Translations under genes and position numbers: made by a program
From: Apostichopus japonicus
Lineage: Eukaryota; Echinodermata; Holothuroidea; Aspidochirotida; Stichopodidae
Direction of reading: 5' to 3'
Length of the DNA stretch: 64,000 nucleotides
NCBI RefSeq assembly: GCF_037975245.1
Contig: NC_092568.1
Coordinates: forward strand, 2,480,001 to 2,544,000
In this document: one piece after another, positions 1-64,000 of the stretch
Layout of the letters: every line of letters starts with the position of its first letter
Numbering within the stretch: the first letter of the stretch is position 1
Notes under the pieces: generated by a model
Databases searched by the model: none
The model's input: the letters and a program-made list of their open reading frames with translations, nothing else
What the model was told of the DNA's origin: nothing

Positions 1-1000
1 AATTATCCGTTACTGTTCCTGTGTGAGTTGAACTGTGTGATTATATGATATTTTTGAGCAGTAGGAAGATATTCCAAGTTGAAAAAGGAAATTTCACGCA
101 ATGTGTACATTAAATATGGTATCACCTGGTCAGCTATGTACAAACGGAGCTGTCATCTTGACTTGAACATAGTTCTCCGGGTGATACCATTTCTAATAGG
201 GAAGTACTTCTTGGTCAATTGTCATGACATAATACTGGCAACAGAACATACAGCCCATCTGCAAAAGAGAATCGATTTATATATGATACAAATTTCAATA
301 AGGATCCAGGCATTACCTTACACTTTTTTTTTTTAATAATGAATAATTCTTGATACCAAAAGCATCATCTTATTAGTATTTCCCACAAAAAAAAACCTGG
401 CTATTGTCTTTATATTCACCTTGTGATGAACTATAACCCAATAGAACTCCAGGTTTAGTGCTAGGTAAATTGTGTGCTCTGTATCAAAGAGACTTTGCGG
501 TCTGTATGAGAATTGGCCACATCCTCAATGTGTATGTTTGTGATGTGTTAAAGGGAATCACAATTGTCACTGTTTTAAATGAGGCAATAAAGAAGAAGAA
601 GAAGAAAATATCCAAGTAATGGACAAAGTTGTCTTAAATTTTGGAAGGGTAGTATCAGTACTTAATGGAACTGAATATGTTTAATTTTTCATCTGGTCAA
701 AAAATTTAAGATGATTCGTAGTGTTAGCAGCATAGTACTCAAAGAATACAAATGAGCCTTTTGATGAATGATGCCTTCTGGACATCATCACATCCAACAT
801 TGATAATCTGTTCAAAACATATGCGGTAGCTAAACAGTGTGTATAGACCTGTTTATAGTGCATAGCCGTTCAGGGCTACATGCCATGTGTAATCATGTCT
901 GATTAAACGATTGCAGATGGGCCCCTCCCCCACCCACACCCCATCCCTACCTTTGATTGAGTGAGTGCAAGTAGGTAATCAACCCTCTTTATTTAAAAGA

Positions 1001-2712
1001 ATAGTCCAGATGAAAATTTACTTTCAACTTATGAAAGAAGAGGATATTCTATGGCTTTTTCTAAGCATCCTAGTGAAATTTCCATTCAATTCCTATGTAT
1101 CGCTTTCAAGATAACATTTGAAGTTGACATGTTTTGTACCCAAAGTGAACTTGAAGCAAACAGGTATGATGTCATAAACCCACACATTTAACTGTCAGTG
1201 TGCAAATGTACATCTTACCCGTTTGAATCAAGTTCAATTACGGTATAAAGTGCAAGTTTCTACTATCTGTATCTCCAAAATGTGCAAATTTTACCAGGAT
1301 GCTTACTCTATGTTCCTATTTCATAAATCAGAAATAAATTTCCCCGTGGACTGTCCCTTTCGAAAGAATACAATGTTCAATCTGTCTCTCCTTGAGTAAA
1401 AATATTGTTGTGGCACTCAGTGTAACAGAAATCTGGTTGGAGTGGAATAGTCCTTTAAAAGGAATCTCTTAAAAATCTAATCCTAGTCACAATTTCATTA
1501 GCTGAAATATTGCTGCATCATGTGATGTGATGTTGTTTAACTTTTGTTGGAAAAGGTTCTTCCCATTTTGTGCAAACATATAGCTTAAAATAATTCATTG
1601 TATACCATTGCTCACATTGTGTACATTGCAAAGGCCTACTTACCTCCGTGGACATAATATAAAATGTGTAAAGGCAAGGTGTTTTACAGCCAATACACAC
1701 AAATTTGTATTTTATAAAAGATAAATTCCTATTAAAGGTGAACTTATTTTTAAAAAAAGCTTAAAGAGTTTGTCAGCAGTTCAGGATGGCTTTGTGAAGT
1801 AACTTCATTTTTCACAACCGTGCCATACTATGTGTTGCTTAAAAAATGTATTCAATTTCTCAACCATATCTGTTGCCTTTCCCAATCCCATTGAGCCAAG
1901 CTTTTAGTTTTTCGGCTACTTTTCTCTATCACAAAAGGTTTGGATGTATCGGATACTTTTGTCATCTAGTTTTATGGTTTACTACTTTTAAATTTGTTGT
2001 ATTCAAATTTGATATGTATTCATTCTTGTATTCACTATAATGGTATTCATTGTCAGGTAATTCCACTCAAAAGATATTATTTTGTCTTCTTTGTGATTTT
2101 AAATTATTTCATGACCTAATGTTTCTCAATGTTTAGATATTTAATCTTTCAAAACAGTTTTAAAGCCTTTTGAATATGAAATCAGCTTGGCTTTTTTTAT
2201 CATTGATTTGATCATTTTCATTTTAGTAATAGCATATCACGCTATAGCTTGTTACCATATGAGCACAGTGGAGCCTTCTCCACCTTTAACCAGTCATCCT
2301 ACATCGCTCACTCATCTGGTAAATATTCCCAATTTACCAATTATTAGACTGATCACCTCATCAATACTTTTACCTTTAACCTGATACATTAATAAACTAG
2401 GCATATCACTGAGTCTAAGAGTCAAAGAGTCAAGAAATCCTTTAAGAGAAGGGTATACATATGTCGTACTCAGTTTTGAAGATTAGTTGGATGAAGATTT
2501 TAAAGATTTTTTTTTTTTTAAGTGTTAGCATGCATCTATGATGTCACACATGTTTGCTTCAAGTTCACTTTTGGTACAAAGCATGTCAACATTAAAGCAT
2601 GTTTTTATCTTGAAACCAATACATGTGAATTGGATGCTACTTTCACCTAGATGCTAAGTATATGTTTTAATTTGATTAGTCAAAAACACAATTTTTGCCT
2701 CTGGACTATCCT
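1001..2712. repeat. Two diverged inverted copies of a dispersed repeat
   Basis: A stretch at about 1001-1175 and the reverse complement of about 2538-2712 share a long diverged match. It contains ATAGTCCAGA near one end and GTGAACTTGAAGCAAACA near the other. They flank the exon at 2227-2318, so they lie in introns of the left-edge gene. No terminal repeats or target duplications were found. Confidence 0.55.
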
Positions 2713-3930
2713 TTCTAGTGGTCTGACCTTCATAGTTTAAGTTTAAAGCCTTCTGTGTTTTTAATTTCATTTAAAATAGCTTTTCTGCATTTTTTCTTAT
2801 ATGCTCCTGTAAGTTTCTGTTTTTGTCTTTTCATACAACGTCAAGACAACTAAATTTGCCGACAAATTTGACATAGGTTCTGAATATTTATATCCTCTTA
2901 TTAGTATTTATTAAGCAGTAAATAAGAAAATTTTCTTTCTGGTCAATCTCGACAAAAGCAACAGAAAATATGTTTTCGGGTCAAACTGCGACGGGAAATT
3001 TTAAATTTCTCTCATCTTTTAAAGTTGTACAATGGTTTTCATGCAATGTTGTTTCATGTTGCAATTTCTTTCATACAACCTTTTATATCTCACGTTTGTA
3101 AGAGCACATTTTCTCCCTTTATCAAATTCACCCTATTCTGACCATTTTCAGCTAGGCTTTTTTAATGTTTTTTTTGTACCTTGCGTTAACAACGCCAAAC
3201 TAACTGCAGTACTAGTACTCACTAACCTAACTTTTTTTATATAAGTCCTATTCAGTTTGGCCATCTTAATTCAGTGTCCCGAAAATAGAAACGTTGTTCC
3301 CCCTTGTGATGTACTGCCATGACATAAGTTTTCTTCTTATTCTATTCATTAAAATATGTGGAATTCATTTGTAAATACATATTGTATGTGTATACCACAA
3401 CACTATTTTTATATATCATGAATTTATTAAATAGGCCAGTATTACCCCGATGGCTCAAAAAAAAAAAAGTATATCGTTAGGGAGTGACAATAATAAGGAG
3501 AGTTATGAGAGTTAAGGAGAGTTATGAACGGTTACGTACTGAATGTCTGTGTAAACATTTTAGAGACAAAGAAGGAGATTATTTGTTGGATTTTTGTCCG
3601 TGAAATGAAATGAGAGATAAAAAAGAACTGGTGTATTTTACTCAAGCCGATTACTTTGTAATGATTCTTTTGTTTCCTTGTCCATATTTTTCCTACTAAT
3701 ACGTTTGCTATCATAAGCAATATTCCCTCAAAGGCAAGAGGCCTCCACCAACACCTCCAAGCAAGACACAACAACATTTAAATTTTCATGTCATGCCTGT
3801 GAAACTAATTAAGGGAGGTGGAATGATGATGCATGTGACCACAGTGGGTGCTAATCCGTCACTGAATGCAAGAGCTAAAACCTATATAGATCCCTCTCGT
3901 CATTCTCTTAATATGTTCACCGGAAGCTAA
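2227..3930 (+). CDS. Last two coding exons of an unrecognised gene
   Basis: Two exons can be joined in phase: 2227-2318 (acceptor TTTTAG, donor CTG|GTAAAT) and 3734-3930 (acceptor CAAAG, preceded by a TACTAAT branch-like sequence; stop TAA 3928-3930). Exon one is 92 nt in phase 2-in, 1-out, and the next exon supplies exactly the two missing bases. The joined tail is about 95 residues: SRYSLLPYEHSG, then a proline-rich RPPPTPPSK linker, then KLIKGGGMMMHVTTVG and a C-terminus ending NMFTGS. Composition and phase agreement argue for real coding sequence, but I do not recognise the family. Bases 1-22 end at a GTGAG donor in a compatible phase and could be the preceding exon. Two AATAAA hexamers at 5099-5108 would allow a 3' UTR of about 1.2 kb. 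The exons could also belong to two different transcripts. Confidence 0.55.
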
Positions 3931-6216
3931 TGATTATCAGTGCTTCCTCTTCAAATATGCTCAAATGTTTACAAGAATGTTATTGCCACCCTGAAACGTA
4001 TTTCTCTCATGAAGTTACTTCATTTTCTGACTTAACCACCTTCCTTCTCCCTCTCAAACCAGGGAACAAGTTGGAGGGTCAGACCATTCGTGGAAAGTGC
4101 CTCAATTGTTTAAATCTACTAATATTTAGCATGTTAAATTTTGATGCGAATAGCGGTGATCTTTTCACTATGACAAGAGAACAGTTATCTCTGTAGGGAG
4201 ATAACTAGCTGTCTCCGTATATCGTTTGGAACAATAGCAACCACAGTGAACTCGTTCAGTGAAGAACATTGACATTTCCAGGAATTGGCGGGAGTTTGTC
4301 TGGACGGCAGACGACACCATGGGGTACTTATGATTAATAGCAGCTGCAGTTAACCGACACTCGTAAACTAAAGTCGAAATTAATGTAGTTAGAATATCAA
4401 TACTCAATATACATGAATTAACTATCAGATAGAGTAATGACGTAATTGGGCTTTGCGTTGAGAGGGCTGGGAGGGTTTGAATCATACTGGTGTCAAAAAT
4501 GAGCAATCCTTCCCGATCACGCTACTAAACTCTTCCAGAATAATATCCACATGACTGCTTCTGATTCTATTAATGAGTACTTGATGGCCGATCACTAACA
4601 CGACCAGACCTCGATCTCACCGTTCTTTTACTTAAATGCGGAACTTCCGGGAAGGCTCCTTCTTCATGCAGTTTGTTTTGAAACAAAAATGCAATTTTTT
4701 AAAGAAAAGTACGATCAGTTCACTTGGCTATCAGCTAAGCATATAACATCTCCAGTCCTTTGCTGAGGGTCGAAGTCTGTTATTATGCACTAAAAAACAT
4801 GCGCAAAATACAGCACAAATAGATCACATAAACATAATGATTTTGATAGATGATATATTTAGAAAATATATTACAAGGGTTTATTTATGGGTGTGAGGAT
4901 GAATTGTGTCTTTGGTTTTACGACTGTATACATATTTTGCTCGGCAACACATCCCGTTGTTAACACACCGAAACAGACGCAGTAGTCTACATGTAAGAAA
5001 TGCTTCCTTTTCGACAAGACTTGAGTACAGTCCATCATATGGGGATGGTATTAATGATTCAGTGTGACGTCACCATTAATGTGTCGGACGGTAATTTAAT
5101 AAATAAAGTAGTGAATAATATAACAAAGTTCGGCTTGCATTGTGTTTTCTTGTATAACACAGATAAGATGTACCAAATAATATCTCTTTGGTTATTCAAC
5201 ATTTCAGAGTTACCTGCAACACCTCTTGTAGTTGGAATGTGGAATGACACAAATGCACAAATGCAACGAAATGCGAGATACTTTATTAAAATGTAACAAA
5301 ATGTCGTTCTATGCCTTCGGTGGGATTACACGGGTTGCAAGGGAGAGCAGAAAAAAGTTGGATTTACATCAGGTGCTGTGCAAAACAGAACCCTAAAACA
5401 ATATTCTTCAAAATCATCACAGTGTGGTCAAATTGTACGGACTCCGAATCCGACGACCTTACACCGTTCCGGCGCTATTTTCACAATTAGATATCCCTAG
5501 TAATAGCGGCCTTGTCAGACCTACAGTGAGGTAAAACTCCCCTTACCCTCATTAAAATTTGTTTACACCCCCCCCCCCCCACCCACCTCCAGCAACTTCT
5601 AACCGACCAACAGCCTTACAACTTTTCAAGACTAAAACAAGTCGATATTCATACCACAGAAACAAATGTTAAGTATCAATTACATAGAAAAGTTTTAAAA
5701 TCGTGAAAATGTTATCCTAGGACGGCTATGCGTAGTGGCATTGCAGTTCAAGATCATCACTATTGGTCGCAATTTAAGCATGATAGAAATTGCTAGAAGT
5801 TTCAAAGTACTTTCCTTTGTGATTCTGTGTCTCCGAATTATTATTCATCATACAATTAGGAGCGTTAAATTAGACAATGAAATGTTACAGTGATGTGGAG
5901 CGTGTCCGTAAACCTGGCATTATTTGATTTTCTTAGTATTTTTTTTAAACGAATACTGATAACCTTTAATGGGTTCGATTATGGGCATGTACGCAGAACA
6001 CTTTCTGTCTATACGGTCTTGACAATCATTATATTGCACAGAAATGTTATATTCAAAGCCGAAATAAGGTATAATAGACATATCTGATAAAATGTATCAT
6101 TATCTTTCTTTCAATTAGATAAACAATTCTGAGGTAAAGTGACGTGCTTATTCAGAAATATTCTGATTATTTGTGATGAACTTTCCATATGTGTATCACC
6201 ATGAAATTATCCCCCT
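3931..6216. other. Intergenic region between two convergent genes
   Basis: No convincing coding exon on either strand. It probably carries the 3' UTRs of the plus-strand gene ending at 3930 and of the minus-strand gene ending at 6217. Overlapping AATAAA signals on the plus strand occur at 5099-5108. TTTATT, a minus-strand poly(A) signal, occurs near 4879 and 5283. A 9-bp perfect hairpin (AGTTATCTC / GAGATAACT) lies at 4183-4206. A poly-C run sits near 5570. Confidence 0.5.
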
Positions 6217-9200
6217 TCAAATGTCGTTCACTTGGTTACCGTTCGAGTCTGATTGGAGCCGAGCATTTGTTCCATTAGGAATGTTTATTTCACTGTTTGT
6301 TTTATTGGGTCCTTCATAAGATGCTAACTCATCCAGTCTCTCTTGGGCTCTTCGCTCTCTTGATGCCTTCAAGAGATCCTCAGTTCGTCGTTTCGCTTCT
6401 GCGCTCCTTTCCATAATGGCGTGAGTTCTCTCTATTAATCGATCGGCTTGCTTCACCATCTGTTCTGGCGTCCCTGTATAATCATAAATAAGATGGAAGC
6501 GAAAAAAGAAAAAGAAAACAGTTACAAATAATACCTCGTCAACGAGACAAAAATGGCAACTTCAGACTTAAAGCCATTTAGAATAAAGACATTGCGACTG
6601 TAGGCTATGTTTGTTTTGGACATTCTGGACATTAATTATGAGTGAGGTCGCAATCTATAAAACAAATCAAATGATCCCACTGACACGGCTTAAAGTGGAG
6701 CAGTTTAAAACTCCAAAGCCTGCTAGTTTCCCAAATCCCCCCCCCCCCCCCATTAATAGGGGGAATGTTCAAATTATATTCTTTTTATGAAAAATAGAAA
6801 CCATCGTGTGTTGCCAATTAAATGTACGCGTAAATGCTACATAGATGCCGCTGGTGTTTAAAACTCTATAGTCGAGAACGTCACACCTACTTTTAAGTGA
6901 GGCGAAGGCTTCCGCTTTACTTCTAGGGGAACCGAATGGTGAGGTATTAACAACAGAGCTACCCCTCCTAACAGGGGACCATTCTCGGGAAAGAGTTGGA
7001 GTCGCTGGATTACTACTCCTTCGGTGAGGTGACCAATCGCTCCTAAACCTTGACAGCTCGCTTGTCCTTCGACATGGCGACCAATCACGAGGTGTCAGAC
7101 GGTTATGTTCTCTACGAGTTTTTCGGATGGGAGACCAGTCCCTCTCTAAGCCTACATCTAAATTGAGGTCCGTTGCCTGCCTTGACGGAGTACTGCTGTT
7201 CGTTGGAGTGACCACTGTTGCCATCGTAAATATACTGTCCGAACTTAATATTTAATTTCAGACTTACAAGTGCATTAGATCCAACAATGCTATAGACGTG
7301 TAATTAACGGTATAGCATAATTATTCACAATGACTTCTAACGGCAACAAAAGAAGTAATAATAGCCTTATATGTTATATGTTACGTCGGTGCGATGTTAA
7401 ATTGATATCTGCATGTATCCCATCCACGATAAATCCAAAGACACAGATCATGAGAAAGTTGGTTCAACTCAAAACATATGAATTAAGCTAAGTGTGATAC
7501 CCAGCTGGCTGTCTTTCCATTTGAATGTACAAGTTATTACGCAAGTTTCTCTTCCGAGCAATCAGCAGGTGGTGTATATATACATTTCAAGCTCACGGTT
7601 AAAGTATTAAGGTTTCGAACAATATTAGATCCCGATCCGATTCTCCAGAGGTAATAAATGTATTTAGAGATACTTATTAAGAAAAAGTCACCCAGGAAAG
7701 AACCTGGGCACGAAAACCAAACTACCAAACGACTGATCCGCTCCCAGCCCCAGAGGTAATAAATGTATTTAGAGATAGATCATGGTTCGTTCCCGAAGGC
7801 ACTTTTCACGACGGTCTGCTCTCAACATTGATATGTTTGGACCACCTCTACTCTATACACAACATCTACGCACCTTCATTGAGTAATTCAATTGTCTGCA
7901 CCATTATTCTACTGTTTCTATACTCCTTGTGTCGTGAAAATACTCTATCGATCGCTTTTTTCAAATCCAACACAAATCGATATTCTGGCAGGTCAGTAAC
8001 AGGTCAACTAACCAAATGATTACGTAACCTCCTTCAGTGATACGTCACTACAAAAAATGCACCTAATAATCAAACTAGGGATAATGTATACGTAGGGATA
8101 ATGTATAGGTTTTATACGAAGGAAAGTGCATTTTCATGAAGAACAGAACACTTTTCCTTCAAATAGGCCTATGTCAGCTAAAATGTGGATAATTTGATGT
8201 AAATTTTGAGTCTATGTTGAAAATACATGAGTGCATTACGTAATGTATACCTAGCGAGATGTTCTTCCTGTTACGAAGGGTATTCCCCCATTAAATTCAC
8301 GCGGATTATGTGTACGCAGAGAACTAACTATAAGTCAGTCTTGATACTGCCTACTGCAAAGACAGACAAAGACTCGTGAGAACATTTTTCTCGCAGAGTT
8401 TTCAATAAATGGAATGGTGTACCTGAGCTGGTTGTGCTAGCCGGAAACGGTCAGTGGGTTTCAGAATGCTTTAGACAAGTATTTTAAGAATTTCCATAGG
8501 ATTCACGTTTTCAGTGTAAAGCTTCATTTTCTCTCGTGGGATTAAATTAAGTTTTCTGTGTTAAGCTCTTTTTCGTAAGGCTCAATTTTTCTGTGTTAAG
8601 TTTTGTTCTTCATGTAGGGTCCCAGATGAGAGAACTATCCCATTTGTTCTTTTTTTTCAACTTAACTGAAATAAGCACAAAAATAGATAATGTTCATCCG
8701 TTTCATTAAAACCGAAGGAATACCTGATAAATAGTCGAAGAATTTTTTAAGAAGTAGGTTTCTAAAAGTGAGTTAATTTAATAAAGTCATTGTTTTCCTT
8801 ATATCTTCTGTTCAAAATATCGTCATATCACTGAAATTCAGGCGGAAAATATCCGCGTTTTCCCATGAGCGGTTTCAAAACAGTAGCTAACCCTGTTAAA
8901 GCGTGTAAACGCAAACTACCGCGTAAACTTGATATTTTTGTCCCCATTTTCTGTTATTCCTAATTGGTTGCCAAAATTTGAGGTGCCGTCATGGGAAATA
9001 CCAAACATACCAACATATCAAATGAGTACAAAACAGCTCGTGTAAAATAATTTGACATCTTACTCATATCACCATATCTATAGTATCTACCCATCCTCAC
9101 CTTCCCTCCCAAATTGGCGGTTAATTTGTCGGAATCTAGTATATATAGGTCATTTTCTTCCATCCATGAAACCATATATCTGGTCAATCAATAACTATTC

Positions 9201-11471
9201 ACCGTGACTCTCAGGCATTATTAGCAAGGACCAACCGGCGGCGCTAGGGTAAATATACCAGCTGTTTGGTACCTCAACCTAGCAGCTTACCGGTTCCGAA
9301 CCAGAAAGCCGGCAATCCAATCCGCCCAGGCAATAACCTCTGAGACCAACCATGGCTAGATGTGAGCCTGTGAGGCGAGGAAAATATTTCTTTATGGCCT
9401 ATTTCCAAGGGCGGCGGAACCGGGGGGGCACAGGGGGCACGTGCCCCCCCCACTTTTCCTCAGGTTAAAAATGTGCCCTTTTTCTACATTAAAATTTCTA
9501 AAAAAAAAAAAGAGTTTACAAAGAGAAACCCACGTCTATTGAAATATTTCGGGAAGTTTTATATGTTTACTACCATAGGCGTAGGGGCCCAATTTGATTT
9601 GGGGGGCTGTAACACTTGCCCGAAGAATATTACCCAAATTTTTCGCGCGCTCCGCGCGCGTTCAACATGTTAATGTGCATATCATATAGGCATGCATCGG
9701 TTATTACATCGCATGCCAATAAAATACAATCATTTGCCGTGTTATTACCCTTCTATATTGGTTAGAATTATTGGGAAAGTCATTACAACAATCATGATCA
9801 TAATAATATCAGTATAACAATTGAAAACACATAGCAAATTATTTTTCTTTCAGTAGGTGCCCGAAAAATTCTCAGCATATTGCCCGAATTTTCACAAAAA
9901 TTTTGGGTTGGGGGCCCCCCGCCTCCTACGCCTATGTTTACTACCACAAGGCTTCTAACATTCTGGTGGGTGCCATTATGCATATTCAATTTGCCAAAAA
10001 AATCCTACTGCATTTCCAAAAATGCATTGCTATATTACATTGTGACTTTGTAATAAGCAGAAGCCATTTATAGCCTACTATAAATAATGAGTATAGTTTT
10101 AATATCCAATAACCTACCCCATCCTTTCGTATTTTGACATATTTCATTTGCTTTCATGCATGTATCGATCGCGTGTGCAGGGACTTGGACTTGATAATGA
10201 TTTCACCTCATTTTGTCTCGAAAGAAAACTTGTTCCTTGTTTCCCAATTTGCACATTGGATATTGCAGTGCTAGTATGCATTGTTTCCTTGAGGGGGGGG
10301 GGGGGGGCGTTGATGCAGTGATGTGTATACGCAAATAAGATAATACAATAAGAATTATAAAGGGTACTAAATATCAGGCTGCATCAGTCCAATCGAATTT
10401 CTATAAAGTGCCCTTCGACGTTGGTGCCCCCCCAGATTAAAAGTACTTCCGCCGCCCTTGCCTATTTCTCCGAGCCCTCTGCATTTCTTGACTCCGGGCC
10501 TCTGTGCTTTACCACCCTTTCATCCCCTGCCCACCCCTTACGTCAGGGCTGACTGTAATCTTGGGCCCAACATATTACTTACTATGCAATTCTGCAGATG
10601 ACACTCTTCTAGGGCTGTATCGTGCTGACGTCAGAGGGCTGACCCTTGGAGAAACAGGAAATTGATGGATTAGCTCCGTGACTTCAGGGAAAGTTTGGCT
10701 ACTTTGATCTATCATACTTGAACCAGAAGACGTGGTTGAGCTGCGGCGATGTCGTCTGAAGACTTCCATATCGCTAGAATCAACCCGTGACAAATCTAAC
10801 TTCACTTGTGGGATTACTTCCAGATCGTTATCAACAATTCTACTTTCTCGCTGAACTGCTTTGCCAGCAACGTCAGAGTCGTTATCATTATTGCATTCGC
10901 CGCCACTAAACATGTCGTCGCAGTCCGTTTGACCGTTTCGCAACACCTCAGGATGTCCATTGGCTGAAAGTTTAGGTAAAGATCGTTTGTTGATCTTGGT
11001 CTCGAAATTAAAAACGCCATTCGGGTCAGTAGCGTCGCTAGGTTTACTATTAACCGCAGGCGAATCGTTTAACACATCATCCGGAACGCTTACTGAGTCT
11101 TCGGTATGATCTTTCTGCACAGTAGAAAACGCTGACTTTTGTCCATTTACATTGCGATTTAGTGCGACTTCATGGAATTCGTTATGTGAGACATTTACAT
11201 TGGGCTCGTTGGCAGGAAACGAAACCGACTCAACCGGTGTAATATCGCAGTGTCCTTCCGCTGTGTTACTCTCCACTGATTCATTACCATTATAAGAAAT
11301 ATTTTGCTTCCCTTTTCTGAATTGACACCGCGGTGTATCGATTTCTTCCAAGATATTTTCGGAATCAGAATCAGTAAATTTAACATCTTCATTTATAACA
11401 GTTGTCTTCCCGATGACGACCATATCCTCGTCCACGACGGGGATTTGCTTTTCACAAACAACTCCTGTCAT
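6217..11471 (-). CDS. Unrecognised disordered protein with four WSP motifs and a C-terminal helix
   Basis: Three exons on the minus strand: 11471-10583, 7214-6891 and 6473-6217, giving 489 residues. An in-frame TAA just upstream of the ATG supports the start. The donors are CATA|GTAAGT and AAAA|GTAGGT, and phases match across both junctions. Residues 1-296 are acidic, Ser/Asn-rich and low in hydrophobics, ending in a basic Ser-Pro-rich segment with RRHRRSS and SPRVSP. Exon 2 holds four spaced motifs DWSPIRK, DWSPCRR, DWSPHRR and EWSPVRR (Trp 323, 341, 357, 375), which look like substrates of proline-directed or basophilic kinases. Exon 3 begins with about 45 residues of charged helix or coiled coil (EQMVKQADRLIERTHAIMER onward), then a polar tail ending VNDI. 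I do not recognise the family; a cytoskeletal or scaffold role is only a guess. Extra small exons in the 3.4-kb first intron cannot be excluded. Confidence 0.72.
7645..7777 (-). repeat. 77-bp tRNA-like insertion between 28-bp direct repeats
   Basis: A 28-bp sequence beginning CCAGAGGTAATAAATGTATT is present at 7645-7672 and repeated exactly at 7750-7777. The 77 bases between them, read on the minus strand, contain a T-arm-like hairpin (CCCAGG TTCTTT CCTGGG) next to a B-box-like GGTTCTTTCC, then a T-rich tail. This arrangement suits a short tRNA-derived retroposed copy with target-site duplications, in intron 1 of the minus-strand gene. A tandem duplication with a 105-bp period is the alternative. 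Confidence 0.45.
9406..10460. mobile_element. Non-autonomous hAT-like transposon, CAAGGGCGGCGGAA ends
   Basis: Terminal inverted repeats start CAAGGGCGGCGGAA at 9406 and end with the complement at 10460. They are flanked by the 8-bp duplication CCTATTTC (9398-9405 and 10461-10468). Poly-G/poly-C runs lie near both ends. It has no transposase reading frame and is interrupted by a second element at 9574-9936. A related copy in the opposite orientation is at 55128-55998. The element sits in intron 1 of the minus-strand gene at 6.2-11.5 kb. The 8-bp duplication points to the hAT superfamily; assignment is by inference. Confidence 0.85.
9574..9936. mobile_element. hAT-like MITE, CATAGGCGTAG family, copy 1
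   Basis: Terminal inverted repeats are CATAGGCGTAG at 9574 and CTACGCCTATG ending at 9936, flanked by TTTACTAC at 9566-9573 and 9937-9944. It holds one copy of the roughly 84-bp internal unit containing TTCGGGCA / AATATGCTGAGAA (here on the minus strand) and a GC-rich palindromic patch GCGCGCTCCGCGCGC near 9645. It is non-coding and inserted inside the element at 9406-10460. Copies 2 and 3 are at 39296-40405 and 63425-63929. Confidence 0.88.
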
Positions 11472-14400
11472 CCTTAATTAAACTAACCAAAGCGTGTTGT
11501 ACATCTTTTATCGGCTTTAGCGTCAACTCGATAATCCCATAATCCACTTATCTTTGTAGTTAAGTAAAGAAAATGCAACATTCACTATTTTTATACGTAT
11601 AGGTGGAGGAATTCTGTAAGTGTTTTCCACAATAATATCTTCAAGGGAAAAATGTTTATTGTCTGGGATGAATCCGCGGGCAATTGACAGCTAATCGGGA
11701 ATGAGCTACTTGGCAATGAGACTCCAGTCAGTGTAGTGGAAGTAAAGACAATCAAAGCAGGGAGTTGCTATTCCATCACAACTCCCTGATCAAATCCACT
11801 GAATGTTACCCCATGCTGTTGGTATTTCCTGTACATGGTAACAAGTTCTAGGCCTTGGTCCCTTTTGGATATCACAAAACGATCAGCGTCGGTACGATTT
11901 CAGTCCGCATGAGATCTGTGTTCGGTTTCCAAACGTGACACGTTTTCGCCAGAGTCCTTAGATACCACAGTATGAGTATAGACCTTTGAAGGCTACATAT
12001 CTTTCACGTGAGAACCTCTTTCTACACTAGTAGATTGTTCTTCGTGTTTATTAGTTCTTTAGTACCAAGTAGGTTTAAAGGTCATCACATCTTATGTGTA
12101 CAAAACATATGTCTGTACTTGGAACTGTTACGCACTGTCGATCACAGCGGCTACCAGACGGTGAGTAACAGACTATCAGGAGTTGGTCGAGGTGATATGA
12201 TAGAATATAGAACCCTTTCATCGCCTTTAGGAACAACAAAGCCTTTGTGAACTCATATTTGACTTGCTTTGTTCTAAACCCGCAAAAAGTCACGAAACGC
12301 TTGCAGGTTAACAGAACTACTTTAACTGTTACCAACAAGTTCGATTATCTGTCCAACACGAAGAAAATGAAGTAAATAGTTATTTCTGACCGTTTTCTGC
12401 CCACTGAACCCGATAAACTGAAATGCAATCACAATCGGGTCAACTATGAGACTGTTGATAAAAGAGATCGAATTGTTGTGTAGTTTATCTTATTTATTTT
12501 GGTTCTGTTTCCTTACAAAATCGTCACGACGGTCAGCAGACGCCTACGCCGTATTGTAGGCCTATATACTAACTCGGGTTGAAATTTCTCTCTCAGTATT
12601 GTAACTAAAGCTCGTACTGTTGTTTATGCGATTCGCTCAGTAAACTTCAATCAAACCTATTCTTAAGTTTCGTCAAACAGAAACCCCAAACAGTGTAAAT
12701 AACATTGCTATGGGTTACATGATAGTATAGCTGACTCTGTGTTTGGGTTCAAGGTACATGCGGCTCTTATAGGCTATATTGTTATAGGATACCTTATAAT
12801 TTAGCCTAAACGTCAGAACTGGCCACATCTATCATTTGGAGGAAGAGGGCTGTAACTAAATAGGCTGCAACTTATATTGCAGTTGTTTCTGTGTTGGTAT
12901 GTCTGGGTGACCTAAATTAAAAGCCATCTGCGTGGCCGATAATGTGTTAGAGAGTCCCAATATGGTCACCACTGATCAGTTGTGGTCAAAGTCTCCCTCA
13001 GGCTTTATCTAGGAAATAGTTGGTAGGGTTGTAGAATTACACTTATGACATCGATACTGAATATTTGAGGCGCTAAACTTTGGAGGCGATAATGATGGCA
13101 CGACCTTATGGAGCTATAATCACTTTTATGTTGAGTGTTTACAAAATGCTGCTATCAGTCCAAATTATCTATGTAAATCACTTCAAAGTTTTGAGATATG
13201 ACTCTTCAACCATATGAGGCTCAACAATTAAAACGGCTGGACTACTCAGTGTAACACACTGATCCTCAGCCTTGTATAAGAAATCATAAGATTTTTATGG
13301 CTTATTTGTTATAATTGCTTACAGTACATTGTACAAAGTTGTTCAGGACAAATGATGTCAATTAATCAATAACAATAGTCATCATTATGTCATCAAATTA
13401 AGGGTGCTCTGCTGTTTATTGAAGTTATAAAAGATCATATTTTTGTTAGATATTAGAATATATAAAACAAAGGATTATACCACTAAAATTTGGGCAAGTC
13501 TTGAGGAGCCGACAACGTGTTTAATTTAGCCTTAATCTATAAACGGAGAATTCCAGTAAAATACGCAAACATTTATTACTATAACACTCACAAATGTTGT
13601 TGTGTTTTCTTTGCATATCGTATCAGCACTGGATTTCTAATTAGAGCCATCCTTTATAGGTAATCTGCATATCCGATTACATACGAAGAAAGTATAAAAT
13701 GGCCGATCAGTGTCGTCTAACGTATACCATCCATGTAATTATTGCCAAACCGGAAGGGAATCCGGTTTCTCGTTGTGATATCAAATAGTGAAAGGTTGTC
13801 TTTAATCACAATTTTTTTTATTTGTTAAAGACCGCAATTAAAAGACGCTGCTACGGTCCAGGTTGTTTTCTACAGCTCTTTTTAGACTTTTAGAAACGCC
13901 CCTTTAAACAGCTTAAGTTCGTCATTTCATGTGGCTGGATGATGCATGTATACACAGACCATTATGCCAATTCGTCAGATACAAGACAAAACTAAACGTG
14001 GAAACATAAGACTCGCAGGATGGCATCAAAAGACACGTTTACGGTGTTGTGTGTAGATTTGCCAAATGTATATAGATTGAATGTCATCCAGTAGCGCTCT
14101 ATTGTTAATGTGAAGTTAAAAGAACATTATTTGTTTGAGTTATTAGCGAATTTATAGATGAAATGGCAGGCCTGCACCGAGGAGCCAACGTCATCATCAT
14201 TTTAGTATTCAACTTTAAAGAAGCATTCCAGAGTTTCAGCATGTTTTGAAGGTGAATACTATTGAAACGAGAATAGATGTAAAAACATTACTAGCACACA
14301 AATTGTTCTATTTACTTGAAATTTCACATATCTAGACTTACTTTTTGCCTGAAGTCACCTTTAATACAGACTAACAAAGATGCACACGAAACTGTATCGT

Positions 14401-14597
14401 GCGAGTCACAGCTAAAGTTCGCATACCCAATCACTGTACGGCCTCAACACTTACGGATGAATCTACCTGGCCCAAATGACAAAAACAGAAATATTGCATT
14501 ATAAGCTAAACAGACCTGTCAACCTGTTTGACCCCAAAATAGGGAGAATAACATTTTTTCAAGGCCAAAAAAACAGGGAATACAAGCTGGGGAAAAC

Positions 14598-14970
14598 AGC
14601 CTAATGACGAATTACATGCAGTTAGGATGTCACAGACATTAAACAATGATGTGTTTGTTGTTAATTTTTTTCCAGCAATAATTAGGCCAGAAGATAAATC
14701 ATGGCATTGGCAGCTCACATTAAGTTTATTTTTTATAAGCATACACTACTAGGTCTAATTAATGCAACTTCCCTGTCTGCACTAGCTGGTTGGTTCAGTG
14801 GAGTACAATGGCAAAGATGTCTTGATAATTTTAAAACTGAAGTTTCACTGCAGAGGCTGATGGTTGCATGCACAACGGCTTATCTAATGCATGACGATAT
14901 GCTGGGCTTGACTTAATGAATGGATATCCTTCTTCTCAACTACTAGTACTAGTAGTAAGCTACAGTTTCG
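14598..14970 (+). repeat. Dispersed repeat, uninterrupted copy
   Basis: About 370 bp, containing GCCAGAAGATAAATCATGGC and ending TCTTCTCAACTACTAGTACT then AGTAGTAAGCTACAGTT. A diverged copy in the same orientation lies at 29338-29661 and resumes at 30161, where a 0.5-kb element interrupts it. The copy here therefore shows the pre-insertion state of that site. The 71-residue open frame within it is not shared intact by the other copy and I do not call it a gene. Confidence 0.7.
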
Positions 14971-15143
14971 CATTGAAGAATCGCCCAAACGTAAATAATA
15001 ATAATAATAATAAATAAATAAAAATCTTATATAGCGCACTACGCGCGATGCATCTGTGCGCTTTACAAACAATCTAGAAAATACAATGCCATAAAACATT
15101 AAATAGAAAAAACAGTAAATACATATACCATCTACAGAAATAT

Positions 15144-15452
15144 ACAGGAATATGAGATCGAAAAACTATTAAAAGTACTGGTGAAGCGTAAAGCAATAAA
15201 ACAGATTGACTACAAAATCTACAATTTGAATGCTAAAAAGTGATAATTCCAATTGAAGTTAGAACCTAAAAACCCAACACGACAGAACAATAGAAACAGA
15301 TATAAACAGGAATATGAGATCGAAAAACTATTAAAAGCACTGGTGAAGCGTAAAGCGATAAAACAGATTGACTACAAAATCTACAATTTGAATGCTAAAA
15401 AGTGAAAATTCCAATTGAAGTTAGAACCTAAAAACCAACACGACAGAACAAC
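15144..15452 (+). repeat. Tandem duplication, period about 162 bp
   Basis: The unit starts ACAGGAATATGAGATCGAAA at 15144 and again at 15306, and both units run through GATTGACTACAAAATCTAC to CACGACAGAACAA with few differences. It is non-coding and directly follows an AAT-rich microsatellite. Confidence 0.85.
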
Positions 15453-16291
15453 ATAAAATCTAAAAAATCCTAGAAACCATAAATAATGGTCAAACATTAT
15501 GATGATTGTTATCTTGAAATATCTTATCACAAGTAAGACCTATATATGTTGATATAAAAAATAAATTTTGTTCAGCCCAAATGTCAAAATTTCGAGATAA
15601 AACTTCGAAATGTTGAGTGACGAGATACAATGTCTAACTTTTGGATGAGTCTGCAGCTTTTCAATTCGTCCAATACAACAATTATGTTGCAATCTGTAAT
15701 GTTTATGCCGTAAGCACTGGTCATATTGCCATCAAGGAGCTATCATACTGTTTCCAATTACATCATCTTTCGGATATCCCCTGTTATGTTGTAAGCCTAA
15801 ATTTAAACACACATAGGAAGATCTGTTGGTCGTAAAGGTCATAGGTGAAACAAAAAGGACTCAGCTGAGTGAGCGTTTGTTCATACATATTACTATTCCA
15901 TCGATGTTATTTCACTTATCTATTCGATGTTGGTTTATGGATCACGACCCGCCAAGCAGGCAAATGACAACCGAACCGGTCATTAGTCACTGTCATATTT
16001 CCACTAGCTTACGCTATACTGTACTGCAGGGAGTTTTTGTACACAGTGTATTTGTATCGTAATACTTGGAAGATTGAACGAACTCGGCGACTTGCATCGA
16101 TCAGCATATGTACCGTACAACTTGCTTAGGTTTCCAATCGTGTATTGTACAACAGCTTAGCCTATACACTTGACTTACGACTTAACTTCCAAGTTGGAAC
16201 ATCCACTCTGTCTAAGCTGAAACGAAGATACCAATAAACAAGTGGAAACTTATTATCAAGACTTAAGTTGAGCAGCAGGGTTCTAGTGAAA

Positions 16292-19200
16292 ATGGCGGAC
16301 AGTGAAAAGAAAGGCCAACAGCTAATGGCTGAAGCAGAGAAGAAGCTGAAATCCAGTCAAAGCTTTTTGGGTTCCATGTTTGGGTATGAAATGTGTAGCT
16401 TGAATGTTGTCCAATGTTAGACTTTGACCTAATAAAATAGTGCCTAGGCTCAGCCTATCTTACTAGTATGCAATGGCCTGTTACATCAGGTTATGCCCAG
16501 GGTACGCCTTGCTTTAGTTTAGGCCTGATTATATTTTATAGTGTAATCAAACATGAAATACAGTAGGATGGTGACTTCGAAGTTCGGCCACTTAAGACTT
16601 AAAACACCCCAAAACTAAATATTCTGGTATAAATCATTTGAAAATATACTTCATATGGTGGGAGAATTTTGTTATAGTACGATACACGGCCAAACTTTCT
16701 TTCCTGCAAACTGTTTTCACGTTGTTTTCCAAGAAGATTCTTCGTGATTGTGGAACTGGTATTTCTTGCTAGAGTATTGCGAAGTTCGGACACGCAACCC
16801 ACAGTGTGGCGCTGGTGATAAAATTGGTGGCGCAGTTGCTTTTTCAGTAATTATAACAGACTTCATAGATCTTCGTCATTTTATTGACAAATATGTAAGT
16901 AATTTCTTGCACACGGGTCATTTTGGAGAGAAAATAACTGTAGCTTCGTACTTTTTGGTGAAATTTGACTCTTCCTGTAGATTTTCATGGTGAAATCGTG
17001 TATTTCTTAGGGTGTCCGAACTTTCGCAGTATGCCGAACTTCGCAATACTGCCTATACTAGGTCTAGATCAGCTCTCACAATTGGGACCATAACCTTACG
17101 TAAACTGTTAATTTTTATAATGTCGCCACTGTCATAAGTTCACCACCTAACTTTGGATTCTCCATATTGAAAATAATCCATTCAGCCAACTTTCCAGAGT
17201 TTTGCAAATATGAGGTCATTTAGGTCTAGGCTAGTTGCAAATTACTGGGATTTTCCTTAAGCTGTTTCAAACTAATGAGTTTCTGATGTTACTGGTATAA
17301 TGTATTTAAGAATATCCATGAAAGCCATTGTACTAACTGCTTTAAATGGCACCAAACACTGTTCTTCATACATATTGTATTTCCCTAACCAGTAGCCTAT
17401 TCTATTCAGTAGTGTGTAGTGGCGACATTATAACCGCCTATTGATATTGCCAGGTGAATTTTTTTGTATATGGTGACTGTTTCAAAGTTGTCTTAAACAA
17501 ACTTTGATGAATTTTTGTTTAACTTTTCCCTGAAAGATACATCTAAGTATTCCTGTGCCAATATGGACAGAAGAAAATTATTTCAGGTTTTTTTTAGAGG
17601 ATATATCATGTTGAAGTGGCGACTTAATGACAGTTTACGTTAGGCTACGTTACCTCTGTTAGAGTTATTTTAACTATGTAACTAAGGTCTAGGCCTAGGA
17701 GAGTTGTGATTGTTGCAAAGAAATCACTGGGGGTTTGGATATAGGTACTGTTGCTGCCTCAATTCCACTAGCCCATATACAGTAGGGTATATAATGTATT
17801 GCACTTCAAAGTCAGTTTCTGATGATCTTTTTCTCCCACCAATAAACTAAATTCATGAATAAATAAAAACAGAACTCAGTTAAGTTATGTTAATAATGTG
17901 ACCAATAAGTGTCTTTCTCTACCTTGAGTTTGCAGAGGATTCCACTGCAGCTAGAAGTGAGGACTTTTTGTAGCTCATTTTCATTCCTGTCAGATTGGCT
18001 AACTATGCTGGGTACCACACTCCTAAAAACATTACCCACAAAGTTACGTAGCTGTTGTGGCCAAGGCTACTGTACCTGGTCAAAATTTCTTGACCAGAAA
18101 CTAAACATTGCCAACATATTGCCACATTTCAGCGGAAGTATTTCTGTGGTTCAAGAAAAATTTTGCATGGAAATTTAGTACAGTCTCTTTGAAATTTCTG
18201 AATGTAGGTTCAGTACGTTGTTCAGTAGTTCTGGACTTGATGCAAGTTTATCACAGAGTGGATTTTTTTGCTGTGATACTGTAGAGTTTATAACATAGCA
18301 TTTGCTCAGACCACACATCTGTTCCCTTTACATTTCAGTGGGGCACAAAAACAGGAAGAAGCGTGTGAACTCTATGAGAGGGCAGCAAACCAATTTAAAA
18401 TGGCCAAGAAGTGGAATGGTAAGATACAAATTGATTATGCAGGGAACACCTTGCTGAATTGTTACATTTGTGTGTAAGTTTTTAGGTTTACAAAGTTATA
18501 TCATTCCTCATAAAAAAAAGCTTAAAAGTTCTCCGATACTTTTATCAAACATTGCTATTCACGTTCATCCCTGTGTAGCAATTTGGCTATTAAGCATGTA
18601 GCATTGTGCTATTGCAATACTAAATATCATTCACTATTGAATGTGATATGAAGAGAGTTTAAGAGTAAAAATGACTGCCAATCTATCAGACTCTCAAAAG
18701 TTAAATAATACTAATTGTTGTCTGTCATATATACAAAAAATGAACTATTGCACATAAAGTGAAATTAAAGTCATAGTTAACAAGCTATATATGGCTGTTT
18801 TCATGAGTGGGATAGAGATTGGCTGTGGACTCATTCACAGTACAATCTACATAAGTCAATAATTTTGTAGGCATCCTCAAGTTCTGTGCTATTTTGGTCT
18901 CTTTTGTGATGTTTAAATGTAATTGTAATCACAAATTAATGGGAATATTCATTATACTATTTAGGCAAATTGTTTTGATCTGTTGCAAACATGTAAGTAT
19001 TCATGTGATCATTGTGATGGTTCCTCTATGAATTCCTCTATTGAAAACCAGATACCAATATCTTCTGGTTATCTTTCAGGGTATTAAACATCGGTTATAA
19101 CATAGCATAACGTTATGGAAACTTACTACACAAATGCAAAGATGCACATAACAGGTTTTTGTACATTGTATCACAGCATTTGTCTGTATTTCATGAGATA

Positions 19201-22200
19201 ACTATCTTCATAAACCTCTAAATTCCTACATTAAATGTTTCTTTGCATTTATATTCATTTGAAAGATGATACACTGTTTTCCCATGTCTTGTGACATAAA
19301 AGAAGTACTCTGATATGACTATTCAAACAGTAGGGTACAGTAAAATCACACAGAGCAGAACTGGAACTAGACTAAGCATACTCACACACACCCACACACA
19401 CACACACAGACACACACAAGGTACATGTTTAGTGGTATAATATGTCCATATGCTCACCGTGTAATGGTCACATGGTGCTTCATGTGGTACAGTATGTCTT
19501 TCACATAAGTATTTTCTATTGGTGGTGCAAACATTTACATTCACTGTAAACATAGATGGTGGGAACGATCATATATCAAGGTTCATTGCTAAGCTTTGCC
19601 TGTGTTCCATGTATTTGGTAAGATCTGTATTTGGAAACAGCAGAAAACTGGATGAGCCATATTGAGGAAGCTGTCAACAAGACACTTCATATTAGAGAGT
19701 CTCATTAACGGTGTTTCTAGTGTGTAAATATTACCTGGTATCATTTATTGATGATTCATGTCTAAATGGCTAAAATATGTAAAATTCCATCATAATAATA
19801 ATAATAGTTTGCATTTTTGTACATTACCAGTTTAGGTAAAAATGCTTTAACACCTGTAGTTATCATTTAATAACTAAATATCCTTATTAACATATTACCA
19901 GCAGACGTAAAAAAGTACAATCTTTGTCAATTTTCTTTTCAAATTACAGAAGCAGGGAATGCATTTTGTCAGTCTGCCTCCATACACCTGACACTGCAGG
20001 TCAAACACCAGGCAGCTAGTAACTATGTAGATGCAGCTACCAGCTACAGGAAAGATGACCAGGAGAGTAAGTAGTCACAAGTCAGATGACCGTACAGTAG
20101 GTCCCGGGTACCTGTTTGCTTGGTGACCCCAATGTTAAATTTCATCATCTTGCCAACCCTCCAGAGGCTGATGTTGTTGCCTGCGGAAGGAGTTGATGGG
20201 GGACGGGTGTCCCTCTCCCCCTTTTTTCGAATATATTTTAAGATTAAGTGTGCTTAGTTGCAAAATGGTGTTTTATTTTTTGAAGTAATTTATAATCAGA
20301 GAATTTTGTTTCCCACAAAATATCGACAGTTTTTTTTCCCTTCTGAATACACAGGTGTATTGGCCCACCAAAATATTTTGGCAACCCTAGAAAGGGATGA
20401 CACCCAGTTTGAATACTAGGTGGTTAGGCTATCAAAATATATATACTGTAGAATAGTAAAACCTGTCACAAGACCTCCTATAGTGTAACTGAGTCTGTCA
20501 AAATAGTACTGAAGAATATTCATAGTAAACTCTGTCACAACATTCTTTATAGAATAGCCAGGTCTATCAAAATATGTACTTAAGAATTAAGTAAGTTTAA
20601 GCTAACACAACCCCTTCTTTAATTTATCAAAATATGCACCGTTGCCAAGCTACTACATCTATTTCAAACTGAGTCTCACGATATATATTATACTACAAAA
20701 TATTTTGAGTCTGTCACAAGATTTCCTACAATGCAGCTGATCAAAACACTTTCAAATTTTTGGAATCTGGTCAAGAGTATAACAAACTGTATTGTCATGG
20801 GTTCTTTGCAATAACATGAACTTAAAATGAGTAATCATTGTTACAGCTCATTCTTTTAAAAGCAGGTTTTGTTTCTTCCCCCTCTCAAATTCTCAAAATG
20901 TTGTCAATTTTTTTTGGGGGGGGGGTAATGGGGGTGGGGGGGGGCCCTAGGTCACCCTCTACCTGCAACATTCATGTATATAGTATTTTGATATTTTTAT
21001 TAGTTGAATATATCTTATTCTTGTGTCTTCCATAGAGGCAATATCTTGTCTCCAGAGAGCAATTGAGATCTACATAGATATGGGCAAATTCACACAAGCA
21101 GCCAAGCACCACATGAGTATAGCAGAGATCTATGAAACTAATCTGGTGGACCTGGATAAGGCAGTCGAACATTACGAGAAAGCAGCAGATTATTACAAAG
21201 GAGAGGAATCTAATAGGTATGTATATTATACAACTTATATATTCTGCTTTATACGTATAGTTGGTCTTGTTGGTACATGACACTCCCCCTATGTAAATAC
21301 ATAAGACTTCAGAAAAGGTGTTGTTAGGCTTGTTGCATGTTTTTATCATAAGTTAGTGTTTAATATCCTTTAGCTTCTATTTTTTTCTTTTAAATTTAAA
21401 AAAGTCATTAAGGGGGAGGTGAGGGAGGGTTAATTTGGAGTTGATCTGGTAGGTACATGACACTCCTGCTAAGTTATGCTTGTTGCATTAGTTCTATTAA
21501 CGGGTGTTTAAAATCCTTAAGCATTTATTTCTTTGACTTTCAAAATAAATTTCAGCATAAAAGTTCCAAAGGCATTGAGGGTATTTGGGGAAGGGGGAGC
21601 ATTGTTTGCACTGGTTAGGTTTCCCTCCCCTCCATTAGATATCACATCCCAAATGCTGCTGGTTGATAATCCCCCTTGGAATAAATTTCTTGTGCAAGGC
21701 ACTGTACCAACACTGAAGTTTGCAGGAAGGCTGTTACTATCTGTTTAGCATATCAAAGACAATCATTTCCAAGAGAGCCGAGGGAGACGGTTCTCAGAGT
21801 GTTCCCTACAGTCATTTGTTCTTCAACTTATGAAAGTTTTAAACAATTTTCTTCACACAGTTCTGCCAATAAATGTTTACTGAAAGTAGCACACTATTCA
21901 GCACAGCAAGAGAACTATGATAAAGCCTTCATGATATATGAAGAAATAGCCGATTCTTCACTGGAAAGTCCGTTGCTCAAGTATAGTGCAAAAGATTACT
22001 TTTTCAGGGTAAGTTGTTTTAAAGTATTCAGAGAAGGGAGGTTTCATCTTTCATTGCTAGCATTGCTTTATAGTTGCTCATGGGGGTGGGGAGGGGGGGC
22101 TGAGGCAGAAAGAGTGGGAGAAGCTGAGAGTCAATGCAAAACTAAGTAGAGAAAAAAATGGTGGATCAGATGTATTGTTGATTGAGAGTTGCATCGAAGA

Positions 22201-25200
22201 GACGAAGACTTAGTTCAGATATTTTCTAACCTAATCATAAATTGAAATTTTGTAGGTATAGTGCAGCAGTGACAATAGCTGCCATATGTTTTAGGTTCCA
22301 GGTACAATGTCCTTTAGGAAACAAATGCTATTTAAATATGCTGTTGTGCATTGAAAAAAAATGTTTGGCCAGTTTCTTGGTAGTGTATTGTGACGTGGCA
22401 TTAATTTCTATGTTTTGTGCATGATGATAGCCGGAAGCTTCACTACTTGCTCCTGTGATGTGAGTGGAGGTTCTTCATCTCTATTTATATTTGAGGAAAA
22501 AAGTGTGGAAGTTTGGGAGGAAACTCCCTTCATTTTCAAAAGGATGGAAGTCCTGGCTCACCGAATGGAGTAAGGGGCTCATACATACCTGCTTTGTAAT
22601 TCTTGGAATGCTAAATATTTGAAAGTAAAGGTTTGATATCAACTGCTTCTCACCCACAACCTTTAAAGTTATGGAACCAACTGTCGTACTGTATCATACA
22701 GACTGACTTGTAATATTTCAACTAACCGACTTCTCTGTTTCAACAGGCTGCGTTATGTCATATGTGTGTGGATAACCAAAACGCTCAGATCGCCATTAGT
22801 AAATATGAAGACAAATTTCCAGCATTCAGTGACAGCAGAGAATACAAGCTTTTACAGGTTAGTTAGTAACCTTTTATCTTGTTATGTGAAAATTGTCAAT
22901 CATATCATGGTTTTCCAAATTTAGGTAAACTTGGAATCTAAAATTTCATATATTAACTACATTCTGCAGGCTATGTCGTGGTTAGTTTACTGTTTTACCC
23001 CTATCTTAATAGATACACAATTAAATATGCTGATGATGCAGTCATACCCCTCCCATCATATTCATCATATCCTGCATCATCTCCCATGTCATATCTTGTA
23101 CCTCATTCCATATCCCACATATCTATACCCTGCACCATATCCCAATCATATCCCACATCATATCTCACATATTCATACCCTGCATCATCTCCCATGTCAT
23201 ATCTTGTACCTCATTCCATATCCCACATATCTATACCCTGCACCATATCCCAATCATATCCCACATCATATCTCACATATTCATACCCTGCATCATCTCC
23301 CATGTCATATCTTGTACCTCATTCCATATCCCACATATCTATACCCTGCACCATATCCCAATCATATCCCACATCATATCCCACATATCTATACCCTGCA
23401 CCATATCCCAATCATATCCCACATCATATCTCACATATTTATACCCTGCATTTTCTTCCATGTCATATCTTGTACCTCCCATATCCCAGATATCCATACT
23501 CCAACATCATATCCTCAATTATATCCCACATCATATATTCATACCCTGCATTATGTCATATCTTGTACCTCAATCCTTATCCCATATATCCATACCCTGC
23601 ATCTATCCCCAATCATATCCCACATCATATCCCACATATTCATACCCTGCATCATCTCCCATGTCATATCTTGTACCTTTTTCCATATCCCAGATATCCA
23701 TACCCTGCATCATATCCCCAATCATATACCACATCATATCTCACATATTTATACCCTGCATTATCCCCCATGTCACATCTTGTACCTAATTCCATACCCT
23801 ACATATCCCACCTATCCATACCCTGCATCATATCCCAATCATATCCCACATCTTATCTTATATATATATATATGCCCACAATTACTATATGGTGTCTTGT
23901 GTCATACCATCATCATATCATAGATCATACCCAAGTATCACAGAAGATACTCAGGTGTCTGTCTACTTAAAAATGTTGATGATGCTATTCTGTTTTCAAT
24001 GCAGAAATTGGTTGCTGCTGGCGAAGAACAGAATGCAGATGATTTTACAGATGCTGTGAGTTTTTTTTACAATTTCAGCTGTTTTAAAAAAATGACTTGT
24101 TTTGTGGGTTATATGATATCATAAGTGTAGTGGCTTGACTGGTTTAGTAGATTTCTATGTATAATGTACTCTGCAAGAAATTAGGCAGTTTTAGAATGGA
24201 TTTTCTCTGGTTGGTTCTCGTACAACCAGATCCATTATTTTGGTCGTCTGAACAGCAAATTTGGTTGTCCGAAAAAATAGCAAAGTAGCAAATTCTAAAC
24301 GGCCTGTAGGATGTACACTGTAGGTAGGTGAACAGAACACCAGCTTTGGTGGTGATAGCAACTCATCATTTTACCTATTTTGGGGGTAGGTACTTATTTA
24401 GTTATAATTCATTTCAAATATGATGTAAACAACTAGTCATTCACTAGACAACCTATGCAGCAGATTTTGGTTTTCGAACAGAAATTTAGTCATCTTAGAC
24501 TACCGGACTACCATTAAATATTGCCATGACTAGAGATGTTGAGTTATGCATTCTTCAATAGACTATATAGGTCTATTAAAACTATATTGAAAACTATTAG
24601 ATGCAGCTATCGTATGCTATAGTCACATATGAATAATGTATCAGACCACATGTAATATTAATACGCTTTCACAATATGAAACAAACACACTGGGTGCACA
24701 AATAAATTTCTTTTCAAGTCAGTGGTAGAAAAAATTGTGAAGTATCCAAGATTTATGCTTTGGAAACCGTTGATGGCTTATTAAAAGATGACGTTATACT
24801 TAAAGGATTGGTTCATGTGTTTGACATGTCTATTTTGTATGAAAGAGCGCAAAAAGGCAAAAAGAACAGTGAAGAAACTACCATGATAGCATGCTCTGTT
24901 AAGGAGATATGACACTTTGAAGATATCAAACTTTCTTTGAAAACGACTGGTGTAGAAAGACTTACTGTGAGGGTGTGATGTCACATCCTCACTTCCTTAA
25001 CATTTGTGAATATATTTCTTTAAAAATTATTTACATTTTTTAACACATTTGAAAATAATATAATCAAAAATTCTTCAGATGTTTAATCTCAAATACTTCC
25101 TTTGACAAATATGAGATCTCCTGACATATCTTTTGGTTGAAAGTCATGAAATCTCACAAAATATTTAGAGAGAAAAACAAAGACTTTTCAGGAATGTGAG

Positions 25201-26179
25201 GATGTGACATCACAGCTAGTCAGATTTCAGCAGTTTCTACACAATCTGATAAAACTTTACACTTGAATATCTCTTTAACCGAAAAAGATATTTGAACAGT
25301 TTTTTCACCATTGTGTTTCTTTGATTGTTCTCTTTCATATAACATAAACATGTATGACAACTGAACCAATCCTTTAAATTTTGTTTTGTTATATCATAGT
25401 CCAAAAAGAAGAAGAAAAAGCAGAAATGAATTTGAGTGCTAGTCTTTCTTTCTATAGTAATTGAGGTTTTCAAGCTATTCTTTAAAATATGTTCCAGAAT
25501 GCTTCTTTTTGGTGAAATTTTGATGAAGTCAGCTGCTCAGACAGGTCTAAATGTTAATGTTACCCTGTTGTTTTGGTAAAATCTAGTAACTTGACCAGAA
25601 CATGTTGGTTTGGCTTTGTTTAGCGTCATATTAGCAACACTTAAGAGTCACCCCTGGTTGATAGTCAGCACTAGTATTTGTACATAACAAATTTTTAATA
25701 CATTGTAGACATGTTTACTTAAGACTACAAAAGTGTTTTGGTTTCCTGTTGAGTTTGGTGTTGCATCTGATGAATTGACCTAGTAATCGTGTGTGTTAAA
25801 ACTAAAGTAGTCCAGCCATTTTATTTGATGAACTCCAGATTTGTAAAGTGCAATTCTCTCAAATTTAAAGTGATAGGTTAATACAACGTGGACTGATAGC
25901 AGTGTTTGTTAATGGTCTCCAAAATATAGAAATTAATTTTGTGCCCAAAATCATCTTATAGTGATTCAAACTCCCAATAGAAAAGTGTAATGAAGCCTTG
26001 TTCAACAGACACCAAAAACAGACTCTAAAGGTGCCTGTCAACCATACTAATCGAGTTGCCATTTAATTTTCATTCGGCAGGTGAAGCAATACGACTCTAT
26101 TTCTAGGCTAGACAACTGGTACACCACCATCCTTCTGAGGATTAAGAAAACCATCGCCGGAGACTCTGACCTGAAATAG
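16292..26179 (+). CDS. NAPA: Alpha-SNAP (soluble NSF attachment protein alpha), complete
   Basis: Alpha-SNAP is the adaptor that binds assembled SNARE bundles on membranes and recruits and stimulates the ATPase NSF, so SNAREs are taken apart for reuse. Eight exons join in phase: 16292-16383, 18339-18418, 19950-20066, 21036-21216, 21861-22008, 22747-22857, 24005-24055 and 26081-26179. They give 292 residues, against about 295 in vertebrates. Landmarks are MADSEKKG at the start, [13 protein letters not shown] (the N-terminal membrane-contacting loop), the TPR-like helical body with [24 protein letters not shown] and [13 protein letters not shown], then [11 protein letters not shown]. The C-terminus ends GDSDLK with Leu at the penultimate position, as in the NSF-activating tail. 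All introns are GT-AG. They carry a CAGTA-ended element (intron 1), a degenerate tandem repeat (intron 3), a minisatellite (intron 6) and a fold-back element (intron 7). Beta-SNAP is a close paralogue, but a single invertebrate alpha/beta-type SNAP is most likely. Confidence 0.97.
16561..17051. mobile_element. 0.49-kb non-coding element with CAGTA ends, copy 1
   Basis: It begins CAGTAGGATGGTGACTTCGA and ends CGAACTTCGCAATACTG. Both ends contain a TTCGAAGTTCG or GCGAAGTTCG-type motif near the terminus. A second copy in inverse orientation lies at 29662-30160 with high identity by eye, which sets the boundaries. It sits in NAPA intron 1. The open frame inside is partly shared by both copies but lacks features of a protein. 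No clear target duplication was seen here. Confidence 0.75.
19381..19419. repeat. CA-rich microsatellite
   Basis: Imperfect run of CA dinucleotides in NAPA intron 2. It accounts for the Cys/Val-rich open frame on the opposite strand. Confidence 0.85.
20405..20760 (+). repeat. Degenerate tandem repeat in NAPA intron 3
   Basis: Three to four poorly conserved units share TATCAAAATAT, AAGAAT and CTGTCACAA in the same order, with roughly 60-110 bp between equivalent points. No coding potential. A G-rich tract follows at about 20914-20946. Confidence 0.5.
23060..23870 (+). repeat. Minisatellite with 108-bp core period
   Basis: Units beginning CCTGCATCATCTCCCATGTC start at 23071, 23179 and 23287, exactly 108 bp apart and nearly identical. 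The array then degenerates into shorter sub-units built from CATACCCTGCA and ATCATATCCCACATCATA. Because 108 is a multiple of three, two long overlapping open frames of about 330 codons run through it; they are artefacts of the period. It lies in NAPA intron 6 between exons at 22857 and 24005. Confidence 0.92.
24804..25373. mobile_element. Fold-back MITE flanked by TTAA
   Basis: Ends AGGATTGGTTCA and TGAACCAATCCT are inverted. They are flanked by TTAA at 24800-24803 and 25374-25377. The arms carry further inverted matches, including GAGGGTGTGATGTCACATCC near 24971 and GTGAGGATGTGACATCACAG near 25196, so the element can fold back on itself over much of its 570 bp. TTAA target duplications are typical of piggyBac- and Kolobok-type transposases; the source here is unknown. 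It lies in NAPA intron 7 and has no transposase. Confidence 0.8.
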
Positions 26180-29100
26180 ACGGTATCTGTTTCGGAGGAG
26201 ACCATAACTTGTCGTCATCTGTGTACATATATATTTACGACTATACCGCATTAATCATGTGATCATATATCTGGGGAGGGGGAAAGTCCTCAGTATTGCT
26301 ATGAATGAAATATATATATATATATTAATCTGTTATGTACACCTAACAAAGTTAATTGTGTGCAACAATGTTCAAATGAGATACAACTCTATATTGTGTT
26401 CATGAATAAGACACATCTTCTTTACACAGCCACCTAGTGTAAAATGTGTACGCACGCATGCTGTGATATTGGTGTCTGGCACCAAATAAATAACTTTCAA
26501 GCAAAAGAAACATTTATTAATGATAGTTAAATTATTTGAAGTGCTGTAAAAGAAATTTGACCATCAATATTAACAGAAATGGGAAATTGATTGAAAGGAG
26601 TGACTACATTTTACACTCTTTTGTCTTCTGTTTATTGAGACAATGATTGTGAATATGTGGCAGTTTTTTCCTTGAAGTGATTTGCAAACAGTAGACATTC
26701 ATCAAACATTGAGGAAGAGCAGTTGTTACCTAGGTGATCAGCAACAACTGTGAAATGTTTGTTAAGAACTTATGTATATGTCAATACATGTTGAATAATT
26801 AAAGCAAGTTTTGTTGTCACTGAATGTATTCTATTATAAAGCATGAGAATATTCCTGGTTTTGTAAATTTTAACTGAACATCCACAGCTACTTGTTACAT
26901 TCGATGAGAGCATTTAGCTAGACAAAGGTCGTAGGTCTTTCACGATGGAATTGCCGGTTCAAAGAATCAGTGCATTTAAAGGGCAGGTCACACACAAATG
27001 TTCTGGATTATTTCAAGAAGTAAACATGATACAAAATATTTACTCATCATGATTATAGTTCCATAAACAGCATTTGGTTTAATTTTCCTCTGTCTACCGT
27101 GTAGGCTGGCTGTTAGAGAGTATCCTAAACTGGAGAATATTTTGAAAATATTAGTCAAATCAATTGAATACTTTTCCGGCTATGTTGTAGTCATTATTAG
27201 TTAGGTTTGCAAAAATAAAAACATGCTTTGTTAAATACTCCATATCATCCTTAAAGTCGTTTTGTTCACACAAATACATAGTATGTGTGTTTTTCATGTC
27301 ACATATTTTAACAGATCAGGGAATTCTTAACGTAGCTTGATTTTAACACCATTGGGATATTTCTTGCCATTTACTTACAGTTTGGAATAATAAGAATGCA
27401 ATCTGCCATAACATATTGATTAAAGTGGTGTGAATTAATGGATTGTTTTTACACATAGATGTAAGAAAGAACTGTAATTGTTAATATTCTCTGCTACCGA
27501 GTAAATAAAGGGTAGCAGATGTGACCCATATTGACATGTTAATTTATACTGAACTGGTTTTAAATCAGTTTCCTTGATGTAGTATTCATTTACAACAGTT
27601 CTTGAATGATGTACTGTACCAAATTGGTCAACCAATCAATCGTTGGTAAAACAGTCAATCTATTTCACAGATATACATATAGAGTTTCTTAAATTAAGCA
27701 AATAGCTTGTCGTCGTTGCTTCTTAATGAGCACTCTGTTAGGGAGCTGAAGCGGCATTTGTAAATTACCATTTATCATGATATTGGAGTAAAAGTTCTTC
27801 TTGAGACACCTGCTTATTCTTTCTATCCTTTGACAAATGTTATAACAGTGCACTGCGCTTTGTTTGTGAAATGCATGATGAAAAAAAAGGGGAAAAAAAG
27901 CTCCCACATGCTCACCTTAGTTTCTGTGGTATTGCTCAAAAAGACTGGAGGGAGGTTATTTCATTTGTTTTCCTTTCTGGTATGTGTCCATCCTTGCACC
28001 TCACTGATATTGTATTAAATTTCTTGGCCTGCTATACAGAGAAAAAAGTCCAGAAGAAGTCCTTCCTATGCTGTCTTAGTTATACATGGTCATGCATGTG
28101 TCCATTGTGTGGAGAAGGCTTGAATGTCCACAATATAAATCTTCAGTTTGTTAGTATTTTCTATTTTCAATTACAAAATGGTTCTTCCCTGATTGCTTGG
28201 AGACAATTCATATGTATATTGTAGAGAACTTTTGATGTATTGTGATTTACCATCTACATTCCACATCTTTACGTGATATGTTAGAGAGAATTATTAATAC
28301 CACTTTGAACGTCCTTGTATGTACCTTATGATGCAACAATGGCGACAAATAGAAGTGTTCAGTATTTATTGCTAATGTATCTTTTGATCTTACTTTACAT
28401 TATTGTTTCATCTGGATGTTCATGTAGGAAATAAACTTGGGTAGTGATGAAATGGTTAATTTTGGAAATTTTGAGAGGAGACACTCCCTTATGTCCCCAG
28501 AGGAAGATAACTTTGGGTTTCCCAAAATATTGCACTGATAGCCTTCATAAATCTAGAAGAATCACTTCGTCAATGATTTGTCTGGGTGGGTTACAATTTT
28601 GGGACTTCCCCAGCTAACTAGCCATGCAAGTGTTCTAAGCAGCAGAATCATCCGTTGTTACTGGCACCGTAGCGCTAGCACAGGCGCGGCGTACGTGAAA
28701 TCAAACACTAGTACGTACTTAGTGTCGTCTGCACGGGTACGGTCTTGGTCTTCAGTCTTGGTCTTGGTGTAATACTGCACAAATCGCCCCTGATGTGGCT
28801 GTTGACGTGCAGTCCTCCAAGCTGTCCTACGGTACAGAGTTGTATTCATCTATAGAGTTGTATTCATCTATACCCAACTCTAACAGAGCCCTAACAGCTT
28901 ATCAGTCGAAAGTTTAGCCAAGGGGTAACCTTTCATAGCAAAACTTCGAGACGGTTTTCAAGTTCCACATCAAACCGGTGCAACTTAGAACTAACAATAC
29001 AATTGACAGACCTCTTCTATGTGGGTACAAACATAATTTTACTTTTTTAAGTTTAAGAATAGAGTAAAACAGAAATTAAGCCATAGGACTGGTTTAACAT

Positions 29101-29337
29101 AAATATTTCGATATACTTTGATGTCTTAATTGGACAAGTTGCAAGGAAATCGAGCGTACACCTTATTCTTTGGCCTAACCTCGAGAGTTGATAAGGTCGA
29201 CAGTAATATGAGGGTCCATGTAGCCTAACCTTTTTGTAGGCCAATGTGCAATATTTATCGCGAAACTGGGTTGTGCGTGTGATTGTGGCTATGAGCAATG
29301 AAAATCGCGAATACAAGTACTAGCTCAAAAGTTGTTT

Positions 29338-30175
29338 AACCTAATAACGAATTAGCAGTAGAATGTCACAAACATTTTTTTTCAGCAATAAGGCCAGAAG
29401 ATAGATCATGGCATTGGCAGCCCACACTAAGTTGATTTTATAAGCATTAGCCTAGAGACTCTAGAGGTCTAATTAATGCAACCCTCACTACACTACTGTA
29501 GGTTGGTTCAGTACAGTACAATGGCAAAGATATATCTTGATAATTTTAAAACTGATTTACTGCAGAGGCTGATGGTTGCATCCACAACACCTTATCTTAT
29601 GCATGAAGATATGCTGGGCTTGACTTAATGAAAGGATATTCTTCTTCTCAACTACTATAGTCAGTATTGCGAAGTTCGCCATACTGCGAAGTTCGGGCAC
29701 CCTAAGAAATACACGATTTTCACCATGAAAACCTACAGGAAGAGCCAAATTTCACCAAAAAGTACGAAGCTACAGCTATTTTCTCTCCAAAATGACCCGT
29801 GTGCAAGAAATTACTTACATATTTGTCAATAAAATGACGAAGATCTATGAAGTCTGTTATAATTACTGAAAGAGCAACAGCGCCACCAATTTTTACCAGC
29901 GCCACACTGTAGGTTGCGTGGCCGAAATTCGCAATACTCTAGCAAGAAATACCAGTTCCACAATCACGAAGAATCTTCTTGGAAAACAACGTGAAAACAG
30001 TTTGCAGGAAAGAAAGTTTGGCCGTGTATCGTACTATAACAAAATTCTCCCACCATATATATTTATATATAAGTATATTTTCAAATGATTTATACCAGAA
30101 GATTTAGTTTTGGGGTGTTTTAAGTCTTAAGTGGGCGAACTTCGAAGTCACCATCCTACTAGTAGTAAGCTACAG
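29338..30175 (+). repeat. Dispersed repeat, copy interrupted by a 0.5-kb element
   Basis: Bases 29338-29661 match 14598-14955 (shared segments include TCATGGCATTGGCAG and GATATGCTGGGCTTGACTTA). The repeat resumes after the insertion at 30161 with AGTAGTAAGCTACAGTT, as at about 14953-14970. Confidence 0.7.
29662..30160. mobile_element. 0.5-kb non-coding element with CAGTA ends, copy 2
   Basis: Inverse copy of the element at 16561-17051. It begins CAGTATTGCGAAGTTCG and ends near ACTTCGAAGTCACCATCCTA. The uninterrupted paralogous site at about 14940-14970 reads straight across the insertion point, which confirms it as a discrete mobile unit. It is non-coding; the transposase would have to be supplied elsewhere. 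Confidence 0.8.
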
Positions 30176-31494
30176 TTGCATAAGATAAATGCTAAATCTG
30201 CACCATTTGTAGTCCCAAAAGTTACAAAAGAAAATTCCCTTCGAAATATCTTATTTTACATTTATGTTAACTATCGTTACTCCCTGTGGGACATGAAAGG
30301 ATACCAACACAAAACCAACACTACAGAATGTATGTAAACTAAGGAGTTAAGTCTATGTAATACTTGCTGTAAGTGTAATTTGCACGGAATACAGTTAAAC
30401 AGTTACTTGATAGACACAGCAAAACATTTACAGCTTAAAGTAAAGAAATAATGAATACATAGTACTGGCATTGGACATGGTCGAACCTAAGAAATGTACA
30501 CATAAAAATATAAAAGGAAAGCAGTACTATAGGTATATAATAAAGTCATTCCTATTCTAAGGACTAGCAAGGCAGCTCTACCAACTGCAAGGTGAATGCC
30601 CCAACCCCCAGCATCACTTAAAAACTCTTGCATAACACAAGGACATAAAACAATGACAAGAAACAAAAACCTCCCTCACACAGAATGTCCCTCATTATTT
30701 AACATGTGTTAGATGCAAACCATAATACTGTTATCAACATCAGGCAAAAAATAAGTCACTGTTTGAAAGTCCTAACTTTTGTTGTTAAATACAGAAACAA
30801 ATTAACAATGTTTTTGCAACATTAATAATCTAAATTACGGGATCATTGCAGGAAAGAGCAAATTTAGGTCATAGGCTTCAACATCACACAGCTGTACCTC
30901 AAAAGTGCAAGTCTGTTGAATCTAGCTCAAAGTTTGCAGCCATCCAGTAACAGCAACAACAGTAGTAACAATGAGCCAAATCAAACCCAACAGTGGTTTC
31001 ACATTGATATGACCCTTAATCATATGATGTTTATTGGAAATGATTGATTACATTTTTGACATGAGGATTAAATTCATACCTATACAGACCAGAAATAAAA
31101 TGATCTTTAAAGTCCCTTTTTATGCTTCAATTACAATCATTTACAGACCAATATATCCTGAGAGCTTAAGTCATCCCTTTCGTAGCTGATGACTAGTACC
31201 CTTCCATAAAAATTGTAGTCTTCTATCTAATTAGAACAAGTAATAATACAGAAATAATCTTGACTGTTTGTAATCACAGTACAAGTGATGTAAAAGCTAT
31301 GACTCCTACTTCACATTAAGGTTTTAAACTTCAGAAGCTTTCAACTGTCAAGCTTCTTGCTATATTATGTCACCTCTCTACAGTTAGTACTGTCCCACCT
31401 CTACCCCTGTACAGTTCTTCTAATCAATCAGTTCAATCATATTTTCAAACTATCTTCTTCCTGTGCATACTTTTTTGTTATCCTCATTAGAAAT

Positions 31495-34400
31495 ATGAAT
31501 TTGATGATGCAACAAGGAAGGTTGTTTGTGCAACGGACTCTGTGCAAGACATGTGGTATGCAGATGGCAAGAAGATGCTTAGTCACACCTCAAACAGCTC
31601 AGGTGTTACCATGGAGATTAAACAACATTCAGAGAGGGTACCATAATATCAGACTAGAGACTATATCAGAAGTTTGGCAGCAATTCAAGAAGGAATTCAA
31701 ATATTTAAAAAGAGCTTCAGCAAATCGGTGAGTTAATTCACTGCAGCTTTATTTGCAATGCTAATCATATGCCTGCTTCTCTTTAGTAATTTTTCAACAT
31801 TTGTAATGATATGTCATATCAATGACCATGCATATTTTTACAATGAATCATCATAGATGCTAAATAAATTGTACATTGTATTTGATTCAGGCAGTGTAAA
31901 GTCCTGGACTGTAAACAGCTAGCATAAACCAAACAAGCAGACCATGGGATTATAGTTATGCCTCAAAACTGGAAAGAAATGTACATTTGTTGTTGTTGGT
32001 TTTTAAAAAAAATAAGAGTCGCCTTCTGTGCTTAGTAACTCAACAGCTGTTCTTATCGCACCTCTTTTCTTTTCTTTCGACTTTAATATAAACACTGCAT
32101 CACCACTGGCTTAATGTGAATAGCACTCTTAAAATTGTCTGAACATATTTCTAAAGCTCGACAATTTGCTGTAACTTAATGTAATACAAAAGCTTCCTTC
32201 TTGGTTAGCACTTGGTACATTATTGCTTTGTACGCGAGAGAAGAAATCATGCGGTATAGCCAAGCAAAATGATACCAATTGGTCAGATTCAAATTGGTAC
32301 ACATATTTACTCATATTTTTGTTTTATTGTATACATACTGTAGCCTTAGCTCTGTAACCATTGATGCTGATCAAATGTTCAATGACATCTAAATGACTGC
32401 CCTTAGATATCCTCATGTGTTATTTCACATGTTTTCATCCTCCACAGACCACTAGATCCTAAGGACTTAAACCTAGGTTTAGAGATTGGTACTGCTATAT
32501 TCCTTATCAAAGCCAATGCCAGAGTACATTTCTCAAATGGAAGATGGTATGGCAGACAACAAAAAGGGGAGAAGAAAGTGAGATTACCAGCGGAAGAGGC
32601 AGTTGGCTATACTGTTAATGCCATAGATGCCAGTGGAACACTTATAGACCAGAACGGGTTTAGAGATGTCAGTAAGTCTAACTCTCTGTTTCAGCTTAAC
32701 CATGTTAAGTAGTCATTGTTTAATCATCGGTCTGGTAAATACCGGTTTGGACAACTCTTTCTATAACTGTCCTTTCGTGTCCAGCTTCAAAGCATTCGTA
32801 TTGATAGTATGAGCAGTATGAATATCTTGTTTCTATCAGATAAAGGTTAGGAATTGTTCATACTGTCAATACTAATATAGACCAAGTTTATAGCCTCAGT
32901 AGCCTCAGAATGCACCATTTGACATATACATTACTTTTTGGGTTGGGAGGACCCCCAAATCCCTTTACAAGGGAGTCAGCTTTAATGACTCCAGGGCAAC
33001 ATCCCCATCCTTAATAGAAAACCATGATTCGCTTTTGGCCCTCCCATAAAGGTTCACGCTCCTAGCGAAATCAGTCGGAGGCCCTCCCCCTACCTTGGAA
33101 ATCATGTCACTGTCCATTAGGACCTTCCAAATTCTTTCAGCTACAAAAAACTCTTTGTAAGATTGGTGTCTGATGGGTGTCTACTTAATATTTACTTGGC
33201 ATGATTCAGTAAAACAAAAAGTTAAAAACCCGATGTAAAGTAGAGCTATATTTATGTTTGATTTTATGCAAATATTAACACACAGTATCCATGGTCATCC
33301 TAAATCTTTTATGAAATATTTTTTGATATTTTGAAAATCCACAACTTTGAGGGCTAGATGTACTTCATTATGATATTGTGATCCTACAGAGAAAGTATAG
33401 AGAGTGAAAATGTGGACCAAATGGTGATGGTAAGCTAAAATCAGGTTCATAATATGAAAATACTGATTCTTACTGTAACCACAAGGTTTAAGTAACGAAT
33501 CTTTCTTCTCCTGAATGTTTAATTTACTGGAGTCTTTCTTCTTCTTCTTCTTCTATATTTTTCAGTGAAGTTAACAGGAGTGAAATATTTGAATATCGAA
33601 GGCTGCCCTCACATAGACGATACTTGCTTAGCTCATCTTGTACATATCAGAGACTCCCTGACTCACCTCAATATCAATAAATGTCCAAGTGTCACTGAAA
33701 ATGGCGTGGCTACACTTCATAAACTCAGGTAAACATTGTTGCATTCAATATACCTTCTCATTTTCTGGGTTAGTAAACAAAAATATTGGTGCTTTCCGTG
33801 ATCACGTGACACCCTGAAGGCACCGTGGCTTCGGACTAGCTCCCCAATTGTAAATGGTCAATATGGGTCACAAATGGGGCTGGACTGAATCGGTGGATTA
33901 GCTTAGGACGTATATTGATCAGTGGTTCCTATATCTTGTTGTAGTCAATGACTTACTTGCTCTATCCATTTGTGTATTTTTACCTTGACATTTTTGTTTG
34001 ATTATTAGTGCATTACATTTTACTAAAATGACACGTTTCTCAATCTTACTGTTTACTGATAGGAGAACGGAATTTGTGAGAAAAATGGCAAACTTATTAT
34101 TTAAGGAGTAAACAATCCCATCTCCACCTTCTTCCACCAACCCCCATTTTTCCTCGATTTCCTGCCTTACATTTAATTAACATGACACAATGTGTCTCAA
34201 TCTTACTGTTTACTGACAGGAGATTGGAATTTGTGAGAAAACTTGCAAATTTATTATTTAAGGGGAGACAATCTCATCTCCACCATCTTCAACAATCCCA
34301 CATTTTCCTTGATTACTCTTCTGAGTATTTCAAAATGTTTGTAGACACAAACCTATGATATCTCTAATACATCAATTTGAAGATTTAATCAGAAGCATGA

Positions 34401-34617
34401 TTGTATTATTTTTATTTATTTTAGGAAACTGGAGCGTTTAAACATGAGCGATTTACCCAAGGTGAGGTACTCCAAACTAATTGCATCCATGCTTGAAGAT
34501 GCAGTGCCAAGGTTGCGAGTGAATATCATCTCCAATCTGGTAGATACCGAGGAGAATCGAGCAAAGGAGAACTTTACAGAGGAAGACCTTGGCCAGACAA
34601 GAACTGAATCAGTCTAA
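31495..34617 (+). CDS. DMAC2: DMAC2-like mitochondrial complex I assembly factor (ATP5SL type)
   Basis: DMAC2 is a mitochondrial leucine-rich-repeat protein needed to assemble the distal membrane arm of respiratory complex I. Four coding exons join in phase: 31495-31727, 32448-32671, 33566-33728 and 34425-34617 (270 residues; human about 257). The first 75 residues are Arg-rich with few acids, as in a mitochondrial presequence. Family landmarks follow in order: an IGTAIFLIKANARVHF segment with GRWYG (human has AGAFFILKQGGAVKF at this place), NAIDASG, KYLNIEGCPHIDD, DSLTHLNINKCPSVTENGV and LERLNMSDLPKV. The latter match the LRR-like repeats of DMAC2 (SLAGCPRIS, RRLDISDLP). The paralogue DMAC2L (ATP synthase factor B) is the alternative; the FFILK-like segment and C-terminal LRRs favour DMAC2. 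The ATG lies four bases inside an exon with acceptor CATTAG, so a non-coding first exon upstream is expected but not located. Confidence 0.88.
34010..34325 (+). repeat. Tandem duplication, period about 157 bp
   Basis: Two diverged units share CTCAATCTTACTGTTTACTG and a GGAATTTGTGAGAAAA segment followed by TTATTATTTAAGG. It lies in the last intron of the DMAC2-like gene and is non-coding. Confidence 0.75.
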
Positions 34618-36881
34618 AGAAGAGATCATTAATTTTATTCAAATAATTTGACAGAAGAAAACATTTCTGTCAGTTTCTTTCTCTTTCTGTGCAATAGTGC
34701 ACATTTACCAGTGAATTAATTGGTTGATGCCCACAAGGGAGTGCTACAAATGAGAGTTGAATATCTCTGATCTTTTCTGTTTCTCACTCAATTCTTTGAA
34801 ACTTTTTAACTCACTTGCCCGACATTAGTCAGATAGTTCAAAGGAATTTGAGCAAATTATTTGACAAGGAATCACAAAGCCACCCGTTTTGGGGTATTTT
34901 TTATTTTTGCTTCCTATCTGTAGCATCTATCGCTAAGTCCCAGCCTTAAACATAACCAGCAGATTTCATCCCCAAATGTAGGGCTTGAAGGTGAAACAAA
35001 ATGAGGAGGGGAGAGGGATTCGGATTTCCATGTCCTCAAGTAATAACAATATCCTTGGGTTCCCCCAAAAGGAATTGTTAGGTATACATAACAAACAAAA
35101 CCATTAACTCTAAGTCTATAATATATTTTAAGATTGTAACATACCTTACATCTGTAAGTATCTTCCGAGTTATTAAATGGCAAGGCAAAATTGCAAAGTA
35201 ATTGCTTCCACCTCTTTTGGGTGAGATGAAAACATTTCCTAGTGTAATCCTATGAAATGTAGCACCAATATAGATTGGATGGAATGGAATTTGAAGGTTA
35301 AGTGGAAGCAGTTTGCTTTCTTCAGAGGTTTGTACCCAAAAGTTGATTTCTCATCTAATAAGAGTTACTTTGTGTTATTAAGTGTGCAACTTTCTCATTT
35401 CATAATGATTATTTAAATGAAAGATTTTATTACAGAAAAGTTTGTTATGACAATATTTTTGAAATCACTTCGTTTTTCTCTTTTGCTATGGAAGGGTGGA
35501 ATGGTGGGGTTGAATGGGACCCGGGTATGAGGTAGAGATTGAATTTGCTTGGTAGGTACTTAATTTATCACTGAGTTGTTTAAAGTTGCAAAGCTTCATA
35601 TCCAACATTATGTTAACGCACGTAACCAACCCTGTGTGGTCTAGTGGAGTAACCTTAGGTTAGTTTGCCTTTCCTGTGCCCTTTCTCTCATCTCCACCTC
35701 TTCCCCTTGAAACTGTCATTCTACTAATAGTTCAATATTATTCCCCATGGGAACCTTCAGTGTATGCCATCTACATGGAAAATTGTGATAATGAGAGTAC
35801 CACCTGTATGAGGCACATAGAACAATTTGATAATTAGCAAATTTGACCTTGGTAAGTGGGAGGGGGGAAACGAAAAAATGGGAATTTGCAAGATGATACC
35901 TTCACCCCTCTCCCCCTAGCCCCCACCCACCTTCAATTCATCATAAGCTGAAGTCCACACATAATGTAAAGATAACCAAGCAGCACTGTGAGAATTTTTA
36001 AGTTTTAATTTCAAATATAATTCTATCACCACCTTTATACAGATGACTAATTATGGCATACCCAAATCATGCACACAATGATATAAAAGCACCCATGTTT
36101 AAATTCTATGAGACTGGTTGATTAAATAGTAATCAATACCAATTTAATTATCCATTATCAATACACGGGTGACCATGCAGTCATATTCAAACCAATTTAC
36201 ATAATCCCTGACAACTTAACAGCCTGCACTATTGGTTTAACCCAATGAGGTGATACATACAACATTTTCTTTAAATCAATTTTTTGGCCCTCTAAAACAA
36301 AAGCTTGACTTTAATCTGTCAGCTAACTTTCTTACTACCTGTCTTATGTTAATATAAAAATTAAGAAATAGTAAAAAAAGAAAGAAAAAAAATTAAATTG
36401 TGTACTTATATCTCTAACCACAGAATAGAGGAAAATGCTATTGCTATTTTGTTTTGCCCAATAATGAAACGATACATCAACAAGAGAGAGTAACATGGCC
36501 AGGGAGACAATCACTGGAACTGATATTGTTGATGGGAGGAATAGCCCCTCTCCATTGAAAAATTTGGGTAAAATGGAGGGCGCTTAGATGTAAAATAATG
36601 CTATATGTTGCAATTCTTGAAGAAATATATTTATGCAATTATATATTTTAGTACTGTGCACTAAGATTGTTTTGTAATAATAAGTTAATATTCCTTATTA
36701 GAGGTTGGTATTTTATGGCAGTTAAAATTTCTTTCTATACATTTTTAATTTCCTTTTGCTCTATACTCTGTAAACTTCCCATCAAATCTCGCAAGTGCAT
36801 GATGACACAAAAACAACTTTTTTTTTAATAAAGCACTGTTTCTTGAGAGTTTAAAATCGATCCATCACCAGAAGAAACTTC
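34618..36881. other. Convergent 3' intergenic region
   Basis: It separates the DMAC2-like stop (34617, plus) from the HAO1 stop (36882, minus). No coding exon seen. A plus-strand AATAAA at about 36828, after a T-run, could end a long DMAC2-like transcript very close to the HAO1 coding end, so the 3' ends may overlap. No HAO1 poly(A) signal was chosen. Confidence 0.45.
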
Positions 36882-39800
36882 TCACAAATTCGACGAGTAT
36901 TGTGGCTGACGTCGCACCAGTTCTCGAGGAACATTCTCAGGACTTGTACAACCTAGACACAAAAAAATAAAAAATTCTTGTTTTCAATCAAAGACTTAAA
37001 CATGTGATGGTATGATTCAAACTTTATGCTCTACCTATAAGCTATAATTAAATTGTTCAAAAATGAGACTATTTGGATCTTTTATTACAGCAAACAATAT
37101 TTCCTAAACACACAATATACATTAGCATTGCTAATCTAAACTGCAACCAAAACACTTCATCACTGATCTTAATTGAAGAGGTGGGAAGACCTTGTCCAAA
37201 CAGCAATCAGATTGTAAACAAATCGACTTATGAACTGACTAATGCAAGTAACCATGCTATCTGAACTTATGGTGTAACCATGGTAACACCAAGAATATGC
37301 TGGTAGTGTTTACCTGACAGAGCTAAGGCTAAGTTGAACTCATTCTTAAACATCTCTAGCACCTCCTTCACGCCTTCCTCACCCTACGAAAAGACAATAG
37401 TATTGAAAAGTTTAGTAAATGCATGTATGTAAAAGACAGCAATGCAGGCAATGTGAGTCAACTGAATTTAACAGAGCATCAAATAAACAACACAATAATT
37501 AACACATAATACCAGCACAGATATTCAACAGTAAAATTTAGTACAGGTAGTTTATGAAAACGGCCAATAGACCATTGTGTGTTAAGCCATAGATATGACT
37601 CAGGGAACTACCCTTACAAGTGACAATCTTTTCTCTTCTTACCAATCTCATTATTCAGGCTCACATTGTTTACTGATAGGGAATATATAGGTCTCTTACA
37701 ATGACCAGATAAAGGCCAAATTCTACCATTCAGGGTCACATTGTTTACTGATAGAGAATATACAGGTCTCTTACAATGACCAAATGAAGGCCAAATTCTA
37801 CCAGAAACTGACACAGTTGACAAAAAAATAATCTACTACTACTAGTAATCAAAGTCTCATGATCCATTTCCTACTGCATTGTAAATCCATTTAGAATTTG
37901 AACTGTTTGTGTTTGGATTAATCAATATTCAAATAATTGACAGTAAAAGAGACAAACTAACATGAAGTAAATCTGCAAAGGAAACCAAACTTTGCTAGGC
38001 CTGTTCATTTTGATTAAATACTTCATGTTTTTTTTTTTTAAATTGATTTGCTCTACCTTATATGTTAGCCCCCACAGGACAGGCCTTCCTATAAACACAG
38101 CTCTTGCTCCTAGTGCTATGGCCTTGAGTACGTCTGTTCCCAGTCGAATGCCTCCATCCAGGTACACCTCCACCCCTGAACCTGCTGCAGCTTTAACCAC
38201 CTCTGGAAGGGCATCAATCTGTGAAGATATTAAAAAACGACTAATATATTTAAGTTGATATTAGAGGTTGTGACCTCAGGCACTGCCAAGGGATGATAAT
38301 TTGCAGCAAGTAGAAAGCCAGCATGAGTCGTGGTTCCTTGCAATGTTTGATTTGAGAACATTTAATGTTACCATTGATTTTCTTATTAATTTCATTTTAT
38401 GACCATTGTTGACTTGAAGTAATCTACACAGGTACTTGTGGAATTACATATCCAGTACAAGGTTCATGCAAGCTTTTACTATGGAGTTATTAGGCATAGT
38501 TACAAGGATATTTAGAATATGACCTTTGTTGACCTCAAATGAACTTTGGACCACCACAAAAAGCAGTAGGCTTCTTTATATTCACTAGAGTTGATTCTCA
38601 TAGTAAGTGTTGATTCATCCAAGCTATTAACATTTTGCAGAATTTGACCTCTGCTGACCCTCAATAACCTTTGACCTCTATTGGTGAATCCACAAAGCAA
38701 GTAACAGTACTTCCCACAAGTCGAAATGCCAATTTTCATTACCATGCAGACACAGAGTATGGTCAGAATACAGACTAAGATATTAAAGTAATTACAATGA
38801 GAAGCCACAGATAGGACTGAAACATTGTATTTAAACGTTTGACCGTGGTCATGAAACTATGGCCAAATGATGTTGTCCAACTTAGATAACATTCAGTCCA
38901 GCCAATATGGCAATGTCCATCTCATATTATATGCAAACTCTATACAGCTCCAACCAGATAAGTACATGAAATGGGGTTACTGTATGCTACATTCCAAACT
39001 ACTGTAGGCTTTGATCAAGCGATATGTCTCTTCAAGGTGGCCTCACTTACTGTGGCTAGCACTCCGTCCAGCTGTCGGCCACCGTGATTGGACACTACAA
39101 TTCCTGCGACTCCATGGGCGACTGCTTCCCTTGTATCCTCTTCTGTTGAGATAAATATGACAAGACACTCAACAACTTTTTTTATTTCTTTCATAGATAT
39201 TGTTTAAAAAAAAAAACATTTGAATACTAAATCTTGGACAATGTCTACATGTAACTCTCTCTCCCTCTCAATTAACTACAGATTACTCCTAAGTGCATAG
39301 GCGTAGGAGGCGGGGGGGCTGCAGCCCCCCCAACAATTTTTTGGGGTGAAAATTCGGGCAATATGCTGAGAATTTTTCGGGCACCTACTGGAAGAATAAT
39401 AATATGCAATATGTTTTTCTGGGGTTTTTTTGGTAAAAATTCGGGAATATGCTGAGAATTATTCGGGCATCTACTGAAAGAATCATAATTTGCAATGTGT
39501 TTTTCAATTTTTTGGTGAAAATTTGGGCAAAAGGCCTATGCTGAGAAGTCGAGCACCTACTGAAAGAAGAATAATTTGCAATGTGTTTTTCAAATATTTT
39601 GGTGAAAATTCGGGCAATATGCTGAGAATTTTTTCGGGCACCTACTGAAAGAATAATAATTTGCATTTTTTTCAATTTTTTTGGTGAAAATTTGGGCAAT
39701 ATGCTGAGAATTTTTCGGGCACCTACCAGTGGCAGAGCGTCCATACAGTCAGAGGGGCGATGACCCCTGACGGACTCAAATGGACTGCTGGCGCCCATTT

Positions 39801-42800
39801 CAGCTTTTCACCACTGTTTTCTTATTCGCGATTATCAACTTTTTTATTGCGCTCTCAAATACCTATTGACATTTTTCACATTTTGTTGGTGCAATTTTAT
39901 GACAAATGGCGATGACACCTATTTATCCTTCATTTTTCTGCAAATTAGCAAGGCCCGGAAAGGGTCATTTCCGGCGATCTAGGGAGTATCTTTACTAAAA
40001 AATTTCTGTACGCTCCGCGCCAACCTGTGGTGGCGCTCCGCTTAGATAGTGTCAAAAGCACCCCTACAGACCCATTCTCTTCCCCCCCCCTGACCAATAC
40101 CCCTCGCTCCGCCACTGGCACCTACTGAAAAAAGAAGAATAATTTGCAATGTGTTTTTCAATGGTTAAACTGATATTATTATCATTATTATTGTAAGGAC
40201 TTCCCCAATAATTATAACCAATATAGAAGGGTAATAACACGAAAAATGATTTTATGTTATTGGCAGGTGTAGTAACTGATGGATGCCTATATGATATGCA
40301 CATTAACATGTAGAACACGCGCGGAGCGCGCGAAAAAATTTTGGTTATATTTTTCGGGCAAGTCGTTACAGCCCCCCCAAATCAAATGAGGCTCCTACGC
40401 CTATGCCTAAGTGGGCTAAAACATTTCCAACATATATTATGAAAACATTTTTTTGAGAGAGAGAGAGAGGCCTTGAATCTGTGTTTTGCTGCCAAAGTTG
40501 CAGTCTTGATGGTTTATTCATTTATAATAAAGGAGAGCATTGATATGTGAAGTATATTTATCACTTTAAAGTTTTTTTTTAGGCAGAGAGCTGCAAAGCA
40601 CAGACAGAGCTTACTCACAAACAATTCTAATAATTCAAACACTTACAGAATGGCCCTCTTTGATATACATATAATTATCCTTTATCTTGTTAGAGCTTTC
40701 TTATTGTTATAGCTCTAAGACATACTTCATACTAGTCTCCAAGTTTATGTAAAACACATCCTTGGGTGTTGGATGGGGGAGGAGAGGGAGGAGGAGAGGG
40801 AGGTGGGGGGACAGGGGGAAGAAATAAGCATAAATTTGTTGTTATCAAACTGTCACGTTTCATTATCTAAATACATAATATTCAGTGTATCAGTTTTTTG
40901 ATAACCTTTGATATACTGATTGGACATATTTTGAGAAATTAGAATACATCATGTTAATCTTTTCCTGATTGGTTTCGATTCTGAAAACCAACCTAATAAT
41001 CCCCCAGGGTTGGATCCTGCACAGAAGTACTTTACGTGACCAAAGGAGTGTTCCTTAATCCTTATACAAAAGTAACTGTGAAAGTCATGCAAAGTATAAC
41101 ACTAGTTTATTATTGTCATACTGAAAGTCATACTGAAAGCCTTTCTTATCTCGTAAACTTCCTCTATTCACAGGAAGCACATTTCCTAACGAGCTGGCTA
41201 CTATTCATAGAAACACTCTGTGTGGATTTCACATAACCAAGTTATGTTGGACAAACTTTTGATGTTTACTCAAACGAAATCATCCCTTCCTCTGAAGTAC
41301 TACAATGTAGAAACAAACAGGTCGCTTAAAGAAGAAGTGAAAACGAGTGTCAATAAGCGAGTTCAGAGTTACGAGTGCGCATGCCCGATTCTCACTTGGG
41401 GTCAGGTCAACTGAGAATTGAATCCTCGGAAAACGTAAACAATGACAGCTTTTCATAACGATAATCGCACTAAGAATGGGTTACTGCGACATTCGGAATT
41501 TATTTCTAGTGCATATTTCGGTGTGTTTACGACTTAAAAACGTGTATAAATTGACTGAAACTACTTCATAATAATATTGAAAATAATGGAACACATGTCC
41601 GTATCGCACGTGAAATAGTTAGTCTGATATAGGCCTACGAACGGGAAAAAGGAGTATATGTGACTGTATCCTTCGTATGGGTTACGCGACCTTACGTGGT
41701 TGCCGGTGTCTTAATGCTTCGCGGAAGTTCTAACTGATAATTTTCGGAAATGAATTTAAAATATAGCATGGAACAAACTATTTTACCCTTTTGTTTGTCA
41801 TTATGAGCCTGAACTGTTTTTTAGAGAATATCGTAAGCAACTCTAGTCTAAAATACTAACAGTGACACTGACAGAACTGTAGATCTAAATAGGCCTACAT
41901 AACCTATCCTCATACTCGTTGCTTTTACGTCCATCAACGAACACTGCATAGTAGAGGCATTGGTATCTTGTAGTTGCAACTACATGGTTTTTCATGTTAA
42001 GAAATATTAGTTCTCTTCATTTTTATGCGTGATTTAAATAAGCTTAGTCTTATTCTTGACATATTCCTACTACTTATAGGGGGGTGTTACTAAAATGAAT
42101 GACAATTGCGTTACACATAACGAATGACAATATGTTGTAGGCCTACACACTAAAAAATTGCGTTGACTAAAACGAATGAAAGTAAATGACAGCACAGACA
42201 TTTGCTTCAACCGGATATCACAGTTCAGACTTTGTGGGTATATTAAAGCCACGCAAAAAAATCGGAAAATTGGGGTTTAAATCGCAAAAATTCGAGTTGA
42301 CATTTTGCGACTGTGACCGGTGTTTTCGGTAAATTCTTGAGCAAGATGTTTGACTTGTCCTGTGGGATTTTACCCCGTGAACTTAGGGGTATTGAAAAAA
42401 ATTGTTGCTGTATAAAAATTATTGTTTTTATTACCCCCCCCAGGGCAAGGGGACGGTCGCCTCCCTGGCGGAGGTTCTTTTCCCAGACTGATCATAAAGG
42501 TGGGACCTCTTCTCTCTTATCCCTCTTATATCCACTCACCACCGTCCTTCGTTGTTATTCGTTGTCATTCGCTGTCATTCGCTGTCATTCGCGAATGATA
42601 ATTAACCCTGTACAAAGTCAATTGTCATTCGGTCATTCGCTGTCATTCGTTTTTGTTTGTCCTCTTTAAAGGGTGGGTTCAATTTGTTTGAAAAAAATAA
42701 ATAAAAATATTTATTTTATTTGGAGAAGAACATTATAAAAAATAATAGTGGGTGGAGGGATTTCCAGGGGTTATTCCAAGGAATATTATTAATACGCTGC

Positions 42801-45800
42801 GATGGTGTACACTCTGCCTTTAGAAAGCACAACCTTGACTCGGCAGAAATGGCATTGTAAAATATTTCCCTGAGCCACCCAGACTCTAAATAGCTGAAGA
42901 CTTTACCATCTTTATAGTCCGTCATCAGTCTTTGCTTCAGTTCAATGTTATCAATACTGGTAAAATAATGCGCAATATCAATGTACATGCAAGGCGGCCA
43001 TTTTTTCATTTCAATTTCGCCTTCCCATGCAAGTGGTAAATCCGAAAGAGGATCGGGCATGGTCTTTCCTTCAACCTGAAGTACCGATGCGTAGTCATCT
43101 GCCTTTCATTTCGCTCATCTGCTTTATTAACTTCAGCAATGTTCATCTGAACGGCAGCATACGCTAAAGCAACCAACTCCTCTTTCCGGCCATTCATCTT
43201 CAACTTTCGTTTCTTTAAAAATTCCTTCAGTCTGTCAACTTTCCAAAGTTTAAACTCTTCCAAACTTGTAGGAATATCCATCCCAAAGCGAAAAAACAGA
43301 GTAAATTTAGACGTAAATTATGCGATTTCTAATGTTTACTGTAAGTGCTCATTAAGTTAACGTGGGTACGCGAGCATACAACTCTCGTCGCAACGAGAGT
43401 ATTCTTATTTGACCTCTTGACCTCCATTGCGCAATGCAAACTCTGAACTCGCTTATAGTAAATGGCTACTTAAAGTATGGCAATATACATTCAATGAATT
43501 AAAAAAAAAACATTAAATTGAATGTACCCGAATGTGAATCCAGCACGCTTTGTTGTTTTTCCACATTAAATAATAATCAAACTAATTGAATAGGAAGAAA
43601 ATTTCCAGCTGATAACAAAGTCAACTTGAAAACACATTTTTAGGAGCTTTGTGGGAGGTCAAATGAGAATACGGGTCATCAGCTGGTAGTGACCAGTCAC
43701 CAACACCTCTGCAAACAATCACTGCTGAACTCCTCCACCCTTATAAACTCCGCACAATATTTCCCAAAAGGGAATTAAAGTTAGAACTAACCAAGAACTG
43801 ACCTGGATGAAAATTTTGGTCAAAAAGGAACCTATACATCAGTACTATTTTTTTTTCCCAGTTCCCAGCATTAAATAGAAAAGGACATCTGATCAAATCT
43901 TATCATCAACTATTTGGCCAAGGAGGAAGGGGGTGGGGGATGTAGCCAAGGGATGCCTTAAGTAGTATATCTATTACTCCTGCCATTCTTTTTACTGCAT
44001 ATTACCAACCAGTTAAGTTTCAGAACATGAAAATCCACTTATTGCACTTATTTGAATAATAACTGATTTGAATATCAATTAATTAATCTAAATAAAGATT
44101 TGCAGTAATTTTTGGTTTGTTCAAGAAACCAAAAACAGTAATGTACACAGTTAGCATTGCCTCTTTTATACTCTTCATATGTTTTAAAGGGAAGCATGTT
44201 TTTGTTTCTTACATTTTCAACGACATTCACATGTGGAAGGTTTCTGGGAGCCCTTGATTTGTACTTTGTACGATTATTTAATCTGCATTCTGCAGGGCTA
44301 ATTGTAAACCTCATCCTAGTAGCATGCATAACCAAGAAGACATGAAGGTATTGAAGGTTTCTGATATTTAATGGGACTTTTCTTCTGACATCAGAAAAGT
44401 GAGTGATATTCTTCGAAAAGCATTTGAAAGCTTTGATCATAATAACCAGGTACCTGATCCTTCTAGAACGGTCGATTATGCTATTACCACTATACTATTG
44501 GAAAATGTCATCACACAATGCACCGATAAACTGACCTGTTAAGATTCCCTTTAGGACTATTGGAAGTGAGGTGATTCCTTTCAGCCACGTTACATCGTTC
44601 CAGCTCAAGGTTTGGTCAACCTGGCTGGCCACGTACTCAGCTAATCCCGAATCGGAACTTCCAACCACATCAGTCTGACTGGCATGTTCAAAATTTGCAA
44701 GTCTAATAAAATTAAAATAAAAAGAGGTAAAAAGTTCCATGACACTTATTTCAACAGTTAATTAACTTCCCAAAAGGTCAATTGCTTCCACTAGCTCATT
44801 CATACTTACAGAGCACTGAAATTCTATTGTGCCATCAGAAGAATAAACTAGTCTGCATTTGGTATACTCCACAACAAAATGTGACTCACAGTTTTTATCA
44901 AATGTAGACTCCTATTGTAGCTTTAAAAGAAGTAGCTCAATTCAGTAGTTATTATGATAGAAATGAAAAATCCTCCACCATTGAGGACCATGGCTTATAA
45001 AAGAACCAACTTCATATGAAAGGCCAGGTGGGGGGGGGGGGGGGTGGGCATTGAGGGAGAAAAGTAATGTCACTTGAAACTTATAGGCTAAAAGGAACAT
45101 ACTGTAGCTGAAGGTTTAAAATGAATGGGTTTGGGTATAAAATCACTTTCTGACCTTACCTTGTAAAAAAATAACGTTTCTCTTGCAAATTTTATAATTA
45201 TTTAGCCTTTTAGAAGAAATGTTAATCACTCTCTTTATGTTAACCAGTTTCTTAAATAACCTCTTGGCTTGAATATTTAGCAGAAGTACTTACTTGAGTG
45301 GCGGTGGAAGCGAGAAGTTGTTCTTGACGTCAGCGTATCGCCTTCCAAGCTGAGGTGTATCGACCGTCAGGAACAGGGCTTTATAACCAGCTTTCTCAGC
45401 TCTCCGAACCAGGCTCTCAGTGAGGTCTCGATCTTTGTATACGTAGAGTTGAAACCACCGTAGACCATCGGGAGCAGCCTCTGCGACTTCCTCTATGCTA
45501 CAGGTTGACCAAGAGCTTAGAACCATACCTGTCTTCAGAGATGCAGCAGCTGTGACCATAGGAGACAGAGAGAGAATTAGGGTATCATGACAAACAGTAA
45601 TGTTTAAACAAGAAACAGCAAGACAATCACCTGAGCTGTATATCAATGTAAGCAGAGTAGTATGATATAAACCAGAAAGCTCTTCATGGGGAGGCATGAG
45701 AGATGCAGTTGTGTAGTTATGAGGGGGAGATCGGGCAGTGGTGTTCAGTATGAGAACAATGCAATGGGGTTTTTTTTTTTGGGGGGGGTTGAAGCAAATT

Positions 45801-48800
45801 TGGGTTTATCTATGGGTGGCAGGGGGGAGGAGGGGTAAGTAAAGGGTAAGCCATGCTCAAATTATCGGTCAACTATCAAAAACAGAAAGTACTCTCATGC
45901 AATGAAATATCATTTTAAGGCAAGAAAATGGAACTGCCTCCTACACTACAATAAGTGCTGAACTGCTATACTATCCATAGCCAGGGGTATAACTATTCAA
46001 TTTTCAGAGTCTGTGAAATGACTCAGCAAAGGGTTTTCCTCATATATGCTGTGATCAATTTCTACAGCATTTATACACATAACTTGTACTGTTACATCAT
46101 AGTTTTCAACGTTACATTGTAATCCCTCACCTCCCTCTATCCTGCCCCCAACCCCCTCTCCCCACTGCTCAGCAGAACTGCCTATATCTATATCAAAGTC
46201 TGTCCCTTCCCATTTCATCATATGGACAATTGAAGCCCTCCCATATTGTTATTCCTACAGGGAATGTACCTACCTTTAGCAGTTGCAACCTCCCCATACG
46301 GGTGAGCCATACTCTGCATCGCGGTTGGGGCGATAGCAATCGGAATGTCTACCTTTTGTCCAAGAATAGTTGTTGAAAGGTCACGTTTGGAGACATCACG
46401 TAAGAGCTCCGGGTACAACCGTAGTCTGTGTATTAAAGTGAGATTATTTTCAAAAAGCTTCTAAAAGTTAAGATAATAAGATTGATCTCTAAATATTTTA
46501 CTTTTCAAATACGGACAATCACCTCATAACCCCAAAGTCACTGGTTTCAATCCCAGCCTCTAGAGTCAATATTTTATCAGCTTTTTTTTCTCCAAAAGTT
46601 ATTACCAATTTTTCTGCTCTTTTGTTTTCATGATTTACTGAAATTGTTTGGGCAATTCCTGCTGCCTATGAAACACTTGTACATTAAACAACTTTGACAA
46701 ATTCTGTTTTGAGGTCGGATGTCACCTGGTGAATTTGAAGAAATCGCCACTGCCACATCCTGTCACTAACTACTGTAACATAAATAAACAAATAAAACAT
46801 ATAAAGATCAATCCCAAGTTAAAAACAAGTTTGCCAACCAGTTGAGAGTTACAGTGAATTCATTGTCAGCAACTTCAGTTGGCTAAGTGGATGACTTCAT
46901 TGGATGCATTACATCTGGTAGGTGGGATAGAGGAGGGGGATAGGGAGGTGTTAGGGGAGGGGGAGGGGAAGTGTGGGTTTGGCAGAGGAAGTGTCACATT
47001 TTCTTTTAAGCTATTTCATTGTGGAGAATGGGTAACAAAGTAATGAACTTGGTATGAATTACTTTATGATATTAGTATTTTAGACCTTCCCTAAGTTTGA
47101 ACTCAAGTAAACATACCAGTATGTGCTTTATTAGACTTGTTTGTCTTGTCCAGAAGTCTGGGATCACAAAAATCAACCAGCTACTAAAACTTTAGAAATA
47201 AGCCGCTGACGCAGACGGTGCCAAGGATAAAATTCTAAATACCTCAGAATGTTTTGGTGTCGATAAGATCATGCAAGCCTTATAGTGTCTGTTACATAAA
47301 TATTACTGAAGTTTTGTTCCATGGGTGCCTTTTATACTGTCTAATACACAGTTCTTTGCAGTACCACTTTTTCGCTTATAGAAAATTTCAGCAATGAAGT
47401 GAAAATGAATTTTACAAGCCTCATAGTGCATTCCATTATAAACACAATTAACCTGTCCTAATCGATCCCTAAACCTTCAATCTCTTTTGGTACTGCCGTG
47501 TAGTGAATAATCACACAACACAAGGACGTACAGTTTTGCCTAAATTTTGGCCCATTTCCTCAGATCGAGTTAAAGGAAACCAAGATGAATACACAAGCAA
47601 GTGTCTTTACGTAATATCAAAACAGGAAGTAGCCTTTTCTACTACAAAGTGAAGAATGTTTGCTGGACTCGATGTTCATTGAAGCAATTGATGTCTTGAG
47701 GTTATTTATTATATATGTGCCCGATCGAACGGCTCGCTATGCTGCAGAGACATTACGTGAGGGAGAAAGAGGCTGACAATACATCTTAAGCATAATGTTT
47801 GAATAAAATATGGGTCTGTTCACGTTAAAGCGCCCTATTTGGTTGCCTGAGGTACCAAATTTTCAAATTACAGTAAAGAACTTCTATTCTAAGTAAATAA
47901 CATAACTAATATCTGCAATTTATGAATCAGAATTGACCAGAGCTTAAACTATTCTGGAAATTATATTCAAGATGGTTGAAAGTGTGACAATCTATAAATT
48001 TTCCAAAATTTGTTCTTTTTGTAATGGTGGTGTGTCATTCCATTGCTGCTACATTTGGGAATTCTGTTTTTATTTTCTTTATTAACACAAAATTTGCTAT
48101 TGTAAGACAAGTTTTCAATGATATCGATGATGTTTTTTAAAAAATATTCAAGTATCATTAGAAAATATTCAGTTTTTCCTGAAATAAAGTTAAAAAAGTT
48201 TTTCTTTAAAGAACAAAATTGAAATTAATAGTAACAATTATACCATAAAATTAAACCACAACATAAGCACATATATTAACCAAAAGCTGAAAATTCTGGG
48301 TCATGTCCTCTCAGAATTTTTTTTTTCTTGACTCTTGTTTCAGACATCACCCCTCCAAAATGATCTTGTTTCGGACATCACCCACCAATGGTTTACCTAA
48401 TATATTAAACCTAATATTTAGTAATAAACCAAATGATGTTCATTTCATGGCAATAATGAATAGAAAAGCATTTTAGTAAGTTGTTACCTGTACCAAAAGA
48501 GATCTATGGACCCTTCCTAGGTTCCAAGTTCAAAACAAAGAAAAGGGATACAAGTGATCCAAGTGATCAACGAGACAATTATTAAACGAAGGCCATGCTT
48601 GTTAATACTTAGCAATATATATCAGTACATCACGATATGTGATGATAACAAACAGCATCAAATTCATTTGAAATAATGAAAACTGCAAACACTTGTTTTA
48701 TAGATTTGCATAAGACTGTCTTGGACTATGTTTCGGACATCACCACAACTGTATTAGGACATCACTGTAATGTTTTCTACACAACGCATATCATATCAAA

Positions 48801-51800
48801 AGTTAAATTTGTAACAAAGGGGTCTCTGTTGTTGAGAAGCTACCTACAAGGTATAATGACAGTTTTGAACTTATTATAGTTCAAATCCTCAGTGTTTATT
48901 ACAAGTTACTTTATGAGCGTTTCGGACATCACTGAATGTTTCGGACATCACCTTGGAAAAATGTTCACAAAGCTGCATAACAATAATACATATTTCAGCA
49001 GGTAACAACAATATGAAGTAATATTTTTGCTATTCAAACCTGTTCAAGCAACAAAAGTCTGCTTCAATATAGACACAACAGTCAGACAGTACAGTACTTA
49101 GCAGATTTACACTAGATATTATGAATTTTTGAGGGAATGCAGTTTATTAAAACACCATAGACTGAGAAATCAACAAGGTGTACTGAAAAATAATGGCACT
49201 GTAAATTCTTGGGAAAACAAATGCCCTGAGGCACATATTTCAAATTGAACATCTGGACAGAGCCGATAGGTGAAAAGATAGGTGATAAGTGAAAATCTGA
49301 AGGCTTGGTGTAAATGATAACCCCATTTAATGTTAATGAATTATCACTGTTTACTACATACTCAGTTCATACATATCCAGAATACACACATTTAGTTTAG
49401 ATCTTCCTGCAAGCAGGAACTCGCGAAGAAGCCATCATTGGCTTATCAAAGCCGCAAGCTGACCAAAGTCAGTCTTTTAGATTCATTTTTAGCAACCATG
49501 ATTATGAATTGTCAATTGTCAACAACTCTGTAACTGGACGACATACATTAATCTTGGAGTGACACAAACTCGGGACCTTATGATTGAAAGGCACCGGCGT
49601 TAACCACTGCGCAAACACTCCATAACACTCCACATAGTGACCATTCATTGATCACCATTGGCATAAAGTTAATCTCTGCTTCACCACATTCGTTACTGTA
49701 CCTGTCCAGCATACCATTTGCATTGGCAAGCGTTCACCAACACTTCCCAGACATCAACTTATACATTATTTTGCCGAAAATGGTATTATTATTGACTGCA
49801 AAGAAATTTTTCCCCAAAAGGGTTATAGAATTCTTTTTATCTTTTACGGTTTCCACATTTCCATCACTACCTAGATGAAGTCTGCAATAATTGAAACAAA
49901 CAGCAAATATTTACCATTTAATAAATATACAGATGTACACAGGAGACATCCCTACATAGCTAATTTGGCACCCACCTGTTGTAGCTAGTATCAATGAGTC
50001 TACTATTTAAACAATTTTCAGAAGGGAGGTATCATAACCTAAACTCCACTAGAATGCTTGGTCCTATTTTGTAATGTCAGCAATAACAACTATTTTGCAC
50101 CCCTTCAAATGGTACCCACCCACTCCCACCCCCTCCCCATGCACCTTTGAGCTGGATCTGCCAATGTTGAAGATTGCTTCCACTGGCTCAGCTAAGCAAC
50201 AGTAGTAGCCAATACGAGTAACTACTATAAGTACTAGTTTAAATATCCTTCTTTATTGAGATTCATCATTATGCCTTGGCAATTATGATGTGAAAAACAA
50301 GTATTCATGGTTTGTACAAATACTCCTTGTCACATATGAATTAAATGATTTACTTTGTAAGATTGTTATTATTTAAGCTTATGGCCTAAACTTACATTTA
50401 AGTATAGGGCTTAGATGTTATGGTATACAGCAGCTCAGCAAATTGTTCAGCTTTATCCTTAAGTTTCATCATGATAAATATCTGTATACTGTACATATCA
50501 CTAAAGATCTGAAGTCTCAGTGAAGCAACTCGGAATGAAAACATGGTCATGCATGCATGATGCACCACTCTGTGTATATTACTACTGTTGACACCATCGA
50601 GTAAACCTGGAGGTTTCATCACACAGTAAATCCGTGTACCAGTCAAAGAGGGTCATGTGCTGTAATGTGTTCCAGGGTGGTACTAATAATCTGATCTACT
50701 GCATTAATCTTCACATTGCCCATTGTGATTTACTAACTAATACAGTAAATGTATATTTGGGCTTAGAGCAGCAGACAACACACAGTTACCTAGCAATGTC
50801 TGTACCTTAACATTATAGTTATAGTCGTTGACCAACATTTATAGGTTAGATCACCAGACACGTTCCACAGTCCTACTACTTAGCTAACATCTTCCCAAAA
50901 TACTGGTAGCTTTTCTTGACAACCATCAAGTTCCCATCAACAGTTAAACTGCTCTGACATAGGGTGTTATAGATGCACAGTGAGTCCATATCATATAGAG
51001 CGACAGACGACACTGAACGGTGTTCAGTTTTTCAAAGTGACGTTGACATACTATGCTGTAGACCAGGGTTGTCCAACCTACGGCCCGCTGGCCACAGTCC
51101 GGCCCGCCGCAGGGTTGCGTCCGGCCCGCCAGAGAGGCTCTACGGTGTGAAATTTAGTGAGCAGATTTATTGATAACAATTTGAAGCTATATAATCAATC
51201 ATTCGAACCTTCTGGGTCCAAAAAAAAAACTTCATACAGGTCAGTTTGTATGACACTCTCTCAGCGGAGGGGAGGGGAGGGGGGCCGGCTGGACTGTTTT
51301 ATCAGGAATGAAAATAAGTTAGTGCGCTCCACGCGCAGTGCTCACATTTTGTTGCCTTAGGCTTCGCGCAAAATTCGAAAAATCGAGCGAAGGGTTCATA
51401 CGGCCCCCTACTTCATCATAATCATTCCATGTGGCCCTCCTCTGCAAAAGGTTGGACAACCCTGCTGTAGACTGATGTGATAGAAACATGAGCTACTGTG
51501 CTACAAAACTCATCTAGGCCTATTCCAATTGTGTGTAATTAACTTTACAATTATCAATATGATATTGGGAAATATCAAATTGGTACCGCCATGGAAGCTA
51601 AAACACATCACATGACAGTCCATGCATGGTACCCACGTGCCCTTTGATGTAGTTCTTCTAGCCTATAAAAAGGCTTTCTATGGTTGTGACAAATAGCTTG
51701 ATTTAAGCTATAGCAGACAATTACAGCATTACTTTCTAATGTACTGTATACTGTGATGGTATCCTGATACATGTTATATCAGAAAAAATTTCACTAAACG

Positions 51801-53661
51801 TTTTTTTTACTTCTTCAGTACTAAATGATGGAAAATTGTAGTGTTAATGATGTCAGTTCTAGAAAAATCCAAGTAACTTGATGTTCCCAGTAACATTCAT
51901 ACCCAAATATGTAGAATATCATTTTAGACTTGTCACAAGTCATCAAAAGATGAATACATGTTGGTCAAATGACACCAAAAGTTAAGAAGCATTCTGTTGT
52001 AGGATCTTAGTGTATTCTAGCACACTGAAATCAACCAATTGAATCATTCAGTTGAAACTAGTGCTGTTTTACAATATGTTGGATTCACAAAAGTGATGTC
52101 CGAAACACATGGTGATGTCCGAAACATACTTTTAAGGTTATTTTGCTATAATATTTGGTAAAGATGGATGAAGTTTTGAGTAGTGCAGTATGTATGTTTG
52201 TAACAATAGAACTTGTCATAATACATGAAGTGCTCATCTATTGTGTCTTTTTTTCAAGCAACATAAAGCAATATTAATTAAAACTTGTTTCGGACATCAC
52301 TGGTGTTTCGGACATCACACACATGGACGGAAAATTTGAAATGGTTATAAAATCAAAACGGATGAGTGGAAATGTGTCATGTACATACTGTAGTTGAGGG
52401 AGTACTTATGCTTTAATTAGAGTAACAAAACAGTCTTGTGGGTTTTAGCATACTTCATATATTAGTTGCTTCATGACGTTTCGGACATCACCAAAATGTG
52501 GACGGAAACATTTTGCATGTTGTTTAACTTCATTGTGTAGTAAAATGTGGCTGAATGGACATGCATCTGATATATATTTTATTTGATACAACTATGACAG
52601 TATTGAAAAGGCACACCACTTTCAACATTTGTTATTTAACCCCAAACTATGCCACTCATAAATTGGTGTATAAATGTGGACGGAAAAAGTGATGTCCGAA
52701 ACACTGGTCCAGTTTCGCAATAATTCGCAAATTCATCGATGAAATTTTCTGAAATATTTATGAGAGGGAACCTATAGCCACAAAGTTCAATCATGACAAA
52801 ATTTGGAGTAATCCTCTTTTGGAGTTGAGAATAGATCAAAGTACAAATTGTGCAGTTTGAAAACGGCAACATTTTCCGTCCACATTTCGGCACTTCTGGG
52901 AGTATAGCATACCTATATGCATATCTCAGGAAATTGTCTATGCTATGGTAGGTACAGCTAGGTGGACTCTCTCCATGGGGATAATATTTGTATCTCTAGA
53001 ATCTCTAATTATTTTGTCACAATGCTCCAAATGCCATTTATGCTAATTTGGGCGCTTTAACGTGAACAGACCCATATTTACATAGCCCAGCATATAGCTA
53101 GCCTAATGTACAGGTTGATACATACAAATGGCTTGTGTGCTTTGAATTTTTTCAATCCCTACCTTTTCTGGGATTAGGTTAAAGTTTTGGCAACAAAGTA
53201 TATATTCATGATAATGCAATTATTTACTTCACGAAACCTTTGTAATGGAAGGAACTCATGCCAACACTGTTTCCCTCCCCTCCCCCCCCCCCCCAGGTCT
53301 GTGCTCTTTAATTTGGGAATAAGTTGTTTAATTATATATGACAGTTCTATGACAGTATAGAAACTATAGTAAAAAGCACTGCACAATACACCTACAGGTA
53401 CTGAGGAATTTGCACTTGACTTTGACTTTGAAAGCTGAATGCCATATAATTCCCATTCAGATATTCTCAAGTTCACCACAGAATCTGCCAACAAGACAAA
53501 AACAAACAAACAGCAACTTATAATTACCTCCTGTAGGCAGCCACATTGTCTTTAACCGTCTGTTCAAGATTAGCACCACTGGAATAGTAATCAAATGCAT
53601 ACTTTGGAAGATGTCTCTTAGCGTAGCTTTCAAAGTCATCCAAACATGTCATAGAAGCCAT
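36882..53661 (-). CDS. HAO1: Peroxisomal (S)-2-hydroxyacid oxidase (glycolate oxidase type), complete
   Basis: An FMN enzyme that oxidises glycolate and other 2-hydroxyacids to 2-oxoacids, making hydrogen peroxide. Eight minus-strand exons join in phase: 53661-53528, 46425-46274, 45549-45294, 44702-44536, 39142-39051, 38218-38057, 37383-37314 and 36952-36882. They give 367 residues (human HAO1 370). An in-frame TAA precedes the ATG. Active-site residues of the family are all present by position: the N-terminal DYYSSGAN tyrosine, APTAMQ, Trp109 in SSWST, Tyr131 in QLYVYKDRD, Asp159 and Arg166 in [10 protein letters not shown], Lys232 in LPIVLKGIL, and His256 and Arg259 in [10 protein letters not shown]. 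The FMN-phosphate site is [20 protein letters not shown] plus GRPVLWG. The last three residues are SNL, a variant of the SKL peroxisomal signal. Trp109 favours HAO1 over HAO2. Intron 1 (7.1 kb) is mostly one transposon; intron 4 (5.4 kb) holds nested MITEs and a SAP-domain fragment. Confidence 0.96.
37651..37802. repeat. Tandem duplication, period 75 bp
   Basis: Two units share TCACATTGTTTACTGATAG, then AGGTCTCTTACAATGACCA and GGCCAAATTCTACCA. The period of 75 is a multiple of three, which explains the repeated-looking open frame on the minus strand. Located in HAO1 intron 6. Confidence 0.88.
39296..40405. mobile_element. hAT-like MITE, CATAGGCGTAG family, copy 2 (expanded)
   Basis: Starts CATAGGCGTAGGAG and ends CTCCTACGCCTATG, flanked by CCTAAGTG at 39288-39295 and 40406-40413. 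The left part carries about five tandem units of roughly 84 bp, each with ATTCGGGCAATATGCTGAGA, TTCGGGCACCTACTGAAAG and TTTGCAATGTGTTTTTCAA, between about 39344 and 40160. The fifth unit is split by a nested element (39727-40117). A GC-rich palindromic patch CGCGCGGAGCGCGCG lies near 40320. It is inserted in HAO1 intron 4, about 150 bp upstream (in transcript order) of exon 5. Confidence 0.9.
39727..40117. mobile_element. Nested hAT-like MITE, CAGTGGC ends
   Basis: Starts CAGTGGCAGAGCG and ends CGCTCCGCCACTG, flanked by GCACCTAC at 39719-39726 and 40118-40125. That duplicated sequence is part of the host MITE's internal repeat unit, so this insertion is younger than the repeat expansion at that unit. 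391 bp, non-coding. Confidence 0.9.
42074..42665. mobile_element. Probable MITE with clustered TGTCATTCG motifs
   Basis: The right part has six copies of (T)GTCATTCG at 42563, 42573, 42583, 42623, 42632 and 42641. The left part has inverted forms (GAATGACA near 42096, CGAATGACA at 42121, CGAATGA near 42173). Outer parts are loosely inverted (ACTAAAATGAATGACA versus ACAAAAACGAATGACAG), but neither a clean terminal repeat nor a target duplication could be fixed, so the limits are approximate. It lies in HAO1 intron 4 next to the SAP-domain fragment. Three copies in a row are exactly 10 bp apart. Confidence 0.5.
42716..43281 (-). pseudogene. SAP-domain fragment of a repetitive SWIM/YqaJ-type protein, frameshifted and truncated
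   Basis: The start at 43281 encodes a SAP-type DNA-binding helix pair ([20 protein letters not shown], then [14 protein letters not shown]). Around 43095-43105 the similarity shifts to another frame, which continues through [45 protein letters not shown] and [13 protein letters not shown] and stops at 42716. From memory of the family, this order belongs to the N-terminal part of multi-copy metazoan proteins that continue into a SWIM zinc finger and a YqaJ-like nuclease domain; those parts are missing here. A minus-strand AATAAA-rich stretch overlaps the stop. It is carried in HAO1 intron 4, antisense to nothing and in the same direction as HAO1. I read it as a dead copy of a mobile or virus-like gene. 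Confidence 0.6.
48337..48951. repeat. Left subterminal motif field (GTTTCGGACATCAC)
   Basis: Copies at 48337-48350 (one mismatch), 48368-48381, 48730-48743, 48919-48932 and 48938-48951, all in plus orientation, plus a partial ATTAGGACATCAC near 48753. They are 0.5-1.1 kb from the left terminal repeat. Likely a binding site for the element's transposase, by analogy with subterminal repeats in other transposons. Confidence 0.8.
49556..49620 (-). repeat. tRNA-like (SINE or tRNA pseudogene) remnant
   Basis: Read on the minus strand, GCGCAGTGGTTAACGCC resembles an A box and GGTCCCGAGTTTG a degenerate B box, about 30 bp apart. The flanking acceptor stem is not complementary, so it is not a functional tRNA gene. 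Confidence 0.35.
51064..51464. mobile_element. Nested hAT-like MITE, CAGGGTTGTCCAACCT ends
   Basis: Starts CAGGGTTGTCCAACCT and ends AGGTTGGACAACCCTG, flanked by CTGTAGAC at 51056-51063 and 51465-51472. Both ends are GC-rich with CGGCCCGC patches. 401 bp, non-coding, inserted in the 5.26-kb element in HAO1 intron 1. Confidence 0.92.
52093..52702. repeat. Right subterminal motif field (GTTTCGGACATCAC, both strands)
   Basis: Plus-strand copies at 52287-52300, 52305-52318 and 52478-52491; minus-strand copies at 52093-52106, 52112-52125 and 52689-52702. A second motif, (T)GGACGGAAA, occurs at about 52325, 52498 and 52677, and inverted near 52871. The field lies 0.35-1 kb from the right terminal repeat. 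Confidence 0.8.
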
Positions 53662-54819
53662 GTTTAAAATTTAAACTACCACTGCAGCAGTAGTACTTCA
53701 TATGATACAATCGTCCTCTTCAGATGTGTGTTATATTGCCATTACCTGCATTGAAACCTTACAATCAAGTGGAAAGGTCATACCATGCAGGAAACCACAG
53801 TATTACCATTAAATTGTTCAGATTTTAGATGATTCCGAATGATAATAAGCTGCAAAACAGTTGCACAACTGTGTAGAGCTGGTATTCTGTGCGAATGAAA
53901 GAAAAGGGAGAACAACATAATTCACATATATACTGTAGACATTGATATAAATGTACATATATAGTATTGCTAGAAGCAGACACCCCCAAACATAGAATAG
54001 TTGTTTACATCAGCAACAATTGTCATGTACCCCTGTGTGTAAACAGTACACAGTAAATCACTCACCAACCTTTAACATGATATGTATAAGTATCTATTCC
54101 CCTTTCCAAGGGAGGACTTGTGATACTAACTTGACAGACCATTGCCCTGATCATATGGTTACAACAGGGTGTTGTTATGGACTCCCTGGTTACAATCTCT
54201 TTTGTAAGGCGACTGGGGTTGAGAGTGGATAAAGTTGTTTGGCTTTTGTGACAAGGCTCTGTCTAGGTTGACTTTTCATCATTCATGAAAGTTACTGCTT
54301 CCCTGCATGCTTATGACATCACACTTTCATGTCTACAATACATTAACTGATGAGTATGTACCATTGGTGGCATGGGCCAGGGGTAGAGTGCTAACATATA
54401 ACCCAATTTTCAAACCACTGTAGTCAGTACTGTAATAACACACAGCTTGAGCCCATTATTTAGAGAAATTTCAAATACTGAAAGGACAAAAGAATGCTTT
54501 CTCTTGTTCTTCCAGAATGTAATTTGCATTTTCCTGCCAGCTCTGGGTTGTTGACCGTGTCCAAAGTAGGACCTGAAGGGGGGGGGGGGGGGACTACAGC
54601 CTCCTCAAGCCAGGTTGCAGAGGGCATGTATAATCTATTGTGCTCCACAGTTTCATACAATACTGTAGGCACTGCATGACTGCAGGTTGGCAGGGATATA
54701 TTGCTTGATATCCATTCATCCTAACTGTGCAGGAATTTGCAGTTACTGTAGCTTTCTTTCCTTCTTTGTTGACATGAAAATATTCTATTTAGTTTTCCCA
54801 GTTACCAAGTAAATACTAC

Positions 54820-56995
54820 CAGCGACGTAGCCAGGAATTTGAAAGGGGGGAGCACTTTTTGCGATTGATATGGATTTTCAAAGTTGTAGGCACGACTATC
54901 TGAGCGGAGCACCACCATCGGTTGGCGCGGAGCGTACAAGAAAATTTTTGGTTTTACAAACCCCCCAGATGGCCGGAAACGGCCCTTCCCTAGTGTTCAT
55001 TCTGGTTCCCTGGCCTCTTACTAACTTGAGACACCTCATTCAATATCACTTTTAAACCCCAAAAACAAACGAGTTAAAATAGTACGTAATTCAAAAATAC
55101 ATAATGTATTAAAATTAGCAAGGTACACAAGGGCGGCAGAAGCACTTTTAATCTGGGGGGGGGAGGGGGCACCGACGTCAAAGGGCACTTTGCAGAAATT
55201 CGATTGGACTGATGCAGCCTGATATTTAGTACCCTTTATAAATCTTATTGTATTATCTTATTTGCATATATAGATCACTCCATCAACACCCCCCCCCCCG
55301 TCTTAGTAGTCTTACTTTTCAACTTCTGATACTTGTAGATACAAAGATAGGCCAGAAATGTCTTTGATACAACCATAGCCAGTATTTGTCTTTGATACAA
55401 CTGTAGCTAGTAAATGTTTATCGAAAAGGCTGTTTTGGAACTTGGAACGCCGATCGTGACAACAACAGGCAACAAAGTGCTGCAGCTCTATACAGTCTGT
55501 TAATCAACGATAGGCTTATTTGACTGTGGAATGTTCTCAACTGAAATTTTATCGCGTAAACGGGTTCTTAACTAGATGTTAAAAAACTGACAAGATCGTA
55601 TCCTAGTCTTTTTCGGCGGGTAGAGTATTGAATGAAACGGCAGGCGATATGAATGACAGCCTAGGTGACAGAAGAATAGGTCATCTAATTTAGCCATAAT
55701 CTTGCTACGTTCATTTCAATAGTTTTTCCTGTCTAGACTCTTAAACTCGTCCAGCAAGCTTATGGATTTGAATTATGGGTGTTTTAATAAAAAAGATACC
55801 TTGGCCAAAAAAGTGTAGGCCCGGGCCTACAGTGCTACATACTTAGTTCTAAATTAGGATTAGATCTCTTACTGAAATATCGCTGACCTAATAAGGTGAT
55901 CAAGAGTACAAGTTTTATGTAGAAAAAGGGCACATTTTTAACTTGAGGAAAAGTGGGGGGCACTTGCCCCCTGTGCCCCCCCGGTTCCGCCGCCCTTGAA
56001 GGTACATGTACAGAGTAGTCTTACTTTTCAACTTCTGATACTTGTAGATACAAAGATAGTCCAGAAATGTCTTTGATGCAACTGTAGCTAGTAAATGTTT
56101 AAGTTAGCCTACTAAGAGAAGGCGAGAGCTATCCGACGATTGCCATCTGATGCAATTTCTCAAGTGTTTTCTCAACTGAAATATTATCTGCGTAAACGGG
56201 TTCTTAACTACATGTTAAAAAACTGACAAGATCAGATCCTATAGTCTTTTTCGGCAGGTAGAGTGTTGAATGAAACTATCGTGCTACATACTGCCCTGAT
56301 CATATGATATCAGTATCAGCAGATTTTGTTTCCTGTTTAAATTCTTTTACATGTTCTTTACATAATATATCAGAAAGACAAACATAGTGCTCTTTTACAA
56401 GTTTTCCAGTAGGATGATTCTTGTTTATTGTCCACTGTCTGGACTTTAATACATTTGACGAACTTAACTGATGGACAATATAAACTTTCATATTTTGTAA
56501 TACAGCCAGATATGCAGTGGCCTAAAAACAAATATCGTTATCGCAGTGTATTAGCAGTGTAATAATTATTTATAGGAAGTGCGTATCACGTACGATTGCT
56601 AGCTTAGCTTCATAACATGCTGTTCGTGCAACAACTTAGAACGACTCATTGAACGAACGTTGTCGACGTTGTTGTGCATACAGTTCGTGACATTCCATAG
56701 AGTGCGGTTAGGTAGGCAATATGTATTTTATTACGCAGTGACCAACTGTAGGCTTGTAATTGGCTATAAGCTAAATTTAGCTAATTGCATCTGCCAAACT
56801 AAGTAAGTAGTTGAATCAGTAGGCGTGAATGTTACTACGATTACAATCGAGTTAACGGAGCTGACGAGTATTCAAGATCAAAAGAGCACTGACAAAATAC
56901 CATGCTAAAAAAACGACAGTTTAAAAAAAAAAAAAATCAACACTGAAAGGGGGGGAGCGGTCGCTCCCCCTGTTCCCCCCCTGGCTACGTCCCTG
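54820..56995. mobile_element. hAT-like element with CAGCGACGTAGCCAGG-type ends
   Basis: Left end CAGCGACGTAGCCAGG and right end CCTGGCTACGTCCCTG are near-perfect inverted repeats, flanked by AATACTAC at 54812-54819 and 56996-57003. Total length is 2176 bp, of which 55128-55998 is a later insertion. No transposase frame. The right end has a long G/C-run palindromic segment (GGGGGGAGCGGTCGCTCCCC). Confidence 0.88.
55128..55998. mobile_element. Nested hAT-like element, CAAGGGCGGC family, inverse copy
   Basis: Starts CAAGGGCGGCAGAAG and ends TTCCGCCGCCCTTG, flanked by AAGGTACA at 55120-55127 and 55999-56006. Its left end matches the right end of the element at 9406-10460, including GGGCACTTTG(C/T)AGAAATTCGA-type sequence and the poly-C run, so the two copies are in opposite orientation. 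871 bp, non-coding. Confidence 0.9.
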
Positions 56996-59344
56996 AATAC
57001 TACCCAACAGTGATGAAGGTAATATGTCACATAATCGTTTAATCTCAGGAGGTACTGTACATGCTTAACTATTCGTTCTAGTCATGCAGTTAATAGTAAC
57101 CTATCTCAAGGTCTTGTGTCAAGATGCTGATGATGATCTAGCTTTTACCAAGCCAATACCTGGCATTGCAAGTTTCCAGCTTGTTATATAAAAGAGTTCA
57201 CAATTTAATATTCAGTTTGTGCAATTAAGGTATGGGACAATAGAACCTACTTGTTTTATCAGTTCTTTCCACAGTACAGAAACAGAGTGGAAGTCAATTG
57301 ACGGTTGCAATAATTCTCTCTTCCAAGACTTCAATAACACATTGAAAGCATGTTTCATTTAGCTACGGACTAATTACAAAACATGTGCGATGCAGCTGCA
57401 AGGTTGCCTAGATGTGATACAACGTAAACCATGTGACTTCGAAACGGATGAAATGTGTTAATAAACAGTATATACAAGGTTTACGCATTTCCGGCATCAG
57501 CTTTCAATGACAAACGCCCACAAATGATTTTCTCCAATCACTTCTAGGACGATTTGCCACAGCACAGTCGTAATAGTTCATAGCATCTGGATTAAACACA
57601 GAATACTTGATTAAAAAACACCTCCTAAATTAGACAATCATGAAAGTTTGCACATTTCATTGGCATCTTTAATTGAACAGCTAAATTAAAGATGGATCCA
57701 CAAATGCAAAAGACCAAACTATAAACCTACAACGGTTCTAAACTTCTTACACTTTTTCAGAACGAACAAATATGTTCTTTAGAACTGATTTTGAGCTCAA
57801 AGCAAGGCTAATTAATTATTGCTGTGCTATCCCTCCAGAGGTTATTTAAGAAATAAGTTGGAGTAACTAAGTTAATGTACTGTAAGTAATCAGGACAAAC
57901 TTCATCCGAGACGACCAAATTTTTGTTTGGGCAACAAAAATAAGCTTTGAAGGTTGTCTGGTGTATGACTAGTTGCTATTAAACAACAGATTCCACAAAA
58001 TATAATCTACACCTCGGCGAGAGTGACCAGAAACAAATTTGCTGTATGCTGTGATACGTAACCATTCACATGTCCTTAAATGGCAGTATTTTAAAACTTA
58101 GCAGGATTTTTGCTACCAATACAAAGGGTTATGCAATTTAACATAGAAACAGCCCTATATAGCTCAACATATGCGGATGTCTGACCTTGCTTTTTGGCCT
58201 GCAAACTAGTTTGTTTAAACAGACCTAGGGACTCGGCTCACTGGAGCAAGAAATATCGAAAAAGACAATCAACGATTCCAACTTATCTTTGAAATGGTGC
58301 ATAAATTTAATATAAAAAAAATTGACAAGAAAACTGTTGAGTGTCACAACACATGCAGTAGGCTTGAATTCTAACATTGTAGTTTCCAAAGGGCCAATCG
58401 GGGCTCAAAAATATGCATTGTCAGAGACGGTTTGTTTGCACAATACAAGTGGATGGCATTTTCTTATAAAAAGGCAAACTTGAAAGAAGCATTCTGTGAG
58501 CTAGCAATTTCAGGTTTCAATCACAACTGGTAGTTACAATATGCTATTTTCCACCAGTCATATCACAAGTTGACAAATATTACTGACATATATTATTAAA
58601 CAATTTTCCAAGTCCACCACATAAATCCCTTCACATTGTCACTAACCAATTTCCATTTTCACATTCGTTATGCCATTTCCCCCCCCCCCCTCCCCAATGT
58701 CAAAAAAACAAATTTAAGCTTAGATTTTAAAAATATCACCAAACCTGCCGAAGTTTTAACTGTTAACAATATTGGATACTGCAAAACAATGTGCGGGAAG
58801 GGCTAAGGTATACAGACTTTAGAAGAATCAATCAAAGAACAATAAAATAAGGTAAATGGCAGCTTTTAAAAACAGTGAGTAAAAACGTACATATTAAAAG
58901 CTTACAAGCTGACTGTATATATGGTAATAAACAGTATCTTGGTATGCTAAATATAATTTGCACATTGCAATCCAAGTAAGGTACATCGCAGTTTTAAGCT
59001 GTTTACAATTCTATCCCACTTTACAATATTTGAAACAAGCATTTTGGATGAATCTTGAGGTGCAACACTAATTCTTGACAGAAAGAGATGAAACCAAAAA
59101 CAACAAAGATTAGATTGGTGCTTGAATGCAACACAGCTAGAGAACAATATACAGTACTTAAATTGACTCAACAGAAATATGATTTCTTTCTTAAAGTTTT
59201 TGGTAAATTTCAAAGCATTCTAGGAAATATGTTAAACCCAAATTATGAAATCCAGCCCTGTACAATTCAGCAAAGAAAACTACTCTCACCACTCCTTTCC
59301 ACCATACAATATTTTGTTCCCCTCCCTATGTTCCCGTCTGCAGT

Positions 59345-61670
59345 GGCGTAGGAAGGTACTTTTGAGTGGGGGGGGACTGAAGACTGATGGCCGGCCTGGG
59401 GGAGGGGTCTAAGGGGAGGGGGTGTTTTTTGCATTTTCAGGTGGCCTCAGATGCAATTTGGTGCAATATAGCACACTTCAACACCCACTCCATTTTGTAA
59501 ATAATTTTAGTGTTCAACCGATAATCGGTTAGACAATCGGCATCGGGCCGATTATCAGACAATCGGTAAATAATCGGCATCGGCAAAATCCATTGCGCTA
59601 CCGATTATTTGGAACCGATTATTACGTTCCACATAAAGGATTGTATTTTTCCGCGCTTTTGATACACCAGAACCACAACGGGAGAAAATTTTTGATCATT
59701 CGGTTCAATGCTATTTATAGCCGGGGAAGGTGTGCTAATCTACTGTGTAACGGTATCGTAGGTCCCTCGAGCGAGTTTGCACAAATGCTGTTCGATACAC
59801 TATCCAGTTTTGGCAGTTAACATCATGCAGTATAAAGTATACACGCCATAAACTTAGGGGGACGACGTATTTTTTTTACTTCGCTTGTTGCATCTAACAA
59901 AACCACCTGTCATCATTTAAAACGATTGATAAGAAAGATCAATTGTCTATACTTAATATAAGCACCAAATCAATGTACTTATTAACCACTTTGGCCGTTT
60001 CACCGTAGGTAAAAACTGGAAAGTGAAAACAATAACATTAGGCTTTGTTCATTGTGAGTTCTACGTACATTAGGCTAGTCTGGCTGAAGAACGGTTGAGC
60101 TTCAGAACTGTTAAGTTTGAAAATGCGCCCAAGATTTTACAAACGGCATAAAATGATGAAATCAAGGCTCCAAATACTCCTAAAATCCCTAAACACGTTT
60201 GGCGAAAGTCCTCAGTAGTTCTACTGCATTAAAGTATTTTGTGATTAGGCAAACATTCTTACGCATATTTTTTGCGAAAAACCCGAAGCAACTTTTTTCC
60301 CCATGCAGCGTGTACCATACGTGCTAACAGTAACTAAACTCCTTACTGCAACCGACTAAAAGCAAGTCTGATTTCCAGTGACACGCCGCGACAGAGTCAA
60401 TGGGATTTTAGTGTGTGATTTCTCCCACATGTAGTTAAGTCAATGGAGAAGCGCCATTGACTTACTGTGTATGATCGTTTGAAACAACGTTCGTTCGATC
60501 GTTTACCGTTTTTAAGTTTTACCGCGCAGATGGTAATCATTGAAAACTTGAAGCAAACGTTCGGGGTTGTTTTATTTTTCAAAATAATAAACTGTTTGCA
60601 AACTGCTTATCCACTAAAGAGCCTGTGTAAGAATATGTTATAAGTAATGTGGCGTTACATTTCGATCCTGCTAGGATCGAAACGTCAGGCCAACTTACTC
60701 TTAGGTCTACACATTATTTTTCATATCAGATTATATATTTCGATATCAGCTAACGAAATAACGAATATTTTATTTACGTGAGATATACTTTTTTCTATAT
60801 TTACGTTGGAGTTGCAACAGTGATAATAGTTTTAATAGCAGTTGTAAAAGCTGTCCCTTTTTCGTTTTTCATTTCGTAGCCAATGGCTACTATTTTCACC
60901 CAGTCTGTAGTCTGTACAGTACTGTGTTGTGGCGGGATTGCTAAATATTGCGACTCCTCGTTATAATCGTACATCGCCCTATGTATGTATTACAGTGTTC
61001 TTTACTTGCTCCATTAATCTTAACTGTGAAAAGTTAAGTCGTTCATTTACCATCTTTGATTGTATTGGCCTAGAAGTTGGTAATCATGCATTACACTAAA
61101 TCAGACCAGTTCCACGAAAATTTTGAAATAATCGGTAATCGGTAATCGGCAATCGGCCGATTGTCACAGGAATTAATCGGTAATCGGTAAAACCGATTGT
61201 CATACAATCGGTCGAACACTAAATAATTTTGCATTTTCACCTGGCCTTAGATGCAATTTGGTGCTCCAAATGAGATTTTTTTCTCCTTTGTATGGAGTAT
61301 GATTAAAATTTCAGGAAAAGTTACATACATCCTTTATTTGTTTGTTTGTAACCAGGGATGTGCCCACGCTGGGCGGCACTGCAGGGGCGGCCCCGCCCAG
61401 CACTAAAAATTACCGCCCAGCACTGTCTTAAAAATCGTGAATCCTGCCCTGCACTATTTTCATCTAAAATCCTGACATTCCTAACAATGTATTTCACAAA
61501 AAAAAATTTGGAAAGTAAATTGTTAGCAAAGCTAGTGTATGTGCTTAAAAAGCTACACAAGTGCCAGCATTTGGCATCTGAGCACATTCAAAAATCGAAA
61601 AATTTCTCAAAGGAGAGGGGACACCTCCTCCCACTTAGACCCCTCCCCCAGGATGGCGATCAGTATACCC
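59345..61670. repeat. Diverged inverted repeat around a younger insertion
   Basis: About 59380-59420 (GGGGGAGGGGTCTAAGGGGA) and the complement of about 61625-61660 (ACTTAGACCCCTCCCCCAGG) form an inverted pair. A direct pair GCATTTTCAGGTGGCC (59431) and GCATTTTCACCTGGCC (61231) lies inside it. The left edge CAGTGGCGTAGGAAGG resembles a transposon end, but no matching right end was found, so this is an older, partly lost element split by 59508-61221. Confidence 0.45.
59508..61221. mobile_element. hAT-like element with AATCGG-iterated ends
   Basis: Starts TAGTGTTCAACCGAT and ends ATCGGTCGAACACTA (one mismatch), flanked by AATAATTT at 59500-59507 and 61222-61229. Both ends are filled with many copies of AATCGG or its complement, within about 100 bp of each terminus. 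The interior (about 1.5 kb) has no frame above 75 codons and includes a perfect 10-bp-stem hairpin at 60660-60682. Non-autonomous. Confidence 0.88.
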
Positions 61671-63424
61671 GGCTCTCAGGAAATCCTGGGCACTTCCATG
61701 TTTCTTCTTGTTTCACTGAGACCTTGGGCAAATATCAAATTGACGGTTCAAGTTATTGCTCATGCCTTACCTATCCTACTAAGTACTGTTACATGATATT
61801 TATACTAGCTTTATGGATGTAATGGCATGATAAAATATTAAGACAAATATTTTGAAGTTCCAGCCATCTGCAGAAAAGTTTTGATTGACACTTGAATCAC
61901 GGCTGTTTCATGGCTATGTTTATTTGTTTCCCAAGCACCATCTACCTGGAGGTAGCCTATTCTTGTTGAGTTAATAACTTATGCCTAGAACACCTTGCTT
62001 GTTGTTATGGAATGCAGAAAAGGTCAGCGTGAGCCGATGTAGCCTAAAAAAACTTGAAGCTGTTGTCTCAAAATTGATGATGTTGTCCCAAATAGGCACA
62101 CAGGTGCCAGCCATAATGCTTTTTGAACATCAGCTTTGGTAAAGAAAACAAGGCCCTAATTGTGTAATGCACATGTATCAGGGTTCGAGACTTCACAGCC
62201 ATACAGGATATATTGGGAAATGCTGGGAAATAGTCAGAAATACCAGGAAATTAGTGAATACAAAATCATATGCAATACAACTACAGTTAAGTAAGCTCTA
62301 ATTACACTGATTTGTATGACATAGTATCTGTTATCCAGACTCAATTATATTATAAACTTACTGATTAGGTTTGAAGCTAATTATTCATCTAATTATAAAA
62401 GTTCCTACCAGCCAGCTCTGCACATTTATTGAGCGAGTCATCTTCAACTTCGGGATGATACAAACTAAACTACGGAATTGACTTGGTCTGCAAAAAGCTG
62501 CAAAATTGGTAAGGCAAGACTGATTCTTAAGAGGAGCAGTGGACATTGACTGGTGATGTATATACTTGCCACTAGAGCCTTTTTGAGTATATAAGTACTG
62601 TAACATATCCTTTCAGACTGTAAACATTCAGATTTTCATTAATGGATGTTGCTTAATCTCCAAAACTGCAGCATTGAAAAGTTGTCAAATTTAAATCAAA
62701 ACTGTCATGTTCATGTATTGTTTTCACAGGATTGTACATATATAGGACTTATTAGTTTTAATTACCTTTCTTTGTCATTTTCTGGGTGCTTTGGTTTTAA
62801 AGCTGCCCTAGGCACCTTATTATATAGTACTACATACTACTACTAGTCTAGGGTAACCCAGGCCTTACACAACTAGCCTAGTAGTAGTACTAATTAGGTT
62901 GCAATCAACAGTGCTCAATGGTACTATTTGGTATAGGCCTAAAGCAATATTATTACTCCTGAATTAGGCATCGAATCAGATGCTGCAGGCTGAAGCAAAC
63001 TCAACAGGCATGATGAAAGAACGATAATAAGAAAGAATTTAATATGAAATTGACACTAGCCTACCTCGGATTTTGTACAAACGTACAGCCTTTCTCGGCT
63101 CTGGTGCTCACCTGAACTAACGAAGGTACACTTTGATATCTTTGACTAGCCTGCACCCTAATTCATTAGCCAACTGTCTTTAACCTTTAGACTTAGTCCT
63201 TTTGACCTTGGAGCACTGATCTAGATCAGTGCCTTCGAGCTGCCGCCGCCACAGAAATTTCCCACAGTGATGTTTTGCGCTGCCACTACGATAACAGAGA
63301 AACAGGGACCGAAATGTATAAATTTCTGTGGAAACATGATACTGAACTTTTGCTGTAGTGCCTATATATAGCCCCGGCGACACAAAAAGCATCATTGCTA
63401 CATCAACATCAAAGTAGAAATATC

Positions 63425-63929
63425 CATAGGCGTACGAGGCGGGGGGGGGGGGGCTGGGGGCTGCAGCCCCCCTAACCAATAATGTTGTGAAAATTCGGGC
63501 AATATGCTGAGAATTTTTCGGGCACCTACTGAAAGAAGAAAAATTTGCAATGTGTTTTTCAATTTTTTTTGGGGGGGGGGGTGAAAATTCGGCCAATATG
63601 CTGAGAATTTTTCGGGCACCTACTGAAAGAAGAATAATTTGCAATGTGTTTTTCAATGGTTAAACTGATATTATTATTATCGTTATTATTGTTACGACTT
63701 CCTCAATAATTAAAACCAATATGGAAGGGTAATAACACGGAAAATATAACCAAAATTTTTCAACATCTTATAGTGCATGTCATATAGGCATTCATCGATT
63801 ATCGGCATGTGATAAAATAATCGATGAATGCCTATATGATAGCGCATTATGATGTTGAACGCGCACGAATCGCGCGAAAAATTTTGGTTATATTTTTCGG
63901 GCAAGTCGTTATAGGCTCCTACGCCTATG
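63425..63929. mobile_element. hAT-like MITE, CATAGGCGTAG family, copy 3
   Basis: Starts CATAGGCGTACGAGG and ends CTCCTACGCCTATG, flanked by GAAATATC at 63417-63424 and 63930-63937. It carries two of the roughly 84-bp internal units (TTCGGGCACCTACTGAAAG at about 63518 and 63612) and an inverted pair around 63788-63826 (ATTCATCGATTAT / ATAATCGATGAAT). Non-coding. Confidence 0.9.
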
Positions 63930-64000
63930 GAAATATCGCGTGGATAAGTATATAATCTACAACCCGAAAACTTATATTCCCAATAATTACCACCTCAGCA

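Follow-up and report, generated by a model that had tools for sequence, protein, structure and literature searches.

According to the excerpts available, Sola2 transposons produce AT-rich target duplications of 4 bp, with AWWT recorded in one host and ATAT, AAAT and ATTT in another (PMC3627910). Kolobok elements are described in the excerpted text as having 5'-RR..YY-3' termini and a 4-bp TTAA duplication, and their KolobokP lineage as having duplications of 3-5 bp and long terminal direct repeats (PMC9587614). In the portion of a further source at hand, the subterminal repeats of Spm/En, which transposition requires in cis, are bound by the element-encoded protein TNPA, and non-autonomous En/Spm (CACTA) elements can be trans-mobilised (PMC2613891).

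The window analysed here, the whole stretch of 64,000 nucleotides of Apostichopus japonicus DNA, contains an element that is probably a non-autonomous transposon with terminal inverted repeats (TIRs), moved in trans into ATAT-like sites; the 14-mers that lie near both its ends are most likely further binding sites. The element belongs to a genomic family with exact ends, 4-bp duplications and a non-coding consensus, and it carries a nested insert that is present at three sites.

Structure of the element and gene context

The element occupies positions 47812..53073 (5262 bp) and is delimited by a TIR pair; alignments of genomic copies end a few bases from both points. The left TIR, GGGTCTGTTCACGTTAAAGCGCCC, covers 47812..47835 on the plus strand and the right TIR 53050..53073 on the minus strand, the latter being the exact reverse complement of the former over 24 bp. 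The termini are GGG..CCC, and the end sequence of the family is GGGTCTGTTCAC. The target duplication ATAT flanks the element at 47808..47811 on the left and at 53074..53077 on the right. In the earlier note, perfect inverted repeats of 25 bp had been described around an element of about 5.26 kb. Their perfection and the extent of the element held, and the length was corrected to 24 bp because the 25th base is part of the flanking ATAT duplication.

With an HAO protein as query, HAO-like exon blocks were located on the minus strand, exon 1 at 53527-53661 and exon 2 at 46275-46448. Judged from these two blocks, about three quarters of the first intron of the HAO-like gene consists of the element, in agreement with the statement that it forms most of HAO1 intron 1. 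Most of a first intron is accounted for by one insertion.

Genomic family and target site duplications

The TIR was searched in the 671.6-Mb genome with up to two mismatches and was found at 96 places, compared with 0 for the reversed pattern as control. Facing TIRs within 12 kb of each other formed 36 pairs, leaving 24 TIRs unpaired. Thirty pairs measured 4.6-5.3 kb and five 5.8-10.1 kb, and one was a mini-copy (L064) of 132 bp. It had been considered at the outset that no other copy might share both ends; the 36 facing pairs settled this in favour of a family. The complete sequence was read for 13 of the 36 pairs. Nine full-length copies, taken from twelve, were 89-100% identical and yielded a consensus that measures 4,836 bp when the nested insert is excluded; L009 was added as two halves for the counts, and L011/L012 and L015/L016 were excluded. 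A similarity search with the left end gave matches of 85-100% identity (40 of 127 candidates scored). From the 5.8-kb long copy on C19, one piece of 350 bp was read, with 298 bases family-like.

A TIR variant of diverged relatives was present at 83 places and added seven to those already located. Among these seven, C20:28482436 pairs with the previously unpaired C20:28478542 at a distance of 3.9 kb. Ten of the 24 unpaired TIRs were read over approximately 0.7 kb each, and eight of these were family members or diverged relatives. Three further unpaired TIRs were left ends by similarity (C17:31902457, C19:10292157 and C19:10318186). Neither the 14-mer nor the 13-base TIR start was found in the text of the literature searched, and sea cucumber papers on such elements contained nothing on the family among the matches listed. 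The family may already be named in repeat databases (Repbase, Dfam). The 17-base TIR start matched 0 viral contigs.

A perfect 4-bp target duplication was present in 18 of the 24 copies with both ends read, a census that excludes L043/L044 (one end read only). Of the other six, five differed between the two sides at a single base of the four. In L063, just one base agreed; the left end of this copy has four additional bases with ATAT beyond them, which apparently explains the poor match. Base counts over the 18 perfect duplications were A15, T16, A13 and T15, thus ATAT-like. AGGT, ATGC, ACCT and TTAT each occurred on both sides of one copy and GTAT on both sides of two; one perfect duplication (L055/L056) sits in an AT repeat. 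When ends were paired across different copies as a control, 112 of 552 combinations (20%) agreed. This value is high owing to the strong AT bias of the target, which also accounts for some of the agreement within copies. The question whether the duplication is TA or ATAT had been raised with insertion-polymorphic sites in mind. From the copies themselves, 4 bp and an ATAT-like sequence were favoured.

Relationship to known superfamilies

Superfamily placement was made by ends and target duplication, and Sola2-like targets fit best. As in the excerpted description of Sola2, the duplication is 4 bp and AT-rich (perfect and ATAT-like in 18 of 24 copies), and both have short TIRs. The likeness is one of target and short TIRs, and no frame resembling a Sola2 transposase was detected in the copies read. 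The GG..CC ends of the element agree with the RR..YY termini given for Kolobok in the available text, and the duplication has the same length of 4 bp. A TTAA-specific Kolobok of the excerpted kind was rejected, as 0 of the 18 perfect duplications were TTAA. KolobokP is compatible in duplication length, and the long terminal direct repeats attributed to it in the same extract were not seen in the element.

With En/Spm (CACTA), as far as the portion at hand describes it, the element shares a short repeated motif in both subterminal fields, a similarity of working and not of membership. In contrast to En/Spm, the fields here begin 0.37-0.53 kb inside the element. CACTA itself was rejected, since the excerpt specifies CACTA termini and a 3-bp duplication (PMC2613891) and the element has GGG..CCC and 4 bp. 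The GGG..CCC termini also disagree with Chapaev as defined in the available part of its source (PMC4079192). Going by the extracts for these groups, the element has neither the TTAA target and 5'-CC..GG-3' termini of piggyBac (PMC10045372, PMC9587614) nor the TA..TA (or TG..CA) termini and 6-bp duplication of IS3EU/GingerRoot (PMC10045372). Tc1/mariner, with its 2-bp TA duplication, was excluded because the shared AGGT, ATGC and ACCT would not be expected from a TA duplication; identity over 4 bp was found in 18 of 24 copies. Academ elements make duplications of 3-4 bp. Compared with large non-autonomous TIR elements generally, the family is alike in TIRs, in duplications, in lacking coding sequence and in its probable movement in trans. 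It differs in its uniformity and its length, which is 4.8 kb even when the nested insert is discounted, and in having no coding relative with the family TIR in what was read.

Coding capacity and search for a partner transposase

The longest stop-free frame in the consensus comprised 119 aa, a length that was also reached in 19 of 200 shuffles. It contained 31 non-synonymous and 11 synonymous codon changes, and stops were present in two copies. Based on shuffles, codon changes and stops, this frame was judged a chance product and not a gene. A Pfam search of the consensus gave no match. The family consensus is non-coding by the frame, codon-change and Pfam tests, and this result, together with the 36 TIR pairs and the 4-bp duplications, upholds the original reading of the locus as a large non-coding transposon. 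As the copies appear to have no gene of their own, their movement must depend on an enzyme from another source.

A transposase-bearing partner was not found in the long copies and unpaired ends read (13 of 36 pairs whole and ten unpaired TIRs). The 23 pairs read in part or not at all and 14 of the 24 unpaired TIRs leave room for a coding partner; most of those pairs have the non-coding length. Three of the five long copies were read whole, each with a nested insertion. Labels of nested elements were assigned by eye from translations and ends, except for rva_4 (Pfam). The extra sequence of L009 (C1:14944100-14952800, 8.4 kb) was a nested Kolobok-like insert, that of L015/L016 (10 kb) a BEL/Pao-like insert and that of L063 (C12:27026180-27035560, 9.3 kb) a Penelope-like insert, and all three were rejected as coding copies. 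By eye, the Kolobok-like insert showed AG termini, TTAA and a THAP-like protein fragment, and the Penelope-like insert a long open frame with RT-like and GIY-YIG-like parts and an adjoining partial second copy. In a 7.65-kb copy on C12, four of five sampled 300-bp pieces were family-like, and 1 kb of it (L044) held the start of an insert of unassigned type.

A pair 45.6 kb apart on C20 was rejected as a coding copy as well. It consists of approximately 2.4 kb of the element followed by other repeats, which include LINE-like frames as well as an rva_4 integrase. For the core of this integrase (PF24764), there were 143 matches genome-wide among 150 of 224 candidates scored, and 0 of 14 control genomes matched. 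Many of the matches were located on C17 between 15 and 25 Mb, and several were without stops. Among the matches scored, inspection showed a single one, that on C20, to be enclosed by facing TIRs, and rva_4 was dropped as a partner because of this.

An orphan family is conceivable, in which the element of the transposase itself no longer, or never, shared these ends. The enzyme might then come from a stand-alone host gene or from an undescribed superfamily that depends on 14-mer fields some 0.6 kb long close to both ends, possibly with a second protein at TGGACGGAAA on one side only. We consider this unlikely.

Subterminal 14-mers and a second motif

The 14-mer GTTTCGGACATCAC was present eleven times in the element, ten times exactly and once with one mismatch. 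The left field holds five 14-mers, all on the plus strand and 0.53-1.14 kb from the element end, at 48337..48350 (the mismatched one, exact in the family consensus), 48368..48381, 48730..48743, 48919..48932 and 48938..48951. The right field holds six, three per strand and 0.37-0.98 kb from the element end: 52287..52300, 52305..52318 and 52478..52491 on the plus strand and 52093..52106, 52112..52125 and 52689..52702 on the minus strand. A further match with three mismatches starts at 48752. Between 48951 and 52093, there were zero matches even with up to three mismatches. The number, exactness and position of the motifs near both ends only were thus as the earlier note had given them. At up to three mismatches, the window contained 17 matches, compared with a mean of 3.95 and a maximum of 8 in 100 shuffles. 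All shuffles were exceeded, and the recurrence is beyond chance, as had been proposed.

In the whole assembly (671.6 Mb, 35 contigs), the 14-mer occurred exactly at 425 places and its reversed pattern at 5. Among the first 100 of these 425 places, 99 were alignable to the family or to diverged relatives, and C3:6601182 was the sole place without detectable family similarity. The concern that the motif might be common outside such elements did not materialise (1 of the first 100). In the family consensus, all eleven 14-mers are exact, and their flanks are mostly unrelated from one to another.

A second motif, TGGACGGAAA, which was absent from the earlier note, is confined to the right field, where it occurs four times. 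The four sites are located at 52324..52333, 52499..52508 and 52677..52686 on the plus strand and at 52873..52882 on the minus strand, the last three inside TGTGGACGGAAA. Three of the four lie at most 7 bases from a 14-mer. The motif could be a putative site of a second protein.

Conservation of the 14-mers was compared with their surroundings. Young copies showed changes at 12 of 1540 letters in the 14-mers, compared with 349 of 22025 elsewhere in the fields (p 0.0097 in a Fisher test; a value as low was reached in 3.1% of 2000 resamples), where the discovery of these copies through exact 14-mers may lower the 14-mer change rate. The TIRs of the young copies had 0 changes in 240 letters on the left and one change on the right. 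In old relatives, 315 of 378 14-mer columns were kept, compared with 5406 of 6551 in the surroundings (p 0.73); these figures are biased by the choice of loci, three by TIR and five by 14-mer. The old set comprised eight loci representing seven elements (L011 and L012 are one), with L029 and L030 excluded as duplicates of L028. The 14-mers of L011 were clearly worse kept (50/70 compared with 1070/1206), and those of L012, L028, L067 and L074 were better kept than the rest. The TIRs of the old relatives were better kept, at 157/169. As judged from these alignments, young copies lend modest support to selection on the 14-mers, and old copies lend none. The result from old copies is not decisive because dead copies need not keep their sites.

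The 14-mers are most likely putative transposase binding sites. In the same non-autonomous transposon, they may alternatively have served the expression of the autonomous ancestor or bind a regulator of host or element origin (enhancer, silencer or replication protein). Their position 0.37-1.14 kb inside the ends, and not beside the TIRs, would suit such a role, as would the old copies keeping them no better than their surroundings. Nevertheless, we find this reading rather doubtful, given that 14-mers near both ends and none in between form the layout expected for end recognition and that eleven identical 14-mers stand in the consensus despite unrelated flanks. It is still less probable that the 14-mers are functionless, passive leftovers of an old internal amplification in the founder element. 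In so young a family, identity inherited from the founder could still persist, and old copies show no excess conservation of the motif; against this, the neighbouring sequence mostly differs from one 14-mer to the next, and changes inside the 14-mers of young copies occur at about half the outside rate despite the CpG in the motif.

Proposed mechanism

With the 14-mers taken as transposase binding sites, a cut-and-paste transposase made elsewhere would recognise the 24-bp TIRs and cut there, and the excised element would insert at an ATAT-like site, giving rise to the 4-bp duplication. The fields of 14-mers would be bound by the transposase or by an accessory DNA-binding protein that the autonomous partner supplies, and this binding would serve recognition and pairing of both ends. 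A second protein may act at TGGACGGAAA. The copies of the family are highly identical, their ends are known to the base, the target signature is 4 bp long, and the candidate binding sites form a fixed set. These properties ease the search for the transposase and a direct test of the role of subterminal repeats in an animal element.

Mobility, nested insert and segmental duplications

A nested insert of 401 bp, which had not been described in the earlier note, was located at 51064..51464. It has hAT-like ends (CAGGGTTGTCCAACCTACGGCCCG..., labelled by eye) and is surrounded by the 8-bp duplication CTGTAGAC at 51056-51063 and 51465-51472. The insert with the identical 8-bp duplication was common to the window, L014 and L021, which are located on C8, C2 and C7 and differ in their flanks. 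It was absent from L009, L010, L012, L013, L015 and L017-L020 and from the sampled piece L094. Eleven pairs measured 5.18-5.29 kb: the three insert carriers, L013 without the insert and seven unread for the insert. Since the same nested insert was found at three sites with different flanks, the 5.2-kb unit apparently moved at least twice after the insert had landed, unless gene conversion spread the insert. L014 and L021 showed no substitution and three gaps over approximately 5.25 kb. This near-identity suggests very recent activity. It could come from gene conversion instead of recent transposition, because the duplications of both copies are imperfect.

On C16, the region G000:C16:6881420-7156565 contained eight TIR places, seven of them as GGGTCTGTTCACGTTCAAGCGCCC and several 24-28 kb apart. 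These places probably represent a segmental duplication that includes roughly 150 bp from the right end, because the two places read are also alike in 20 bases outside the element. The other two of the ten unpaired TIRs read probably lie within this duplication. L066 ends in a repeat that has 25 occurrences, every one of them on C16. On C2 at 9.48-9.60 Mb (L028-L030 and L035-L040), a duplicated cluster was observed, with a diverged and truncated relative of the element in its units; the relatives L028-L030 lie in tandem duplications next to SRCR-like frames (labelled by eye). That the copies in general arose through segmental duplication rather than transposition, for which these relatives near 9.5 Mb on C2 and probably at 6.88-7.16 Mb on C16 might speak, was tested and is extremely improbable, being unsupported for the full-length copies read, which are spread over many chromosomes, differ in their flanks and have exact ends and, for the most part, 4-bp duplications.

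Other repeats in the window

An inverted pair of approximately 0.5 kb was present at 16562-17061 and 29652-30160, 12.6 kb apart, with several blocks of 92-98% complementarity; it probably consists of two copies of another repeat. At 22925-23970, a tandem repeat of approximately 108 bp gave rise to long open frames in three reading frames of one strand.
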